Assembly (NCBI RefSeq): GCF_000308275.2 | Contig: NZ_HG529490.1 | Coordinates: 399,695 to 463,694 of the forward strand | From: Levyella massiliensis | GTDB lineage: Bacteria > Bacillota > Clostridia > Tissierellales > Peptoniphilaceae | Length of the DNA stretch: 64,000 bases | Direction of reading: 5' to 3' | In this document: one piece after another, positions 1 through 64,000 of the stretch | Layout: the number at the start of each line of letters is the position of its first letter | Position numbering within the stretch: the first letter of the stretch is position 1 | Translations under genes and position numbers: made by a program | The notes under the pieces: model-generated | Told to the model about the DNA's origin: nothing | Databases searched by the model: none | Seen by the model: the letters and a program-made list of their open reading frames with translations, nothing else

Positions 1-178
1 GTATGCGGCCGCTCGAGGAATCGCAGGATAAATAGAGTAATTGATTCATCCCGTGCGCATAAAACGACATGGTGATTTGCGAAGGGCCGATTTGATTGAT
101 TTTTTTTATGTGACCGTTCAAGAGCTTCGCTTTGAGCTCCGCTACGACCGCATGCAGGGTAATTCCGTCAAAAGTCAT
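1..178 (-). CDS. rqcH: RqcH/NFACT family ribosome quality control protein (5' end only)
   Basis: The first 59 codons of a gene leaving the window leftwards. The start MTFDGITLHAVVAELK and the following region resemble the N-terminus of RqcH/YloA (Rqc2/NFACT family, formerly called fibronectin-binding protein), which usually begins with an FDG..LH..V.EL pattern. In this family RqcH binds 50S-peptidyl-tRNA complexes and adds C-terminal alanine tails to stalled nascent chains. The ATG is preceded on its strand by AAAGGAAG, a good ribosome binding site. It is divergent from gmk. Only the N-terminus is visible, so the identity rests on a short stretch. Confidence 0.72.
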   Translation of the reverse strand, partial: MTFDGITLHAVVAELKAKLLNGHIKKINQIGPSQITMSFYAHGMNQLLYLSCDSSSGRI

Positions 179-199
179 GGTGTCTTCCTTTCTTAGGAT

Positions 200-210
200 A
201 TTATACCATC
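200..210 (-). promoter_or_regulatory. Extended -10 promoter for rqcH
   Basis: On the minus strand TGGTATAAT (TATAAT at 205-200) lies about 22 bases upstream of the rqcH start. The TG one base upstream of the hexamer makes an extended -10 element. No good -35 hexamer is seen at 17 bp. Confidence 0.5.
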
Positions 211-260
211 CGTTTCTAATGACTCCGGAAAAGAAAATATGACATTGTTGTCTTATTTTC

Positions 261-290
261 TTGGCGATGTACACGAAAGTTCGTTACACT
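261..290 (+). promoter_or_regulatory. Possible promoter for gmk operon
   Basis: TTGGCG (261-266) and TACACT (285-290) with an 18-bp spacer match the sigma-A hexamers at 4 of 6 positions each, and lie just upstream of the gmk ribosome binding site AAAGGAGGAG. It is the best candidate in the divergent 137-bp gap, but it is weak. Confidence 0.3.
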
Positions 291-315
291 TAAGGCAAGA
301 AATAAAGGAGGAGAC

Positions 316-927
316 ATGCGACGCCAAGGACATTTGATTATCATTTCCGGTCCTTCCGGAGTGGGGAAGGGCACGGTCTGCGAAGCACTCAAAAAGATGC
401 GTCCGGATCTGAAGGTCAGTATTTCCGCAACCACGCGTAAGAAGAGGCCGATGGAAAAGGACGGGGAGAACTACTTCTTTTATACCAAAGAAGAGTTTAA
501 CGCACTGATTGATGAAGGCGCCTTGTTGGAATTTGCACAGGTGCATGGCAATTATTACGGCACACCGAAAGCCTATGTCATGGAGCAATTGGAACAAGGG
601 GAAGATGTTATTTTAGAGATTGACGTGCAAGGCGCCATGCAGGTCAAACAAAATATGCCCGGCGGTGTTTTCATTTTCCTGTTGCCGCCGCATCGCGATG
701 ATCTCGAGGCACGCATTCGTAAACGCGGCAGTGAAGATGAGGACAGCATCCATCTGCGTTTGTTTAATGCAAAGAAAGAAATATCCATGCTGCATGACTA
801 TGATTTTGCCGTGGTCAACGACGAAGTTTCACGTTGTGCCGAAATGGTATCGCACATTATCGATGCCGAGAATCATCGCATCGATGCCAAATTGATTGAA
901 AATTATTGGGAGGAATTTCATGATTAA
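316..927 (+). CDS. gmk: Guanylate kinase
   Basis: A 203-residue cytosolic enzyme that phosphorylates GMP to GDP with ATP. The P-loop GPSGVGKGT is at about residues 12-20. The GMP-binding region follows, with STATTRKKRP-like and GENYFF patterns, and later the lid arginines (RKRGSED). Length matches the family (about 205). The ATG follows AAAGGAGGAG. It heads the gmk-rpoZ-coaBC-priA-def-fmt-rsmB run, a very common arrangement in Bacillota. The yicC and remA genes that often precede gmk are absent here. The gene overlaps rpoZ by 8 bases. Confidence 0.96.
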   Translation: MRRQGHLIIISGPSGVGKGTVCEALKKMRPDLKVSISATTRKKRPMEKDGENYFFYTKEEFNALIDEGALLEFAQVHGNYYGTPKAYVMEQLEQGEDVILEIDVQGAMQVKQNMPGGVFIFLLPPHRDDLEARIRKRGSEDEDSIHLRLFNAKKEISMLHDYDFAVVNDEVSRCAEMVSHIIDAENHRIDAKLIENYWEEFHD

Positions 928-1126
928 TCCATCATTTCAAGAATTGAACGAAATCAGTCCGAGCCGCTATGACGTCTGCGTCATGGTGATGAAACGGGCA
1001 CGTCTGTTAACGGACGGATCGAAGCCGTTAGTGGACAGTAAAGGCGAAAAACCGGTTACGGTGGCGCTGGATGAAATTATGCAGCACCGTGTGACCAAGG
1101 TGGATCAGGAATCCGTGGAGGAATAA
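920..1126 (+). CDS. rpoZ: DNA-directed RNA polymerase subunit omega
   Basis: A 68-residue small subunit that helps beta' fold and assemble into RNA polymerase. It shows the omega pattern SRYDVCVMVMKRAR near residue 15 and VTVALDEI further on. I place the start at ATG 920, eight residues into the longest frame, because the ribosome binding site GGGAGGA (908-914) is correctly spaced there and the homologous N-terminus begins there. It overlaps the end of gmk by 8 bases and is followed immediately by coaBC (TAA then ATG), so the three are translated together. Confidence 0.9.
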   Translation: MINPSFQELNEISPSRYDVCVMVMKRARLLTDGSKPLVDSKGEKPVTVALDEIMQHRVTKVDQESVEE

Positions 1127-2308
1127 ATGAGTCTATCGGGGAAACGCATACTCGTCGGGGTGTCCGGAGGCATTGCGATATATAAAACACTGGAGCTTTT
1201 GTCCCTCCTCAATAAAGCAGGGGCAGAAACTCATGTAGTTATGACCGAAAGCGCGACGCGTTTTGTGACACCCCTGACCTTTCAAACGATGTCGCAACAT
1301 AAGGTGTACACGGATCTTTTTGAAGAGAGTGACGGTTTCATTCCGCACATTGATCTCACGCGTGAAGCGGATGCCTTTTTGATTGCGCCGGCAACGGCCA
1401 ATGTATTGGCAAAAATGGCGCACGGAATGGCGGATGATTTGCTTTCCGCCACTGCTTTGGCCGCACATTGTCCCGTCATAGTGGCGCCGGCTATGAATGT
1501 GGTGATGTATCAAAATCCGGCAACGCAGGAGAATTTACAAATTCTTGAGAAACGCGGGATCCATGTGCTGTATCCCAACGAGGGATGGCTCGCCTGCCAG
1601 GAAGTCGGCACCGGTCGCATGCCGGAAGCCACAGAACTTTTTGAAGCGCTGGACACTTTCTTTACCGAAAAAGATTTAGCCGGTACCAAGATTTTGGTCA
1701 CGGCCGGCCCAACCAAAGAACGATTGGATCCGGTGCGTTTTCTGACCAATGACTCTTCCGGCAAACAAGGCGTTGCCATTGCACGTCGTGCGCAGAAGCG
1801 CGGTGCGGAAGTCACCTTGGTTCATGGCGATATAAAAGTTCCGGTACCGATCCATGTGCGTGATATTCCGGTGGAATCGACAGAGGATATGTTGGAGGCC
1901 TTGAAAAAGGAATTTCCGGCAACGGACGTGCTCATTATGGCTGCTGCTCCGGCAGATTTTCGACCGGTAGAGGAACAGACGCAGAAAATCAAAGGCTTGG
2001 ATGACGGTAAAGTACGTGCTTTTTCCGTCTTGGATACGCCCGATATTTTACGGACGCTTGCCGGCATGAAAACCGATCAGGTCGTCATCGGCTTTGCGAC
2101 GGAAACAGAAAAGGTGCTGGAGCATGCCCGCGAGAAGATGGAAAAGAAGCAATTGGATTTTATCGTAGCCAATGACGTAACCAAAGAAGGCGCTGCTTTT
2201 GATTATGACACCAATATTGTGACCATTCTCGGGGAAGAAGTCGAAAAATCGCTGCCAATTCTCTCGAAAGAGGAGGTAGCGGATCAAATTCTGGATTTAC
2301 TCCGATGA
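1127..2308 (+). CDS. coaBC: Bifunctional phosphopantothenoylcysteine decarboxylase/phosphopantothenate-cysteine ligase
   Basis: A 393-residue two-domain enzyme of coenzyme A synthesis. The N-terminal half (about 1-180) is the FMN flavoprotein decarboxylase CoaC, with GVSGGIAIYK, the PATAN.LAK..HG.ADDLL segment, APAMN and the ACQEVGTGRM lid. The C-terminal half is the ligase CoaB, with VTAGPT.E.LDPVR...N.SSGKQG and a late NDV segment. Together they convert 4'-phosphopantothenate to 4'-phosphopantetheine. CoaD, the next enzyme, is encoded at 18564 in this window. The start follows rpoZ without a gap, and the end overlaps priA by 4 bases (ATGA). Confidence 0.96.
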   Translation: MSLSGKRILVGVSGGIAIYKTLELLSLLNKAGAETHVVMTESATRFVTPLTFQTMSQHKVYTDLFEESDGFIPHIDLTREADAFLIAPATANVLAKMAHGMADDLLSATALAAHCPVIVAPAMNVVMYQNPATQENLQILEKRGIHVLYPNEGWLACQEVGTGRMPEATELFEALDTFFTEKDLAGTKILVTAGPTKERLDPVRFLTNDSSGKQGVAIARRAQKRGAEVTLVHGDIKVPVPIHVRDIPVESTEDMLEALKKEFPATDVLIMAAAPADFRPVEEQTQKIKGLDDGKVRAFSVLDTPDILRTLAGMKTDQVVIGFATETEKVLEHAREKMEKKQLDFIVANDVTKEGAAFDYDTNIVTILGEEVEKSLPILSKEEVADQILDLLR

Positions 2309-4491
2309 GCTTGTACGTCGAAGTATTGCTATCGACCAATACGCGAAAAACGGATCGCCCCTTCACGTACGCTGTGCCGCGTGCACTGGAGGAAGGAGCC
2401 GTACGCGGTGCCCTTTGTTCCGTCCCTTTTGGCAAGGGCAATCGTCCTCGACATGCGATGGTGCTTCGGGTGTTGGAGCAGGAAAAACCGGATTTTCCGA
2501 CAAAAGAGATTTTGTCGTGGATTGCTGCGCCTTCCCCGGTATCGGCAGAATCCTTGGCATTAGCCGAATACATGGTGGACCATGATCTTTCCGATTATAC
2601 GGCAGCCATTCAAACGGTTTTACCTCCGGGAAAACCGGGTGCCTATCGCCCGAAGATGGAAACATTCTATGTACTGACGGAAGAGGGCAAAGAGGTAAAA
2701 CCTCGCTCCGGCGCTTTGCGTCAAAAAAAGGTTCTGCAAGCTCTCCGAGAAGGGGAACGGTCCGGAAAAGCCCTGCAGCAGGAGACCGGTGCTGACCGTG
2801 CGACTCTGTCCCGCTTGGTTGAACTGGGCTGGATAGACGAACGCGAAAAACGCATCGCGCGGCGCGATGTACCGCTCTCTGCGGAATATGCTTCCCAGAC
2901 GCTGACAAAGGCGCAACAGGAAGTCTTTGATCGCATTACAGCCGAAACGGGCGCCTATGTACTCTGCGGCGTCACCGGATCCGGCAAGACCGAAATTTAT
3001 TTGCAATTGGTGGAGCGCGCATTGCGTGAACAGAAGCAGGCGATTGTGCTCGTGCCTGAAATTTCCTTGACCCCGCAGACCATTGCTCGCTTTGAAGGCA
3101 GATTCGGTCGTCAGGTGGCCATTTTGCATTCCCGTCTGTCGCAGGCGGAGCGTTATGAAGAGTGGGAGAAAATCGTCCGTGGCGACGTTTCCATCGCCAT
3201 CGGAGCGCGTAGCGCCATCTTTGCCCCCTTTCCGCATCTGGGCATGATCATCATTGATGAAGAGCATGAATCGAGCTACGTGAGCGAAAAGAATCCGAAG
3301 TATCATACGGATCGCATTGCTGCATTTCGTGCGCACTATCATCATTGCTCCCTGGTATTAGGCTCAGCGACGCCCTCTATGGAAACACTATATCGCGCCG
3401 AAAAGGGAGAATTGACTCGGCTGGATTTACGGCAACGCATCCATAATTTGCCCATGCCGAGAGCCCATATTATAGATATGCGCGAGGAATTAAAACATAA
3501 CAATCGTTCCATGTTTTCACGCGCGCTTTATGAAGCCGTGCACGCGGCGTTGCAACGTAAAGAACAGATCATTTTATTTCTGAATAAACGCGGGCATACG
3601 TCTTTTGTATTCTGCCGTGCTTGCGGGTATGTGTATCGCTGTGATGCCTGCGATGTGGCCATGACCTATCACAAACATCGCGACAAACTCATTTGCCATT
3701 ATTGCGGCAGAGAAAAAGCATATGCCAGACAATGTCCGCAGTGCGGAAGTAAAGCCATTCGGGAATTCGGCGCGGGAACCGAACAATTGGAAGAAGAAGT
3801 GCGTCGTCTGTTTCCACAGGCCCGTGTGCGTCGGGCCGATGCCGATACGATGCAGCGAAAAGGGGCTTATGAAGCGGTCTATCAGGGGATGCTGGAAGGA
3901 AACATTGATATTCTGGTCGGTACGCAAATGATCGCCAAGGGCTTTGATTTTCCGCGTGTGACCGTGGTGGGCATTTTAAGTGCGGATGTGAATCTCAACT
4001 TGCCGGATCTGCGTGCCGCCGAGCGTACATTTCAGCTGATCACCCAAGTGGCGGGTCGTGCCGGTCGTGCGGATCGTCCGGGCGAGGTGTTTATCCAAAC
4101 CTATACGCCGGAACATTATGCCCTGCAGGCTGCGGCAACCTATGACGTAGACGCCTTCTATCAGAAAGAGATATCGTTTCGGCAAAGCAACGGCTACCCG
4201 CCGGCTTGCCACGCTTTACACATTCAGCTGAGCAGCGTATATCGGGATGAGGCGTTAAAAAAAGGACATGCCATCCGTCGGTATTTGGATATGCACTTTT
4301 CAGATGTGGCTTGCGATGGGCCGACTCCAAGCGTTATTGAACGCATGAATCGACGTTATCGCTTTTCCTTGCAACTGTGGCATGCCTCTCGCGCACGCTT
4401 GGAGGCGGTAGGGCATGCGATTCTTTCTTCTTTCCCGACGGAAGAGAGACTATGGATTACTGTGACGTTGGATCCGTTAACGACGTATTGA
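2305..4491 (+). CDS. priA: Primosomal replication restart helicase PriA
   Basis: A 728-residue superfamily 2 helicase that recognises stalled forks and reloads the replisome. The N-terminal DNA-binding part (about 1-200) is followed by Walker A GVTGSGKTE near residue 224, the DEEH box near 317 and helicase motifs to about 600. An insertion at about 436-482 holds paired CxxC motifs (CRACG, CDACD, CHYCG, CPQCG) that bind two zinc ions. Length agrees with PriA (730-800). It is translationally coupled to coaBC by ATGA. A 58-bp gap follows before def. Confidence 0.96.
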   Translation: MSLYVEVLLSTNTRKTDRPFTYAVPRALEEGAVRGALCSVPFGKGNRPRHAMVLRVLEQEKPDFPTKEILSWIAAPSPVSAESLALAEYMVDHDLSDYTAAIQTVLPPGKPGAYRPKMETFYVLTEEGKEVKPRSGALRQKKVLQALREGERSGKALQQETGADRATLSRLVELGWIDEREKRIARRDVPLSAEYASQTLTKAQQEVFDRITAETGAYVLCGVTGSGKTEIYLQLVERALREQKQAIVLVPEISLTPQTIARFEGRFGRQVAILHSRLSQAERYEEWEKIVRGDVSIAIGARSAIFAPFPHLGMIIIDEEHESSYVSEKNPKYHTDRIAAFRAHYHHCSLVLGSATPSMETLYRAEKGELTRLDLRQRIHNLPMPRAHIIDMREELKHNNRSMFSRALYEAVHAALQRKEQIILFLNKRGHTSFVFCRACGYVYRCDACDVAMTYHKHRDKLICHYCGREKAYARQCPQCGSKAIREFGAGTEQLEEEVRRLFPQARVRRADADTMQRKGAYEAVYQGMLEGNIDILVGTQMIAKGFDFPRVTVVGILSADVNLNLPDLRAAERTFQLITQVAGRAGRADRPGEVFIQTYTPEHYALQAAATYDVDAFYQKEISFRQSNGYPPACHALHIQLSSVYRDEALKKGHAIRRYLDMHFSDVACDGPTPSVIERMNRRYRFSLQLWHASRARLEAVGHAILSSFPTEERLWITVTLDPLTTY

Positions 4492-4549
4492 TTCGACCGA
4501 TACCGGAGTTCGCCCTTGTGACGACTCGTAAAAGATAGAAAGGAACACT

Positions 4550-5110
4550 ATGGCTTTATTAACATTACGATTGGAAGGCGACCCCATCCTGCGTAAAAAG
4601 GCAAAACCCGTGCGGGAAGTGACGCCGCATGTAAAGGCACTGTTGGATGCGATGCTAGAAACCATGTATGCCGATCAGGGCGTCGGTTTGGCGGCTCCGC
4701 AAGTAGGACGTTTACGTCGCCTGATTACCGTGGATGTCGGAGAAGGACCGTATAAAATGGTAAATCCGGAAATCCTGGAGCGCTCCGAAGAACAACAATT
4801 GGATATTGAGGGGTGTCTCTCCGTGCCACATTTTAATGGGACGGTGTATCGTCCCAAGCGCGTTACGGTACGCTATACAGATGAAAACGGAGAAGAGCAG
4901 ACGGTGGAAGCCGAAGACCTCTTTGCCCGTTGCCTCTGCCATGAGATCGATCATTTGAACGGCATTCTGTTCCGCGACCTGGTAGACGAGGTCATCGATA
5001 TGGAGAACCCGAGCGACGAGCAGATTGCCTATATGCAGGAGCATCATTTGCTACCGGAAAAGAGCGATGTAGAAGAAACACCGTCGGCAGCTGAAGACGA
5101 GGAGGCGTAA
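4550..5110 (+). CDS. def: Peptide deformylase
   Basis: A 186-residue metalloenzyme that removes the formyl group from nascent peptides. All three motifs are present: GVGLAAPQVG (about 43-52), EGCLSVP (about 86-92) and HEIDHLNG (about 130-137), where the Cys and two His bind the metal and Glu is catalytic. Typical enzymes end near residue 165. Here about 20 residues of acidic tail (SDVEETPSAAEDEEA) follow, resembling tails on several ribosomal proteins in this window. It overlaps fmt by one base (TAATG), so the deformylase and formyltransferase are made together. Confidence 0.96.
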   Translation: MALLTLRLEGDPILRKKAKPVREVTPHVKALLDAMLETMYADQGVGLAAPQVGRLRRLITVDVGEGPYKMVNPEILERSEEQQLDIEGCLSVPHFNGTVYRPKRVTVRYTDENGEEQTVEAEDLFARCLCHEIDHLNGILFRDLVDEVIDMENPSDEQIAYMQEHHLLPEKSDVEETPSAAEDEEA

Positions 5111-6060
5111 TGCGTATTGCATTTTTCGGCACGCCTGATTTCGCGTTACCGGCGCTACAAGCGTTACAAGAAGCGGAAGATATGGAGGTCGTGCTGGTCG
5201 TTTCTCAACCGGATCGCAAGCGATCTCGCGGTAAGTGCACACCGACTCCGGTAAAGGCTGCCGCTTTACAGTGGGAACTGCCGGTGTTAACGCCCGAATC
5301 CGTGAACAGCCCATCGGTCCGGGAGGAATTGGAAAAAGCTGATCCCGCGTTTCTCGTGGTCATCGCTTACGGACAGAAAATCGGTTCAGCCCTTTTGGAC
5401 GCCTATGCCGGTCGCATTGTGAATATTCACGGTTCACTCTTGCCTCACTATCGCGGTGCGGCGCCCATACAGCGTGCGCTCTTGAACGGTGAAGAAACCA
5501 TGGGCGTGAGCGCGATGTTGATTAATGAAACGATGGACGGTGGCGATGTGCTTGCCACTGCTTCTTTAACGACGGGAGACAGTGATCTGACAGAGATTAC
5601 TGAACGCTTAAGTCGTCTTGGCGCATCGTTACTGTTGGACACGCTGCGTCACTATAAAGAGCGCTTTGATGCGCGCATACCTCAAGATGACAGTCATGCA
5701 ACCTATGCAGAAAAGATCAAAAAAACGGATGGTCAATTGGACTTTTCACAAAGTGCAAAGGCCTTGTTGTGGCGCATCCGTACGGTAAAGGACTGGCCGG
5801 GGGCCAAGCTTTTGCTGGATGGAGAAACGTATAAAATTCATAAAGCCCATGCCGCGCAGGCCGATAAGAAAGGGCGAATCGGCGAAATTATGCAGGCGGA
5901 TAAAAATGGTATTGCGATACAAACGGGAGATGGCCTGCTGGTGGTGGATGAAATTCAAGCACCGAATAAAAAAGCGATGGCAACGGAAGCCTTTTTAAAT
6001 GGTCATACCATTCCTGTCGGTACTTGTATTACGCCCTGGGACACGGAAGCGAGGAAATGA
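5110..6060 (+). CDS. fmt: Methionyl-tRNA formyltransferase
   Basis: A 316-residue enzyme that formylates initiator Met-tRNA using 10-formyltetrahydrofolate. It begins MRIAFFGTPDFALPAL and carries the catalytic segment HGSLLPHYRGAAPIQ near residue 107, then a C-terminal OB-like tRNA-binding domain. Length is typical. The substrate links this gene to the folate cluster at 48.8-53 kb. It starts within the def stop codon and overlaps rsmB by the ATGA at 6057, within a coupled run. Confidence 0.96.
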   Translation: MRIAFFGTPDFALPALQALQEAEDMEVVLVVSQPDRKRSRGKCTPTPVKAAALQWELPVLTPESVNSPSVREELEKADPAFLVVIAYGQKIGSALLDAYAGRIVNIHGSLLPHYRGAAPIQRALLNGEETMGVSAMLINETMDGGDVLATASLTTGDSDLTEITERLSRLGASLLLDTLRHYKERFDARIPQDDSHATYAEKIKKTDGQLDFSQSAKALLWRIRTVKDWPGAKLLLDGETYKIHKAHAAQADKKGRIGEIMQADKNGIAIQTGDGLLVVDEIQAPNKKAMATEAFLNGHTIPVGTCITPWDTEARK

Positions 6061-7349
6061 TGCCGGCAAAACATTCGGCGCGCGGCATTGCTTTAGCTGC
6101 TCTATGCCGCAGTGAAAAAGAAGGGGAATCGATGGAGCGGTGTCTCAATCGCTCCGATAGCTTGCTTTCGGATCCGCGTGATAGGGCATTCTCGCGACAG
6201 CTGGTTTATGGCGTTCTCGAGAATCGCCGCCTGTTGGATACGTTATTAGATGACGCTTCGAAATTCCCTATGAAAAAGCAGAAGCTGCGCGTGCGCAATT
6301 TGTTGCGCATGGGAGCGTATGAACTCTTTTTCCTGCATACGCCCTCTCATGCAGCGATCAATGAAACGGTAACATTGGCGCATGCCGCGGCAAAGGCTCA
6401 GAAAAACTTTATCAATGCGGTATTGCGTGCTCTGTGGCGTAAGGAGGAGGCAATACAGTTGCTTTTGAGCGACACGTCTTCGTTACCGCCGGCGGTACGC
6501 TATTCGCTTCCCGATTGGATGGCGGATTATTTGGCGACGTGTTTTGCACCGGCATCTTGGGAATCCGTTTTGCGTCTGCAAAACCAGCCGGCACCCATCA
6601 GTCTCTTTGTCGCCCCTTCCTGCGATAGGGATGCGGTCGAAGAGGAGCTTGCTACGATTCTGCCCCATGTGAGAAAGGGCACTCTTTCGGAGCATTGTCT
6701 TTTATGCGATGGCGGCGCTATTACCGAAACCGATGCGTTTCAAAGCGGTCGCATCTCCATTCAATCCCAGCCCGGCGTGCGGGTGGCGGAGATTGCCGTT
6801 GAAGGCATGGAGAAACCTCGGATTTTGGATCTTTGTGCCGCTCCGGGAGGAAAATCAGTCGCTATGAAATTATTGGCACCGGGAAGTTCCGTGGTATCGA
6901 ATGATGCTGTGCCCGAAAAAATGCGTTATTTACGGGAGAATGCTGCACGCATGCAAACTCATTTGGAACTGGTGACCGGGGATGCCCGTCAAGAACGTCA
7001 GGAGTGGCGGGGTGCTTTTGATGTGGTGCTGGTGGATGCGCCCTGTTCCGGCTTAGGCCTTTTAGGACGCAAACCGGATATACGCTGGAACCGTCAGCCG
7101 GCCGATTTGCCGGCGTTACAGACGTTACAAAAAGAAATTTTGCATACGGCCGCGCATTATGTCAAACCGGGCGGCCGTCTGGTTTACAGCACCTGCACCT
7201 ATGGGACAATGGAAAACGAAGACGTCATTGCTTCTCTTTCCGATGCTTGGTCTGCGGAAGCGATTGGCGATAAGGATGTTTGCCGTTATTCCCCATTGGA
7301 TGAGCAAGCAGACGGCTTTTTTATGGCGCGATTTCGGCGTCAGAGGTAA
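6057..7349 (+). CDS. rsmB: 16S rRNA (cytosine-967-C5)-methyltransferase RsmB
   Basis: A 430-residue SAM-dependent methyltransferase. The N-terminal about 130 residues form a NusB-like RNA-binding helical domain (ALAALCRSEKEG, then DRAFSRQLVYG). The Rossmann domain has the SAM motif LDLCAAPGGKS near residue 254, DAPCSGLG near 326 and STCTYG near 377, the two Cys motifs typical of RNA m5C methyltransferases. I chose the ATG overlapping the fmt stop. An upstream in-frame TTG is unlikely, and a second ATG directly follows, so the start may be one codon later. Confidence 0.94.
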   Translation: MMPAKHSARGIALAALCRSEKEGESMERCLNRSDSLLSDPRDRAFSRQLVYGVLENRRLLDTLLDDASKFPMKKQKLRVRNLLRMGAYELFFLHTPSHAAINETVTLAHAAAKAQKNFINAVLRALWRKEEAIQLLLSDTSSLPPAVRYSLPDWMADYLATCFAPASWESVLRLQNQPAPISLFVAPSCDRDAVEEELATILPHVRKGTLSEHCLLCDGGAITETDAFQSGRISIQSQPGVRVAEIAVEGMEKPRILDLCAAPGGKSVAMKLLAPGSSVVSNDAVPEKMRYLRENAARMQTHLELVTGDARQERQEWRGAFDVVLVDAPCSGLGLLGRKPDIRWNRQPADLPALQTLQKEILHTAAHYVKPGGRLVYSTCTYGTMENEDVIASLSDAWSAEAIGDKDVCRYSPLDEQADGFFMARFRRQR

Positions 7350-7363
7350 GCCGGTCGGGAGAA

Positions 7364-7372
7364 TGGTATAAT
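7364..7372 (+). promoter_or_regulatory. Extended -10 promoter upstream of rlmN
   Basis: TGGTATAAT lies in the short rsmB-rlmN gap with TATAAT at 7367-7372. The extended TG motif is present but no clear -35. It could add transcription of rlmN-stp-prkC-rsgA-rpe-thiN. Confidence 0.4.
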
Positions 7373-7393
7373 GACGAAGAAAGGAAGGACGCT

Positions 7394-8428
7394 ATGCAAC
7401 GAGCGCTCAATGCTTACTTGCCGGAAGAGATCTGTGCATGGGCAAAAGAGCAGGGCTTGCCGGCTTTTCGCGGCAAACAGCTTTTTCACTATTTTCATGT
7501 TGAGCGCGGACTTTCTGTAGAGAAAGCCAACGTTTTGCCCAAGGCCGTGCGCGCGTTGACAGCCGCCTATCCGATTCGAACCGCAGAGGCCGTCAAGGTC
7601 CTGCGTTCACGCGACGGCAGCGCTAAATATCTGTTGCGCTTAGAAGATGGTTCCATCATTGAAACGGTCTTCATGCCCTATGCGGATCGCAATACCCTTT
7701 GCGTTTCTTCGCAAGTCGGTTGTCGCATGGGCTGTACATTTTGTGCCTCGACAAAGGCGCCGTTCGGACGTAGCTTGCAAGCCGAAGAAATTTTGGCACA
7801 GGTGTATCGCGTGGAAGAGTGGGAAAAAGCCAATATCAGCCGTATCGTACTCATGGGCATCGGAGAGCCGATGGATAATTATGAAGAGGTGATGCGCTTT
7901 ATTCGACTGATTACCGCTCCGGAAGGAAAGAATCTTAGCCAGCGGCATATTACGCTGTCTACATCCGGGATTGTTCCGGGGATTCGACGACTCATGGGGG
8001 AGGATTTGGCGATCAATTTAGCCATTTCGCTTCATGCCACATCAGATGAACGGCGGCAACGTACGATGCCGGTGGCCAAGCGGTGGTCCATTGACCAGAT
8101 TCTCGAAGCATGTCGGGACTATTTTTCTTATACCGGCAGGCGCGTAAGTTTTGAATATGCCTTAATTCAGGGAGAAAATGATCGTAAAGAGGATTTGCTT
8201 TGGCTTTGCGAGCATTTAGCGGGACCGGGATTTCATATCAATCTCATCCCACTAAATGAGATTGATGAATATGACGGTAAAGCTGCCGAAACCACTGCCA
8301 TTCGCCATTTTGCTAAGGCGCTCGAGGATGGTGGCGTGCATGTGAGTGTACGACAAAAACGCGGTGCCGATATTGATGCGGCATGCGGGCAGTTGCGCAT
8401 AATGTATGAAGGAAGGGGAAGGGGTTAA
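7394..8428 (+). CDS. rlmN: Dual-specificity 23S rRNA A2503/tRNA A37 C2-methyltransferase RlmN
   Basis: A 344-residue radical SAM enzyme with the cluster motif CRMGCTFCAS near residue 112, which binds the [4Fe-4S] cluster. Conserved GIGEPMDNY, SLHA and the C-terminal ADIDAACGQL segment, whose Cys takes part in methyl transfer, are also present. Length is typical of RlmN (340-390). In the family it methylates A2503 in the peptidyl-transferase centre and A37 of some tRNAs. It overlaps stp by one base. In many Bacillota this gene precedes the phosphatase-kinase pair, as here. Confidence 0.95.
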   Translation: MQRALNAYLPEEICAWAKEQGLPAFRGKQLFHYFHVERGLSVEKANVLPKAVRALTAAYPIRTAEAVKVLRSRDGSAKYLLRLEDGSIIETVFMPYADRNTLCVSSQVGCRMGCTFCASTKAPFGRSLQAEEILAQVYRVEEWEKANISRIVLMGIGEPMDNYEEVMRFIRLITAPEGKNLSQRHITLSTSGIVPGIRRLMGEDLAINLAISLHATSDERRQRTMPVAKRWSIDQILEACRDYFSYTGRRVSFEYALIQGENDRKEDLLWLCEHLAGPGFHINLIPLNEIDEYDGKAAETTAIRHFAKALEDGGVHVSVRQKRGADIDAACGQLRIMYEGRGRG

Positions 8429-9174
8429 TGCATACCTATTCCATAACAGATGTCGGGCGTTTGCGCGCTATGAACCAGGATAGATTTTCCAATTATTTTC
8501 ATCCGCGTTTTTCGCTGTTGTTGCTGGCGGACGGCATGGGCGGCCATAATGCAGGTGAAGTAGCGGCGTCCATGGCCATTGAGAATACACAAGATTATCT
8601 CATGGCCTATAAAGAGCGTGAGGATTATGCTCGTCTTCTGACGGAAGCTGTACAGGCAGCCAATACTGCTATTTATGAGGAAGGCAAAAACGTGGCGGAA
8701 TATCGTCGTATGGGTACGACGATCTGCTGTGCTGTCGTCACCGGTGATAAGCTTACGATTGCGCATGTAGGGGACAGCCGCATTTATCTCTTCCGCGATC
8801 GAACGCTGCATCAATTGACACAGGATCATTCTTTGGTGGCGGATCTGGTTCGACAGGGCCTGTTGACCCCGGAAGAGGCATTGGTTCACCCGGATCGCAA
8901 TACGTTAACGCGTGCCGTGGGAACCGATCCGGCAATTGACGTGGATACGCGAGAGATTGCGCTGGCAGAGGGGGATCGCATCATGCTCTGCAGTGACGGA
9001 TTAACCAAAATGGTGGAGGACGCCGCGATCGCATCGATTCTCGGCGAACAAAGCAATGTGCGTATGGCCTGTGAAACCTTAGTGGAACAGGCGAAAAACA
9101 ATGGCGGTGCGGATAATATTACGATTACCTTGTACGACATAGGAGATGACCATGAATCCGATTGTGCTGAATAA
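8428..9174 (+). CDS. stp: PP2C-family Ser/Thr protein phosphatase (Stp/PrpC)
   Basis: A 248-residue metal-dependent phosphatase that reverses the action of the adjacent PASTA kinase. The PP2C motifs are in order: the early TDVG..R..NQD segment, ADGMGGHNAGEVAA near residue 32, HVGDSRIY near 111, LCSDGLT near 187 and GGADNIT near 228. The aspartates bind two Mg/Mn ions. No membrane segment is seen, so it is cytosolic. It starts on the rlmN stop codon, and its last 23 bases overlap prkC, the usual phosphatase-kinase coupling. Confidence 0.95.
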   Translation: MHTYSITDVGRLRAMNQDRFSNYFHPRFSLLLLADGMGGHNAGEVAASMAIENTQDYLMAYKEREDYARLLTEAVQAANTAIYEEGKNVAEYRRMGTTICCAVVTGDKLTIAHVGDSRIYLFRDRTLHQLTQDHSLVADLVRQGLLTPEEALVHPDRNTLTRAVGTDPAIDVDTREIALAEGDRIMLCSDGLTKMVEDAAIASILGEQSNVRMACETLVEQAKNNGGADNITITLYDIGDDHESDCAE

Positions 9175-11110
9175 TCGCTATCGACTGGCGCAACGCATTG
9201 GGCATGGTGGTATGGCCTATGTTTATGAAGCGGAAGACCTGGTGCTGAAGCGTAAAGTCGCCGTAAAGATCCTCAAAGAACAATATCTTGAAGATGAGGA
9301 ATTTGTACAAAAATTCGAAAATGAAGCCTTGGCGGCAGCCTCGCTGAACCATCCCAACATTGTAAACGTCTATGATGTCGGTCGCGAAACGATTGAGGAT
9401 CGCACGTTGCATTACATTGTGATGGAGCTGATTGAAGGCACTACGTTAAAGGAAGCCATTCAGGCTCACGGCACGATGAGTTCGGCTGTCATTGCCAAGA
9501 CAGGACGTCAAATTGCGCTGGCGCTGCAACGTGCTCACGAGCATGATTTGGTGCATCGAGACATTAAGCCGGCTAATATTCTTATCACGAAAACCGGTGA
9601 CATCAAGGTTGCCGATTTTGGTATTGCGCGCATTACCTCGGCATCGACGGTGACGTTGACCAACAATATTTTGGGCACGGTGCATTATATTTCGCCGGAA
9701 CAGGCCAAGGGACAGGCAGTGGACGTTAAGTCCGATATTTATTCGCTGGGTGTGGTGATGTATGAGATGGCCACTGGTGCGGTGCCTTTTGATGCGGAAA
9801 CGTCGGTAGGGATCGCGATGAAACAGATTCAGGAAGCGCCGATCCCTCCGATCGAACGAAATCCGGCGTTGCATCCGGGACTGAATCGTATCATTTTGCG
9901 CTGTCTTGAGAAAAATCCTTCGGATCGATTTGCTTCGGCAGAAGAGCTGGCGGATGCGTTGGACAACTATGATGCGTTAGAGGACACCATGTTTTTGCCT
10001 CCGGTGACGCATGCAGCAGTAAAACCACGTGTGGAGAGAAAACCGGGCCCACCGGAAGCCGTGTATCAAAGCCGTGGCAACATTGAACCGGAAGAAGACA
10101 ACAGCAAACGTCCGATGATGCGAACCATTGCTTTGTTGGCAGTCGTTGGAATCATCGCTCTTTTCAGTCTCTTGTTCTTCTTTTTCCAACGGCAACAGGC
10201 GGAAAAGGAGCGTAGCATCATGGTTCCCGCTGTCATCAATTTGGATGAACAGGCGGCCTTGGATTTGCTGGCAAAGGATGGATTAAGCGGCGTCGTAAAG
10301 CAACGAAAAGCCGATGATGAAATCGAAAAAGGCGTTGTGATTGATCAGAGCATTATGAGCGGCACCCCGGTGGAGAAGGGCACGACGATCAATTTAGTCG
10401 TGAGCACGGGTAAAATGCACAAGGCTGTACCGAATGTAGCTGGTCTCTTGCGGGATGATGCGGTGAAGCAACTACAAGAAGAGGGCTTCCGCATCGGGCA
10501 AACCAGCTTTGCCTTTGACGCCAACGTACCGAAAGACCAGGTCGTTCGCACGGATCCGGCGGCGAATGCTCAGTCGGAGACGGGCGCACGTATTAATCTG
10601 ATCATCAGTCGCGGACAGGAAGCGGTGATGACGGTTGTGCCGGTGTTGATTAATAAGACACAGAATCAGGCTCTTGCCGCGATCAATGAGGCCGGTCTTA
10701 AATTGGGGAAACTGAACACTGCTTTCAGCACCTATCCTTCCGGTACGGTGATTGCGCAATCCATCACAGCTGGTACGCAGGTGGAACAAAACAGTGCGAT
10801 TTCCATTACGGTATCCATGGGCAAACAAAACTCGGATTCTTCGGAAGCGAACGCCGCGCGTAAGATGATCTATTATACGAGCATCTATCCGCCCGCAGGT
10901 AAGAAGAAGTTTGAAGTGACCATTTATGATCTGAACGAGTCTCGTGAAAAACCTGTTTATAAAAAAGTCTTTTATGCCTCGGATGTCAATGACAAAGGTT
11001 ATATTTCCGCCAAAGTTGAGGCGCTGGAGGGGGCACAGTTTGCAACCTATATCGACGGCGTTCCTGCCGATACGGCCAGACAAAACACGAACGGTGGAAG
11101 AGATAAATAG
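9152..11110 (+). CDS. prkC: Membrane Ser/Thr protein kinase with three PASTA domains
   Basis: A 652-residue PrkC/PknB/Stk-type kinase. The cytosolic kinase domain spans about 8-265, with IGHGGMAYVYEAED, the ATP lysine in VAVKIL, HRDIKPANIL near 133 and DFG near 153. A transmembrane helix lies at about 324-347, followed by three extracellular PASTA repeats (about 355-421, 422-490 and 491-556) and a further about 95-residue extracellular tail I do not recognise. PASTA domains bind muropeptides or lipid II, and the kinase tunes cell-wall synthesis and growth. The start is ATG 9152: AGGAG (9141-9145) abuts the earlier ATG at 9146 and leaves proper spacing for the second. Confidence 0.95.
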   Translation: MNPIVLNNRYRLAQRIGHGGMAYVYEAEDLVLKRKVAVKILKEQYLEDEEFVQKFENEALAAASLNHPNIVNVYDVGRETIEDRTLHYIVMELIEGTTLKEAIQAHGTMSSAVIAKTGRQIALALQRAHEHDLVHRDIKPANILITKTGDIKVADFGIARITSASTVTLTNNILGTVHYISPEQAKGQAVDVKSDIYSLGVVMYEMATGAVPFDAETSVGIAMKQIQEAPIPPIERNPALHPGLNRIILRCLEKNPSDRFASAEELADALDNYDALEDTMFLPPVTHAAVKPRVERKPGPPEAVYQSRGNIEPEEDNSKRPMMRTIALLAVVGIIALFSLLFFFFQRQQAEKERSIMVPAVINLDEQAALDLLAKDGLSGVVKQRKADDEIEKGVVIDQSIMSGTPVEKGTTINLVVSTGKMHKAVPNVAGLLRDDAVKQLQEEGFRIGQTSFAFDANVPKDQVVRTDPAANAQSETGARINLIISRGQEAVMTVVPVLINKTQNQALAAINEAGLKLGKLNTAFSTYPSGTVIAQSITAGTQVEQNSAISITVSMGKQNSDSSEANAARKMIYYTSIYPPAGKKKFEVTIYDLNESREKPVYKKVFYASDVNDKGYISAKVEALEGAQFATYIDGVPADTARQNTNGGRDK

Positions 11111-11124
11111 TACAAGGAGGCGAT

Positions 11125-12012
11125 GTGCCGCAGGGTCATATTATTTCATCGGAAAAGGACCGCTATGAGATTGTGGCGGAGGGAAACGAAGAAGGCATTG
11201 TTTCACTTTTCGCGAAAGGCCGTGGCGTTTTTCGGGATAAATCCATTCGTCCCATGATTGGCGATTATGTGATTTGGACCAAGGCGGAGCAGGATGAGGA
11301 GGCCACGATCACGGAAATATTACCACGCAAGAACAGCCTTCTGCGCCCGCCGGTTGCTAATGTGGATCAGGTGTTGGTGGTAGAAACGTTAGTAGAGCCC
11401 ATGGTAAATGCCCTGCAACTGGATAAGCTTCTTGTGGTGTTGGAGAAACGTTGCTTTCCGGTACTCCTCTGCTTTAATAAGATGGATCGCACCGATGAAT
11501 CCTTGCGTGACGCTTGGGTCAAGCGCTATCGCTTAGCGGGTTATCCTGTTTTTTCGATTAACGCTATGGATGGCAGCGGCGTTCCGCCCCTGGAAGAAGC
11601 CCTGGCAGGAAAGCTCACCGCCATCGCCGGACCTTCCGGCGCCGGAAAAAGTACGCTGATACGGCGCTTGAGCGGCGAAGATTCCATAGTGATCGGATCC
11701 CTCAGTGCCAAGACAGCACGCGGAAAACAGACGACACGGACCAGTCGTCTGTTTCACATTGGCGAAGAGGCCTATATCTTTGATACACCGGGCTTTTCCT
11801 CTTTGGATCTGCGCGATTTTGCATCACCGGCGGAAGTGGGAGAGGCGTTTCCGGAAATTTGTCGTTACAAAGCAATGTGCCGGTTTCGGAACTGTACCCA
11901 CCGAAAAGAGCCTCATTGTGCGGTGAAAGAAGCAGTGGAAAGCGGGAACATGGCACCTGAACGCTATGCGTCCTATTTAGCACTATATGCGGAAATCGAA
12001 AATCGCTCTTAA
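11125..12012 (+). CDS. rsgA: Small ribosomal subunit biogenesis GTPase RsgA
   Basis: A 295-residue circularly permuted GTPase that assists late 30S maturation. An N-terminal OB fold is followed by G motifs in permuted order: NKMD near 115, then P-loop GPSGAGKST near 170 and DTPGF near 220. The C-terminal zinc knuckle (CRYKAMCRFRNCTH, then HC) is present. The start is GTG 11125 with AAGGAGG at 11114-11120. The ATG two bases earlier is out of frame. It lies 14 bp after prkC in the usual order prkC-rsgA-rpe-thiN. Confidence 0.95.
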   Translation: MPQGHIISSEKDRYEIVAEGNEEGIVSLFAKGRGVFRDKSIRPMIGDYVIWTKAEQDEEATITEILPRKNSLLRPPVANVDQVLVVETLVEPMVNALQLDKLLVVLEKRCFPVLLCFNKMDRTDESLRDAWVKRYRLAGYPVFSINAMDGSGVPPLEEALAGKLTAIAGPSGAGKSTLIRRLSGEDSIVIGSLSAKTARGKQTTRTSRLFHIGEEAYIFDTPGFSSLDLRDFASPAEVGEAFPEICRYKAMCRFRNCTHRKEPHCAVKEAVESGNMAPERYASYLALYAEIENRS

Positions 12013-12047
12013 AGAATCCGGAGCGAAGGGAACGGAAAGGGAGAGTC

Positions 12048-12704
12048 ATGGAACGCCAATTGGTGCCGTCGCTATTATCGGCGGACTTTTATCGTCTCGA
12101 GGAAGAACTGGCAGCTGTGGAGCGAGCCGGCGTGACGCATCTGCATTTGGATGTGATGGACGGTCAATTTGTGCAAAATATTTCCTACGGGCCGGGGGTT
12201 ATTGCGAAATTGCGGCCGCATACGGACCTGTTTTTTGATACGCATTTGATGGTGCGAGAGCCTTCGTATCTTTTTCCGGCGTTCCAAAAAGCCGGCTGTC
12301 AATTGCTTACCGTACACTGGGAGGCAGTGACGCATCTGCATCGTGCCATTCAGGAGATCCATGCTCTGGGCATGAAAGCAGGCGTTGCTTTGAATCCGGC
12401 CACACCGGCCTCGGTATTGGAAAGTATATTACCGGATCTCGATCTCGTCCTGGTCATGAGTGTGAATCCCGGCTTTGGCGGACAATCTTTTATCACCACG
12501 ATGCTGCCCAAGATTCGTCAGGTTAAGGCGATGATTGAGGCTTCAGGCCGTCCCATTATTCTGGAAGCGGATGGTGGTATTAATCTCGGCAATGTGGATG
12601 AGGTGCTTGAAGCGGGCTGCGATTGGGTTGTCGCCGGTTCGGCGGTCTTCGGTAAGGATACCGAAAAAGCGGCAAGGGCATTTCAGGAGCATCTTGGGAA
12701 ATGA
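12048..12704 (+). CDS. rpe: Ribulose-phosphate 3-epimerase
   Basis: A 218-residue TIM-barrel enzyme interconverting ribulose-5-phosphate and xylulose-5-phosphate in the pentose phosphate pathway. It shows PSLLSADF at the start, the metal-binding HLDVMDGQFV segment near residue 34, MSVNPGFGGQSF near 141 and DGGI near 178. Length matches the family. Preceded by GGAAAGGGAGAG. The end overlaps thiN by 4 bases (ATGA). It is in the conserved rsgA-rpe-thiN order. Confidence 0.96.
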   Translation: MERQLVPSLLSADFYRLEEELAAVERAGVTHLHLDVMDGQFVQNISYGPGVIAKLRPHTDLFFDTHLMVREPSYLFPAFQKAGCQLLTVHWEAVTHLHRAIQEIHALGMKAGVALNPATPASVLESILPDLDLVLVMSVNPGFGGQSFITTMLPKIRQVKAMIEASGRPIILEADGGINLGNVDEVLEAGCDWVVAGSAVFGKDTEKAARAFQEHLGK

Positions 12705-13378
12705 AAAGAGCAGGTGTTATTGCGGCGGGCGAGAGCCTTCCCGAGCCGGAACAGCTTCTCCATTTACTGGACAGCACAGACATGGTGCTATGCGCGGATG
12801 GTGGCTTCGATGTGTTGTTGAGCCTTGACCGCGAAGCAGATCTATTGCTGGGGGATTTTGACTCTTCTCGTGTATCGCCAGAGAATGCGCACTTCAAACA
12901 CTATGAAAAAGCGGGAAAAGTCTTGCGCTTTCCGGTAAAAAAAGATCAAACCGATACGGAATTAGCGCTCTCGTATTGCCTGGAGCACGGTTTTAACGAA
13001 GTGCTTCTTTTTGGCGCCATCGGATCGCGCCTGGACCACAGTATGATTAATATTGCGATGATGGAACGCTTTGCAAAACAGGGAATGTCCATCATCCAGT
13101 ACACAGAAAATAATTGTGTTCGTTATTTACGGCCGGGCACCTATCGATTGCCGAAACGAACGGCAGAATGGTACACCTCCTTTATGCTTTTTTCGGGAAG
13201 TGTGCGTTTAAGCCTTGTCGGATTTGAATATTCATTGGATCGTGAAATATTGGAAGCCGGTTCATCACTTGGCATATCGAATCATATTTTGAGCGAAGAG
13301 AATGTAGTGGTTGTAGAAAGTGCGGAAGGCACGGGCGTTTTTTGTTTTCAATCTCGAGATCGAAAAACGCAGGGATGA
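12701..13378 (+). CDS. thiN: Thiamine pyrophosphokinase
   Basis: A 225-residue enzyme that transfers pyrophosphate from ATP to thiamine to make thiamine diphosphate. Typical motifs are CADGG near residue 31, LLGDFDS near 48, FP.KKDQTD.ELAL near 78 and GAIGSRLDHS near 105. No other thiamine genes are nearby, which suggests use of scavenged thiamine. That last point is inference from this window only. It is the last gene of the 5' operon run and is followed by a bidirectional terminator shared with rpmB. Confidence 0.92.
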   Translation: MKRAGVIAAGESLPEPEQLLHLLDSTDMVLCADGGFDVLLSLDREADLLLGDFDSSRVSPENAHFKHYEKAGKVLRFPVKKDQTDTELALSYCLEHGFNEVLLFGAIGSRLDHSMINIAMMERFAKQGMSIIQYTENNCVRYLRPGTYRLPKRTAEWYTSFMLFSGSVRLSLVGFEYSLDREILEAGSSLGISNHILSEENVVVVESAEGTGVFCFQSRDRKTQG

Positions 13379-13390
13379 AAAATTCGTACA

Positions 13391-13430
13391 AAAAAGGGAG
13401 TGCGAACGCACTCCCTTTCTCTTTGTTTTT
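13391..13430. terminator. Bidirectional intrinsic terminator between thiN and rpmB
   Basis: Perfect inverted repeat GGGAGTGC-GAAC-GCACTCCC (13396-13415), with A's on the left and a T-rich tract on the right. It can end thiN transcripts on the plus strand and rpmB transcripts on the minus strand. Confidence 0.85.
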
Positions 13431-13437
13431 TTGTATT

Positions 13438-13731
13438 TTAATTTTCTGCTTCTGCGCTTTCGGTAACCGCTTCCTGCGTTTCTTCAACAATAACAGCTTC
13501 CGTGTTCGCTTCTTCTACCGTATAAACGGAATCGGTCGGACGATTCCGATTGGCTAAACCGGAACGCAAGCAACGGGAGCAGACGTACATACGCTTCGGG
13601 GTCCCGTTTTCATCATAGACACGGACGCGACGAAGATTCGGCGTCCACGTACGACGAATGCCTCTATGCGAAAAGGTAACGTTGTTACCGGCTGCTTTCG
13701 ATTTTCCACAAATACCACAAACTCTCGACAT
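13438..13731 (-). CDS. rpmB: Large ribosomal subunit protein bL28 with acidic tail
   Basis: A 97-residue L28. The core has the zinc-type cysteine pairs CGICG near residue 5 and CSRCL near 52, with R.W.PNLR.VRV between. Normal L28 is about 62-65 residues. Here about 31 extra residues, rich in Glu, Val and Ala (EEANTEAVIVEETQEAV), extend the C-terminus. It is the only reversed gene between two plus-strand runs. The ribosome binding site on its strand is GGCAGGAGGAAAG. It has its own strong promoter and a shared terminator. Confidence 0.93.
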   Translation of the reverse strand: MSRVCGICGKSKAAGNNVTFSHRGIRRTWTPNLRRVRVYDENGTPKRMYVCSRCLRSGLANRNRPTDSVYTVEEANTEAVIVEETQEAVTESAEAEN

Positions 13732-13767
13732 ACTTTCCTCCTGCCCATACTTTTACTTAACATGGGT

Positions 13768-13796
13768 ATTATAACAAACCAAACAGCCTCTAGCAA
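13768..13796 (-). promoter_or_regulatory. Sigma-A promoter of rpmB
   Basis: On the minus strand TTGCTA (13796-13791) is followed by a 17-bp spacer and perfect TATAAT (13773-13768), about 37 bases upstream of the rpmB start codon. Confidence 0.75.
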
Positions 13797-13871
13797 ATGA
13801 TTCCATGCATTTTATCCGCACTTTTACGGAAAAAGACAAAGGGTAAGGAGGAACAAAGGCTGTTTTTATTA

Positions 13872-13880
13872 TGCTATAAT
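13872..13880 (+). promoter_or_regulatory. Extended -10 promoter upstream of the Asp23-family gene
   Basis: TGCTATAAT with TATAAT at 13875-13880, about 33 bases before the start codon. There is no clear -35. It is the most likely start for the asp23-fakA-recG-rsmD-coaD transcription unit. Confidence 0.5.
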
Positions 13881-13913
13881 TACTATAACTTGTATGCATA
13901 CAAAGGAGGAGCC

Positions 13914-14267
13914 ATGTCTTCAAAAATTATTAATGAATATGGTGACGTCACGATAGAAGATGATGTAATCGAACGTATTGCGAGCCAGGCAACCATGGAA
14001 TGCTATGGGGTTGTCGGTCTGGCTGCCCGCGATTCCCGCGATAATATTTATCGTTTGTTGCGCTTGGAGAATATGAGCCGCGGCGTACGTGTGATCAGCA
14101 GTGGAAGAAATTGCGTTGTGATTCAACTGCATGTCATTATGGAATCCGGAGTACGCATTTCCATGGTAGCTGAGAACATCATCGATACAGTGAAATACAA
14201 TGTGGAATCCAAAACGAACCTTACCGTGAGCTCTGTGGATGTCATGGTGCAAGGCTTGCGTGTATAA
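13914..14267 (+). CDS. Asp23/Gls24 family protein (YloU-like)
   Basis: A 117-residue protein of the Asp23/Gls24 envelope-stress family, which commonly lies directly upstream of fakA (yloU-yloV order). It shows the family pattern: early GDVTIEDDVIERIAS, CYGVVGLA, a central GV.I....V.IQLHVIMESG segment and the late VDVMVQGLRV. There is no signal peptide or membrane helix. The start is at ATG 13914, after AAAGGAGGA. The 39 residues upstream in frame cross the promoter and are not used. The exact role is unknown; membrane or cell-wall homeostasis is the usual proposal. Confidence 0.85.
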   Translation: MSSKIINEYGDVTIEDDVIERIASQATMECYGVVGLAARDSRDNIYRLLRLENMSRGVRVISSGRNCVVIQLHVIMESGVRISMVAENIIDTVKYNVESKTNLTVSSVDVMVQGLRV

Positions 14268-14277
14268 GGGGGCGGAT

Positions 14278-15924
14278 GTGGAACGGATTGATGCAAAACA
14301 ACTGAAAGCAGGCTTTCAAAAAGCCTGTGAAGTATTGGATTTCCACAAAGCGGAAGTGAATGCCCTAAACGTGTTTCCGGTTCCGGATGGCGATACAGGC
14401 ACGAACATGAGTCTGACGATGAAATCTGCCGTGGAAACGGTAGAACATGCGCCGGAAAGTATAGAAGCGCTGGCAAAAGCGCTGGGCAGCGGCTCTTTGA
14501 TGGGAGCACGAGGTAATTCGGGCGTTATTCTGTCGCAGCTGTGCCGTGGTATGGCGCAGGCGCTTAAGGGCAAGGAAGTAATCCTTCTTTCCGATATTCC
14601 GGACGTGTTTGAAGCGTCGCGTGCGAAGGCGTATAAAGCAGTCATGCAGCCGACAGAAGGCACGATTCTTACGATTGCACGTGCCATGAGCGAATTTGCA
14701 CAGAAAAACAGGGGCGAATACGACGATATTCTGCTCTTTTTGAAAGATATTTTGCGCTATGCCAATCATGTGCTGCAACAGACACCGGAAATGCTGGCAG
14801 AACTAAAAGAAGCCGGTGTGGTGGATGCAGGCGGACAGGGGCTTGTCTATTTGCTTTGCGGTTTTGTGGAATCGCTGTCGGGCGAAAATCTGAAAGCGCT
14901 TCTGGAGGAGTCTAAAGCGGAAGCGCCGCATGTGGAGACGACGGAAGAAGGGCGCGACAATGCACTGAAAGCAGAGAAAGAGTTTTTTGTCAGCTTTGAC
15001 ATCAGTGACATTGAAGAAGCGCGTTTATTGCGTCATCTGGAGCACTACGGGGTGTTGCATACCATTGAACACATCGATCGAGGTTTTCATGTAGAAGCAT
15101 ATACGGATACCCCGATCAAGCTTTTAAACAGCCAGGATAAAAGAGGCAAAATACTTGAAGTGCATGTGGTAAGCACGCGGGAGCATGCTGTACGCAAAAG
15201 TGAAGAAGTGCAAGTCGTTTCGGAACCGATCCGGCCGCAAGAGCCGGAAAAATCGAAGGAACCTTTGCGTCGTTTCGGCTTTGTTGCCGTATGTATGGGC
15301 GAAGGCTTCACGTCGCTCTTTAAAGACATGATGGTGAATGAAATTGTCTCCGGCGGACAAACCATGAACCCTTCGACACGTGATTTACTCGAAGCGGTCG
15401 AGCGCGTGCCGGCGCAGTCCGTCTTCATTTTGCCGAATAATAAGAATATTATTCTGGCAGCGGAGCAGGTGCAGGAATTGACGGAAAAACAGGTGTATGT
15501 GATTCCTTCGCGAAGCATGCCGGAAGGGATTATGGCTCTGTTTAACTTTGATGATACGGCCACGGCGAAAGATAACTTCGAGCAGATGAAGAGCAGTCTT
15601 TCGGATGTTGTTACGGGGCAGGTGACCTATGCGGTACGCGATACGGAAATCAGCGGACTGGCAATCCACAAAGGCGATCGCATTGGTCTTATCGGCAATG
15701 AAATTGTCATGACGGCGCCCGAAGATGAGCAACTGGTACTCCAATTGGTCGAAAAATACTGGAAACCGGCGTATACGCTGCTCACGGTTTATGTGGGCTC
15801 GGATGCGGAGGAAAGTAAGGCGGAAGCCTTGCAAAAAGCGTTGACACAGAAATGGCCGGATATCGAAGTAGAGTTTTTACACGGCGGTCAACCGGTATAC
15901 CCCTATATCTTCTCAATGGAATAA
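14278..15924 (+). CDS. fakA: Fatty acid kinase ATP-binding subunit FakA (DAK2 domain, YloV)
   Basis: A 548-residue protein with an N-terminal DAK2/DhaL nucleotide domain (NVFPVPDGDTGTNM near residue 26, GARGNSGVILSQ near 75), a middle domain and a C-terminal FakB-binding region. With a FakB partner it phosphorylates exogenous fatty acids for phospholipid synthesis, feeding the PlsX route. plsX is at 22.6 kb, and no fakB is in the window. I place the start at GTG 14278, with the purine-rich AGGGGGCGG just upstream. The frame is open further upstream, but only inside the preceding gene. Confidence 0.9.
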   Translation: MERIDAKQLKAGFQKACEVLDFHKAEVNALNVFPVPDGDTGTNMSLTMKSAVETVEHAPESIEALAKALGSGSLMGARGNSGVILSQLCRGMAQALKGKEVILLSDIPDVFEASRAKAYKAVMQPTEGTILTIARAMSEFAQKNRGEYDDILLFLKDILRYANHVLQQTPEMLAELKEAGVVDAGGQGLVYLLCGFVESLSGENLKALLEESKAEAPHVETTEEGRDNALKAEKEFFVSFDISDIEEARLLRHLEHYGVLHTIEHIDRGFHVEAYTDTPIKLLNSQDKRGKILEVHVVSTREHAVRKSEEVQVVSEPIRPQEPEKSKEPLRRFGFVAVCMGEGFTSLFKDMMVNEIVSGGQTMNPSTRDLLEAVERVPAQSVFILPNNKNIILAAEQVQELTEKQVYVIPSRSMPEGIMALFNFDDTATAKDNFEQMKSSLSDVVTGQVTYAVRDTEISGLAIHKGDRIGLIGNEIVMTAPEDEQLVLQLVEKYWKPAYTLLTVYVGSDAEESKAEALQKALTQKWPDIEVEFLHGGQPVYPYIFSME

Positions 15925-15926
15925 TC

Positions 15927-17978
15927 ATGGAACTCACGGCTTTAAAAGGAATCGGACCCAAACGGGCAGCATTGTTTGCTCGTTTGGGTTTGTTGTCTGT
16001 AGAAGCCCTTTTACTGGACTTTCCCATACGCTATGAAGATCGCTCGAAGCCGATAACAGTATCGGCACTGACACAAGATACGAATAGCGAAAGAAAGGTA
16101 GTAAGGGCACGTTTGACGCGTCTGGCACGCCCGGTGCGTTTGGGAGGAAGACGTTCTCTCTTGCGCGGATCGATTGCCGATGCTACGGAAAGCGTCGAGG
16201 TGGTATGGCACAATCAACCCTATCGTAGCGCCGGCCTTACCATCGGCAGCGATTATTACTTTTACGGTTCCTATGATGCGGAAAAAAACGTGCTTTATGA
16301 TCCGCAAGTCGGAATGATTGACGACTCGAAAGCGCAGGCATTCCTAGGCATTTTTCCAGTGTATTCGTTAACCGAAGGACTGACGAATAACGTACGTCGT
16401 CAAGCGATTCGTGAAGCCTTAAAGTGTCGGGATCTCGTCGAAGATCCTCTGCCGGTTACTTGGCAAAAGGAGCTTGGTTTGCATCCGCTGGAATCGTTAC
16501 TTGAGGCACTTCATTTTCCGGCTTCTTTAGCCATCGCTCAACAGGCACAGAAGGAACGGCTAAAGCGCGAGGCCTTGGAAACAGCGCTGTTGCGCCACTT
16601 TTTAGCCAAGGAAAGACAGCAAAAGCACAGTATACCGCTTCCGCGCGTTTCTCTCGAAGCGTATCGAGAGCGCCTCCCCTTTGTATTGACGAAGACCCAA
16701 GAAGAAGCCGTTCAAACGCTTATAACGCAATTGGTATCATCGCAACCGATGAACACTCTGTTGCAAGGGGATGTAGGCTCTGGGAAAACCATCGTTGCCT
16801 TTCTTGCGGCGGCTCATGTCTTAGAGAACGGATCCGGCGTGGCTTTTATGGCACCTAGCGAAGTGCTTGCGCAGCAGCACGCTCAAAAAGCGCGTTCATT
16901 TTTTTCTCATCCGATCTATCTGTTGACCGGGTCCACACCGAACGAGGAACGAGAGCGGGTCGAACGCGCAGCACGTGAAGGAAAACCAGGTATTTTTTTC
17001 GGTACACATGCTCTTTTTCAGGAGCGTGTGCGTTTTTCACATCTCGGCTTGGTCATTACGGATGAGCAGCATCGCTTTGGCGTCAGACAACGCGCAAAGC
17101 TGCAGGAAAAGCTTGAAGAACCCAATACGTTGGTATTAAGTGCTACGCCCATTCCGCGTACAATGCATCTTGTGGAGCTTGGCGATTTGGATCTGGTACG
17201 TTTAACGGATCGGCCGCCTGGACGTGGTTCGATCACGACACGCGTTGTGGATCGTCGCTCGGAAGGCGCCTGCTATCGCGCCATCGCCGGACAGATTGCC
17301 AAAGGTCGGCAGGCATACATTGTTTGTCCTCTGATCGACAGCGGAGAGTCGGACTGGCAGTACTGGTCGGTGGCGGAAACGCTTGAACGCGTAAGAAAAG
17401 CGATGGACGAAGAAGGGGAAAAACGCGGTAGGACGATCACCGTGGATATATTGACAGGAAGACAATCGGCGGCCGATAAAGAGGAGGCGATGGCGCGCTT
17501 TTATCGGGGAAAAACGGATCTGCTCATTGCGACGACGGTTATTGAAGTCGGGATTGATGTGGCTAATGCGACAGTGATGATGATTGCCGGTGCAGAGCGT
17601 TTCGGCTTGGCTCAGTTGCATCAGCTTCGCGGGCGCGTCGGTCGCGGCAAGGAAAATGCCTATTGTATCCTCATGCTGCATACGGCAGGGCAGTCGCATC
17701 GAGAACGGTTAAAGATTCTTGAGAAAACGCAGGACGGATGGCTGATTGCAAAAGAAGATTTACTAAGCCGCGGCGCAGGCGATCGACTGGGCACGGAGCA
17801 ACACGGCCTTTTTGTTTCCGAGGACGAGAACCTGGCCATGCGAGAGGCGAGACAGCAGGTAGAAGACTGGCTTACGACACAGAAACGGGCCTTAGACCGA
17901 CCGGAGGATCTGCCGAAAGCGCTCGGAAATCGACTGTATACCTTGCTTCAGCGTGTGCGTACGATTACACTGAATTAA
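15927..17978 (+). CDS. recG: ATP-dependent DNA helicase RecG
   Basis: A 683-residue fork-reversal helicase. The wedge/OB domain (residues 1 to about 240, beginning MELTALKGIGPKRA) precedes a superfamily 2 motor with Walker A GDVGSGKTIVA near 283, DEQH near 380 and SATPIPRT near 410. The C-terminal half has LRGRVGRG and LLSRGAGDRLGTEQHG. The start is ATG 15927, two bases after the fakA stop. The 25 residues upstream in frame lie in fakA. No clear ribosome binding site is seen, so translational coupling is likely. Length is typical (680-690). Confidence 0.95.
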   Translation: MELTALKGIGPKRAALFARLGLLSVEALLLDFPIRYEDRSKPITVSALTQDTNSERKVVRARLTRLARPVRLGGRRSLLRGSIADATESVEVVWHNQPYRSAGLTIGSDYYFYGSYDAEKNVLYDPQVGMIDDSKAQAFLGIFPVYSLTEGLTNNVRRQAIREALKCRDLVEDPLPVTWQKELGLHPLESLLEALHFPASLAIAQQAQKERLKREALETALLRHFLAKERQQKHSIPLPRVSLEAYRERLPFVLTKTQEEAVQTLITQLVSSQPMNTLLQGDVGSGKTIVAFLAAAHVLENGSGVAFMAPSEVLAQQHAQKARSFFSHPIYLLTGSTPNEERERVERAAREGKPGIFFGTHALFQERVRFSHLGLVITDEQHRFGVRQRAKLQEKLEEPNTLVLSATPIPRTMHLVELGDLDLVRLTDRPPGRGSITTRVVDRRSEGACYRAIAGQIAKGRQAYIVCPLIDSGESDWQYWSVAETLERVRKAMDEEGEKRGRTITVDILTGRQSAADKEEAMARFYRGKTDLLIATTVIEVGIDVANATVMMIAGAERFGLAQLHQLRGRVGRGKENAYCILMLHTAGQSHRERLKILEKTQDGWLIAKEDLLSRGAGDRLGTEQHGLFVSEDENLAMREARQQVEDWLTTQKRALDRPEDLPKALGNRLYTLLQRVRTITLN

Positions 17979-18006
17979 TCAAATCCTGAAGAGAAGGGAG
18001 AGCGTT

Positions 18007-18567
18007 ATGCATGTCATTACCGGAATCAATCGCGGCATGAAATTGTTGCCGCCCGGAAAACACGACCGTACTCGACCGACGGAGGACAAAACCAAGGAAT
18101 CGGTGTTCGATGTGTTGCAAACCATTCAAAAAGATGCCGTGGTATTGGATCTTTTTGCCGGCACGGGACAAATCGGGATTGAATTTTTATCGCGCGGTGC
18201 AGGACGTGTTGTTTTTTGTGAAAAGTCCCGCAGTATGGGAGCGATTTTACGCGAAAATATCCGGAAGACAGGTCATGAAGAGGAAAGTACGGTCTTATTG
18301 TGCGATTATCGCCGTGCGCTGGCGGATTGCGATACGCAATTTGATTATGTCTATTTGGACCCTCCCTTCGGTTTTCATATGGAAGAGAAAGCCATTGCTT
18401 TACTGCGGCGTCTGAATCGCATGAAGAAAGGCGGCCTGATCATCGTGGAATCCGGCCTTAAGCGCGGAGAAACGGAGCCCGAAGAGACGGAGATGTACGG
18501 CTTTCGTTTAGTGTTTCAGCGGGCGTACCGCAGCCAGCTCATACGTATGTTCAAGGAGGAAGTATGA
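18007..18567 (+). CDS. rsmD: 16S rRNA (guanine-966-N2)-methyltransferase RsmD
   Basis: A 186-residue Rossmann methyltransferase acting on assembled 30S. It begins MHVITGINRGMKL and has RPTEDKTKESVFD near residue 21, the SAM motif VLDLFAGTGQIGIE near 45 and the catalytic DPPF near 118. Length matches the family. The 28-bp gap after recG holds GAAGAGAAGGGAG. It overlaps coaD by ATGA, the widely conserved rsmD-coaD pair. Confidence 0.95.
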   Translation: MHVITGINRGMKLLPPGKHDRTRPTEDKTKESVFDVLQTIQKDAVVLDLFAGTGQIGIEFLSRGAGRVVFCEKSRSMGAILRENIRKTGHEEESTVLLCDYRRALADCDTQFDYVYLDPPFGFHMEEKAIALLRRLNRMKKGGLIIVESGLKRGETEPEETEMYGFRLVFQRAYRSQLIRMFKEEV

Positions 18568-19037
18568 AAGTCATTTTTCCGGGGAGCTTCGATCCCGTTA
18601 CAAAAGGGCATCTGAACCTCATTTATCGCGCCGCTAAATTATTTGATGAAGTTATCGTAGCCGTGCTCATCAATCAAGAAAAACCACCGCTGTTTACACC
18701 GGAGGAAAGAATTGAAATGATTCGGGAACTGATGTATGATTATGACAATGTTTCCGTAAAGTTATTTTCCGGACTTCTGGTGGATTTTGTACGGGAAGAG
18801 AAGGCGGATGCTGTGATTCGTGGGCTTCGCACTTCACAGGATTTTCTCTATGAGCGGCAGCTATCGCTGCTTAATCATTCGCTGTACAGTGATATGGAAG
18901 AGATTTTTCTGTTTACGGATGGTAAATATTCTTATGTCAGTTCGAGTTTTGCGCGCGAAGTTGCAAGCTACGGCGGAGACGTTTCCGGCATGGTGACGGA
19001 AAACGTTGCGGAAAGACTTCGGAAGAAGTTCGAGTAG
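18564..19037 (+). CDS. coaD: Phosphopantetheine adenylyltransferase
   Basis: A 157-residue nucleotidyltransferase making dephospho-CoA from 4'-phosphopantetheine and ATP. It begins [20 protein letters not shown], where TKGH is the H/TxGH motif. [14 protein letters not shown] is near residue 86, and [11 protein letters not shown] is near 120. It follows CoaBC (1127-2308) in the same pathway. Coupled to rsmD by ATGA. Confidence 0.96.
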   Translation: [157 protein letters not shown]

Positions 19038-19060
19038 CGGGCATTCATCAGGAGGAAGCC

Positions 19061-19531
19061 ATGGATATTTTGCAATTAATTGAAGAGCTGGAAGACGAGA
19101 TGGATGATGCGACGAGCATTCCTTTATCTAAGAAAGTAGCCATTGATCCGGATACTATTTTTGAGATTATTAAAGAAATCCGTGCCAGTTTGCCGGAAGA
19201 AATTCGTCAGGCAAAATGGGTGAACGAAGAAAGAGATCGCATTCTGCAGGAAGCCAATGATCAGGCACAGCAGCTTATCGATCAGGCGAAGCAACGCGCA
19301 GCGGAATCCGATCAGGATACCCAAAAACGCTTCAACGAGCTGGTGAATGACCATCGCATCACACAAGAAGCTACGAAGAAGGGCGAAGCTATGATCGAAC
19401 AGGCCAAAGAACAATCCCGTCAGATACGACAGAGCGTGTTCGCCTATGTTGATGAAATCTTATCCAATACGCAGGACAATTTAAATTCTGTGATTGCCGA
19501 ACTGGATCACAATCGCAGCGAGCTGAAGTAG
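19061..19531 (+). CDS. Predicted coiled-coil protein (ATP synthase subunit B/H-like)
   Basis: A 156-residue soluble protein, highly charged and rich in Gln, Glu, Lys and Ala. Residues about 45-115 look like a long amphipathic helix (repeats such as RDRILQEANDQAQQLIDQAK) of the kind annotated as V-type ATPase subunit H-like or DivIVA-like. There is no signal, membrane helix or enzyme motif. Proteins of this kind sit next to coaD in many Clostridia and their function is not known to me. The ribosome binding site is AGGAGG. It is followed by a strong terminator. Confidence 0.6.
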   Translation: MDILQLIEELEDEMDDATSIPLSKKVAIDPDTIFEIIKEIRASLPEEIRQAKWVNEERDRILQEANDQAQQLIDQAKQRAAESDQDTQKRFNELVNDHRITQEATKKGEAMIEQAKEQSRQIRQSVFAYVDEILSNTQDNLNSVIAELDHNRSELK

Positions 19532-19545
19532 GGAATAACTCGGGC

Positions 19546-19579
19546 AGAAGGATGGCTTGCGCCATCCTTCTTTTTTTTA
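19546..19579 (+). terminator. Intrinsic terminator before the murE-like gene
   Basis: A 10-bp perfect stem GAAGGATGGC/GCCATCCTTC (19547-19570) with a TTGC loop and eight T's. The murE-like start codon is only 11 bases past the T tract, leaving no room for a separate promoter. Confidence 0.9.
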
Positions 19580-19589
19580 AGGAGAAATT

Positions 19590-21095
19590 ATGGCACTCAC
19601 ACTGCATGATTTTCAAATGGCCATGGGCGAACATGTTTGCCAAGCAGCACAGGAAAGAGTCGAAATACGCGCTATCTCGTATAATTCCAAAGAGGTCGTG
19701 CCGGGCACTTTGTTTTTCTGTAAGGGGAATCATTTTAAGCCATCCTATTTGAAGGAGGCGTTGGAGCGGGGCGCGGTGGCCTATGTGGCAGAGACGGATT
19801 TCGGCGAAGGCGTACCGCATATTCTCGTGGATAATATGCGCCATATACTGGCCCCCTGTGCGCGGCTTTTTTATGGCGATCCGCAGAAAAAACTGCAACT
19901 ATTGGCAGTAACCGGAACCAAGGGGAAATCCTCTACGGTTTGGTATCTCAAGTCCATTTTGTCGGCTTACTGCAAAAAGCATGATCTTGGACCGGTCGGC
20001 TTTCTGACATCCATTTCCAACTTTGACGGCGGGGAAGAGAAAACCAGCACGCTGACAACACCAGAGCCTTTCGAGCTTTATGCGATCTTATCACGTTGCG
20101 TGGAAAACGGCGTTCGGTACGTGGCTTTTGAAGTATCCTCTCAAGCCTTAAAGGTGGAACGCACGGCAGGCCTTCATTTTGTTATGGGTGCTTTTTTAAA
20201 CATCAGTCCGGATCATATTTCTTCCATCGAACATCCGAATTTTGAGGATTATTTTCAGTCCAAATTGCGGCTGTTCTCCCAATCGGATATTGCCATTATC
20301 AATATCAACAGCGACCACCGCGAAGAGATTGAAGCCGCCGCGGCCTCCTGTAAAAAGATTGTGCGCGTAGGCTTCAGCAATCAGAGCGATGCTGATGTTA
20401 CTGCGACCATAAACGATCATCATAAAGGGATTTCGTTTACGGTACAGGCCGATGGCAAGTCTATTCCTCTGCACTTGCCGGAAATCGGAGACTATGCCAT
20501 GCAAAACGCAGCAGTAGCCGTGACGATGGCGTTGGAAGCGGGCGTGCCGGCCGAAGAGATCCCAGGCGCTTTAGAATCGGTGCACATCCCGGGGCGCATG
20601 GAATTTCTGTCAACGGGAGACGGCATGATCCGCTCCATCATAGATTTTGCCCACAACGGCGTCAGCTTTTCTGCTGTTTTTGAAGCAGCGCATCGTCAAT
20701 TTCCCGATTGTGCGATGCTTACGGTATTCGGCTCCACCGGTGGAAAGGCTGTGAATCGCCGCGCTGACCTGGGACGTGTTGCCGATACGTACGCCGATCG
20801 CATCATTTTAACAATGGATGATCCCAACGCGGAACCCTTGTCAAGTATTTATAGCGATATTGAAAAGTCCATTCGGCAAACGCCGTACGAAACGATAGAC
20901 GATCGCAAAGCCGCCATAGAAAAGGCTATGGATTATGCGAAAGAATATGCCAAAAATGGAAAAAAGTCGATGCTACTGTTATTGGGCCGAGGTAATGAGA
21001 CCACGATGTACGTGGATGGTGTGGCTCGCCCCTATGGCGATGATCGCAGCATCCTTACTCCTTTATTTACCGCTTATGATAAAAAGACTGAGTAA
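19590..21095 (+). CDS. murE: MurE-family UDP-MurNAc-tripeptide ligase, probably L-lysine type
   Basis: A 501-residue ATP-dependent Mur ligase. N-terminal UDP-binding domain (SYNSKEV.PGTLFFC near residue 31), P-loop TGTKGKSST near 110, TTPEP near 152 and a C-terminal ligand domain. At the usual specificity loop it has DDPNAEP (near 410) where diaminopimelate enzymes have DNPR. The pattern D(D/N)P(N/A) is reported for lysine-adding MurE. Substrate is therefore inferred as L-Lys or a related diamine. It lies away from any other mur gene. It could instead be a Mur-ligase paralogue. The 3' end overlaps reversed tmcAL by 29 bases. Confidence 0.8.
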   Translation: MALTLHDFQMAMGEHVCQAAQERVEIRAISYNSKEVVPGTLFFCKGNHFKPSYLKEALERGAVAYVAETDFGEGVPHILVDNMRHILAPCARLFYGDPQKKLQLLAVTGTKGKSSTVWYLKSILSAYCKKHDLGPVGFLTSISNFDGGEEKTSTLTTPEPFELYAILSRCVENGVRYVAFEVSSQALKVERTAGLHFVMGAFLNISPDHISSIEHPNFEDYFQSKLRLFSQSDIAIININSDHREEIEAAAASCKKIVRVGFSNQSDADVTATINDHHKGISFTVQADGKSIPLHLPEIGDYAMQNAAVAVTMALEAGVPAEEIPGALESVHIPGRMEFLSTGDGMIRSIIDFAHNGVSFSAVFEAAHRQFPDCAMLTVFGSTGGKAVNRRADLGRVADTYADRIILTMDDPNAEPLSSIYSDIEKSIRQTPYETIDDRKAAIEKAMDYAKEYAKNGKKSMLLLLGRGNETTMYVDGVARPYGDDRSILTPLFTAYDKKTE

Positions 21096-22206
21096 GATCC
21101 AGATTTTCGAGATCGTAGAGCCATTCGTAGAGACGTTGGGCCTTTTGGTCCGTCAAAAATAAGGGATCATACGCTCCGGGACGCAAGCGCCCGGGCGTTT
21201 TTTGATAGACGGGCAGGACGACGTCACGCAGTAATGCCGCGCCGGTACGATTAAACGCCAAGGGACGAACATAGGATAGCGGAGCAATGTCTGTCTTTTG
21301 GATGCCGAGGAGAGTCGTCAAAAGCAAACGACGATAACGGGACTTCGACTGTCGTTTATTCGAAGCGGCATTAATGGCGCCTTCCAGTGAATCAGCCTGT
21401 TGCAGGGCCGCTTCCAAGCGATATTCCATGCCCGCCTCATAGTGAGGAGAGCACGAAAAATCCAGCGGATCCAAAATGGTACGTGCTTGCACATAGTAGA
21501 ACAGCTTCTCTATGGATCCGCCCAACGGATGAGAGAGAACGATAGCGGGATCCGCAAGATCCTTTAAAGCAGGATGTTGCAAAAGCTGATCTGAATTGGC
21601 ATCTGTTTTTGCAGCGATGCTTTCTTCTCGTAGAGAACGGAGCGCGTGGCGCAGCTGTGTTGCCGTGGGCGACGTGGAAGGACGCGCCACCTTCAGAATT
21701 TCCCACGAGAGATTTTGCTCTTTCAAGGCTTTTTCGTATTGTTTGGCTAAAATTTGATTTGGTAACCAATTTCTGCCACTTGCCAACGAAAAGGCACGGC
21801 GATACGACAAACCTTGCCTCAGTCGACGAACCAGGTCTTTTTCGAAGGTTGCATTTTCTGAAAAAGGCGCTTCTCGAAGAGCCGTTTCCTCCACGCCAAA
21901 GGCGATCGCACAAACGGCGGGTACGGCGGCTAAGACTTGTATTGCCCCCGCTGCGTAGCGATCTGCGCTTTGTAATACGAAACCCTGCGGGACTTCCAAC
22001 ACCAGATCCACACCGTGACGAATGGCCTGTGCGGCGCGCGTCCACTTATCCGTCACAGCAGGGAGACCTCGCTGTACAAAGGGGCCGGACATAGCCGCCA
22101 CCACGGCAGAATATTCGGTTTTTGCGCGTTCAATGAGGCGAATGTGCCCGGCATGCAGCGGATTCCATTCGCAGACGATGCCGCAGGCACCTTGTTTTTT
22201 TGTCAT
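21067..22206 (-). CDS. tmcAL: tRNA(Met) cytidine acetate ligase TmcAL
   Basis: A 379-residue nucleotidyltransferase-fold enzyme (YlbM family) that uses acetate and ATP to make N4-acetylcytidine at the wobble position of elongator tRNA-Met. The N-terminus [17 protein letters not shown] carries the HxGH motif, followed by MSGPFVQRG and ADRYAAGAI. In Bacillota the gene usually lies near rpmF, as here, but it is divergent from it. The ribosome binding site on its strand is AAAGGAGAAGCC. Its last 29 bases overlap the 3' end of the convergent murE-like gene. Confidence 0.92.
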
Positions 22207-22282
22207 GGCTTCTCCTTTGGATTGGAAATTATTCTTATCATTGATTATAATGCTTCTTTGCAGGAGTCGCAGAGGAGAATGC

Positions 22283-22311
22283 TTGACAACGCCTTTTTCC
22301 CTGTTTATAAT
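22283..22311 (+). promoter_or_regulatory. Consensus sigma-A promoter of rpmF
   Basis: Perfect TTGACA (22283-22288), 17-bp spacer, perfect TATAAT (22306-22311). Transcription should start near 22318, giving a leader of about 40 bases. This is the strongest promoter by sequence in the window, as expected for a ribosomal protein gene. Confidence 0.92.
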
Positions 22312-22356
22312 TCTTGTGTTAATCTAATCCAAAATCAGGAAGAAGGAGGTGTTCCG

Positions 22357-22539
22357 ATGGCAGTACCCAAGAGAAAAACGTCAAAGCAAAGAAGAGACAA
22401 GAGAAGAGCTTCTTCCTATCGTTTGAAGACATATGCGACGGTAAAATGCCCGAACTGCGGCGAAGCAAAATTACCGCATCACATTTGCCCGCATTGCGGA
22501 TACTATGATGGAAAAGAAGTTATTCAAATCGGTGAGTAA
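22357..22539 (+). CDS. rpmF: Large ribosomal subunit protein bL32
   Basis: A 60-residue zinc-type L32 starting [17 protein letters not shown], with zinc ligands CPNCG (31-35) and CPHCG (44-48). The ATG follows AGAAGGAGGT. The longer open frame upstream runs through the promoter and is not coding. The DUF177 gene (yceD) that often precedes rpmF is absent. It is followed by a strong terminator and then plsX. Confidence 0.96.
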
Positions 22540-22543
22540 CCGA

Positions 22544-22574
22544 AAAGGTGCGGAACACTCCGCACCTTTTTTTA
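22544..22574 (+). terminator. Intrinsic terminator between rpmF and plsX
   Basis: Stem AAGGTGCGGA/TCCGCACCTT (22545-22568) with ACAC loop and T7 tract. plsX starts 22 bases after the T's with no promoter in between, so plsX probably depends on partial read-through. Confidence 0.9.
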
Positions 22575-22595
22575 ATAAGAGAAGGCAGGGAGAAC

Positions 22596-23585
22596 ATGAC
22601 AAAAATCATAATTGATGCACTGGGCGCTGATGCCGGCGTGTCCATGGTGGCGTCAGCCATTAAATTGGCACTAAAAGAGCGCAATTTTAACTGTGTTGTG
22701 GTCGGACCTGCTTCTGTATTAAAACCGGCACTTGGCGCCGAAAGACGCGTGGAAATTGTGGACACGGACGTCTGCATTTCCAATGACGAATCACCGGTAT
22801 TTGCGATTCGCCGCAAGAAAAAGGCAAGCCTGGTGTTGGCCTATCAGCGCCTCAATAGTGATGGAGATGTTCTCCTCTCGGCCGGAAGTACGGGAGCATT
22901 GCTGGCAGGTGGCTATTTTTTGGCTAAGCGTCTGCCCGGAATGGAGCGTTTGTGCCTGGTTCCCACCGTGCCACATCAAAACGGCAGTGTTTTGTTAGCG
23001 GATTCCGGCGCGACGATGGACACGACCCCGCTCATGCTCTTGCAGTTTGCTACCATCAGCGCGATCTATGCGCGTAAGGCACTTGGAAAAGAGCATCCGC
23101 GCATCGGCTTATTAAACGTCGGCGCTGAAGCAGAAAAAGGAGACAAGCGGGCAGTGGAAGCCTACCGCTTATTGCAGGAAAGTCCGCTTAATTTTGTCGG
23201 CAATATTGAAGCCCGTGATGTGCTTTTTGCTGATTATGATGTTCTGGTGGCAGACGGTTTTGCCGGCAATGTGGCGCTGAAATCCATGGAAGGCACGGCA
23301 CAATTCGTGCTGAAAACCTTGAAAAATGTGCTCTATGAAAACTGGAAAACGAAAATGGGTGGCTTGCTGATCAAAAGCTCGCTAAAGAAAGCATTTGCTT
23401 CCATGGACTATCGGGCGCATGGTGGCGCGCCGTTGCTCGGAGCACGTAAGCCAATTTATAAAGCACATGGCAATTCCAACGCCGAGACCTTTGCACTAGC
23501 CATTCAGGAAGCCTTGGATTTTGCGGAAAGCGGCGTGATTGAAGAAGTTGAGACGTCGCTGAAGGAGAGTGACCATGAAAGCTGA
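22596..23585 (+). CDS. plsX: Phosphate acyltransferase PlsX
   Basis: A 329-residue peripheral membrane enzyme that makes acyl-phosphate from acyl-ACP for glycerolipid synthesis. The start KIIIDALGADAG resembles the family's I.VDAMGGD. Other motifs are STGALLAGG near residue 100, LADSGA near 135, LLNVGAEAEKGD near 175 and ADGFAGNVALK near 219. In known biology the acyl-phosphate produced by FakA/FakB enters at the same point. No fab genes or acpP follow, unlike many Bacillota. It overlaps rnc by 11 bases. Confidence 0.94.
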   Translation: MTKIIIDALGADAGVSMVASAIKLALKERNFNCVVVGPASVLKPALGAERRVEIVDTDVCISNDESPVFAIRRKKKASLVLAYQRLNSDGDVLLSAGSTGALLAGGYFLAKRLPGMERLCLVPTVPHQNGSVLLADSGATMDTTPLMLLQFATISAIYARKALGKEHPRIGLLNVGAEAEKGDKRAVEAYRLLQESPLNFVGNIEARDVLFADYDVLVADGFAGNVALKSMEGTAQFVLKTLKNVLYENWKTKMGGLLIKSSLKKAFASMDYRAHGGAPLLGARKPIYKAHGNSNAETFALAIQEALDFAESGVIEEVETSLKESDHES

Positions 23586-24276
23586 TGAACTTGAAAAATT
23601 TCAGGAGCAACTGGGCTACCATTTTCATAATCCCTCCTTGTTGGAATTGGCAATGGTGCATCGGTCACTCATCAATGAAGCGCCTGAGCGCTATCCCGAG
23701 AGCAATGAGCGACTGGAGTTTTTGGGGGATGCCGTATTAGAACTCATTACGACGGATCATTTTTTCCGGCATCATCCGGAGGATCCGGAAGGTGAATTAT
23801 CCCGCAAGCGTGCACTGGCGGTTTGCGAAGCTTCGTTTGCCCGCTTGGGAAGAAACATCGGCCTTTCCGAGCTATTGCAGCTCGGGCATGGGGAAGAAAT
23901 GCAAGGCGGAAGAGAGAAACCTTCGCTTTTAGCGGATGCCTTTGAAGCAGTTTGCGGTGCGATTTATTTGGATGGCGGCATGGATTTTTTATGGCCATGG
24001 TTTACCGATAAACTGGATGCCATGCATGATAAACTGGAAGCCTCTTCCGTGGATACGGACGCCAAATCGGCATTGCATCGCTATATTTTGCATAATGGAC
24101 TGGAACAGCGCTATATCGTTTTAGAAGAAAGCGGACCGTCTCATGCACGCCATTTTCGCGTAGCGGTGGAAATTGACGGAGAAAGAATGGCGGAAGGCGC
24201 AGGGACCAGCAAAAAACGAGCCGAAGCGGATGCGGCACATAAGGCTTTATTGCACCTTAAAAAGCAACAGAAATAA
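23575..24276 (+). CDS. rnc: Ribonuclease III
   Basis: A 233-residue double-strand-specific endonuclease that processes rRNA and structured mRNAs. The catalytic signature NERLEFLGDAVLEL is near residue 44, with the second acidic cluster in ADAFEAVCGAIYLDGG near 121. A double-stranded RNA-binding domain occupies the last about 70 residues, ending GTSKKRAEADAAHKALL. The start is ATG 23575: AAGGAGA at 23562-23567 is 7 bases away. The GTG two codons earlier is poorly spaced. The order plsX-rnc-smc-ftsY is common in Clostridia. Confidence 0.95.
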   Translation: MKADELEKFQEQLGYHFHNPSLLELAMVHRSLINEAPERYPESNERLEFLGDAVLELITTDHFFRHHPEDPEGELSRKRALAVCEASFARLGRNIGLSELLQLGHGEEMQGGREKPSLLADAFEAVCGAIYLDGGMDFLWPWFTDKLDAMHDKLEASSVDTDAKSALHRYILHNGLEQRYIVLEESGPSHARHFRVAVEIDGERMAEGAGTSKKRAEADAAHKALLHLKKQQK

Positions 24277-24315
24277 GAAAAGCCATTGAATAAAGAATAA
24301 AGACGGAGAAATGCA

Positions 24316-27300
24316 TTGCGACTGAAGAGATTGGAACTGTACGGATTTAAATCCTTTGCAGAAAAGACCACATTACAATTTAATGATGATTTTGTGGCCG
24401 TTGTGGGCCCGAACGGTTCCGGCAAGTCCAATCTTTCCGACGCCGTGCGTTGGGTATTGGGCGAGCAGTCGGCCAAAGCGCTGCGCGGCAGTCGCATGGA
24501 AGATGTTATTTTTAACGGCACCGACAAAAAAGCGCCCATGAATTTGGCACAAGTGGTTTTGATTTTTGACAATGCCGACGGACAGATTGCGCTTCCTTAT
24601 GAAGAAGTGAGTGTTGCCCGAAAGGTGTATCGCAACGGCGAAGGCGAATACTTTATCAACAATCAACAGGTGCGTCGCAAGGATATCAATGAACTGTTTT
24701 TGGATACCGGTGTGGGCAAGGAAGGATATTCCATTATCGGACAGGGGCGCATTGATGAGATCCTGAGTACACGAAGCGAAGATCGTCGCAGCATTTTTGA
24801 AGAGGCGGCAGGTATTGCGAAATTCAAGTATAAAAAAACGGAATCCCTGCAACGTTTGGATCGCACCGAACGGCAGTTGGATGAAGTAACGCGTGATCTG
24901 GATCTCAAAGAGCAGGAAGCCCGTCTCTTAAAACGACAGGCGGACAATGCGAAACGCGGTCGCCGTCTTATGGGGGAATTGGAGCAACACGAGTTGTCTT
25001 TGCTCAAACGGCAGCAAGAGGTGACGCGTGAAGCACTCACAAAGATTAATGCTGATTTGGACTTGAACACCGCAGAAACGGAAGCGCTGAAAAATGAACT
25101 GACGGCGTTGGCCGAAAAAGCACGTCCGTATGAGACGTTTTTGCATGCTTATGAATCGAAACGGCAAACCTTGTTGGAAGCCGTGAGCAAACTGGAGCGT
25201 GACCTGCAGAAAGAGGAAACGCAACACAGTGTGGCAGTAGAAAAAATCCAGTTTTACGAGCAGGATCTTGCCCGCTTGGATGCAGAAGAAAAGGCAGCGG
25301 AAGAGCAGGAACGCGCGATTTCGGCACAAATTGATACGATCGGGCAGGAAAAGGCACGTCTCGAACAGACGTTAAAAGAGATTTCTGATCAGGCAGACCA
25401 TCTGACAGAGGAGATGGGCGCTGCCGATCCGGCGATTGCTCAAAAAACGCAGGAAGCGGAGGCCGAATTACGCCGTCTGCGCGAAGCACTTTCGGTGTTA
25501 GCCTATCGTCGAGAAGAAGCAAAAAAAGCGCAGCAACAGTTGCAACACGAAAAAGACGAGAAAACGGCATTGGCAAAGACGCTTGCGGAGGAACACAACG
25601 CACTTACCGAAAAGCGCGATGCGAAGGAAAAGGCATTAGAAGAGCAACTGCATGAGCAGGAAGCGCGTCATAAGGCACGTGCTGCTTGCGAGGAAGAAAT
25701 GCGTCGTTTAACCGAGATAACGGATCGGTTGACGGAAGAGAAGCGGAAAAATGACGCCAAGCGCGCAGGTGCTTTAACGCAAGAAAAGATGTTGCATGCG
25801 CTCATGCAACAATATGAAGGCTACCAGCGTTCCGTGCAAAATCTGTTGCGCAGCGCCGATCAGGATCCCTCGATTAAAAAGCATCTTATCGGTCCTTTGG
25901 CGGACCTGATACGGGTAGAACCGGGCTATGAAACCGCTGTCGAAGTGGCGCTGGGTGGGGCTCTCCAGAACGTGGTGGTAGAAAGCGAACAGGATGCAAA
26001 AGTACTCATTCAACTTTTGAAGGAGCGGCATCTCGGTCGTGTGACCTTTTTGCCGATCGATCGCATCCGCGGTTCGCAGCCTGTGCTTTCTGATGCTCCC
26101 GAAGCGCTCTGTAATGGCGTAGATGCGGTACGTTATGATGACAATATTGACGCCATCGTCACACATTTTCTGGCGCGGACCACATTTGTGCGCACGATCG
26201 ACGATGCCCTGCGTTTATCGCATCGCGGCAATGAACACAATCGCCTGATCTCCCTGGAGGGTGATGTATTAAATACCTGGGGCTCCATGGTCGGAGGTAC
26301 CGTGCATCGCCGCAATGAAGCGTCGCTTTTAAATCGCGATCGTGAGCTGGAAGCGTTACAGAAGACGATTGCTGCGTGCGAAGCAAGCGATAAAGAAAAT
26401 GCTTTGGCCCTTCAAAAAGCACAAGAGGAGCGACGTGAACAGATGGCCGAGCGAGATCGCCTGTCGGGGTGCTTGGAAGAGGATCAGGCGCTCGAGCGAA
26501 AATTGCGCGCCGAACTCGAACAATTGCGCCTTGCGATGATGGAAAAGCAACGCGAGCAGGAAGAAGCGGCAGCGGTCCTTTCTCGCGAGGATGCCTTTGT
26601 GGCCGATGCCTTTGTAAAACAGGAAGCGGAATTAAAAGCCCGTGAGACGGAAGCACTCTCTGCCTTTAATACCTGGAAGGAACAAGAACAGGAACAGCTG
26701 AAGTTGCGACAGGGCAAGGAAAAAGAAGCGGCTTTACTGGAGAATAAAAAAGAATACTACAAAAAAGATCTTGAGCAATGCTCTCGTCGCTTAGAGGAAC
26801 AACAAACCCAGCTACGCACCTTACAGCAGCAGAAGCAATTTCGCACCGAACAAAAACAGGAAGCCGAACGGGTGGTGGAAAACAGCCGCGTTTTGATGCG
26901 CGAAGGGGAAGCCCATCGCCTGCAATGGAAGGCGGAATGGGAAGAAAAACGTCGGGCAATGGATGCATTGACTGAAGATCATCGCATGCAGCACGAGAAG
27001 GCGGATCAAATCGTGCAACAGCAGGCACAGAAAAACGAGCGACTGCAGGAACTACAGAATGCAGCATATCGCCTGCAGGTGGAGAAGGAACAAAAAGAGC
27101 AGCAGGAACAGCAAAGACTGGAAGACTACCGTGCACAATATGATCTCTCTGCGGAGATGGTCGAAGAGCGCTTACGCACATTGGTGCCGGTGGAAACCAC
27201 TCGTCAACAGGTGCTGGAACTGAAAGAAAAACTGTCAAAAATCGGGTATTTCAATGTCGAAACCATCGAGCAATATCAAGCAATTGCCGAAGAACTGGAT

Positions 27301-27870
27301 TTTCTGAAGCAACAGATGGAGGATCTCAAAAAATCACGCCAGGACATTGAAGATTTAATCCGCGAGTTGGATGCGACGATGGAGGAAATGTTTACGGACA
27401 GTTTCCGTCGCATGAATGAGGAATACAATCGTATTTTTCAAATCCTGTTCCGTGGAGGGCAGGCACATTTGCGCCTGGATGGTACGGATGTATTAACGGC
27501 AGGTGTCGAAATTGAAGCGCAGCCGCCCGGCAAAAAACTACAGAGTCTGAATCTGTTATCCGGCGGAGAACGATCCATGACGGCGTTGGCCCTGCTATTT
27601 GCCATCTTTTCCATTCATCCTACGCCGTTTTGCATTTTGGATGAGATTGATGCTTCCTTGGACGAAGCCAATATCGGTCGCTATGTGGACTATTTGCAGA
27701 GCATTTGTAATGAAACGCAATTCATTGTCATTACGCATCGCAAGTCAACGATGCAGTTGGCGGAAACGCTCTATGGTGTAACCATGCAGGAAGGCCTCTC
27801 GCATGTGGTATCGCTGCGGTTTAAGGATTTTGAAGATGAGGCAGATCAAGCCATGAGAAAGGACGTGTGA
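24316..27870 (+). CDS. smc: Chromosome partition protein SMC
   Basis: A 1184-residue condensin ATPase. Walker A GPNGSGKSNL is near residue 32. Long coiled coils (about 170-500 and 670-1020) flank a hinge at about 515-660 that has the VEVALGGALQNVV segment. The C-terminal head has the signature LLSGGERSMTALALLF near 1079 and Walker B ILDEIDASLDEAN near 1105. It works with ScpAB, not present here. The start appears to be TTG 24316 (residues MRLKRLELYGFKSFAEK), with CGGAGAA upstream. The ATG at 24311 is out of frame. The end overlaps ftsY by one base. Confidence 0.96.
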   Translation: MRLKRLELYGFKSFAEKTTLQFNDDFVAVVGPNGSGKSNLSDAVRWVLGEQSAKALRGSRMEDVIFNGTDKKAPMNLAQVVLIFDNADGQIALPYEEVSVARKVYRNGEGEYFINNQQVRRKDINELFLDTGVGKEGYSIIGQGRIDEILSTRSEDRRSIFEEAAGIAKFKYKKTESLQRLDRTERQLDEVTRDLDLKEQEARLLKRQADNAKRGRRLMGELEQHELSLLKRQQEVTREALTKINADLDLNTAETEALKNELTALAEKARPYETFLHAYESKRQTLLEAVSKLERDLQKEETQHSVAVEKIQFYEQDLARLDAEEKAAEEQERAISAQIDTIGQEKARLEQTLKEISDQADHLTEEMGAADPAIAQKTQEAEAELRRLREALSVLAYRREEAKKAQQQLQHEKDEKTALAKTLAEEHNALTEKRDAKEKALEEQLHEQEARHKARAACEEEMRRLTEITDRLTEEKRKNDAKRAGALTQEKMLHALMQQYEGYQRSVQNLLRSADQDPSIKKHLIGPLADLIRVEPGYETAVEVALGGALQNVVVESEQDAKVLIQLLKERHLGRVTFLPIDRIRGSQPVLSDAPEALCNGVDAVRYDDNIDAIVTHFLARTTFVRTIDDALRLSHRGNEHNRLISLEGDVLNTWGSMVGGTVHRRNEASLLNRDRELEALQKTIAACEASDKENALALQKAQEERREQMAERDRLSGCLEEDQALERKLRAELEQLRLAMMEKQREQEEAAAVLSREDAFVADAFVKQEAELKARETEALSAFNTWKEQEQEQLKLRQGKEKEAALLENKKEYYKKDLEQCSRRLEEQQTQLRTLQQQKQFRTEQKQEAERVVENSRVLMREGEAHRLQWKAEWEEKRRAMDALTEDHRMQHEKADQIVQQQAQKNERLQELQNAAYRLQVEKEQKEQQEQQRLEDYRAQYDLSAEMVEERLRTLVPVETTRQQVLELKEKLSKIGYFNVETIEQYQAIAEELDFLKQQMEDLKKSRQDIEDLIRELDATMEEMFTDSFRRMNEEYNRIFQILFRGGQAHLRLDGTDVLTAGVEIEAQPPGKKLQSLNLLSGGERSMTALALLFAIFSIHPTPFCILDEIDASLDEANIGRYVDYLQSICNETQFIVITHRKSTMQLAETLYGVTMQEGLSHVVSLRFKDFEDEADQAMRKDV

Positions 27871-28787
27871 TGGGACTCTTTGACTTTTTGAAAGAAGGCC
27901 TGCAAAAAACCAGAGACAGTATCGGCGGAGCTCTTGACAATCTTTTTAACGGTCGCGCAACCATTGATGACGAATTATTCGATGAAATTGAAGAAACATT
28001 GGTTTCGGCCGACATGGGCTTTGAGACATCGATGGAGGTGATTGATGCCTTGCGCGATGCCGTGGCGGAGGAACACATTCGCGATCCGCAGCTGGTGCGG
28101 GTGCGCTTGGTCGAGATCATGAAAGAAAAATTGCTTGCCGCCAACTTGGAAACCGCTCTGATCGAAGAACCGGGTCATCCCATGGTGATTCTCGTGATCG
28201 GCGTCAATGGTGTCGGTAAGACGACAACCATCGGAAAATTGGCTAATCATCTGAAACAACAGGGGAAATCCGTTTTGCTTTGCGCTGCAGATACGTTTCG
28301 TGCGGCAGCCATCGATCAGCTGGAAGAATGGTCCCATCGTGCGGGCGTAGACATTGTCCGTCGTGAGGAGGGAGCGGATCCTGCTTCCGTTGTTTATGAC
28401 GGCATTCATGCCGCCCAGGCACGCGGCACAGATGTTCTCATCTGTGATACAGCCGGTCGCCTACATAACAAAAAGAATCTCATGCAGGAGCTGGAAAAGA
28501 TATATCGCATTATTGCGCGCGAATATGAACAAGCAACGCTGGAAACCCTTCTTGTCCTAGATGCGACGACGGGGCAAAATGCCATTTCGCAGGCGAGAGA
28601 ATTTAATAAGGTTACGAATATTACCGGGCTGATTCTCACAAAATTGGACGGCACTGCGAAGGGCGGCGTGGTCTTCCCGCTGCAATTAGAGGTGAAGGTG
28701 CCGGTGAAGTTTATCGGCGTGGGGGAACAGATGAATGACTTAAGACCGTTTTCCGTAGAACCTTTTGTGGATGCCATATTTTCGTAA
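27870..28787 (+). CDS. ftsY: Signal recognition particle receptor FtsY
   Basis: A 305-residue SRP GTPase that docks SRP-ribosome complexes at the membrane. N domain followed by the G domain: P-loop GVNGVGKTT near residue 110, DTFRAAA, DTAGR near 200 and TKLDGTAKGG near 255, with GVGEQ..DL.PF at the end. There is no long acidic A domain, as usual in Gram-positives. The ATG overlaps the smc TGA. Its partner Ffh is encoded at 29246, separated by a terminator and promoter. Confidence 0.96.
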   Translation: MGLFDFLKEGLQKTRDSIGGALDNLFNGRATIDDELFDEIEETLVSADMGFETSMEVIDALRDAVAEEHIRDPQLVRVRLVEIMKEKLLAANLETALIEEPGHPMVILVIGVNGVGKTTTIGKLANHLKQQGKSVLLCAADTFRAAAIDQLEEWSHRAGVDIVRREEGADPASVVYDGIHAAQARGTDVLICDTAGRLHNKKNLMQELEKIYRIIAREYEQATLETLLVLDATTGQNAISQAREFNKVTNITGLILTKLDGTAKGGVVFPLQLEVKVPVKFIGVGEQMNDLRPFSVEPFVDAIFS

Positions 28788-28806
28788 GCCTGTCAAACAA
28801 AAAAAC

Positions 28807-28835
28807 TTGACACAGGGTCCTAAAGCCCTTAAAAT
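28807..28835 (+). promoter_or_regulatory. Strong sigma-A promoter of the ylxM-ffh operon
   Basis: TTGACA (28807-28812), 17-bp spacer, TAAAAT (28830-28835). The -10 lies in the 5' arm of the ftsY terminator stem, so the predicted start near 28842 is inside the hairpin loop. Confidence 0.8.
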
Positions 28836-28867
28836 AGCACTGTTCCTTGGAATGGTGCTATTTTTTT
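28831..28867 (+). terminator. Intrinsic terminator of ftsY overlapping the ylxM promoter
   Basis: Perfect 10-bp stem AAAATAGCAC/GTGCTATTTT (28831-28840 with 28855-28864), 14-base loop, and a T tract continuing to 28867. Transcripts from upstream form it, while those starting at the embedded promoter lack the 5' arm. Confidence 0.82.
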
Positions 28868-28881
28868 GCAGAGAGGTAGTT

Positions 28882-29253
28882 ATGGAAGAAGCGGTACACA
28901 TCGGCTTACTGTATGAGATCTATGGGTTTGCACTGACAAAAACCCAACAAAGTCTCTGTGAAGCCTACTATTACGATGATTTATCGCTATCCGAAATTGC
29001 TGAGCTGCGCGCTATTTCCAAGCAGGCCGTTTCCACACAGATCGCACGTGCGGTGAAAAAGATGTCTTTTTTAGAAGAGCACTTGCGGATATTGGAAACG
29101 GAAAAACGGGCACAGGAAGCACTTCCTGTGCTGAAGGAAGCGTTACATTCCGAAGATACGGCGCTGCGCTTAAAGGCACAGGATGCTCTAAAGCATTTAT
29201 CGGCTTCTTTGGAACGTACTCGCGACCGCGATGAAGGAGGAATGCATGTTTGA
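28882..29253 (+). CDS. ylxM: YlxM family DNA-binding protein associated with SRP
   Basis: A 123-residue protein of the UPF0122/YlxM family, normally the gene before ffh. It has an early LYEIYGFALTKTQQ segment and a sigma70 region 4-like helix-turn-helix (DLSLSEIAELRAISKQAVS, residues about 35-53), followed by a charged helical tail. It is thought to modulate SRP assembly. The start is ATG 28882 (GAGAGGTAG upstream). The 39 residues upstream in frame would span the terminator. It overlaps ffh by 8 bases. Confidence 0.86.
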   Translation: MEEAVHIGLLYEIYGFALTKTQQSLCEAYYYDDLSLSEIAELRAISKQAVSTQIARAVKKMSFLEEHLRILETEKRAQEALPVLKEALHSEDTALRLKAQDALKHLSASLERTRDRDEGGMHV

Positions 29254-30589
29254 CAATCTCGCCGAACGCCTCCAGGCCACTTTTGCCCGATTGACCAAAA
29301 AGGGAAAGTTGGATGAAAAAGATGTCGACCAGGCCATGCGTGAAATCCGCCTTGCGTTGTTGGAGGCGGATGTTAACTACAAGGTCGTTAAGGACTTCGT
29401 GAAAGAAACCAAAGAGCGTGCCGTTGGTGAAAATGTCATGAAATCCCTGACGCCGGGCCAGATGGTCGTCAAGATTGTGCGCGAACAGTTGATTGATCTC
29501 ATGTCCGATGAAGATATGGGGCTCAAGAGCGCACAGAAACCGCCTACCGTCATCATGATGTGCGGTTTACAGGGCTCCGGTAAAACGACACATGCGGCAA
29601 AACTTGCCAATCTGTATCGAAAAAAACAGCGTCGCCCGATGCTGGTGGCCTGCGACGTATATCGCCCGGCAGCCATTAAACAGCTGCAGGTGGTCGGGGA
29701 ACAGGTAAAGACGCCAGTTTTTGAACGCGGGTCGGATGCAGATCCGGTGGATATTGCTAAGGCTGCCTATGCGGAAGCCGTGCGCACCGCACATGATCCG
29801 CTCATCATCGATACCGCCGGTCGATTGCAGATTGATGAAGCGCTGATGCAGGAGTTACAACGCATCAAAGAGGCGGTTCCCGTGACGGAAACGCTGCTGG
29901 TGGTGGATGCCATGACCGGCCAGGAAGCCGTCAATGTGGCCAAAACCTTCAACGATGCCGTAGATCTAACCGGTGTGGTGCTGTCCAAATTGGATGGCGA
30001 TGCTCGAGGCGGTGCGGCACTATCCGTACGCGCGGTGACGAAGAAACCGATCAAACTCATCGGTACCGGAGAAAAGCTGGACCAACTGGAAGAATTTCAT
30101 CCTGACCGGCTGGTCAATCGAATCCTGGGTATGGGCGATGTGCTGACGCTCATTGAAAAAGCACAGTCGGCTGTGGATCAGGAAAAGGCGAAGGAACTGG
30201 AAGCCAAAATGCGTTCTCAGAAGTATGATCTGAATGATTTCTGGGAGCAAATAAAACAGATGCAGAACATGGGACCTCTGGAAGACCTGATTAAGTTGAT
30301 TCCGGGGCTCAATCCCAAGCAACTTGCCGGCGTCAACATTGACGAAAAACAGGTAAAACGCCTGGAGGCAATCTTATCGTCCATGACGGATGAAGAGCGC
30401 AGAAAACCGGACATGATCACGAATTCGCGACGAGCCCGTATTGCTAAGGGTTCGGGCAATGATCCCGTCATGGTGAACCGCCTTCTGAAACAGTTCAAAG
30501 ATTCCAAGAAATTGATGAAGCAAATGAACCGTTTTACAAAGGGCAAAAAACGCTTGAGTTCATTATTCAAAAATCCGTTTATGAAATAA
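29246..30589 (+). CDS. ffh: Signal recognition particle protein Ffh
   Basis: A 447-residue SRP54 GTPase that, with 4.5S/scRNA, targets nascent membrane proteins to FtsY. The N and G domains have P-loop [15 protein letters not shown] near residue 107, DTAGR near 190, and TKLDGD-like [10 protein letters not shown] near 245. The Met-rich M domain begins near 300, including [12 protein letters not shown] and [11 protein letters not shown]. Start ATG 29246 follows AAGGAGG. No SRP RNA gene was found in the window. Confidence 0.96.
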
Positions 30590-30620
30590 AAATTGGAAGG
30601 CAGAAAACGAGGAGGATGGA

Positions 30621-31046
30621 ATGGCAGTTAAAATCAGAATGAAACGTTTGGGTGCAAAGAAGTCACCGTTCTACCGTATCGTGGTGGCAGATTCCCGCCG
30701 CGCACGCAACGGTCGCTTCATTGAAGAAATCGGTTTTTACAATCCGATTTCGGAACCGCGTATGTTCCGCGTTGATGCGGACAAGGTTAAGACATGGATT
30801 TCCAATGGCGCGCAGCCGTCGGATACCGTAAAACGTCTGTTCCGCGAATATGGTGTTATGGAAGCGGAGGGCGTTGTAGCTAAGGGCCTGTCCACGGAAC
30901 GCAAGGCGAAGGCTAAAGTCGTCGATTTTGCGGACACGAAAAAGGAAAAAGTGGCAGAGACAGAAGTTGTCGAAGAAAAAGTAGAAGAGAAAGCGGAAGA
31001 GACGGACGGAGAAGCGAAGGCTGAAGACAAAGAACCAGAGGCCTGA
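30621..31046 (+). CDS. rpsP: Small ribosomal subunit protein bS16 with acidic tail
   Basis: A 141-residue S16. Residues 1 to about 85 are the normal protein ([26 protein letters not shown] start, then [11 protein letters not shown]). S16 is usually 80-90 residues. The remaining about 50 form a charged extension rich in Glu, Lys and Val ([18 protein letters not shown]). It lies in the ffh-rpsP-khpA-rimM-trmD-rplS cluster. The ribosome binding site is ACGAGGAGG. Confidence 0.95.
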
Positions 31047-31047
31047 T

Positions 31048-31281
31048 ATGAAAGAATTATTATTCTCCATGGCAAAAGGTCTGGTGGATCACCCGGATGA
31101 GATGGAAATCTATGAGGAAGACAAGAACGGTGTCGTTACGCTTTCCTTGCGTGTCCATCCCAACGACATGGGAAAGGTTATTGGAAAGCAGGGACGCATT
31201 GCTAATTCCATGCGTCAGGTGCTCAAGGCCTGTGCCATTAAAGAAAACGTCAAAGTTAATCTGGACATTGATTCGCTATGA
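31048..31281 (+). CDS. khpA: KH-domain RNA-binding protein KhpA (YlqC)
   Basis: A 77-residue single KH-domain protein. The nucleic-acid-binding GKVIGKQGRIA loop (GxxG) is near residue 37. With KhpB it forms an RNA chaperone complex linked to cell elongation in streptococci. It begins one base after the rpsP stop, and its end overlaps rimM by ATGA. Gene order and length match ylqC. Confidence 0.92.
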   Translation: MKELLFSMAKGLVDHPDEMEIYEEDKNGVVTLSLRVHPNDMGKVIGKQGRIANSMRQVLKACAIKENVKVNLDIDSL

Positions 31282-31775
31282 GAGAAGGCATCGTCACAGG
31301 GCAGGTGCTGAAAACAAGAGGGCTTCGGGGCGAAGTGAAGATCCGCATGGCGGATGCCCGCAAGAACCGCTTTACGGCGGGGATGGCGGTGGAAACCTCG
31401 TCCGGAAGAAAGCTTACGGTTTGCCGGTTTCGCGCACAAGAGATGTTTGGCTTTTTACAGTTTGAGGAAATTACCTCAGTGGAAGAAGCACAAAACTTAG
31501 TGGGGGAGAACCTGCTGGTGGAAGAAGAATCGCTTCCTGCGCCGGAAAAGGATCACTACTACGTAAAGGACCTGGAAGGCATGAAAGTATATCGTGAAGA
31601 CGATACGCTTTTGGGCGTTCTTGAAGAAGTGATCGAAAACCGCGCACAGGATCTTTATCGGATTCGCACGACCGAAGGCAAGGAACTCTTGCTGCCGGCG
31701 GTAAAAGAATTTATCCGGCAAGTGGATGTGGCAAACCATAGCATGCATGTGCATCTGATCGGGGGAATGGAATGA
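31278..31775 (+). CDS. rimM: Ribosome maturation factor RimM
   Basis: A 165-residue 30S maturation factor that binds S19 near the 16S 3' domain. The N-terminal RimM barrel (IVTGQVLKTRGLRGEVKIR, typical G.....G..GE.kv) is followed by the PRC-barrel half (DHYYVKDLEGMKVY near residue 90, then LLPAVKEFIRQVD). Length matches the family. It is coupled by ATGA on both sides, to khpA and trmD. Confidence 0.94.
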   Translation: MREGIVTGQVLKTRGLRGEVKIRMADARKNRFTAGMAVETSSGRKLTVCRFRAQEMFGFLQFEEITSVEEAQNLVGENLLVEEESLPAPEKDHYYVKDLEGMKVYREDDTLLGVLEEVIENRAQDLYRIRTTEGKELLLPAVKEFIRQVDVANHSMHVHLIGGME

Positions 31776-32488
31776 ATATCGATGTGTTAACTTTATTCCC
31801 GGACCTCTTCAAAATTCTTCATGAATTCGGTGTGATCGGAAAAGCAATGGACCGTGGACTGATTACCTTGAACACACATCAGATTCGCGACTATGCTACG
31901 GATAAACATCACAGCGTAGACGATACGGTGTTTGGCGGCGCGGCCGGCATGCTCATGAAGCCGAATGTGCTCTATGATGCATTGGAAGCGGTGCGAAGCC
32001 CCCAATCTCACGTCGTGTTTTTAAGTCCGCAGGGAAGCCTTTTAACACAGGATAAGGCGCGCGAATTGGCACAAAAGAAGCATTTGGTGCTGCTTTGCGG
32101 CCATTACGAGGGTATTGATGCGCGCATTACCAATCACTATGTGGATGAGGAAATCTCCATCGGCGATTACGTCTTGACGGGCGGTGAATTGCCGGCAATG
32201 GTACTCATCGATACCGTGGTGCGGTGGGTAGATGCTGTGCTGGGCAATCCCGACAGCGCCGCGAGCGACTCGCATGTCGAGCCCTTGCTGCAGTACGATG
32301 AATATACGAAACCGCGTGAATTTCGCGGTCATGAGGTTCCCGAAATTCTTCTGAGCGGGAACCACCAGGCGATAGCCGCCTGGCGCAAAGAAAATGCGTT
32401 GGAAAATACGAAACGAAAACGACCGGATCTCTATGCCCGTTACATGGCGGAGAATCGGGATGAAGGAGGAATCCATGGACTACATTAA
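31772..32488 (+). CDS. trmD: tRNA (guanine-37-N1)-methyltransferase TrmD
   Basis: A 238-residue SPOUT-family enzyme making m1G37, which prevents frameshifting on tRNAs reading CNN codons. Begins [13 protein letters not shown]. It has [15 protein letters not shown] near residue 50, [13 protein letters not shown] near 108 (usually GRYEG) and [15 protein letters not shown] near 130, forming the trefoil knot that binds SAM. The end overlaps rplS by 14 bases. Confidence 0.96.
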
Positions 32489-32822
32489 ACAATTGGAACA
32501 GGAACAGGCAAAGACGGATTTGCCGGAATTTCGTGTCGGCGATACCGTTCGCGTTCACTACCGCATTAAGGAAGGCAGCCGTGAGCGTATCCAGGTTTTT
32601 GAAGGCACCGTCATTCAGCGTGAAGGTGGCAGCACGAACGAAACCTTTACGGTGCGTCGTTTGAGCTATGGCGTAGGCGTCGAGCGTGTCTTTTTGGTAC
32701 ATTCGCCGCGCGTCGAAAAAATTGAAGTTACCCGCAAAGGTAAAGTGCGTCGCGCAAAGCTGAACTATCTGCGTACCCGTGTGGGTAAAGCGGCCAAGGT
32801 CAGAGAAAAGACGAATTATTAA
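32475..32822 (+). CDS. rplS: Large ribosomal subunit protein bL19
   Basis: A 115-residue L19 at the 30S-50S interface. It has [10 protein letters not shown] near residue 19, [10 protein letters not shown] near 39, and the late SPRVEKIEV and RRAKLNYLR segments. Length is standard, with no acidic tail. The start is ATG 32475 after GAAGGAGGA, inside the 3' end of trmD. It closes the ffh-to-rplS operon and is followed by a strong terminator. Confidence 0.96.
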
Positions 32823-32828
32823 TTTCTT

Positions 32829-32860
32829 ACAGCTCGCTGCCTGCAGCGAGCTGTTTTTTT
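32829..32860 (+). terminator. Intrinsic terminator between rplS and rbgA
   Basis: Perfect 12-bp arms ACAGCTCGCTGC and GCAGCGAGCTGT (32829-32854) followed by T's to 32860. The rbgA ribosome binding site begins at the next base and its ATG is at 32872, so rbgA relies on read-through or an unseen promoter. Confidence 0.9.
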
Positions 32861-32871
32861 AGGAGGCAAGG

Positions 32872-33753
32872 ATGGGCATTAACTGGTATCCGGGGCATAT
32901 GAAAAAAGCCACGGATGAAATACGACAGAAATTACGGCAGATCGATCTTTGCTGTGAGATTCGGGATGCGCGCATCCCTTTTGCCAGCGCAAATCGGGAA
33001 TTAGCCGCTCTTACCAAAGGAAAAAAACGCATCATTGTCTTGAACAAGAAGGACATGGCAGATCCGAAAGAAACGGAGAGATGGGTACAGGCTTTACGCG
33101 GTAACGGACAGACGGCGCTTGCCATCAACGCTTCCAAGGAGCGCCCAGCAAAACGTCTTTATGAGGAAGCCATAAGCTTATTGCAGGAAAAGCAGGAGAA
33201 GCGTCTTGCGCGCTCCATTATCAATCGCGAAGTGCGCATGTTGGTCTATGGTATCCCGAATTCCGGGAAATCTACGTTTATTAATGCCCTCTCCAAGAAG
33301 CGATCGGCAGCTGTCGGCGATCGACCGGGCTTTACCAAACAACAGCAATGGATTAAAACCGATGCCAATCTGCTGTTGGTGGATACGCCGGGGATTTTAC
33401 CGAAAAAACTGGGGGAGACACAGGCGCTGCATCTGGCGTTTACCGGTGCCATTCGCGACGACATTTTGCCTCTTCAAGACGTGGGCTATGCCTTACTCAC
33501 CTTACTCCTGCGCTGCGCACCGGAGGCGATTGTTTCGCGCTACGCCTTGAGCGATGCTTCCGCCGAGCCTCTTGCTGTCATGGAGGCCATAGCACAACAT
33601 ACGGGCTCGCTTCTTAAAGGCGGAGAAGTGGATTATACGCGTACGGCGCAGATTATGATTGACGATTTCCGTAAACTGCATTTTGGCGCTTTGACGTTGG
33701 AGCGCGCGGCCGATTTTGCAGAGCGCGAAGGGAACAAGGGCGAAACAATATGA
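32872..33753 (+). CDS. rbgA: Ribosome biogenesis GTPase RbgA (YlqF)
   Basis: A 293-residue circularly permuted GTPase needed for late 50S assembly. It begins INWYPGHMKKA, the family hallmark. The G motifs are permuted: LNKKDMAD near residue 62, then P-loop GIPNSGKST near 127 and DTPGIL near 170. The C-terminal RNA-binding domain follows. The ribosome binding site AGGAGGC lies directly after the rplS terminator. It overlaps rnhB by ATGA. Confidence 0.95.
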   Translation: MGINWYPGHMKKATDEIRQKLRQIDLCCEIRDARIPFASANRELAALTKGKKRIIVLNKKDMADPKETERWVQALRGNGQTALAINASKERPAKRLYEEAISLLQEKQEKRLARSIINREVRMLVYGIPNSGKSTFINALSKKRSAAVGDRPGFTKQQQWIKTDANLLLVDTPGILPKKLGETQALHLAFTGAIRDDILPLQDVGYALLTLLLRCAPEAIVSRYALSDASAEPLAVMEAIAQHTGSLLKGGEVDYTRTAQIMIDDFRKLHFGALTLERAADFAEREGNKGETI

Positions 33754-34394
33754 GAGACCATTTGACGCCGGAGACATTGCAAGAGCTTTTATTGAAAATT
33801 GATGCGACAGAATTGGTATGTGGTATCGACGAAGTGGGACGTGGTCCGCTGGCCGGACCGGTGGTTGCTTGTGCTATAATCATGCCGCACGGGGAAAAAA
33901 TTGAAGGCATTCGTGATTCCAAAAAGCTTTCCGAGAAAAAGCGGGAGCGTCTTTACGATGTGATTTTGGATCATTGTGTCGCTTGGGGCATCGGTCAAAG
34001 CGATGAACGAATGATTGATCGTATCAATATTCGTCAGGCTACCCTTTTGGCAATGCGGGAAGCGCTTCATCAGCTGAAGGACCGGAATGGGCAATTGGTT
34101 ACGCCGGATCTTGTGGCCGTAGACGCGGAACACATTGATACGACCTTGCCGCAAGTCAGTGTGGTGCATGGCGACGATCGCATTTATGCGATCAGTTGCG
34201 CCTCTATTGTCGCCAAGGTTACGCGGGATCGTTTGATGCGCCGTTATGATGCGCTTTATCCCGCCTACGGTTTTGCTTCTAACAAAGGATACGGCACGAA
34301 GGCTCATTACGAAGCCCTTCGCCGCTATGGCATTCTTCCCCTCCATCGCCGAAGTTTTTTACATGGAGAGGACTTGCATGACTATAACCCCTAA
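33750..34394 (+). CDS. rnhB: Ribonuclease HII
   Basis: A 214-residue enzyme that removes ribonucleotides from DNA-RNA hybrids. The catalytic signature CGIDEVGRGPLAGPV is near residue 28 (Asp and Glu). RDSKKLSEKKRE is near 55, a further Asp lies in VAVDAEHID near 124, and S.VAKV.RD is near 152. Coupled to rbgA (ATGA). Its last 17 bases overlap the following UPF0102 gene. Confidence 0.95.
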   Translation: MRDHLTPETLQELLLKIDATELVCGIDEVGRGPLAGPVVACAIIMPHGEKIEGIRDSKKLSEKKRERLYDVILDHCVAWGIGQSDERMIDRINIRQATLLAMREALHQLKDRNGQLVTPDLVAVDAEHIDTTLPQVSVVHGDDRIYAISCASIVAKVTRDRLMRRYDALYPAYGFASNKGYGTKAHYEALRRYGILPLHRRSFLHGEDLHDYNP

Positions 34395-34851
34395 ATCGAG
34401 CAAAAAATCGCCGATCTTACAAGCCCCCGGGAAGACAACACCGCCGAGGACACTGCTTACTAAAAATGATCAAAGCGTGAGTACGACCTTACAAGGCCGA
34501 AATGCCGAACAGGCCGTAGCCGCGTTGTATCAGGAACACGGTTATCAAATTTTAGAACATAATTTTCGCAGTCGCCATGGGGAGATCGATATCATTGCTG
34601 CCCGCGGCCAAACACTGCATTTTATTGAAGTAAAAGCACGCACGAACACACGCTATGCCTATCCGCAGGAAGCCGTATGCGCGTGGAAACGCAGGCGTCT
34701 CAGTCTAACGGCGCTTTACTATCTGGTACGCCACCCTTACTTACCCTATGCTGTTTACCTCTTTGATGTGGCAGAAGTCTATTTGCAACAACGCCGCATT
34801 CGTGTCTTGCAAAATGCCTTTCCGATGGAGAGTTCGCGTTGGATGTCTTAG
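34378..34851 (+). CDS. UPF0102 family protein YraN (nuclease-fold)
   Basis: A 157-residue protein. Residues about 39-157 form the restriction endonuclease-like UPF0102 fold: GRNAEQAVAALYQEHGYQIL, then HGEIDIIA with the acidic residue and EVKAR (near 85-90). The first about 38 residues (Thr, Pro, Lys, Ser rich) are an unusual extension compared with the normal about 120-residue family. Biological role is uncertain. I chose ATG 34378, spaced 6 bases from GGAGAGG. It overlaps rnhB and dprA. Confidence 0.85.
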   Translation: MTITPKSSKKSPILQAPGKTTPPRTLLTKNDQSVSTTLQGRNAEQAVAALYQEHGYQILEHNFRSRHGEIDIIAARGQTLHFIEVKARTNTRYAYPQEAVCAWKRRRLSLTALYYLVRHPYLPYAVYLFDVAEVYLQQRRIRVLQNAFPMESSRWMS

Positions 34852-35933
34852 ATTGCGTACAGAAGATGGCCGCCTTCGATCCGCCGCTCAATCGCTCGCA
34901 TCTGTTGCTGATGAGCTTGCGCGGTTTAACATCGCCGCAAATGGTTGCTTTTTTGAATGGTGAAACCGAAATAGCGGCGCGAGGTAATGTGCCGGCAAAA
35001 CAGCGTAGCGATTATCTTGTTGCGCATCCGGAAGACACGCCGGACTTTGCGCGATGGAAGCGCTGGGAGGAAAAAGGGTTTTGGGCGCTAACCATTTTGG
35101 ACGATGCCTATCCCGCCCGATTGCGTGAGATTGAACCAATTCCGTTTGTGCTGTACGGCTGCGGCGATCCATCCGTATTAACGGGTTTCAGTCTGGCTGT
35201 GATCGGAACGCGTCATCCGAGTGCCTATGGCGTCTCTTGCACCAATCTTTTCGCCGAAGGCCTGGCAATGCAGGGCGCCACCATTGTATCCGGCTTGGCC
35301 TATGGCATTGACAGCTTGGCGCATCGCTCGGCACTGCGAGTAGGTCGTCCCACTGTGGCTGTACTGGCAAATGGCTTGGATCGTATTTATCCGGCAGCCA
35401 ATCGGTCGCTCGCAGAGGAAATTTTAAAGGACGGTTGCCTGCTCTCCGAATATCCGCCCGGCGTATTACCACTGCCACACCATTTCATTGCACGAAATCG
35501 CCTGATTTCCGGACTTTCGGACGGTGTTTTGGTCATTGAGGCCAAACGACGATCAGGAACAATGATTACCGTCAATTGGGCCTGTGAGCAGGGGAAGAAT
35601 GTGTTTTGCGTGCCCGGAAATATTTCGCAGCCTCGCAGTGAAGGAACCAATGCGCAGATTCAAAGGGGCGCCTATTTGGTGACCGGCATCGATGATATTC
35701 TGCAAGCCTATGATTTAAAGCCGCGCACCTTTGAGGAGGCGAAAAAAGCTCGTGAAACATTGACAGCCATGGAAGGCGCCCTATATGATATCCTTCGTCA
35801 GGCACCGAGCGGGGCCGATGAACTGGCCCGTGCTTTTCCTCTTGGCGTGTCCGATTTATGGATGTGCCTGACGTCGCTGGAGATGAAGGGAAAGATCACA
35901 CGTCGCAGTGACGGAAAATTTGAGACACGGTAG
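34839..35933 (+). CDS. dprA: DNA-processing protein DprA
   Basis: A 364-residue protein that loads RecA on incoming single-stranded DNA during transformation. The Rossmann core has VIGTRHPSAYG (normally GSR) near residue 125, VSGLAYGIDSLAH near 150, FIARNRLISGLSDG near 210, and VPGNISQPRSEGTN near 250. A C-terminal winged-helix-like part ends the protein. The start is probably TTG 34839, with GGAGAG about 6 bases before. The order rnhB-yraN-dprA-topA is widespread. Other competence genes are not in the window. Confidence 0.93.
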   Translation: MDVLDCVQKMAAFDPPLNRSHLLLMSLRGLTSPQMVAFLNGETEIAARGNVPAKQRSDYLVAHPEDTPDFARWKRWEEKGFWALTILDDAYPARLREIEPIPFVLYGCGDPSVLTGFSLAVIGTRHPSAYGVSCTNLFAEGLAMQGATIVSGLAYGIDSLAHRSALRVGRPTVAVLANGLDRIYPAANRSLAEEILKDGCLLSEYPPGVLPLPHHFIARNRLISGLSDGVLVIEAKRRSGTMITVNWACEQGKNVFCVPGNISQPRSEGTNAQIQRGAYLVTGIDDILQAYDLKPRTFEEAKKARETLTAMEGALYDILRQAPSGADELARAFPLGVSDLWMCLTSLEMKGKITRRSDGKFETR

Positions 35934-35946
35934 ATGGAAGGCGAGT

Positions 35947-38004
35947 ATGACAACGAATTTAATCATCGTCGAGTCCCCGACCAAAACTAAGACCATTTCT
36001 AAAATTCTCGGGAAAAATTATAAAGTAATGGCCTCGAAAGGCCATTTACGTGATTTACCGAAAAGTCAGTTTGGCGTCGACATCGAAAATCATTTTGAGC
36101 CCAAGTATATCAATGTACGGGGTAAGGGACCGACCATTCAAGAGTTAAAAAAAGAAAGTAAAAAGGCCAAACACGTTTTTCTGGCTACCGACCCCGATCG
36201 TGAAGGCGAAGCCATTTCCTGGCATTTAGCGCAAATTCTCGGCCTGGATCCGGAGGATGTCAATCGCGTAAGCTTTCATGAAATTACGCCGCAAGGCGTG
36301 AAGGAAGGCATGGCACAGCCGCACAAAATTGACATGAATTTAGTCAATTCGCAACAGGCAAGACGTATCATGGATCGCATCGTTGGCTATCAGATTTCTC
36401 CCATTCTGTGGAATAAGGTGCAAGGCGGTCTATCTGCCGGTCGCGTGCAATCCGTAGCCTTAAAGCTCATCGTGGATCGCGAGAAAGAAATTGAAGCGTT
36501 TGTTCCGCAGGAATACTGGAGCATTCATGTGCATCATAATGAAAATCGCATTGCCTTTGTTTCCGATTGGGTTGGCGAATGGGACGGACAGAAAGTGCAC
36601 AAAGGGGAATTAAAAGATGAAGCCGCGGCTGATGCGTTGGTTGCGTCTTTGTCATCGCCGTTTACGGTGCATGACGTTGTGAAAAAGAAGCGTCGTAAAA
36701 AGCCGTATGCTCCCTTTACCACCTCTACCTTGCAACAGGAAGCCAACCGTCGACTGGGCTTTTCCACGTCCAAGACCATGATGCTTGCGCAGCAGCTTTA
36801 CGAAGGCGTGCCTCTGAAAGGCGCCGGGCAGGTCGGTTTGATCACCTATATGCGTACCGATTCCACTCGCCTTTCGGACAGCTTTTTGCAGCAGGCAAGA
36901 CAGTATATTACCGAAAATTTCTCGGAGAAATACGCGACAAGGGGCATTCATTATGGCGGCAATAAAAAGGCGCAGGATGCACACGAGGCGGTGCGTCCGG
37001 CGAATATTTCCTATGTGCCGCAGCAAATTCGCACTGATCTTACTGCTGATCAATTTCGTCTCTATGATCTCATTTGGCGACGTGCGTTGGCATCGCAGAT
37101 GGCTTCTTCGGAATTTCTCTCGACCACTGTGGAACTGCTTTCCGGTCAACAGTTATTTCGCGTAAATGGGGTAGAACCGCAGTTTGACGGTTTTGAAGCC
37201 GTCTGGCCGGTCAATAACAAGGAAGTGGAGTTGCCGGAGCTTAGCAAAGGACAAGCAGTCGAGGCCAAGCACATTGAGAAACAACAGCACTTTACGCAGC
37301 CGCCGGCGCGTTATACTGAAGCATCGTTGGTACAGAAATTGGAGAAAAACGGTATCGGACGCCCCAGTACGTACTCCTCGATTATCAAATCCATTCTTTC
37401 TCGTCACTATGTGGAATTGGAGAAAAAACAATTCCATCCCACTCTTTTGGGACGTAAAGTGGATGATTTTTTAGGCGCCAACTTTAAGGATATCATTAAC
37501 GAACATTTCACCTCCAAGATGGAGGAGCGATTGGATAACATTGCCAATGGCGATGTGGATTGGCGAGAACTCATGAGAGAATTTTATGAGGTCTTTGCTC
37601 AAGACTTAAAGAAAGCAAAAGACGATGACACCGGCTATAAATTGCCGGTACAGGAGACAGGGGAAACGTGTCCGCAATGTGGCGGAAAACTCATTGTAAA
37701 ACACGGGCGTAACGGCGATTTTATCGGCTGCGCCAATTTTCCGGACTGCACCTATACGAAGAGTATTGTGAAATCAACCGGCGTACGTTGTCCTCAGTGT
37801 GGCAAGGGGGATCTGATCGAGAAAGTCTCAAAGCGAGGCAAAGTGTTTTATGGTTGTAGCAACTATCCCGCTTGCGATTACGCTACTTGGGATCCGCCGA
37901 CGGGTGAAAAATGCCCTCTATGCGGGGATCTGATGCTGCATCGGAAAAATCGACGCGAGGATCGCGTGTATTGTCATAATGACAAGTGTGCCAATCACGA
38001 ATGA
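35947..38004 (+). CDS. topA: DNA topoisomerase I
   Basis: A 685-residue type IA topoisomerase relaxing negative supercoils. Toprim domain at the start (LIIVESPTKTKTISKIL, later DPDREGEAISWH), active-site tyrosine in LITYMRTDST near residue 300 and QDAHEAVRP near 345. The C-terminus has three four-cysteine zinc ribbons, starting CPQCGGK (near 574), CPQCGKG (near 614) and CPLCGDL (near 655). The start is ATG 35947 after GGAAGGCGAG, 13 bases past dprA. Confidence 0.96.
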   Translation: MTTNLIIVESPTKTKTISKILGKNYKVMASKGHLRDLPKSQFGVDIENHFEPKYINVRGKGPTIQELKKESKKAKHVFLATDPDREGEAISWHLAQILGLDPEDVNRVSFHEITPQGVKEGMAQPHKIDMNLVNSQQARRIMDRIVGYQISPILWNKVQGGLSAGRVQSVALKLIVDREKEIEAFVPQEYWSIHVHHNENRIAFVSDWVGEWDGQKVHKGELKDEAAADALVASLSSPFTVHDVVKKKRRKKPYAPFTTSTLQQEANRRLGFSTSKTMMLAQQLYEGVPLKGAGQVGLITYMRTDSTRLSDSFLQQARQYITENFSEKYATRGIHYGGNKKAQDAHEAVRPANISYVPQQIRTDLTADQFRLYDLIWRRALASQMASSEFLSTTVELLSGQQLFRVNGVEPQFDGFEAVWPVNNKEVELPELSKGQAVEAKHIEKQQHFTQPPARYTEASLVQKLEKNGIGRPSTYSSIIKSILSRHYVELEKKQFHPTLLGRKVDDFLGANFKDIINEHFTSKMEERLDNIANGDVDWRELMREFYEVFAQDLKKAKDDDTGYKLPVQETGETCPQCGGKLIVKHGRNGDFIGCANFPDCTYTKSIVKSTGVRCPQCGKGDLIEKVSKRGKVFYGCSNYPACDYATWDPPTGEKCPLCGDLMLHRKNRREDRVYCHNDKCANHE

Positions 38005-38060
38005 CGCAGACGACGTAGGCAAGAAAGCGGATAGAACACCCATTTCTTCTGCGTTTTCGG

Positions 38061-38089
38061 TTGCACTAAAACGGGAAGTATTGTATACT
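38061..38089 (+). promoter_or_regulatory. Sigma-A promoter of rpsB-tsf
   Basis: TTGCAC (38061-38066), 17-bp spacer, TATACT (38084-38089). The expected start near 38096 gives a leader of about 93 bases before rpsB. I see no recognised r-protein leader structure in it, though the length leaves room for one. Confidence 0.75.
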
Positions 38090-38188
38090 GAATCGGTATA
38101 TCGCACGCCTTTTGAATATCGTAGCGCAGTGTGCCCATAGGGTCGTGCATGATTTGAGAGAGGCGGAGGAAGAACACAGGAGGATTTT

Positions 38189-38971
38189 ATGTCAGTTGTA
38201 ACTATGAAAAGTTTGTTGGAAGCCGGTGTCCATTTCGGACATCAGACCCGTCGTTGGAACCCGAAAATGAAGCCGTACATCTTCACGGAACGTAACGGAA
38301 TTCATATCATCGACTTGTCCAAAACGGTGGGGCTCATTGAAAATGCGTACAATAAAGTGCGTGAAGTGGCTGCGGATGGCGGTAAGATTCTGTTTGTCGG
38401 TACGAAAAAACAGGCACAGGACACCATTGAACAGCAGGCAAAGCGCGCTAATATGTATTATGTCAACGAACGCTGGTTGGGCGGTATGTTGACCAATTAT
38501 CAGACGATTAAGAAGAGCATTGAACGCTTGGAAAAGCTGAACACAATGGCTGAAGACGGCACGTTTGATCTCTTGCCGAAGAAGGAAGTGGCACAGTTAC
38601 AGCATGAGACAGAAAGACTGGATCGTTTCCTGGGCGGCATTAAAGATATGAACGGCCTGCCGGATTTACTGTACGTGGTGGATCCGAAGAAGGAAGCCAT
38701 TGCTATTAATGAAGCACGCAAACTGCACATTCCTGTCGTTGCTATTTTGGACACTAATGCGGATCCGGATGAAGTAGATTTCCCGATTCCGGGCAATGAC
38801 GACGCGATTCGTTCCGTGAAGCTGATTACTTCTCTGATGGCAGAAGCCGTTATTGAGGGTCGCCAGGGTGAGCAGATGGAAGATGATGCGGAAGCGTCCG
38901 AGGATGAAACCGCAGAAGCTGCATCTGAAGAAGTAGCGGAAGTCGAAGAAGACGCAGAAGACGCAGAATAA
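38189..38971 (+). CDS. rpsB: Small ribosomal subunit protein uS2 with acidic tail
   Basis: A 260-residue S2. Starts [20 protein letters not shown], with [10 protein letters not shown] near residue 92 and [17 protein letters not shown] near 192. From about residue 228 it has a strongly acidic tail ([17 protein letters not shown] and more), longer than in most S2 proteins. The ribosome binding site is ACAGGAGG. Standard rpsB-tsf pair, 17 bases apart. Confidence 0.96.
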
Positions 38972-38988
38972 GAGCAAGGGGGCTTAGC

Positions 38989-39657
38989 ATGGAAATTAAA
39001 GCAGCGCAAGTAAAAGAATTACGCGATATGACCGGCGCCGGCATGATGGATGCCAAAAAGGCATTAATGGAAGCCGAAGGCAATATGGACAAGGCGATTG
39101 ATATTCTCCGTGAAAAGGGCGAAGCAAAGTCGCTGAAGAAGGGCAACCGCATTGCTGCCGAAGGTATGATCGGTTCGTATGTACACCAGGGTCGTATCGG
39201 TGTTTTAGTAGAAGTTAACTCCGAGACCGATTTCGTGGCTAAGAATGCCGATTTCCAGGAATTTGTTAAGTATCTTTGCATGCAGGTAGCTTCAATGAAT
39301 CCGAAATACGTCAGCCGCAATGATGTTCCGGAAGAAGATGTTGCTCATGAAAAGGAAATCTTAATTCAGCAGGCGATGAATGAAAGCCCTGCCAATATGC
39401 CGGAAGACAAAAAGAAATTTGTCGCCGAGAAAAAGGTGGAAGGCCGCATGAACAAGTTCTTTGAAGAAATCTGCCTGATGGATATGAAGCATATTCTGCA
39501 GACAGATAAAACCGTGGAACAGGTTCGCCAGGAATTGGTCGCCAAAATTGGTGAAAATATCGTGGTGCGACGCTTCGTTCGTTACGAAGTCGGCGAGGGA
39601 CTGGAAAAACGCGAAGATAATTTTGCCGAAGAAGTGGCAAAACAAGCCGGTCTGTAA
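38989..39657 (+). CDS. tsf: Elongation factor Ts
   Basis: A 222-residue guanine nucleotide exchange factor for EF-Tu. The N-terminal UBA-like domain has LRDMTGAGMMDAKKAL near residue 10. The core includes VNSETDFVAKN near 75 and ends with GENIVVRRFVRYEVGEG. This is the short form: the 280-300 residue versions carry a duplicated core subdomain. Length is similar to other clostridial EF-Ts. The gene is followed by a terminator. Confidence 0.96.
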   Translation: MEIKAAQVKELRDMTGAGMMDAKKALMEAEGNMDKAIDILREKGEAKSLKKGNRIAAEGMIGSYVHQGRIGVLVEVNSETDFVAKNADFQEFVKYLCMQVASMNPKYVSRNDVPEEDVAHEKEILIQQAMNESPANMPEDKKKFVAEKKVEGRMNKFFEEICLMDMKHILQTDKTVEQVRQELVAKIGENIVVRRFVRYEVGEGLEKREDNFAEEVAKQAGL

Positions 39658-39670
39658 AAAGAGCGTTGCG

Positions 39671-39708
39671 GGCTGTGGCGGAAAATCATTCTGCCACAGC
39701 CTTTTTTT
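39671..39708 (+). terminator. Intrinsic terminator after tsf
   Basis: Stem GGCTGTGGC/GCCACAGCC (39671-39679 with 39693-39701) followed by seven T's. It separates rpsB-tsf from the pyrH operon, which has its own promoter. Confidence 0.88.
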
Positions 39709-39722
39709 GTGTCTTATCGGAT

Positions 39723-39751
39723 TTGAAAAACGTTCTCATCCCATGTAAAAT
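39723..39751 (+). promoter_or_regulatory. Sigma-A promoter of the pyrH-frr-uppS-cdsA operon
   Basis: TTGAAA (39723-39728), 17-bp spacer, TAAAAT (39746-39751), starting 15 bases after the tsf terminator and ending 20 bases before the pyrH start codon. Confidence 0.7.
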
Positions 39752-39771
39752 TAGTAAAGATGGAGGTGACC

Positions 39772-40476
39772 ATGCTGAACTATAAAAGGATCGTGCTGAA
39801 GCTGAGCGGTGAAGCGCTGGCGGGGCCGGAACACAATGGCCTGGATGATGCTACGGTGGATCGCATTTGTGCATCCATTAAACAAGTTCATGATTTAGGC
39901 TTTGAGATTGCCATTGTCGTAGGCGGCGGGAATTTTTGGCGCGGACGCACGTCGGGTTCTATTGAACGGGCGCAGTCAGATCATATGGGCATGCTGGGTA
40001 CCGTTATAAATGCCTTGCGTGTACAGGCAGCTTTGGAGGCTATTGGCGTTGAAACACGTGTACAGACGGCCATTCAAATGCAAGAGGTGGCGGAACCCTA
40101 TATTCGTCGCCGTGCCATGCGTCATATTGAGAAGGGACGCATCGTGATCTTTGGGGCCGGAACCGGATTGCCGTATTTTTCGACAGATACCACAGCGGCT
40201 TTGCGTGCCTGTGAAATCGATGCGGACTGCATTCTGATCGGCAAGAAGGGAACCGACGGGGTTTATAACAAGGATCCTAATCGCTATGCGGATGCGGTAA
40301 AATATGATGAATTGAAGTATGACGAAGTTTTGCAGAAGCGTTTGGCAGTGATGGATTCCACGGCCACTTCTTTAGCAATGGAAAACCAAATGCCTATTGT
40401 TGTGTTTGGCATTGATGAACCCGAAAACATGGTGCGTGTGGCTAAGGGCGAGAAAATCGGTACGATTATTACCTGA
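39772..40476 (+). CDS. pyrH: UMP kinase
   Basis: A 234-residue amino acid kinase-family enzyme phosphorylating UMP to UDP. Begins [16 protein letters not shown], with [10 protein letters not shown] near residue 48, [12 protein letters not shown] near 128 and [11 protein letters not shown] near 158. The start is ATG 39772: the ATG at 39760 overlaps the ribosome binding site GGAGGTG (39762-39768) and is not used. First gene of the pyrH-frr-uppS-cdsA run. Confidence 0.95.
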
Positions 40477-40497
40477 TGCTTAGAAAAGGAGAAAAAG

Positions 40498-41049
40498 ATG
40501 TATCAGCAAAAGGACTTTCAAACCAAAATGGAAAAAGCGGTAACATCTTTCCGCGAAGATTTATCAAAGATTCGTGCCGGACGTGCCAATCCGAAAATCT
40601 TGGATGAGGTTACGTTTGAATACTACGGTACACCGACTCCCATCGCTCATGCGGCCACCATTACGGTGCCGGAAGCACGCCTGATTACCATTCAACCTTG
40701 GGATGTGAAAAATATTTCGCCGATTGAGAAAGCCATTTTGGCTTCGGACATCGGCATTACGCCGAGCAACGACGGAAAAATGATTCGTTTGCCGTTCCCG
40801 CCGCTGACGGAGGAACGCCGTAAAGACTTGGTCAAAGACATGAATAAACGTCTGGAATCCGCACGCATTGAGGTGCGCAATGCACGTCGTGAGGGAATGG
40901 ATGCCATAGCCAAGGCGGAAAAGGAAAAAGAATTTTCTGAAGATGACCGTCATTCGGAAGAACAGGAACTACAAAAACTGACGGATCAATTCATTGAGAA
41001 ATTGGATACCATCGGAAAAGAAAAAGAGAAAGAACTCATGGAAATCTGA
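40498..41049 (+). CDS. frr: Ribosome recycling factor
   Basis: A 183-residue factor that, with EF-G, splits post-termination ribosomes. It has the three-helix bundle pattern, with LSKIRAGRANP near residue 22, YYGTPTPI near 41, IQPWD near 64 and LTEERRKDLVK near 103. Length is typical (185). The ribosome binding site AAAAGGAGAAA precedes the ATG. A stable hairpin separates it from uppS. Confidence 0.96.
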   Translation: MYQQKDFQTKMEKAVTSFREDLSKIRAGRANPKILDEVTFEYYGTPTPIAHAATITVPEARLITIQPWDVKNISPIEKAILASDIGITPSNDGKMIRLPFPPLTEERRKDLVKDMNKRLESARIEVRNARREGMDAIAKAEKEKEFSEDDRHSEEQELQKLTDQFIEKLDTIGKEKEKELMEI

Positions 41050-41055
41050 GTTGGC

Positions 41056-41077
41056 AGAGCCTCCTTCGGGAGGCTCT
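41056..41077 (+). other. Stable UUCG-loop hairpin between frr and uppS
   Basis: Perfect 9-bp stem AGAGCCTCC/GGAGGCTCT closed by a C(UUCG)G tetraloop. It lacks a T tract (TTATCC follows), so it is not a clear terminator. It may be an mRNA stability or processing element within the operon. Confidence 0.7.
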
Positions 41078-41095
41078 TATCCAGAGGGGAAGACA

Positions 41096-41785
41096 ATGGC
41101 TGACACGCCGAAACATGTGGCAATTATATTAGACGGAAACGGACGCTGGGCGACCGCAAGAGGGCAAGAGCGCACCGCCGGTCATGAAGCCGGGGCGGAT
41201 AATATTGTGCGCATTGCTCGCTATGCGCAGGAAAAGGGAATATCCGTACTCAGTCTCTATGTATTTTCTACGGAAAATTGGAAACGCTCACAACAGGAAG
41301 TGAGCGCTCTGATGCGACTTCTCGTTCGCTTTTTCAAAGTCTATATCGATGAATTCATGCAGCGCCATGTGCAATTGCGCGTGATGGGCGACATCCGTCG
41401 CTTACCTTTTGCTACGCGTCAAAGCGTTAAGATGGGGATCGAAAAAACTGCAGAGAATGACGGCGTTGTGCTGAATATTGGCCTGAATTACGGAGGAAGA
41501 GACGAAATTGCAAGGGCAGCGCGTCGCGCCATGGAAGATGGTATCTCCTCGGAGGCCATGACTTCTGATGTGCTGGAACGCTATTTGGATACGGCAGGGC
41601 TGCCGCCTGTGGATCTTTTGATTCGTACCGGCGGTGAAAAGCGCCTTTCGAATTTTATGCTGTGGCAATTGGCCTATACGGAATTTTATTTTACGGATAC
41701 GTTGTGGCCTGATTTTAAGCCTGCCGATCTGGATCGGGCGATCGAATGGTTCGGACAGCGTAACCGACGTTTTGGAGGTGTTTGA
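41096..41785 (+). CDS. uppS: Di-trans,poly-cis-undecaprenyl-diphosphate synthase
   Basis: A 229-residue cis-prenyltransferase that makes undecaprenyl diphosphate, the lipid carrier of cell-wall synthesis. It has AIILDGNGRWA near residue 10 with the catalytic Asp, LSLYVFSTENWKR near 56, and the RTGGEKRLSNFMLWQ and ELYFTDTLWPDF-like late motifs. The start is ATG 41096 after AGAGGGGA. The upstream in-frame stretch lies inside frr and the hairpin. The end overlaps cdsA by one base. Confidence 0.95.
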   Translation: MADTPKHVAIILDGNGRWATARGQERTAGHEAGADNIVRIARYAQEKGISVLSLYVFSTENWKRSQQEVSALMRLLVRFFKVYIDEFMQRHVQLRVMGDIRRLPFATRQSVKMGIEKTAENDGVVLNIGLNYGGRDEIARAARRAMEDGISSEAMTSDVLERYLDTAGLPPVDLLIRTGGEKRLSNFMLWQLAYTEFYFTDTLWPDFKPADLDRAIEWFGQRNRRFGGV

Positions 41786-42576
41786 TGAAAAGCTTTAAGG
41801 AACGGTTGTTGGTCGGAGCAATTATATTATCCGTCACTCTTTCCGTGATTCTGTCCTCCTCTCGTCTACTGCTGTTTCTCTTTGTTTTGGTATTGAGTTC
41901 TCTCGAGATTGTAGAGCTGTTTCACTGTCTGGATCCGTCCAAAACGGGTCGTAATCACTGGATTATGTTGATCGGGAACGCTCTGTTTCAGTTTTGCGCT
42001 TATCTGGCAGTGCCGGAACTGCAACTTGCCGTGGCGGTCTTATTCTTTATGTATTTATTTGTACTATCCGTGGTGCATCCGTATCGAGAATTTGAGGATT
42101 TGTTTATCACACTCTTTGTGTCCATCTACATTTCCTTCTTCAGTTCCTTTACCTTGAACTTTCCGGCCGTCAAACAAAATTATTTGTTGCTGATCTTATG
42201 TGTCTCCTGGGGCACCGATACCTTCGCGTATTTGGCAGGCTTTTTCTTCGGGAAAACGCCGTTGACAGAGATCAGCCCGAAAAAAACGCGAGAAGGAGCC
42301 ATCGGAGGACTGATTGGAGCTATACTGCTGTCTTTATTACTGCGTCCTTTCTTCTATATCTCCCTCTCCGCCGACAAAGTTTTTTTGATTGCGCTGGCGG
42401 GATCTATAGCCGCCCAAGTGGGCGACTTATTCGCTTCAAGATTAAAGCGTAAAATGAATATCAAAGATTTTGGGACGTTACTGAAAGCGCACGGTGGGAT
42501 TATGGATCGTTTCGATTCGGTGCAGTTTGCGCTGCCCACAGTTTGGCTCATGGTGCGCATTTTTACAAAACATTGA
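41785..42576 (+). CDS. cdsA: Phosphatidate cytidylyltransferase
   Basis: A 263-residue integral membrane enzyme making CDP-diacylglycerol. Several hydrophobic helices run from residue 8 to about 220. The family signature is at the C-terminal part: WGTDTFAYLAGFFFGK near 140, SPKKTREGAIGG, and KDFGTLLKAHGGIMDRFDS near 228. The start is ATG 41785, where GGAGGTG is well spaced. In many Bacillota dxr follows cdsA. Here rseP follows directly, after 9 bases. Confidence 0.94.
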   Translation: MKSFKERLLVGAIILSVTLSVILSSSRLLLFLFVLVLSSLEIVELFHCLDPSKTGRNHWIMLIGNALFQFCAYLAVPELQLAVAVLFFMYLFVLSVVHPYREFEDLFITLFVSIYISFFSSFTLNFPAVKQNYLLLILCVSWGTDTFAYLAGFFFGKTPLTEISPKKTREGAIGGLIGAILLSLLLRPFFYISLSADKVFLIALAGSIAAQVGDLFASRLKRKMNIKDFGTLLKAHGGIMDRFDSVQFALPTVWLMVRIFTKH

Positions 42577-42585
42577 GGAGCCTTT

Positions 42586-43584
42586 ATGACTATCATCATT
42601 GCACTGCTTGTTTTTCTGGTGGTGATCTTATTTCATGAATTCGGCCATTTTGCCGCCGCAAAACGCGTCGGCATTCGTGTCTTGGAGTTTTCGGTCGGCA
42701 TGGGACCTGCTCTGTTGCAAAAACAGAAGGGAGAAACCATGTATTCTTTGCGTGCATTCCCTCTCGGCGGTTATTGCGCCATGGAAGGGGAAGATGAAGA
42801 ATCTGACGATGAAGCCAGTTTCATGCATGCCAAGCCATGGCAACGCTTTGTCACGATATTGGCCGGACCGATGATGAATTTTATCATCGCGTATCTCTGC
42901 TTCATGCTGTTTCTGGGATTTCAAGGCATTCCGGTGCCGGTGGTGGAGAGCTTTCCACAATCCTCTCCCGCTCGCGAAGCAGGACTGCTGGCGGGTGATC
43001 GTATCACGGCCATAAACGGAGAAACAGTACAAGGCTCCGAGCAACTGCAGACATTGGTACAAAAGTACGGGCAGAAGAATAAACCGTTGCAGGTTACGGT
43101 ATTGCGCGATAATACCTCGCAAACTTTCGGGGTACGTCCTAATCATGAGCAGGGCAAAGCCCTGATCGGCATATCGATGGCGCGAAAAACTGATTTCTTG
43201 GCTGCTGTCGGCGCAGCGTGGTCCATGCTGTGGGATACGTTCTTTTCACTTTTTGGCATCTTACAGAAACTCATCACGGGAACGCTCTCCATTAATGCGC
43301 TTTCCGGTCCTATTGGTGTAGTCTCCATGATAGGGAAGGCGGCACAGCAGGGCTGGATGAATGTGCTATTTTTTACGGGTTATATTTCTTTAAACCTGGG
43401 CTTTTTCAATATTTTGCCGATTCCGGCACTGGATGGTTTTACGCTGTGGCTTGTTGTTCTGGAAAAATTGCGCGGGAAGCCGCTCAGTCAGAAGGTAGAA
43501 TCGAGGATTAAAATAGCAGGCTTTGCGCTCTTGATGGGATTAATTTTATTTGTCTCTTTTAAGGATGTGTTACGTCTCATTTGA
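42586..43584 (+). CDS. rseP: Site-2 intramembrane metalloprotease RseP/RasP
   Basis: A 332-residue M50 protease. The zinc motif HEFGH lies in the first transmembrane helix (near residue 17). A PDZ domain occupies about 110-190 (GLLAGDRITAINGETV). The third metal ligand is in NILPIPALDG near 283. It cleaves anti-sigma factors and leftover signal peptides in related bacteria. The location between cdsA and ispG is as usual, except that dxr is missing. Confidence 0.94.
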   Translation: MTIIIALLVFLVVILFHEFGHFAAAKRVGIRVLEFSVGMGPALLQKQKGETMYSLRAFPLGGYCAMEGEDEESDDEASFMHAKPWQRFVTILAGPMMNFIIAYLCFMLFLGFQGIPVPVVESFPQSSPAREAGLLAGDRITAINGETVQGSEQLQTLVQKYGQKNKPLQVTVLRDNTSQTFGVRPNHEQGKALIGISMARKTDFLAAVGAAWSMLWDTFFSLFGILQKLITGTLSINALSGPIGVVSMIGKAAQQGWMNVLFFTGYISLNLGFFNILPIPALDGFTLWLVVLEKLRGKPLSQKVESRIKIAGFALLMGLILFVSFKDVLRLI

Positions 43585-43636
43585 TGTGACCTTTTAATAC
43601 AGATTTTCTATACGGATGGAAGATAAGGGAGGATCC

Positions 43637-44689
43637 ATGCGTTCTCATACAAAACAGATTCATGTTGGCCGTGTTGCCGTGGGAGGGGATGCACCGATCA
43701 CGGTGCAGTCCATGACCAATACCGATACCAAAGATGTGAAAGCCACGGTGGCACAAATATTGGCACTGGAAGAAGCGGGCTGTGACCTATCTCGCAGTGC
43801 TGTAAACTCCTTGGAAGATGCAAAGGCCATAGTCGCCATTAAAGAACAGACGCATATACCTTTTATTGCGGATATTCAATTCGATTATCGTTTGGCGCTC
43901 TATGCGGTGGAGTACGGGTGCGACTGCTTGCGGATCAACCCGGGTAACATCGGAGACGAGGACCGTGTGGAACAAGTGGTCCGCGCCTGCAAAGCCAAAA
44001 ATATTCCGATTCGCATCGGCGTCAACTCCGGCTCTGTGCATCAACAAATGATTGAAAAATATCATGGTGTGAATGTGGAGTCGTTGGTTTATAGCGCCTT
44101 GGAGGAAATTCGTCTGGTGGAGCGTTTCGGCTACGACCAAATGAAGGTTTCCATTAAATCCAGCGATGTACAGACCATGGTGGAAGCGAATGAATTATTT
44201 TCTTCTCTTTCCGATTATCCGCTACATCTTGGCGTAACAGAGGCAGGCCCTCTCTTTACAAGCAGCGTGAAGTCATCAATCGGTATCGGTTCCCTCTTGT
44301 TAAGGGGCATTGGCGATACGATTCGTGTTTCGATTACCGGCAATCCGGTGGACGAAGTTCGCGTGGGCAATGAAATTTTAAAATCTCTGGGATTACGGCA
44401 AAGCGGCATTGATCTGGTCTCCTGTCCTACCTGTGCCCGAACGAAGGTGGATCTGGTGGGCTTGGTATCGCGCGCAGAAAAGGAAATGACCCATCTGCAT
44501 AAAAATTTGCGCATTGCTATTATGGGATGCCCCGTGAATGGCCCGGGCGAAGCCAAGGAGGCGGATCTGGGCATAGCTTGCAGTAAAGGCAGCGGCGTAA
44601 TTTTTAAAAAGGGAAAGGTGTTGCGTCAAGTGCCCGAGGAGCAGCTTTTAGACGCCCTGTTGCAAGAAATAGAAAAAACGGAGAATTGA
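43637..44689 (+). CDS. ispG: 4-hydroxy-3-methylbut-2-en-1-yl diphosphate synthase IspG
   Basis: A 350-residue enzyme of the MEP isoprenoid pathway, carrying a [4Fe-4S] cluster. TIM-barrel part with VQSMTNTDTKDV near residue 23 and FIADIQFDYRLAL near 75. The cluster ligands are CPTCAR near 258 and GCPVNGPGEA near 294. The segment CDLSRSAVNSLEDA departs from the usual RVAVP..EAA. The start is ATG 43637, after AAGGGAGGA. It starts 52 bases after rseP and is followed after one base by polC. Confidence 0.93.
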   Translation: MRSHTKQIHVGRVAVGGDAPITVQSMTNTDTKDVKATVAQILALEEAGCDLSRSAVNSLEDAKAIVAIKEQTHIPFIADIQFDYRLALYAVEYGCDCLRINPGNIGDEDRVEQVVRACKAKNIPIRIGVNSGSVHQQMIEKYHGVNVESLVYSALEEIRLVERFGYDQMKVSIKSSDVQTMVEANELFSSLSDYPLHLGVTEAGPLFTSSVKSSIGIGSLLLRGIGDTIRVSITGNPVDEVRVGNEILKSLGLRQSGIDLVSCPTCARTKVDLVGLVSRAEKEMTHLHKNLRIAIMGCPVNGPGEAKEADLGIACSKGSGVIFKKGKVLRQVPEEQLLDALLQEIEKTEN

Positions 44690-44690
44690 C

Positions 44691-47600
44691 ATGCAACTTT
44701 ATGAGTTACTGGCGCTTTCCGATGCTTCTGCGCAGGGGAATAAGGAAGCGAAACCTTTTTGCGACTATCCCCTGAAAAAAGTGCAATACGATGCACAAAA
44801 TCAAACGGCACGTTTTCTCTTGATCGGTAAGCACCCGGGAGCCAACGAGGCTTCTGCCATCACGCGGGCGCTCACCGATCGTTTTAAAGCCTCGGTTAAA
44901 GTGGATTGGTATGAAGAAGAGCCGTCGCCCGCTTATCAATTTTATGATGCTCCCGTTCATATCGAGGCCATGGAAAAGAAGGAGAGCCCCACACAAGCTG
45001 CAAGTTTTGGCCGTTTTGGCAAGAAGGATGAAACCGTTGCGTTGTCCGCTGTGACGCAAACGAGCGGAAAAATTTGTACCTGTGGTACCGTACAGAATTT
45101 AACGGAAAGAATGACAAAGTCCGGTACGGTCATTTTGCTTTTTGATCTCTTTGATAGCGATGGTGGCGCTTTGGGTGCCAAGTTTTTTTGCAAGGAGAAG
45201 GAACTGGATGCCGTCCATGATGTTTTACACAACGGTCAATACGTCTGTGTGCGGGGACAGCTGCAATTTGACACGTATGCGAATCAGTTGCTTTTTTTAG
45301 TGAATGCAGCCCGACTTTCCGATGCACCGATGAGTACGGATCCTGCGCGCGAGAAGCGCGTGGAATGCGCTGTTCATACGCAAATGAGCCTGATGGAAGG
45401 CACCATTGAGGCCGAAGCGCTGGTTAAGCGCCTCAGCCAATGGGGCCATAACGCCGTGGGCATTACCGATGTCGGGTCATTACAGGCCTATCCGCTCATA
45501 GCGAAGGCGGCAAAGGGGAGTGACATAAAGATACTCTATGGATATCAGGCGAAGCTGTTGGACGACACGCTGCCCATCCTGTCCAATCCCTATCACGTTT
45601 CTGTCGAGGAAGACCCGCAATCCTTTACGGTCTTTGACTTGGAGACCACGGGCTTTTCCCGCTATACCGAAGCCATTATCGAAATCGGTGCCGTACGCTA
45701 TGAAAAAGGAATTAAAGTCGGCGAATTTTCGGAATTTGTCAATCCCAATCGCTCCATCCCGCCTCGTATAACGGAGTTGACATCGATTACCGATGCGATG
45801 GTAGCCGATGCTGATTCCATTGATACCGTGCTGCCTGCGTTTTTGAAATTTGCGGAAGGTAGCGTTTTGGTGGCACACAATGCACAGTTTGATGTGGGCT
45901 TTATTCGTGAGAACGCTAAACGTCTGTCCTTGCCATTTGAACCGATATGGATGGATACGCTGTGGCTTTCTCGTTGTCTGCACCCGGAGTTTAAGAATCA
46001 TAAGCTGGATACCATTTCCAAGGAATTACACGTGCCGCAGTTTCATCATCACCGTGCCATTGACGATGCAACGGCTACGGGCTTTGCTTTTCTCACCCTT
46101 TGGGAAGAGTGGAAGGCCAAAGACGTATCGTTTGAGACGATGAACAGTACTCCCACCGAGTATCCGAAATCACGTTATCCGGAATCCGAATTGCTCGTGT
46201 ACTGTCAAAAAGAAGACGGCCTCAAAAAACTGTATGAGCTCGTTTCTGCCGCCAATATCGATTATTTTGATTACGGCCGCCCGGGATTACCGGCGTCTCT
46301 CCTAGAAAAGCTTAAGCGCGGCTTATTGACAGCGTCAGGCCTTCTTGGCTCTAAATTGTTTGAAGCGGTTGCGTCAGATATGCCGTCGGATACCCTTTAC
46401 GAACTGGGCAATGCCGTGGACTTTTTTGTCGTGCAGCCGCCTTCCTTTACGCCATTGGCTTTACGTCATGAGCTTGTCGCCGATGAAGCACACTACCAGC
46501 AGGTCATTATCAAGCTGCTGGCTTTGGCAAAGGAGCTCAACAAGCCCGTTATTGCCGTAGGAACGCCCAGCTATCTTGATAATGGGGATCGTGCCGCACG
46601 CAATATTTTGGTCAATTACCAGCGCAATGTTGATTTCGATTATAACGGTCGCTATCGCTTGTTAAATACAGAAGAGATGCTGAAGGCCTTTTCTTTCCTG
46701 CCTCCGGAAGTGGCGGAAGAAATTGTCGTGAAAGCACCACGTCGCTTTGCGGATTCCTTTGATACGATTATTCCTGTCCCCGGTCAAACCTATTCGCCGG
46801 AACTGGAAGGCGCCGCAGAAGAATTGCGAAGTTCTTCGTATGAAAATGCGGAAAAGATATACGGCAAACCGTTGCCGGATATCGTCAGTAAGCGCTTGGA
46901 ACGTGAACTCACCTCCATTATCGGACACGGCTATTCGTCGCTTTATGTGATTGCACGCCGACTGGTGCAGAAATCCAATAGCGATGGTTATCTTGTCGGA
47001 TCGCGAGGCTCTGTCGGCAGCTCCTTTGTGGCGACGATGTCGGGCATTACGGAAGTTAACCCCCTGATACCGCACTATGTTTGTCCTCACTGCAAGCACA
47101 GCGAATTTATCCAAGACGGATCGGTGGAATCCGGATTTGATTTGCCGCCCAAGAATTGTCCGGAATGCGGCACGGAAATGGAGCGTAACGGACACACCAT
47201 TCCGTTTGAAGTTTTTTTGGGCTTTGACGGGGATAAGGAACCGGATATTGACTTGAACTTCGCCGGCGTCTACATGCCCACCATTCACAAGTATACGGAG
47301 GAGCTCTTCGGCGAAGGGAAGGTATTTCGTGCCGGCACCATTTCCGGTGTGCAGGAGAAAACCGCGTATGGGATTATAAAAAAATATTTAGAGCAACTCT
47401 ATGTGCCCGACGAAGAGAAGAATCTGTCTCCGGCACGGATCCGCTCGTTGCAACACATCATGGAAGGCACGAAGCGCACTACCGGTCAGCATGCCGGCGG
47501 CCTAATGATCGTGCCAAAGGAGATGGATATTACGGATGTCACGCCCATTCAATATCCTGCCGATGATGTTAAGAGCGATGTCCGCACGACGCACTTTAGT

Positions 47601-48689
47601 TACAATAACCTGGATCATTGCCTGTTGAAGCTGGATGAGCTGGGACACACCAGTCCGACCATTATTCGTCAGCTGGAAGAGATGACCGATATCAATCCCT
47701 TGACGATTCGCTTTGATGACAAAGAAACTATGTCCATTTTCTGTTCCACGGACGCTCTGCATGCTAAGGCACCTTATTCCAACAGCGAAGACGGGACACT
47801 CGGTATTCCCGAATTCGGCACCAATTTTGTGCGAGGTATGCTAAAAGATACGAATCCCACCACTTTCGGGGAATTGTGCCGTATTTCCGGCTTATCGCAT
47901 GGAACGGATGTATGGCTCAATAATGCACAGGAATTGGTGCGCGAAGGCAAGACAACGCTGCGCAATGCCATCTGTACGCGAGATGATATTATGACGTATC
48001 TGATTTCCATGGGGCTCAAGGATAAGGACAGCTTCAAAACCATGGAAGCGGTGCGAAAGGGCAGAGGCATTCCCGACGGTATTACGGAAGAAATGAAAGC
48101 GCATAACGTGCCGGATTGGTACATTGAATCCTGCGAGCGCATCAAGTACATGTTCCCCAAGGCTCATGCGACTGCCTATGTGATGATGAGCTACCGCATT
48201 GCCTGGTTTAAAGTCCATCAACCCGCGGCGTTTTATGCGACCTACTTTACCCAGCATCTGAGCCTTTTCTCCTCCGAGTTTTTTGTGTCCTCCTTGGAAG
48301 AGGCACAACAGCATTTAGAAGAACTGCGCGCTGCCAAGCAAAGAAATGAAAATGTCGATGGCGGGAAATTCGCGCTGTGGGAGCTCATTGAAGAGATGTA
48401 CGCCCGTGGACTCTCCTTTGCGCCCATCCGTCGTGAAACGTCGGATGCCGCCGTCTTCCGTACGGCAAGTCCTATGGAGGTGCTGCCGCCGCTTGCCGCC
48501 TTGGATGATGTTTCGGAAAGCAATGCTTGTGCGATCAAAGAAGCCATGCAGGATGGTGAATTTATCTCTCGCGCCGATTTTAAAAAGCGCACGGGCATTC
48601 CGCGCAGTGCGATGCAGGCACTGATTAACCGCGGCCTCTTGGATGATTTGCCGGAAAGTAATCAAATGAGCTTTTTCCCGGGGTTTTAA
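44691..48689 (+). CDS. polC: DNA polymerase III PolC-type alpha subunit with 3'-5' exonuclease
   Basis: A 1332-residue replicative polymerase of Gram-positive type. Order: N-terminal domain, OB fold (about 125-215), PHP part 1 (about 223-305), DEDD exonuclease (TVFDLETTGF near 311, HNAQFDVGF near 400), PHP part 2 (about 495-650), zinc segment (CPHCKH and CPECG, about 799-826), palm with PDIDLNF near 850 and the third Asp in KLDELGH near 980, then fingers and the DNA-binding tail. It is about 100 residues shorter than B. subtilis PolC. Several normally constant PHP and palm positions differ (see findings). proS, often between ispG and polC, is absent. Confidence 0.95.
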   Translation: MQLYELLALSDASAQGNKEAKPFCDYPLKKVQYDAQNQTARFLLIGKHPGANEASAITRALTDRFKASVKVDWYEEEPSPAYQFYDAPVHIEAMEKKESPTQAASFGRFGKKDETVALSAVTQTSGKICTCGTVQNLTERMTKSGTVILLFDLFDSDGGALGAKFFCKEKELDAVHDVLHNGQYVCVRGQLQFDTYANQLLFLVNAARLSDAPMSTDPAREKRVECAVHTQMSLMEGTIEAEALVKRLSQWGHNAVGITDVGSLQAYPLIAKAAKGSDIKILYGYQAKLLDDTLPILSNPYHVSVEEDPQSFTVFDLETTGFSRYTEAIIEIGAVRYEKGIKVGEFSEFVNPNRSIPPRITELTSITDAMVADADSIDTVLPAFLKFAEGSVLVAHNAQFDVGFIRENAKRLSLPFEPIWMDTLWLSRCLHPEFKNHKLDTISKELHVPQFHHHRAIDDATATGFAFLTLWEEWKAKDVSFETMNSTPTEYPKSRYPESELLVYCQKEDGLKKLYELVSAANIDYFDYGRPGLPASLLEKLKRGLLTASGLLGSKLFEAVASDMPSDTLYELGNAVDFFVVQPPSFTPLALRHELVADEAHYQQVIIKLLALAKELNKPVIAVGTPSYLDNGDRAARNILVNYQRNVDFDYNGRYRLLNTEEMLKAFSFLPPEVAEEIVVKAPRRFADSFDTIIPVPGQTYSPELEGAAEELRSSSYENAEKIYGKPLPDIVSKRLERELTSIIGHGYSSLYVIARRLVQKSNSDGYLVGSRGSVGSSFVATMSGITEVNPLIPHYVCPHCKHSEFIQDGSVESGFDLPPKNCPECGTEMERNGHTIPFEVFLGFDGDKEPDIDLNFAGVYMPTIHKYTEELFGEGKVFRAGTISGVQEKTAYGIIKKYLEQLYVPDEEKNLSPARIRSLQHIMEGTKRTTGQHAGGLMIVPKEMDITDVTPIQYPADDVKSDVRTTHFSYNNLDHCLLKLDELGHTSPTIIRQLEEMTDINPLTIRFDDKETMSIFCSTDALHAKAPYSNSEDGTLGIPEFGTNFVRGMLKDTNPTTFGELCRISGLSHGTDVWLNNAQELVREGKTTLRNAICTRDDIMTYLISMGLKDKDSFKTMEAVRKGRGIPDGITEEMKAHNVPDWYIESCERIKYMFPKAHATAYVMMSYRIAWFKVHQPAAFYATYFTQHLSLFSSEFFVSSLEEAQQHLEELRAAKQRNENVDGGKFALWELIEEMYARGLSFAPIRRETSDAAVFRTASPMEVLPPLAALDDVSESNACAIKEAMQDGEFISRADFKKRTGIPRSAMQALINRGLLDDLPESNQMSFFPGF

Positions 48690-48728
48690 GGCGAGACTGT
48701 TGTTATTGTAAAACACCTTCGCCTTTTT
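48688..48728 (+). terminator. Probable intrinsic terminator after polC
   Basis: Arms AAGGCGA (48688-48694) and TCGCCTT (48719-48725) with a long partly paired loop, and a T5 tract ending at 48728. Weaker than other terminators here because of the loop. Confidence 0.55.
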
Positions 48729-48740
48729 CCGCGCTCTGCA

Positions 48741-48746
48741 TATAAT
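48741..48746 (+). promoter_or_regulatory. Possible promoter of folC-folP
   Basis: Perfect TATAAT, 28 bases upstream of the folC start codon. The -35 region at 17 bp (TTCGCC) is poor. Confidence 0.4.
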
Positions 48747-48773
48747 AGGAAATGATTTTGAAAGGAGCCTTGC

Positions 48774-50078
48774 ATGAATTACGAACAAAGCGTTGCTTTT
48801 TATGAGCAACGAGAAAAATTCGGCGTAAAGCTGGGGTTGGAGACGGTGTCGGATCTGCTGCATCGCCTTGGCGATCCGCAGCTGGGACAGAAATATATTC
48901 ATATTGCCGGTACGAATGGTAAAGGATCCACGGCAGCTTTCTGCTCCAATATGTTGAGAGAAGCCGGCTATCGGACGGGACTATATACGTCACCGGCATT
49001 GGAGCGTTTTAACGAGCGCATTCAAATCAATAACAAGCCCGTATCGGACGCTCTGATTGCCGAGAATACCACGCGCATTGCGGAAGCGGTGGCGCAGATG
49101 GAGGCGGAAGGAGCGAATGTGCCGAGCCAATTTGAACTGGAAACGGCGCTTGCTTTTTTGTGCTTCCAAGCGGAAAAAACGGACATCGTGGTATTGGAAG
49201 TCGGCATGGGCGGCAGATTGGATGCCACAAATGTCATCACTGCTCCCTTGGTCAGCGTCATCTGCTCGATTTCGTTAGATCACACAAGATTCCTGGGCAA
49301 TACGCTGGGCGCCATAGCCGGAGAAAAAGCCGGTATTATTAAGGACAATTGCCCGGTTGTACTTTATCCGCAGGAGAGGGAAGTGGAGGAAGTGGTTAAG
49401 GCGGTAGCAACGTCGCATCATGCGGCGCTAGTGCTTCCGGATTTTTCATCAGTGGAAAATCACACCACATCGCTCGACGGACAGGCCTTTGATTGGATGG
49501 ATAACCATGAAAAGAAACGCCATCTCAAGCTTTCCGTCATGGGAGATTATCAGGTGGCCAATGCGATCGTCGCTTTTACGGCGTTGGATCTGCTGCGTCA
49601 AAATGGAGCGCTTTCGCTCACGGACGAGGAAATGCTTACGGGAGTGGAGAAGACCCGCTGGAAGGGGCGCTTTGAAAAGATTCTGGATGCTCCGCTTACC
49701 ATCTTGGATGGAGCGCATAATCCGGGCGGCGCAAAGGTATTTGCGCAATCCGTGCGCGATTTTTTAGAGGGACGCAAGCTGGTCTTTGTGCTTGGCATTT
49801 TAGCGGATAAGAAAATCGATGAAATGCTTGCGCAATTCCTGCCGCTGGCTGATCACGTGCTGACCATTACTCCGGATAATCCGCGGGCGATGGACGCCAA
49901 GGACTTGGCAAAACAAATTGAAGCAACGGGCAAACCGGCCGAAGCGTTTGATTCATTGGAGCAGGCTTGGGAGAGAGCAAAGGCGCTTTGCCCGAAAGAA
50001 AACGGCGGTATCGTGTTTGTCGGATCGCTCTATATGATCGGTGTGGTGCGCAGCTACCTTTGCAAGAAGGAGAAATAA
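48774..50078 (+). CDS. folC: Bifunctional folylpolyglutamate/dihydrofolate synthase
   Basis: A 434-residue Mur-ligase-like enzyme adding glutamate to folates. P-loop GTNGKGSTAAF near residue 44, LETALAFLCF near 123, VLEVGMGGRLDATNV near 140 and LDGAHNPGGAKVF near 312. Length is typical. The ribosome binding site is GAAAGGAGC. It leads the plus-strand half of the folate locus and is followed after one base by folP. Confidence 0.94.
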   Translation: MNYEQSVAFYEQREKFGVKLGLETVSDLLHRLGDPQLGQKYIHIAGTNGKGSTAAFCSNMLREAGYRTGLYTSPALERFNERIQINNKPVSDALIAENTTRIAEAVAQMEAEGANVPSQFELETALAFLCFQAEKTDIVVLEVGMGGRLDATNVITAPLVSVICSISLDHTRFLGNTLGAIAGEKAGIIKDNCPVVLYPQEREVEEVVKAVATSHHAALVLPDFSSVENHTTSLDGQAFDWMDNHEKKRHLKLSVMGDYQVANAIVAFTALDLLRQNGALSLTDEEMLTGVEKTRWKGRFEKILDAPLTILDGAHNPGGAKVFAQSVRDFLEGRKLVFVLGILADKKIDEMLAQFLPLADHVLTITPDNPRAMDAKDLAKQIEATGKPAEAFDSLEQAWERAKALCPKENGGIVFVGSLYMIGVVRSYLCKKEK

Positions 50079-50079
50079 A

Positions 50080-51057
50080 GTGGAGAATTTGCGATTTAAA
50101 TTGGGAAGGCATTGCTTCCGCCCGGAGGATCCGTGCCGGATTTGTGCGATTGTGAACGTCACCCCGGACTCTTTTTCGGATGGTGGACAATGGGATACCA
50201 CGGAAAAAGCGGTACAGCATGCCTTATCGGTTTTGCAACAGGGAGCGGATATTTTGGATATCGGCGGTGAATCCACGCGACCCGGTTCGCATTATGTGGA
50301 AATTGATGAAGAGATTCACCGCGTTGTTCCGGTCATTGAAGCACTGCGCAAGAAAACGGATTGTCTGATTTCCGTAGACACCTGGAAGGCGCCGGTGGCC
50401 AAAGCAGCGCTCGAAGCAGGGGCTGATATTATTAACGATATTACGGGTCTCATTGGGGATCCCGACATGGCAAAGGTGGTGGCAGAACATAATGCCGGAC
50501 TCATTGCTATGTTTAATCCGGTTGTCCTTCGCCCCGATCATCCGAACAGTAAAAAATTCCCATCCTTTGGCGATGGTGCCGCCTTTACAAAGGAGGAGAA
50601 GAAAGCGGCTGCAGAAGAAAAGGATATTCTCGTGCTGCTGAAACAGTATTTGGATAGAAGCCTTTCATTAGCAAAAGATGCCGGCATTCCGAAGGAACAC
50701 ATCATGCTGGATCCGGGCATCGGCTTCGGTTTATCCAAACGCGATAATCTGCGGCTGATTCAGCATTTGCCGGATCTTCATGCGCAGGGCTATGCCGTGT
50801 TCTTAGGTGTTTCGCGTAAACGCTTCATCGTAAATATGCTGCAGGAAGCTGAATTTAACGTGGATGCAGAGACCGAAGCCGGTTTTCGCAATCGTGATGC
50901 CGCTTCGGCGGTTTTAACCGCGCTCGCTGCACGCGAAGGGGTTGAAGTCGTGCGTGTCCATTCTGTAGAGGAACATCGTATGGCTGCATTGGTAGCGGAT
51001 GCCGTGCGCCTGGCGGATGCGCAGGAAGATATTAATTTCGGAAGCTATCAGAAGTAA
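50080..51057 (+). CDS. folP: Dihydropteroate synthase
   Basis: A 325-residue enzyme joining p-aminobenzoate to hydroxymethyldihydropterin diphosphate; the sulfonamide target. It shows IVNVTPDSFSDGG near residue 23, DIGGESTRPG near 58, DPGIGFGLSKRDN near 210, GVSRKRF near 242 and RVHSVEEHR near 290. Usual length is 265-285. The extra sequence is mostly an internal charged insertion around residues 145-190 (FTKEEKKAAAEEKD). The start is GTG 50080, with AAGGAGA upstream. It is followed by a bidirectional terminator facing folBK. Confidence 0.92.
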   Translation: MENLRFKLGRHCFRPEDPCRICAIVNVTPDSFSDGGQWDTTEKAVQHALSVLQQGADILDIGGESTRPGSHYVEIDEEIHRVVPVIEALRKKTDCLISVDTWKAPVAKAALEAGADIINDITGLIGDPDMAKVVAEHNAGLIAMFNPVVLRPDHPNSKKFPSFGDGAAFTKEEKKAAAEEKDILVLLKQYLDRSLSLAKDAGIPKEHIMLDPGIGFGLSKRDNLRLIQHLPDLHAQGYAVFLGVSRKRFIVNMLQEAEFNVDAETEAGFRNRDAASAVLTALAAREGVEVVRVHSVEEHRMAALVADAVRLADAQEDINFGSYQK

Positions 51058-51086
51058 GAAATGTGGCGTTCAATTTAAGTCAAGAG

Positions 51087-51126
51087 AAAAAACGGCGGCG
51101 TTTCATAAGGAAACGCCGCCGTTTTT
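51087..51126. terminator. Bidirectional intrinsic terminator between folP and folBK
   Basis: Stem CGGCGGCGTTTC/GAAACGCCGCCG (arms within 51091-51104 and 51110-51123) with a 5-base loop, A's on the left and T's on the right, serving both convergent operons. Confidence 0.9.
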
Positions 51127-51155
51127 GTGTCGAGTATTCGCGTAATCCCGATCTC

Positions 51156-51971
51156 TCATTTCTCTTTTAGCGCCTTTTGCAATTGACGAATTTGCTGATG
51201 CAGCACCGGATGGATCAGATAGGGAGCAATCTCCGATAACGGGTCTAATACAAACGCACGCTCCTCCATGTAGGGATGCGGTACTTTTAACGTGTCACTG
51301 TAGAGTACCAATGAATCAATCATGAGGATATCCAAATCGATGGGGCGCGGCCCCCAATGTTCGTGACGCACGCGGCCCATGTCCCGCTCGATCTTTTGCA
51401 ACAGCAAGAGCAGATCTTCCGGTTCTTCAAAGGTCTCTATCTCGATTACCTGATTCAGAAAATCGGGTTGATCCGTTTTTCCCCACGCTTTGGTTTCATA
51501 TAGCGAGGATTCTTTTTTCACCACAAGTCCGGCTTCTTGCATGGCCTTAATGGCTTCGGCAAGCAGTTCTTTTCGTTCGCCCATATTGCTGCCTAACGCA
51601 ATCCAAGCGGTACGTTTTTTGCGCGTAATACACACCTCCGGATAGCGAAGGGGAAGACCGATGGGAGCAAAGGGCTTTTTTATGGATACACTGACTTCGC
51701 ATACGTAGCGGTAATGAGAAAAGATATGTTCAACGATGACGTAAGCGCAGGTTTCTATCAGATCATAGGTATTTTCCGTCAGCAGACGATGAATCTCCGC
51801 ACATAAAATACCATAATGAACCGAACTTTCTAAAGCATTATCCTTTGCCGCAGTTTTCATATCATAGGCGCAGTCCACGGAAACCAGAAATTTTTGCCCC
51901 AACGCTTTCTCTTCCGGAAAAACGCCGTGCTTAGCCATGATTTCCAGATCTTTAATGTATAAATGATCCAT
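51156..51971 (-). CDS. folBK: Bifunctional dihydroneopterin aldolase/HPPK (FolB-FolK fusion)
   Basis: A 271-residue fusion. Residues 1 to about 117 are FolB: DLEIMAKHGVFPEEKALGQKF with the conserved GV...E...QKF, then DLIETCAY near 70. Residues about 120-271 are FolK: WIALGSNMGERKE near 122, ESSLYETKAWGKTDQPDFLNQV, GPRPIDLDIL near 206 and VPHPYMEERAFVL. The two steps are consecutive (dihydroneopterin to hydroxymethyldihydropterin to its diphosphate). On the minus strand it is the last gene of folE-HD-folBK, 27 bases after the HD gene. Confidence 0.94.
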   Translation of the reverse strand: MDHLYIKDLEIMAKHGVFPEEKALGQKFLVSVDCAYDMKTAAKDNALESSVHYGILCAEIHRLLTENTYDLIETCAYVIVEHIFSHYRYVCEVSVSIKKPFAPIGLPLRYPEVCITRKKRTAWIALGSNMGERKELLAEAIKAMQEAGLVVKKESSLYETKAWGKTDQPDFLNQVIEIETFEEPEDLLLLLQKIERDMGRVRHEHWGPRPIDLDILMIDSLVLYSDTLKVPHPYMEERAFVLDPLSEIAPYLIHPVLHQQIRQLQKALKEK

Positions 51972-51998
51972 GGTTCCTCCTCTTTACCGTGTGCCTGC

Positions 51999-52472
51999 TT
52001 AATAGCGCAGCGTGATGTTTTTGCGTTCTTCCGGCCAATGACAATCCTGTTGCGCAGGGCAGAAAAAGCAGGGACGGGAAAGCTTATCCGCCTGATAAAA
52101 CAATGCCTCTAAAGGATCGTCCGACATATGGCGATGGCCACCGATCAGGCGTAATATACGCTGCTTTTCCTCGTACGAGAAGTCGCAAAGTTTTAAAAAT
52201 TCCTTGGCAATCTCCACCGAAGCTTCATCATGGGGGATGCCTTTTTCATATTGATCCACGCGTCCCAAATCATGCAGAAGTGCTGCCGTATAAAGCAAAT
52301 CTTTGGAAACGGAGAGCCCCTGTTCCAAGCTGAGGATATAAGCAATACGGCCTACGCTAAGAAAATGCGCCAGGTCATGATGGCAAAAAACGCGATCCGC
52401 CTCTAAGCGCTCTAATTGTTTAAGATATTGCCCGTAGGCAGGCGAATGATAGATGCGATTCGTGTTTTCCAT
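51999..52472 (-). CDS. HD-domain phosphohydrolase in folate operon
   Basis: A 157-residue HD-superfamily protein. Metal ligands look complete: HHD near residue 32, HD in AALLHDLGR near 67, H in GGHRH near 112 and D in YQADKLSR near 126. A Cys-rich tail follows (CFFCPAQQDC, near 134-143). It lies between folE and folBK, and its start codon overlaps the folE stop by one base with no ribosome binding site of its own, so it is coupled to folE. Role unknown. Dephosphorylation of a pterin intermediate is one possibility, given the context. Confidence 0.75.
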   Translation of the reverse strand: MENTNRIYHSPAYGQYLKQLERLEADRVFCHHDLAHFLSVGRIAYILSLEQGLSVSKDLLYTAALLHDLGRVDQYEKGIPHDEASVEIAKEFLKLCDFSYEEKQRILRLIGGHRHMSDDPLEALFYQADKLSRPCFFCPAQQDCHWPEERKNITLRY

Positions 52473-53026
52473 CACATTTTCATCAGACGATATACTTCGG
52501 TCTTCAGGTTCTCATCGTCCTTAATGCTACCTAAGGCACACGCCGTCACCGTTTGCGTTCCCGGTTTCTTGATGCCGCGCATCGTCATGCACATATGCTC
52601 GGCCTTTGCAACAACCAAAACGCCCTTAGCATCCAAATAATCCTGTAAAGCATTAGCAATTTGTTCCGTCATGCGTTCCTGGATTTGGGGACGCTTTGCA
52701 TAGACCTCCACGGTACGTGCCAGCTTTGACAAACCGGCTACCTTGCCGTTCGGAATATAAGCAATGTCTACTTCGCCATAGAAGGGAAGAAGGTGATGTT
52801 CGCAAAGCGAATAGAAATGAATATTTTTCTCAATGACGATATTTTCATTGACAAATTCAAACGTTTTAGAAAGATGATTTTCTGCGGTGGTATGAAGCCC
52901 CGCAAAGAGCTCCTCGCAAGCACGTGCTACACGTGCCGGTGTTTCTAACAGCCCTTCACGATTCGGATCTTCTCCGATACCTTCCAGGATCGCCCGTACG
53001 CCCTGCTCAATTTTGTTTTTATCCAT
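52472..53026 (-). CDS. folE: GTP cyclohydrolase I
   Basis: A 184-residue enzyme turning GTP into 7,8-dihydroneopterin triphosphate, first step of folate synthesis. It has [13 protein letters not shown] near residue 25, the zinc and catalytic segment [12 protein letters not shown] near 73, and [14 protein letters not shown] near 142, whose Cys completes the zinc site. I place the start at ATG 53026 ([14 protein letters not shown]), with AGGAATTGG just upstream. The 37 residues upstream in frame do not resemble the family. No tetrahydrofolate riboswitch was recognised in its leader. Confidence 0.95.
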
Positions 53027-53224
53027 ATTGTTTTCCAATTCCTTTCGTCCGCTCAGGCCGAAAATCGCACTATGATGCCATTCGACCTCTGAAGTGGTTT
53101 CATTGTACACGATTTTCCCAATAAGGAAAAATGACACTTATAAACTTTAAAGAATTATAGAATAATAAGCGTCGAAGTAAGAAGCAAGGAGAGCATTTGG
53201 TCGGGACAGGCGGAGAGAAAGCAT

Positions 53225-53248
53225 CGCTATCGAACAGATACGCCTTCT
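53225..53248 (+). repeat. Left target-site duplication (24 bp) of the ABC cassette
   Basis: A 24-bp sequence containing GAACAGATACGCCTTCT (from 53232) that recurs at 55498-55521 with one mismatch (C/A at the seventh base). It directly abuts the left terminal inverted repeat. Confidence 0.85.
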
Positions 53249-53276
53249 TGTATATTTGTAAATGATGTGAGACCAA
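53249..53276 (+). repeat. Left terminal inverted repeat
   Basis: 28 bp beginning TGTATATTTG and ending GATGTGAGACCAA. It pairs with 55470-55497 at 22 of 28 positions, and the inner 13 bases are identical. Confidence 0.82.
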
Positions 53277-53307
53277 AAACAGGAGAGAGAATTTCCTGTA
53301 TGCTACT

Positions 53308-53339
53308 CTATTGATGGCGGGTTAACCCGCCATCAATAG
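53308..53339. repeat. Perfect 32-bp palindrome over the transposase stop codon
   Basis: Each 16-base arm (CTATTGATGGCGGGTT and its complement) is perfect. The transposase TAA (53324-53322) is at the centre. On the plus strand it is followed by AGGGCGCGTTTTT, a possible terminator for transcription entering the element. Confidence 0.85.
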
Positions 53340-53693
53340 GGCGCGTTTTTCCATGGGCGTTAACCACCCCAAGGTTTGCATAGGCAGTCGATTCGATTTA
53401 TATAAATAGCGCTTCATTTGTACCAGCAAATCCTCGTAGCTGTAGAAAGACAAGCGCGAATAGAAGCGTTCGTTGTCATTACGATGACTTCGTTCTACTT
53501 TACCATTGTGTATCGGCGTCCTTGGGCGAATAAGCTGGTGCGTAATCCCTTGTTTTTGGCAAAACAGGTCAAATGGATGCGTTCGGCGTGTTTTCTGGAA
53601 GTGAGTAAATTCAAAGCCATTATCCGTCTGTATGATTTTTGGTTGATAGCCAAAATGTTTGATGACCATTTTGATAAATTCCACAGAGGACAT
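53322..53693 (-). pseudogene. 3' fragment of DDE (rve-type) IS transposase
   Basis: 123 residues of an integrase-core transposase. The second catalytic Asp is in IIQTDNGFEF and the Glu in NGKVERSHRNDNERFY, and the fragment ends PMEKRALLMAG. The first catalytic Asp and the whole N-terminal DNA-binding part are missing: an in-frame TGA stands four codons upstream of the first Met shown, and homology seems to end there. The pattern RPRTP.HNGKVERSHR is seen in IS481/IS1202-like enzymes. It cannot be active. It lies downstream of the ABC gene on the same strand. Confidence 0.85.
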
Positions 53694-53761
53694 GGTTTTG
53701 TCTCAAGGCGGCGAAGCACTTTTTTTCTTAATATATGCCGATTATCGGCCAACCGTCCGTC

Positions 53762-55375
53762 TTATTTTTGCATAAGGATCTGTTTATCTTCTATGCGGAT
53801 GATGTGTTGATAATTCTCGTCTTTTTCCTCGGTACGATGGGAAACGACGATAACGGTCACATTCTTTAGAGAAAAGATGCATCGTTCAATCTCTTTCAGT
53901 GAGCGATTATCCAGATTAGAGGTGTACTCATCCAAGAGGATAAATGGCGTTTTTCGCAATAAGGCCCGTGCCAGAGCTAAGCGTTGCTTTTCACCGCCCG
54001 ATAGGTTTCTACCGTTTTCGAAGAGAACGGTTTGCAATCCGTCTTTTAATCCGAGCACATAATCCAGCAGCCCGACTTGGGCTAAGGCCTGTTCGACTTC
54101 TTCTATACGGAACGTTTCAAACAACGTTACATTGTTAAAAATCGTATCGTTAAAGAGGAAGGGAGTCTGTTCGATGAGACATATGTTTTTCGCTATATTT
54201 TCACGGCTGATTTGTCGCTGATCTATATTGTTATACAGGATTTTTCCTGTATATTTTTCCTCTAAACCGGAGAGCAAATTTAGCAAAGTCGTTTTTCCTG
54301 CGCCGTTTTTTCCGACGATAAGGTATTTTTGATTGCGATCAAATTGGTAAGAGACCGCTTTTAGTATGCTCTTCTTCTCGTAGGCAAAGGAAACATCGAC
54401 CAGTTGAATCGTGTGTAAGGCTATTAGCGGATCATGAGTAGGTTCTTTTGTTATTTCCTGGTTTAGGATTTTTTCTATGCGAAGAAGTGCAGTTTGGGCT
54501 GCCTTTATCTTTGCTAAGTCATCAACTAAATACAAAGAAGGACCACTAATATAGGAAACGACATTCGTAATCGCCACGATAATGGATAAGCGTATGCTTC
54601 CTATCATCAACAAATAGCCCCCGACGAGAAAAATGCCTAAATACGCAATTTTATTGAAAACATAAGAAAAGGAATTGACGAAAGAGTTTAAAAACTCCTT
54701 TTCCCTCCATTTTGTTTCCACCTCGCATACGGTTTTTCCATAATTTCTTGTCAACATGCTTTCAATATGAAATATTTTAGCCGTCATATGGGAAGAGAGG
54801 TAGTCCTTTAGGGTTGCAATATGCTTCTCTTGTCCCTCGGTATATTCTGCTCCGCTGCGTTCTAATTTTTTGCCAAAAGCAATAGGAATAAATGCCTGCA
54901 AAAAAGAAGTGAGCAGAACAAACAAACCTATCTGCCAACTGTAGTAAAACATGATAAGAGTCGCAAAAAACATTCGCATAAAATCTTCCATCATATCCAT
55001 AATCGTATAAAGCACTTCGCGCAGAATTTCCACATCATTTTCGATAACGGAAAGATAGGTGGATGATTTATCATGAAAAACATCTTTGTCTTGCCACATC
55101 ATTTTTTGAAAAAGACGCTGTTTCAAGCTGGAGATACTCTTTTGAATTAACGTAAAATGTATTTTTGCATCAAAAACATTAATGAGAAAATCGACGAGAA
55201 TGTAAACGCCAAAATACATAAAATATTTTGGCAGTTGCGTTAATGATCCGCTCATCGCAAAATCAATGATACTGGCAATAATCGTCATGACCGCAACAGA
55301 GCTCAGGGCACGCAAAGGCATTAAAACCAGAAAAAGAAAAAATTCTTTTTTTTCGTTGATGATAAAGTTCAACAT
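53762..55375 (-). CDS. ABC exporter, fused membrane and ATPase domains (cassette passenger)
   Basis: A 537-residue half-transporter that should act as a dimer in the membrane. Residues about 1-300 hold the six hydrophobic segments of a type IV (ABCB-like) exporter. Residues about 325-537 are the ATPase: Walker A GKNGAGKTT, Q-loop near LIEQTPFLF, signature NLSGGEKQR, Walker B ILLDEYTSNLD and H-loop VVSHR. Base composition is AT-rich compared with neighbours, suggesting transfer. No peptide substrate gene, protease domain or partner transporter is adjacent, so the substrate (peptide, lipid or drug) is unknown. The ribosome binding site is AAGGGAAATAAAT. Confidence 0.85.
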   Translation of the reverse strand: MLNFIINEKKEFFLFLVLMPLRALSSVAVMTIIASIIDFAMSGSLTQLPKYFMYFGVYILVDFLINVFDAKIHFTLIQKSISSLKQRLFQKMMWQDKDVFHDKSSTYLSVIENDVEILREVLYTIMDMMEDFMRMFFATLIMFYYSWQIGLFVLLTSFLQAFIPIAFGKKLERSGAEYTEGQEKHIATLKDYLSSHMTAKIFHIESMLTRNYGKTVCEVETKWREKEFLNSFVNSFSYVFNKIAYLGIFLVGGYLLMIGSIRLSIIVAITNVVSYISGPSLYLVDDLAKIKAAQTALLRIEKILNQEITKEPTHDPLIALHTIQLVDVSFAYEKKSILKAVSYQFDRNQKYLIVGKNGAGKTTLLNLLSGLEEKYTGKILYNNIDQRQISRENIAKNICLIEQTPFLFNDTIFNNVTLFETFRIEEVEQALAQVGLLDYVLGLKDGLQTVLFENGRNLSGGEKQRLALARALLRKTPFILLDEYTSNLDNRSLKEIERCIFSLKNVTVIVVSHRTEEKDENYQHIIRIEDKQILMQK

Positions 55376-55436
55376 ATTTATTTCCCTTCATACAGTGCTA
55401 TGTAGAGAATCCTTTCATTGTTTGGTGGACACTTTC

Positions 55437-55442
55437 ATTATA
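55437..55442 (-). promoter_or_regulatory. Possible promoter of the cassette ABC exporter
   Basis: TATAAT on the minus strand (55442-55437), 61 bases upstream of the ABC start codon and just inside the right TIR. The -35 region is A-rich without a match. Confidence 0.4.
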
Positions 55443-55469
55443 CAGGACTTCTCTCTATGTTTTTTCTTC

Positions 55470-55497
55470 TTGGTCTCACATCAATTGTATCTCTACA
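55470..55497 (-). repeat. Right terminal inverted repeat
   Basis: Reading inward on the minus strand: TGTAGAGATACAATT followed by GATGTGAGACCAA. Partner of 53249-53276. Confidence 0.82.
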
Positions 55498-55521
55498 CGC
55501 TATAGAACAGATACGCCTTCT
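55498..55521 (+). repeat. Right target-site duplication (24 bp)
   Basis: Matches 53225-53248 at 23 of 24 positions. It ends 4 bases before the -35 hexamer of the rimP promoter. Confidence 0.85.
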
Positions 55522-55525
55522 TTAG

Positions 55526-55554
55526 TTGTCAGTATAAAGATAATATGGTAGAAT
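55526..55554 (+). promoter_or_regulatory. Sigma-A promoter of the rimP-nusA-infB operon
   Basis: TTGTCA (55526-55531), 17-bp spacer, TAGAAT (55549-55554). The start is expected near 55561. The mobile cassette's target duplication ends at 55521, so the core promoter survived but its upstream DNA was replaced. Confidence 0.75.
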
Positions 55555-55575
55555 ACTATCGATAGATGTGATGGG

Positions 55576-55605
55576 ACAAGAGCGGGTTTCCGCTCTTGTT
55601 TTTTT
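55576..55605 (+). terminator. Leader terminator (attenuator) of rimP-nusA
   Basis: Perfect 10-bp stem ACAAGAGCGG/CCGCTCTTGT (55576-55599) with GTTT loop and T7 tract, lying between the promoter and the rimP ribosome binding site. All transcripts of the operon from that promoter must read through it. Confidence 0.85.
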
Positions 55606-55621
55606 AAGGAAGGGAGGCACC

Positions 55622-56080
55622 ATGAACCAGGAAATGTTGCGGACTTGGAAGCCGCGTTTTGCCGAGGTGGTGGAAGAAGCCGGATTTGAATTGCTGGACG
55701 TGGAATTTGTGAGAGAGCAAGGGGATTCCATCCTGCGCTTTTACATTTACCATCCGAACGGCATTACCGTGGACGATTGCGAAATTGTGAGCAAAGCGTT
55801 GAGTCCGAAGCTGGATGAATGGGACCCGATTGATCAGCACTATTTGCTAGAGGTGAGTTCACCGGATTTATCGCGTCCTCTAACGACGGACAGACAGTTG
55901 GAATTAAATCTGGGTAAAGAAGTTGAAGTCGGATTATATCAAAAACGAGACGGCAACAAACAATGGGTTGCTACCCTGGTTTCCTTTGATGATGAGACAT
56001 TCACGTTAGAAATCAACGGGCAAGAACAGAAATGGGAACGCAAAGATATTGCGAAAGTGCGGCCGCACATTACGTTTTAA
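55622..56080 (+). CDS. rimP: Ribosome maturation factor RimP
   Basis: A 152-residue 30S assembly factor. It has GFELLDVEFVREQGDSILRFYI near residue 20, DDCEIVSKALSPKLDE near 50, LEVSSPDLSRPL near 78 and a C-terminal SH3-like barrel. Length is standard. Start ATG 55622 follows GGAAGGGAGG, 16 bases after the leader terminator. It heads the rimP-nusA-rnpM-infB-rbfA operon. Confidence 0.94.
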   Translation: MNQEMLRTWKPRFAEVVEEAGFELLDVEFVREQGDSILRFYIYHPNGITVDDCEIVSKALSPKLDEWDPIDQHYLLEVSSPDLSRPLTTDRQLELNLGKEVEVGLYQKRDGNKQWVATLVSFDDETFTLEINGQEQKWERKDIAKVRPHITF

Positions 56081-56098
56081 GGAGGAAAAACAGGGCAA

Positions 56099-57244
56099 AT
56101 GAATAAAGAGTTATTACAGGCATTGGATGAATTGCAGAGCACAAAGGGGATTTCCAAAGAGGTAATTCTGGATGCTGTGGCAAAAGCGTTGGAAAAGAGC
56201 TACGAAAAGAACTTCGAGGACGAGACCAATGTGGAAGTGACGGCGGATCCGGAAACCGGCGATTTCCATGTTGTGCAAATTCGCGAAGTGGTGGAAAAAG
56301 TTGAAGATCCGATTGGCCAGATCAGTTTGGAAGAAGCCCAAAAGAGCATGAAGAATGCCCAGGTCGGCGATACGGTGCGCGTAGAAGTGAAACCGAATAA
56401 CTTCGGTCGCATTGCTGCACAAACGGCACGCAACATTATCATTCAAAAGCTGCGCGATGCAGAGCGAGAAGCGGTGTACGACGCCTATATCGATCGCATG
56501 AAAGAAATGATCATCGGCACGGTGCAACGGACGGATCACAATAATATTTACATCAATTTAGGGAAAACTGAAGGTGTGATCACAAAACGGGAGCAGATTC
56601 CCAATGAGCATCTGCATGTGGGCGATCGTGTGAAACTGTATGTGTGCGATGTGCGCGTTTCTTCGCGCGGCCCGCAAATTTTACTGTCCCGTGCGCATTC
56701 GAACCTGGTAGCGCGTCTGTTTGAACAAGAAGTACCAGAGATTGCGGATGGCATAGTAGAGATTTACTCCGTTTCGCGTGAGGCGGGTTCTCGAACGAAG
56801 ATTGCCGTCTATTCCAAGGACCCGAATGTCGATCCCATCGGCGCTTGTGTCGGCTATAAAGGAAACCGTGTAAACCTTATCGTTGATGAGTTAAACGGTG
56901 AAAAGATGGACATCATTATATACAGTGAGAACCCCAAAGAATTCATTGCGAACGCATTGAGCCCTTCTGAGGTAACGCATGTCATTCTCCAAGAAGAAGA
57001 AAAAGCGGCCACGGTCATCGTTCCGGATGATCAACTGTCTTTGGCCATCGGAAAAGAAGGTCAAAATGTTCGCTTGGCGGCTCGCCTGACCGGTTGGAAG
57101 ATTGATATCAAGGGAGAAGCACAGTATAACGAGGATCCCTCCGCTTTCGAGCCGGTGAATAAAGACGAAGCGATCGACATCTTTGCTTTGCCGCAGGATA
57201 AAGAAAAAGAGACGGAAGAAGGGGATGAGGCAGAGCATGCCTAA
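56099..57244 (+). CDS. nusA: Transcription termination/antitermination factor NusA
   Basis: A 381-residue RNA polymerase-associated factor. N-terminal polymerase-binding domain (1 to about 130), S1 domain (about 135-200, IIGTVQRTDHNNIYINLG), and KH domains 1 and 2 (GYKGNRVN near 262 and AIGKEGQNVRLAARL near 318). It ends with an acidic tail (KETEEGDEAEHA). The spacing from AAGGAGG to the ATG is long (about 13), so initiation may be weak or helped by coupling with rimP. It overlaps rnpM by 8 bases. Confidence 0.95.
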   Translation: MNKELLQALDELQSTKGISKEVILDAVAKALEKSYEKNFEDETNVEVTADPETGDFHVVQIREVVEKVEDPIGQISLEEAQKSMKNAQVGDTVRVEVKPNNFGRIAAQTARNIIIQKLRDAEREAVYDAYIDRMKEMIIGTVQRTDHNNIYINLGKTEGVITKREQIPNEHLHVGDRVKLYVCDVRVSSRGPQILLSRAHSNLVARLFEQEVPEIADGIVEIYSVSREAGSRTKIAVYSKDPNVDPIGACVGYKGNRVNLIVDELNGEKMDIIIYSENPKEFIANALSPSEVTHVILQEEEKAATVIVPDDQLSLAIGKEGQNVRLAARLTGWKIDIKGEAQYNEDPSAFEPVNKDEAIDIFALPQDKEKETEEGDEAEHA

Positions 57245-57491
57245 AAAGGAGCCGCTTCGCAAGTGTGTTGTTTGCGGGGAACGGAAACCTAAACAGGAAT
57301 TACTCCGTGTGGTTCGTACCCCGGAAGGCATATTGACCATGGATGATACTGGCAAAATGAATGGCCGCGGCGCGTATCTTTGCCGGTCACTCGAATGTAT
57401 AGAAATCGCACAAAAAAAGAATCGTTTGAAAGCTGCACTGAAAATGCAAATACCGGAGGCCTTTTATGAGGAGCTGAAACGATCGATGTAG
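57237..57491 (+). CDS. rnpM: RNase P modulator RnpM (YlxR)
   Basis: An 84-residue basic RNA-binding protein of the YlxR family. Typical start PLRKCVVCGERKPKQELLRVVR, then GRGAYLCRSLECIEIAQKK. B. subtilis YlxR has been described as binding RNase P RNA and modulating its activity. The start is probably ATG 57237, overlapping the nusA end; an ATG at 57225 is an alternative. The ylxQ (L7Ae-like) gene that usually follows is missing: infB starts 14 bases on. Confidence 0.9.
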   Translation: MPKKEPLRKCVVCGERKPKQELLRVVRTPEGILTMDDTGKMNGRGAYLCRSLECIEIAQKKNRLKAALKMQIPEAFYEELKRSM

Positions 57492-57505
57492 GAATCGAGG
57501 TGTTT

Positions 57506-57826
57506 ATGAGAGTTTATGAATTAGCTAAGGAACTGGGAAAACAGACGACCGCCTTCCGAGAATTGCTGGAGAAGGAATTGGATTTGACATTTCCCTCCCA
57601 CATGTCTGCCTTAAAAGAAAGCGATGTTAAGTTGATTCGTGAGTATTTTGTCGAGCAAACCAATAAAAAATCCGACAAGAAGGAAACGAATAAAAAAGAG
57701 AAGCAAAAAGTAAATAAGACAGAAAAACATAACTCGCGTCATGAAGAGCAAGAAGATAATGTAGGGCATAAGCCGCACATGGACAAAAAAAGAAAGAGAA
57801 ACAGCATGTGCCGCCCAATATCGTAG
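57506..57826 (+). CDS. infB: infB 5' segment: IF2 N-terminal domain, ending at a frameshift
   Basis: 106 residues in frame. The first about 50 are the IF2_N domain ([12 protein letters not shown], then ELLEKELDL). A Lys/Glu-rich linker follows and runs into a stop at 57824 in the frame used. At A7 (57785-57791) a shift of -1 joins the linker to the frame of the main IF2 part, which is open from 57772. The start is ATG 57506, after GAGGTG. Read with the next entry, this is one gene. Whether the shift is a real mutation, programmed slippage or a sequencing error cannot be told here. Confidence 0.8.
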
Positions 57827-59685
57827 AAGCATCGGCAGAGGAAGAGCGGGAAACCCCGAAACGAGGCAAGAAAAAGAAGCCCCAGAAGAAGCAGGATAAA
57901 CCGGTGGAAAAAGCGCCCGAGGATGACTTGGACAGCATCATTGAAATTCCTGCTGAAATCACTGTCGGTGATTTTGCCAAAGCCATCCATAAAAATTCCA
58001 TGGACGTCATCACGGAATTGATCAAAATGGGCATTATGGCAGGCCTAAATGAATCGATTACGTTTGACACGGCATCCACAGTAGCGGAAAAATTCGGTGT
58101 TTTGATTACCGAACCGGAAGAATCAAACGAGGATGAAATATTTGAATCTCTGAATTTTGACGATGATCCGAAGGATCTGGCGTCACGTCCGCCGGTGGTT
58201 ACGGTCATGGGACACGTCGACCACGGCAAAACTTCCTTGTTGGATGCCATTCGAGAAACGGCAGTCACCCGCGGTGAAGCCGGCGGCATTACACAGCACA
58301 TCGGTGCATCAGTAGCCATCGTGGATGGACAGCCGATCACCTTCATCGATACGCCGGGACACGAGGCTTTTACGCAGATGCGGAGCCGTGGTGCGCAGAC
58401 GACCGATATTGTCATCCTGGTTGTCGCAGCGGACGACGGTGTCATGCCACAAACCATTGAAGCCATCAACCACTCGAAGGCTGCCGGTGTTCCCATTGTC
58501 GTTGCCATTAATAAAATGGATCGCCCAGGTGCGGATCCGAACCGCGTGATGACGGAACTGGCCGAACAGGGCCTGGTGCCGGAAGAATGGGGCGGCGATG
58601 TGATTATGATTCCGATTTCTGCCAAGACGCATCAAGGCATCGAAGATTTGCTGCAAATGGTCATTATGGTAGCCGAAATGGAAGAACTGAAAGCCAATCC
58701 TAAGCGCCCTGCGATCGGCGTTGTACTGGAATCACAGATTGAACGCGGTCGTGGTGCCACGGCTTCGGTTCTGGTGCAAACCGGTACGCTCTATGACAAG
58801 GATTATGTTGTTTCCGGTCAGGTCAGCGGGCATATTCGTGCTATGTTCGATTCCCATGGTAAGAAAGTGCATAAAGCGGGTCCTTCTGTTCCCGTGAAAA
58901 TCACTGGCCTTTCGGATTTGCCGGAAGCGGGCGATGCCATCTATGCCGTTTCGAATGAAAAGGCGGCACGCAGCTTTGCCGAAAAGGTTGCACAGCGCAA
59001 TCGCGACGAACGCCTCAACAAGACCACCCATATCTCGTTGGATGATTTGCATATGCAGATTTCGGAAGACGGGCTAAAGGAATTAAATCTGATCGTTAAG
59101 ACCGATGTGAAAGGGACGATTGACGCCTTGGCGGGATCTTTGGCCAAACTCAGTAACGACGAAGTGAAAGTCAATATCATCCACGGCGCTGTCGGCGGTA
59201 TCAGTGAAAGCGACGTGATGCTGGCCACCGCTTCCAATGCGATTATCATCGGCTTTAACGTTCGCCCGAATCAGGGCGCCATTCGCCAGGCGGAGCGCGA
59301 TGAGATTGATATCCGCACTTATCGCGTCATTTACGACGCCATTGAAGATATCGAACAAGCTATTAAAGGTATGCTTTCGCCGACCATCAAGGAAGAAGTC
59401 CTAGGACGCTGCGAAGTACGTGACACCTTTAAGGTCCCGAATGCCGGTACCGTTGCCGGTATCTATGTCACCTCCGGCAAGATTGTACGCAATGCCGGCG
59501 TGCGCCTGCTGCGCAATGATGTCGTCATTCATGAAGGCACCATTTCTTCATTGCGTCGTTTTAAGGATGACGTGAAAGAAATTGCCAGTGGATTTGAAGG
59601 CGGTCTGGGTATTGATCGTTATAACGACGTGAAGGTGGGCGATTCCATCGAATGCTTCCATGAGGTGGAAGTGCCCGTCGAATAA
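57808..59685 (+). CDS. infB: Translation initiation factor IF-2 (main part)
   Basis: 625 residues from the first possible start, GTG 57808; the frame itself opens at 57772. A charged linker is followed by a second IF2_N-like helix region ([13 protein letters not shown]), then the G domain with [18 protein letters not shown] and NKMDRP, domain II, and the C-terminal fMet-tRNA-binding domain. It loads initiator fMet-tRNA on the 30S. The GTG has no clear ribosome binding site, only A-rich DNA. All domains needed for the core function are intact, as required for an essential gene. Confidence 0.92.
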
Positions 59686-59718
59686 ACGAGAAGACGTAAA
59701 AGAGAAAGTGAGGACACC

Positions 59719-60123
59719 ATGAACGAAAAAAGATTGGGCCGTATTTCGCAGGAGGTCAAGAAAGCACTTTCCGAAGCCATCTTTTTCGAATTGAAAGATC
59801 CGAAGATTTCCACGGTTTTGACCCTCTCGGAGGTACGTGTCTCTAATGATCTTTCTTACACGGATGTCTATGTCAGCGTGATGGGTTCGGACTGGGATCA
59901 ACGCCAAACGCTAGAAGGCCTTGAAAATGCGCAGGGCTTTTTAAAGAATTATCTGGCCCATCATGTGAAAATTCGTCAGATTCCGGAGTTGCGGTTTCAT
60001 TTGGACGACTCCATTGAGCATGGGATGTACATGGATAAATTAATTGCCGAAACCATGCGTAAAGATGCGGAAAACCAAGCCGCTAGGGGAGAAAGTGTCC
60101 CCGGCGAGGGAGGCTGCGAATGA
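59719..60123 (+). CDS. rbfA: Ribosome-binding factor A
   Basis: A 134-residue 30S maturation factor with a type II KH fold. It has RLGRISQEVKKALSEAIF at the start, VRVSNDLSYTDVYVSV near 40 and IPELRFHLDDSIEHG near 92. Length is typical. It lies 33 bases after infB. The end overlaps nrnA by ATGA. Confidence 0.94.
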   Translation: MNEKRLGRISQEVKKALSEAIFFELKDPKISTVLTLSEVRVSNDLSYTDVYVSVMGSDWDQRQTLEGLENAQGFLKNYLAHHVKIRQIPELRFHLDDSIEHGMYMDKLIAETMRKDAENQAARGESVPGEGGCE

Positions 60124-61079
60124 GCACGATTGAACAAGCCAAAGCATTGATTGATGCTGCGAAGCGTATTGCGATTGCAGGTCATGTGAATCCGGACGGA
60201 GACAGCTATGCCTCCGTCCTGGGGCTGGGGCTGGCTTTGCAGGAAGCGGGCAAGGAAGTGGATATGCTGGCAGAGGAAAATAATGCGCATTTTTCCTATC
60301 TGCCGGCCTTTTCTTTGCTTCGTGCGCCGGATCCCGACAAGTCCTACGATCTGTTCATCCGCGTAGATTTAGGCGATACGCCACGTATGGGCACTGCCAA
60401 AATAGCATTTGATCACAGCAAACACTCCCTGAATTTTGATCACCACTTGACCAATGACGGGCTGTGCGACTGTGCGATTCTAGACCCGAAGGCCTCTTCA
60501 ACCTGTGAAATCATCGCTCGTTTTCTGTTGGAAACGGACATGGCATTTTCGGCGGATGCTGCGACTGCGCTTTATACCGGCCTCATTACGGATTCGAATC
60601 GCTATCTGTATGATACGTCGACGGCACGCACCCTGCGCATCGGTGCCGACCTGATGGACCGAGGTGCAGATGCACAGCGCGTCTATTTTTATGAGTATCA
60701 AAACGAAAATCCGCATATGGTGGCGTTTCGCGGCATAGTCACCGAACAAGCAAAACAGCTACATGGCGGAAAAGTCATTGTCGCGAACATTACGCAGGAG
60801 ATGCTGCATCACTATGGCATTGCTATGCCGCAGGCGGAAGGCGTGGTGGACGATTTACGCAGTCTTGCCGGCGTCGAGGTGGCAGCCATACTCAAGGAGC
60901 AGGATGCCGACACGCAAAAGATCAGTTTTCGCTCCAAAGCCTATTTTGATGTAGCGGCAGTTGCACAGAAGTTGGGCGGCGGGGGGCACAAGAAAGCAGC
61001 CGGCGCCACGCTTCACGGCAGCAATGCCGACTGTTGGGCTCAATTCCTGCATCTGATGGAGGCGTTGGAAATAGAATGA
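60120..61079 (+). CDS. nrnA: DHH-family nanoRNase/pAp phosphatase NrnA
   Basis: A 319-residue DHH/DHHA1 phosphoesterase degrading short oligoribonucleotides and 3'-phosphoadenosine 5'-phosphate. Motif I is GHVNPDGDSYAS near residue 19, motif II VDLGDTP near 83, the DHH itself in NFDHHLTND near 106, and the C-terminal GGGGHKKAAG near 286. Its position between rbfA and truB is standard for Bacillota. Coupled by ATGA on both sides. Confidence 0.92.
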   Translation: MSTIEQAKALIDAAKRIAIAGHVNPDGDSYASVLGLGLALQEAGKEVDMLAEENNAHFSYLPAFSLLRAPDPDKSYDLFIRVDLGDTPRMGTAKIAFDHSKHSLNFDHHLTNDGLCDCAILDPKASSTCEIIARFLLETDMAFSADAATALYTGLITDSNRYLYDTSTARTLRIGADLMDRGADAQRVYFYEYQNENPHMVAFRGIVTEQAKQLHGGKVIVANITQEMLHHYGIAMPQAEGVVDDLRSLAGVEVAAILKEQDADTQKISFRSKAYFDVAAVAQKLGGGGHKKAAGATLHGSNADCWAQFLHLMEALEIE

Positions 61080-62023
61080 ACGGCATCATCAATGTTTTTA
61101 AGGAAACAGACATGACGTCCTTTGACGTCGTGGCCATTCTGCGTCGGGTATTACAAATTCGTCGCATCGGACACAGCGGAACGCTGGATCCGATGGCGAC
61201 GGGCGTGTTGCCGGTACTCGTGGGCAAGGCTACGCGTCTGACCGATTATCTGACGTCGTACGACAAAGAATATATTTTCACGATGCGTTTTGGCGTGGAG
61301 ACGGATACGCTTGACAGGACGGGCACGATTTTGCGTGAAGAATCCCTTGAATCCATCGATCCACATCAGCTGGAAGATACTCTGCCGCTTTTTCTTGGCA
61401 AGCTCTTGCAAAAACCGCCCATGTACAGTGCTGTAAAAATTAACGGCAAAAAACTGTACGAATACGCAAGACAGGGAAAGACCGTCGAGCGTAAGGCGCG
61501 CGCGATTGAAATCTATGCTCTGGAACTCTTAGCCATGAAAGGCACGGAAGCGACACTGCGTTGCCGCTGCTCCAAGGGCACCTATATTCGCCAGTTGATT
61601 GCGGATTTGGCCGCTGCCATGGGGACGTGTGCCATGATGACATCGCTAAGACGCACGAAGGTCGGTCCCTTTGTTGAAGCGGAAGCGATCTCGATTGCGC
61701 AATTGAAAGAGATGGATCGCTTGACGGCGGAAAGCTTATTACAGCCGGCAGACAGAGCGGTATTGCATTTTCCGTCGGTCGTATTAGAAGGAAAAGAAGG
61801 ATGGCGCGCTTCGCAAGGGCAAAAGATTACTCTGGGAGCGGAGCGCATCCGGAAGGCATCGTTGTCTGCTCCGGAAGAAGCGGGGACAGAAGATCAAGCA
61901 CATCTTTTGCTTTCCAAAGAACATATCGTACGTGTCTATGCCGACTCGGTGTTTTTGGGCCTCGGCGTGTGGGAAGGCACGTGTCTGAAGATGAAGAAAG
62001 TCATAGCCGAATCAATCGGCTGA
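61076..62023 (+). CDS. truB: tRNA pseudouridine(55) synthase TruB
   Basis: A 315-residue pseudouridine synthase acting on U55 of the T loop. It begins MNGIINVFKETDMTSF, with the catalytic segment GHSGTLDPMATGVLPV near residue 35 and QKPPMYSAVKINGKKLYEYAR near 110. A C-terminal PUA-like part follows. The start is ATG 61076 overlapping the nrnA stop. The 14 residues upstream in frame belong to nrnA. It lies 8 bases before ribF, the usual pair. Confidence 0.95.
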   Translation: MNGIINVFKETDMTSFDVVAILRRVLQIRRIGHSGTLDPMATGVLPVLVGKATRLTDYLTSYDKEYIFTMRFGVETDTLDRTGTILREESLESIDPHQLEDTLPLFLGKLLQKPPMYSAVKINGKKLYEYARQGKTVERKARAIEIYALELLAMKGTEATLRCRCSKGTYIRQLIADLAAAMGTCAMMTSLRRTKVGPFVEAEAISIAQLKEMDRLTAESLLQPADRAVLHFPSVVLEGKEGWRASQGQKITLGAERIRKASLSAPEEAGTEDQAHLLLSKEHIVRVYADSVFLGLGVWEGTCLKMKKVIAESIG

Positions 62024-62031
62024 GGAATGCA

Positions 62032-62997
62032 ATGCAAATTTTGGATTACGACCGCGCCGATTGGGTGCAAGAGAAGCCGGTGGTTATCGCACTCGGAAAT
62101 TTTGACGGTGTACATTTGGGGCATCAACAACTGTTGCAAAAAGCGAATGCGGTTAGCAAGGAGCATGGCTGGGAATCGGCAGTGTTACTTTTTAAGAATC
62201 ATACGACGAATGTTCTAGCACCTTCGGCAAAACGGGTACTGACCAGTGTCGATGATAAAAAAGCGCGTCTCTCGCGTGCCGGCATTGATACCATATTTCT
62301 TTGCACCTTCAATGCAACATTCGCGGCACAATCCAAAGAGGTCTTTATTCAGAAAATTCTTCATCGCGATCTCCATGTTCGTCATATCGTTGTGGGATAC
62401 GATTATCGCTTTGGAAAAGGCGCTGAGGGATCGGTGAAGGATCTTTTAAAAGCCGAGAAGGATGGCCTTTTCTCGCTCAGTTTAATTGAGGATGTCCGTT
62501 TTGAAGGAAAACGCATCAGTTCGACACGCATTCGTGAAGCGATCGCAAAAGGAGAAGTGGAGCGTGCCGATGCAATGCTTGGCGCGCCCTACACCATATC
62601 CGGCACCGTGATTCATGGGGCACATCGCGGTCACGATCTGGGCTACGCAACGGCCAACCTGGGCATTTCCTTTCCCTATGTGCTGCCGCATGAAGGCGTC
62701 TATCTGACCTATGCGCGGTTAAACAATTGGCAGGGCTTCGGCATGACATCGGTGGGTACGAATCCAACTTTCGATGATGGTTCAAAAATGACTATCGAAA
62801 CCAATCTTTTTGATTTTCACGAAACCATATACGAGCAGCCCATGCAGCTCTCTTTCTTGCGCTTTGAACGGTTTAATGTGCGTTATCACGACAAGGAAGC
62901 CCTTATCCGACAGCTCAAGGAAGATGATCGCTTATTGCGTTCGTGGGCGGAAGAGTGGAAACAGATGCGCTCTACATTTATCAATGAAGTGAGATAA
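62032..62997 (+). CDS. ribF: Bifunctional riboflavin kinase/FAD synthetase
   Basis: A 321-residue enzyme making FMN and FAD. The N-terminal adenylyltransferase has ALGNFDGVHLGHQQLL near residue 20, GYDYRFGKGAEGS near 122 and ISSTRIREAI near 160. The C-terminal flavokinase has GYATANLG near 204 and VGTNPTFDD near 241. The start is ATG 62032 with TGAGGA before it; much longer frames upstream lie in truB. The last codons resemble the inner end of the insertion element's terminal repeat (see findings). Confidence 0.94.
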   Translation: MQILDYDRADWVQEKPVVIALGNFDGVHLGHQQLLQKANAVSKEHGWESAVLLFKNHTTNVLAPSAKRVLTSVDDKKARLSRAGIDTIFLCTFNATFAAQSKEVFIQKILHRDLHVRHIVVGYDYRFGKGAEGSVKDLLKAEKDGLFSLSLIEDVRFEGKRISSTRIREAIAKGEVERADAMLGAPYTISGTVIHGAHRGHDLGYATANLGISFPYVLPHEGVYLTYARLNNWQGFGMTSVGTNPTFDDGSKMTIETNLFDFHETIYEQPMQLSFLRFERFNVRYHDKEALIRQLKEDDRLLRSWAEEWKQMRSTFINEVR

Positions 62998-63078
62998 AAG
63001 CGAGAGAAAGAATCTTTCGTATGCCGTCTTCTTGGTGGCGGGTTAATCCGCCATCAAGAGGGCGTTTTTTTATGGCGT
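62985..63078. mobile_element. Decayed end of the same insertion element family, after ribF
   Basis: About 94 bases align with the left end of the 53.2-kb cassette in the same order: ATGA.GTGAGA near the TIR inner end, GAGAGA..GAAT, GTATGC, then GGTGGCGGGTTAA.CCGCCATCAA.AGGGCG and a T tract. The part after the hairpin matches the last codons of the transposase gene in decayed form. Similarity stops near 63078. I see no matching right end in the window. Confidence 0.6.
63031..63071 (+). terminator. Probable ribF operon terminator (derived from the element hairpin)
   Basis: An 11-bp stem (63031-63041 with 63048-63058, one G-T pair) with a 6-base loop. T7 follows after a 6-base gap (63065-63071). 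The gap makes it less than ideal. Confidence 0.55.
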
Positions 63079-63217
63079 TTCTCGCTTCACTGAAATTTCA
63101 ACGGAACAGACATTTTTCGATTAGAGCTTAAAAGCGTATTGGTGGGTATAGTATTAAAAGAACATGACACCACTGCTTATCGTTTAAGAAGGAAAAAACA
63201 AAAAGGAGGAGGCAATC

Positions 63218-64000
63218 ATGAAGACGACAAAAAAACGGTTTTTCTCGATACTTTTCGTCCTGGCTCTTGTCATTGGCTTTCTGACCGCAGGGAAAGTTCT
63301 TGCGGATGGAGCCACGAAAAAAGAGACAACGTCGCGAGCCTTGACGGCGCAAAATGAGGTGTATTTTGAGATTTTGCCGGAAATTCTCTTGGAAGACTCA
63401 AATGCGCCGAATATGCCTAAGCTGTTAACGCCGAACTCAGCGATTGGCGTTTGGCGTAATACTATGGTATTTGGTGGCCCACTGAAAAACGAAGCAAAAA
63501 CAGCTTGGGAAAACGTATATTTTAATGTCTATAACGAGGACCGAACCCTTAATGAGAGAACGAATGGCACGATTGGTGGGCGTTGGAGTGGAGCAAAATA
63601 TCTTGGTCCCTACGAAAAAGGAAAAAAGTACACGATTGAGGTCGACGCATCTACGCTTCCTCCGTACTATTATTCTTGGTTTACACAGGAAAAAATGGGA
63701 GAAGATCCGGAGTATCTCTTGAAGGTAAAGAGCGACAGAGGTGATATAAAAGCACTATATGACGGAAAAGGGACAAAGACATATGCGGTAACGCGTTTTC
63801 ACATGGAAATGGTTAGTATCGCTTTTGTCAAAAATGAGGATGTCGGTAAAAATCAATTTATATTAAATGGTGAAGGCAAGGTAACCGGTCGAAATCGTCA
63901 ATATGTAGACGGGACAGATTACATCCTTAAGACGATCGGGACGGATCATAAGCTGCCTACGCTTACTGAAGCAGAAAAGGAAAAGCTTGCCGATGAAGGC
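63218..64000 (+). CDS. Secreted protein of unknown function (5' part)
   Basis: 261 codons open to the window end with no stop. The N-terminus is a clear signal peptide: KTTKKR, hydrophobic FFSILFVLALVIGFLTAG, then cleavage probably near VLA-DG (residue 28). The mature part is rich in Tyr, Trp, Asn, Thr and Lys (segments such as WRNTMVFGG, GGRWSGAKYLG and TLPPYYYSWF) with no cysteine, as in Gram-positive surface or extracellular proteins. I recognise no domain. The ribosome binding site AAAAGGAGGAGG is strong. A cell-wall anchor, if any, would be outside the window. Confidence 0.75.
   Translation, partial: MKTTKKRFFSILFVLALVIGFLTAGKVLADGATKKETTSRALTAQNEVYFEILPEILLEDSNAPNMPKLLTPNSAIGVWRNTMVFGGPLKNEAKTAWENVYFNVYNEDRTLNERTNGTIGGRWSGAKYLGPYEKGKKYTIEVDASTLPPYYYSWFTQEKMGEDPEYLLKVKSDRGDIKALYDGKGTKTYAVTRFHMEMVSIAFVKNEDVGKNQFILNGEGKVTGRNRQYVDGTDYILKTIGTDHKLPTLTEAEKEKLADEG

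Follow-up and report, generated by a model that had tools for sequence, protein, structure and literature searches.

The window, i.e. the whole 64-kb stretch of DNA analyzed, corresponds to C1:399695-463694 of a host genome of 1.71 Mb in four contigs, whose closest named relatives belong to Murdochiella. Between folE and rimP it carries an ABC exporter gene and the remains of a transposase gene, enclosed by inverted repeats that are abutted directly by two copies of a 24-bp sequence (Table 1). Read from the B end to the A end, the unit consists of a 94-bp stub of an Insertion Sequence (IS), a captured segment of about 1.7 kb that holds the exporter, and a 437-bp stub with a hairpin. An earlier sequence-only reading had described the locus as a transposase-deficient cassette with intact, imperfect 28-bp inverted repeats, a flanking duplication with one mismatch and a complete exporter as passenger. 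Each of these features was recovered: the two ends are identical to each other at 22 of 28 positions, within the 64 kb no other two non-overlapping 24-mers agree at 23 or more positions (apart from the one-base shift of this pair), and the exporter has both Pfam domains with their motifs present.

Table 1. Position of the parts of the exporter cassette (window coordinates) and of the related bsh-cls cassette (contig and locus coordinates)
Feature	Position	Strand	Remark
Target duplication, left copy (24 bp)	53225..53248		23/24 identical to right copy
A end, 28-bp inverted repeat, TGTA start	53249..53276	+	27/28 vs A end of complete copy
A-side element stub, 437 bp, with transposase C-terminal third	53249..53685	-	91% identity to complete element
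Perfect 16-bp hairpin, terminator-like, at transposase gene end	53308..53339		
Transposase C-terminal fragment, 123-aa frame	53322..53693	-	second D and E present, first D absent
Captured segment, about 1.7 kb	53692..55391	-	extent of homology to tyrS-linked exporter locus of G001/G004
Intact ABC exporter, 537 aa, passenger	53762..55375	-	ABC_membrane and ABC_tran
B-side element stub, 94 bp	55404..55497	-	91% identity to 5' non-coding part of complete element
B end, 28-bp inverted repeat	55470..55497	-	28/28 vs B end of complete copy
Target duplication, right copy (24 bp)	55498..55521		23/24 identical to left copy
bsh-cls cassette, host, 4071 bp	C2:127224-131294 = L013:7225-11295		outer-end 26-bp duplication, 25/26

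The element from which the stubs derive is present as a complete copy of 1122 bp at C2:127224-128345 of the host genome, with an intact 316-aa DDE transposase (C2:127322-128269). Complete copies, for which the sequence-only reading had recommended a search, thus exist in the same genome as well as in relatives. The stubs correspond to positions 1-96 (B) and 686-1122 (A) of this copy, in the same orientation. They stop at 55404 and 53685, and the homology of the captured DNA extends up to 55391 (with G004) and down to 53692 (with G001), so that both junctions can be placed within about a dozen bases. Foreign DNA in its middle rules out that the unit is one ordinary IS copy between folE and rimP. 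The transposase remnant had been described as a C-terminal third without the first catalytic Asp. The 123-aa frame indeed covers residues 196-316 of the complete protein and consequently holds D217 and E260 but not D153; its start codon and the following codon, however, lie outside the stretch that aligns with the element, on the cargo side of the junction. With a passenger gene between intact IS ends, a target duplication, no functional transposase of its own and an intact cognate element in the genome, the unit has the composition of a mobile insertion cassette.

Transposases of this group are 300-335 aa long. D153, D217 and E260 are invariant in all 57 full-length frames (out of 70) on which residues were counted. 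A structure model built from 38 of the 56 stop-free frames (host copy and 55 others) predicts an RNase H-like core between an N-terminal part and a tail that are both helical (mean pLDDT 85.6, pTM 0.57). Among the 50 solved-structure matches listed, with query-normalised TM scores of 0.30-0.47, IstA chains of IS5376 rank best, followed by TnsB and retroviral integrases, and a PDB profile search with the transposase returned two IstA sequences only. IS5376 belongs to the IS21 family. Other traces of the element were seen in the host. A third copy (L015:11222-12182, contig C3), whose transposase frame is interrupted by a stop and for which no B end was detected, adjoins genes assigned by Pfam to an ArsR-family regulator and a heavy-metal P-type ATPase. 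Solo end-like matches are located at C1:87839 and C1:345063, both upstream of long frames resembling surface proteins, at C2:46002-46110, and at 62973-63071 of the window (75% identity to the element).

The exporter is under purifying selection (dN/dS 0.135 against the G004 gene and 0.165 against that of G001); no curated NCBIfam equivalog reached its cut-off among the 25 models listed of 165. At E <= 1e-70 the gene is found in only three of 130 genomes of the family, namely the host, G001 and G004. In the latter two it adjoins a membrane-protein gene and tyrS (identified by Pfam in G004 and in the host genome), and no element end was detected at this locus beyond a 12-bp match at chance level in G001. 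In the BLAST comparison the host tyrS locus (L225) contains no exporter and has kept tyrS and a diverged membrane-protein gene. At the DNA level the host exporter is 92% identical to that of G004 and 86% to that of G001; since folE and tyrS reach only 77-78% with the congeners, the high identity to G004 points to a transfer between species. The gene is a mosaic: over the first 1 kb it resembles G004 at 93-99%, and further on G001 at 91-95%, so that its history includes homologous recombination. An arrival from the G004/G001 branch after the species split fits these comparisons.

The folE-rimP region was compared in the congeners. It is devoid of the exporter in G004, G002 and G001, with another gene occupying the gap in the last two; folE was not found in G003. 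One of the two findings named beforehand as refuting the cassette, an exporter conserved at this position in relatives lacking the repeats, was looked for and not seen in these congeners. A single copy of the 24-bp target could not be aligned there, the folE-rimP intergenic DNA being too diverged. The absence of the exporter from this site in three congeners, together with its tyrS-linked location in G001 and G004, rules out that it is native between folE and rimP. Absent from folE-rimP and located beside tyrS in congeners, the exporter appears from these comparisons to be a captured gene. In the same gap of G001 (L219:2629-2644) a 16-bp exact remnant of a B end is present in addition to the extra gene, possibly marking a preferred site.

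A sister cassette is present on contig C2 of the host, between a putative rpmE-like frame and a cell-wall-binding gene (CW_binding_2). It is composed of the complete element, a cardiolipin synthase gene (cls; TIGR04265, 345.1 bits for a cut-off of 290), a bile-salt hydrolase gene (bsh; NF038245, 499.8 bits for a cut-off of 350) and a second A end of 93 bp, identical to the other A end at 93 of 93 positions, which agrees with two copies of a single element. G109 has the same cargo in a 3030-bp cassette with A and B ends, close to a MobA/MobL relaxase gene; of the element only 81 bp are left there, and the 26-bp duplication (25/26) differs from that of the host. Host and G109 are identical at 3017 of 3030 aligned bases. 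G017 and G128 have in common a truncated form of the cassette (99.7% over 2.7 kb), which in L220 lies beside MobA/MobL and T4SS-DNA-transfer frames. Because its B-side flank is that of G109, these three genomes represent one site, not three. Near-identical bsh-cls cargo is thus present in four genomes of four genera. The rpmE-like frame directly adjoins the cell-wall-binding gene in G001 and G002, where the cassette is absent; this empty site was seen from the rpmE side, the prmC query being uninformative alone. In a class-wide sample of 391 genomes the near-identical pair was found in the host and G109 only (G017 and G128 are not among the matches listed), and six others have homologues at 69-77%. 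The plasmid collection contained no near copy of the bsh cassette. With two sites, each bordered by its own duplication, the sister cassette is, as judged from sequence comparison, the best proof of mobility. In G004, near the rpmE site that holds the cassette in the host, a 26-bp match to the A end (96%) was noted (L261:3412-3437).

The distribution of the element group and of its target duplications was then surveyed. The end pattern of the element occurs in 24 of 130 family genomes, with no genome matched by the reversed-pattern control; a slightly different pattern occurs in 25 of 249 genomes of the order, where the reversed control matched in three. By protein, judged on the best 80 of 125 transposase relatives, the element occurs in Bacillota, among them Streptococcus, Gemella, Parvimonas, Kallipyga and many MAGs. 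These 80 provided 69 loci for the survey of duplications, after omission of 11 with strongly truncated matches (L107, L110, L111, L113, L114, L116-L121). A bracketing pair of ends was found at 58 of the 69 loci, and both flanks were available for 49 of these. A duplication of 24-26 bp is present in 28 of the 49 testable copies, which are not all independent, as some loci come from the same species or from similar MAGs. It measures 26 bp in 15 copies, 25 bp in 12 and 24 bp in one; 24 duplications are perfect, three have one mismatch and one has two. When left and right flanks of different copies were cross-paired, none of 2352 combinations exceeded the score cut. The 21 remaining copies have neither a long duplication by score nor a perfect one of at least 3 bp, so no short class is hidden among them; they may be recombined or old. 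Two of them (L046 and L103) have weak duplications of 21/25. The plasmid collection yielded no transposase relative at 1e-60 or 1e-20, and the phage collection two unannotated matches (39 and 47%). More distant relatives from viral contigs (41-55% identity) had no long duplication in any of 16 loci tested out of 20 (L264, L266, L281 and L283 being left out).

Several other loci resemble cassettes or derivatives of the element. A 6678-bp pair of A and B ends in the G003 MAG (L155:2840-9517), enclosing FMN-oxidoreductase, ADC-domain and short-chain dehydrogenase genes, and a 2600-bp unit in Kallipyga (G084, L158:2032-4631) were not counted as proven cassettes, for lack of a duplication. The latter contains an AbiEi/AbiEii-type pair between remnants of the same element, possibly a third cargo. 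In Streptococcus suis AP_SS21 (L103:2249-7118) the element is interrupted by other DNA, with an extra 18-bp copy of the A end beyond a 365-aa frame without Pfam match; the 21/25 duplication lies at the outermost ends. None of 19888 random 25-mer pairs of this locus reaches 21 matches, and its status as a cassette with a duplication is only suggestive. Two short derivatives of 426 and 469 bp (L163:2262-2687 and L166:2519-2987) retain both ends, the former with a perfect 25-bp duplication.

Taken as a whole, the locus is very probably a transposase-deficient passenger cassette of an IS481-like group with 24-26 bp duplications, captured at tyrS and inserted at folE-rimP. This reading draws on the ends and their duplication, on the complete cognate element, on the exporter without ends elsewhere, on its absence from folE-rimP of congeners and on the sister cassette at two sites. 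How the exporter was captured, its transposition in trans and the vehicle that carried it into this species are inferred. In a donor related to Murdochiella massiliensis/vaginalis, two directly repeated copies of the element would have come to lie on either side of the tyrS-linked exporter. One copy would have contributed its outer B end and the other its outer A end as the ends of the unit, and internal deletions would have trimmed both copies to stubs. An intact transposase acting in trans, such as that encoded on C2, would then have brought the A and B ends together and moved the cassette into the site between folE and rimP, giving rise to the 24-bp duplication. The intact copy is a plausible source of mobilization, given that the cassette ends are identical to its own at 27/28 and 28/28 positions. 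In each cassette one outer end is of B type and the other of A type, as in a single element, and the bsh cassette has a full element copy on one side and a stub on the other; two direct repeats with cooperating outer ends, followed by deletion, would be the simplest reading. Against the passenger-cassette reading as a whole, the duplication already has one mismatch, no single 24-bp target could be aligned in congeners, 21 of the 49 testable relatives have no duplication by score, and the exporter gene is a mosaic.

The main rival for the exporter unit is an internal replacement: a complete element already resided between folE and rimP, exporter DNA replaced its middle by illegitimate or homologous recombination, and the cassette never moved. 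The two stubs do fit one element in position and orientation, and the exporter gene is a recombination mosaic. The 130 family genomes also gave no further copy of the exporter cassette, which may thus have transposed just once, or never as a whole. However, the sister cassette has been mobile as a whole, with a separate duplication at each of two sites; replacement requires an extra event inside the element, whereas capture on the donor side also accounts for DNA closest to that of a congener. We regard internal replacement as unlikely.

A second alternative, a genuine IS1202-family element with an exporter passenger, follows the family assignment of the sequence-only reading, which held in part. 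The duplication of 24-26 bp falls in the long class (>15 bp, as opposed to 3-5 bp) and the ends are of TGT..ACA type. The residue at E+7 is Q in 45 of 57 transposases, a reported mark of IS1202 (PMC10132070), N in 11 and K in one. Duplications of 27 and 28 bp are given for IS1202 and ISSeq2 (PMC10132070), and of 24-29 bp for one class of the family (PMC10045372). The host copy, however, is among those with N. According to the family table, IS1202 transposases have 394-507 aa, with a beta-barrel after the catalytic domain (PMC10132070), compared to 300-335 aa in the present group and, in the structure model, helices only after the RNase H-like part. For each of three transposases tested, IS481 was the best NCBIfam model over nearly the whole length (186, 192.5 and 186 bits), below its cut-off of 224; the ISNCY_2 model gave 25.9 and 33.6 bits for two relatives and was unlisted for the host protein. 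IS1202 membership is quite improbable. In established terms the exporter unit is a mobile insertion cassette, and the group behind it, with its long duplications, is IS481-like and does not properly belong to IS1202; the group joins an IS481-like protein to an IS1202-like duplication. Finally, a chance arrangement of unrelated repeats around an ordinary exporter gene, for which nothing speaks beyond the imperfection of the ends, is refuted by the unique 24-mer pair in 64 kb, by the match of both ends to the complete element and by the location of the exporter elsewhere in relatives, and its probability is negligible.

The same element group has moved a bile-salt enzyme gene as well and thus seems to act as a shuttle for genes in these anaerobes. 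A wider proposal, to which we give somewhat less than even chances, is that of an unnamed, widespread Bacillota IS group, intermediate between IS481 and IS1202 and with fixed duplications of about 25 bp, in which an end would repeatedly be duplicated or left behind, with capture of single accessory operons. It would deliver them across genera, partly on conjugative elements (exporter, bile-salt hydrolase, perhaps AbiE-type defence cargo), and act as a general small gene-capture platform of host-associated anaerobes. Two cargoes, one of them at two sites, illustrate how accessory genes can pass singly from one genus to another on short IS elements, with no large transposon involved, and bile-salt hydrolase is a function of wide interest for the gut microbiome. 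The constant duplication of 24-26 bp and the compact transposase of about 316 aa provide a small protein for asking what makes some IS481/IS1202 transpososomes place their target cuts at a distance of more than two helical turns.

Among the open-access papers listed, none describes this IS group or these cassettes as judged by title or beginning of the abstract; ISfinder may list members. Mobile insertion cassettes and transporter ISs are outlined as passenger genes between IS ends, with or without a transposase, activated by a cognate transposase in trans (PMC3129680). The units described here share this organization and are distinguished by their cargo (an ABC exporter, or bile-salt hydrolase with cardiolipin synthase) and by the 24-26 bp duplications of the parent element; the host bsh-cls unit, which has its own transposase, would be termed a transporter IS in that nomenclature (PMC3129680). 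A single DDE transposase of about 300 aa and TG..CA ends are shared with the IS481 family, from which the group departs by model scores under the cut-off and by duplications of 24-26 bp in all 28 scored copies, compared to 2-15 bp, mostly 6, as given for that family (PMC10045372). The group resembles the IS1202 family as described in its long duplications, its TGT..ACA ends and the Q at E+7 of most transposases inspected, and differs in the shorter transposase, modelled without beta-barrel, and the weak or absent ISNCY match. Another related system is IS481EU of parabasalids, with an IS481-like transposase, TGT..ACA ends and duplications of about 25 bp in some copies (PMC10045372). In contrast to the present group, IS481EU is eukaryotic and, in the account given there, its duplications fall into classes of 4, 15 and 25 bp even within one family (PMC10045372).
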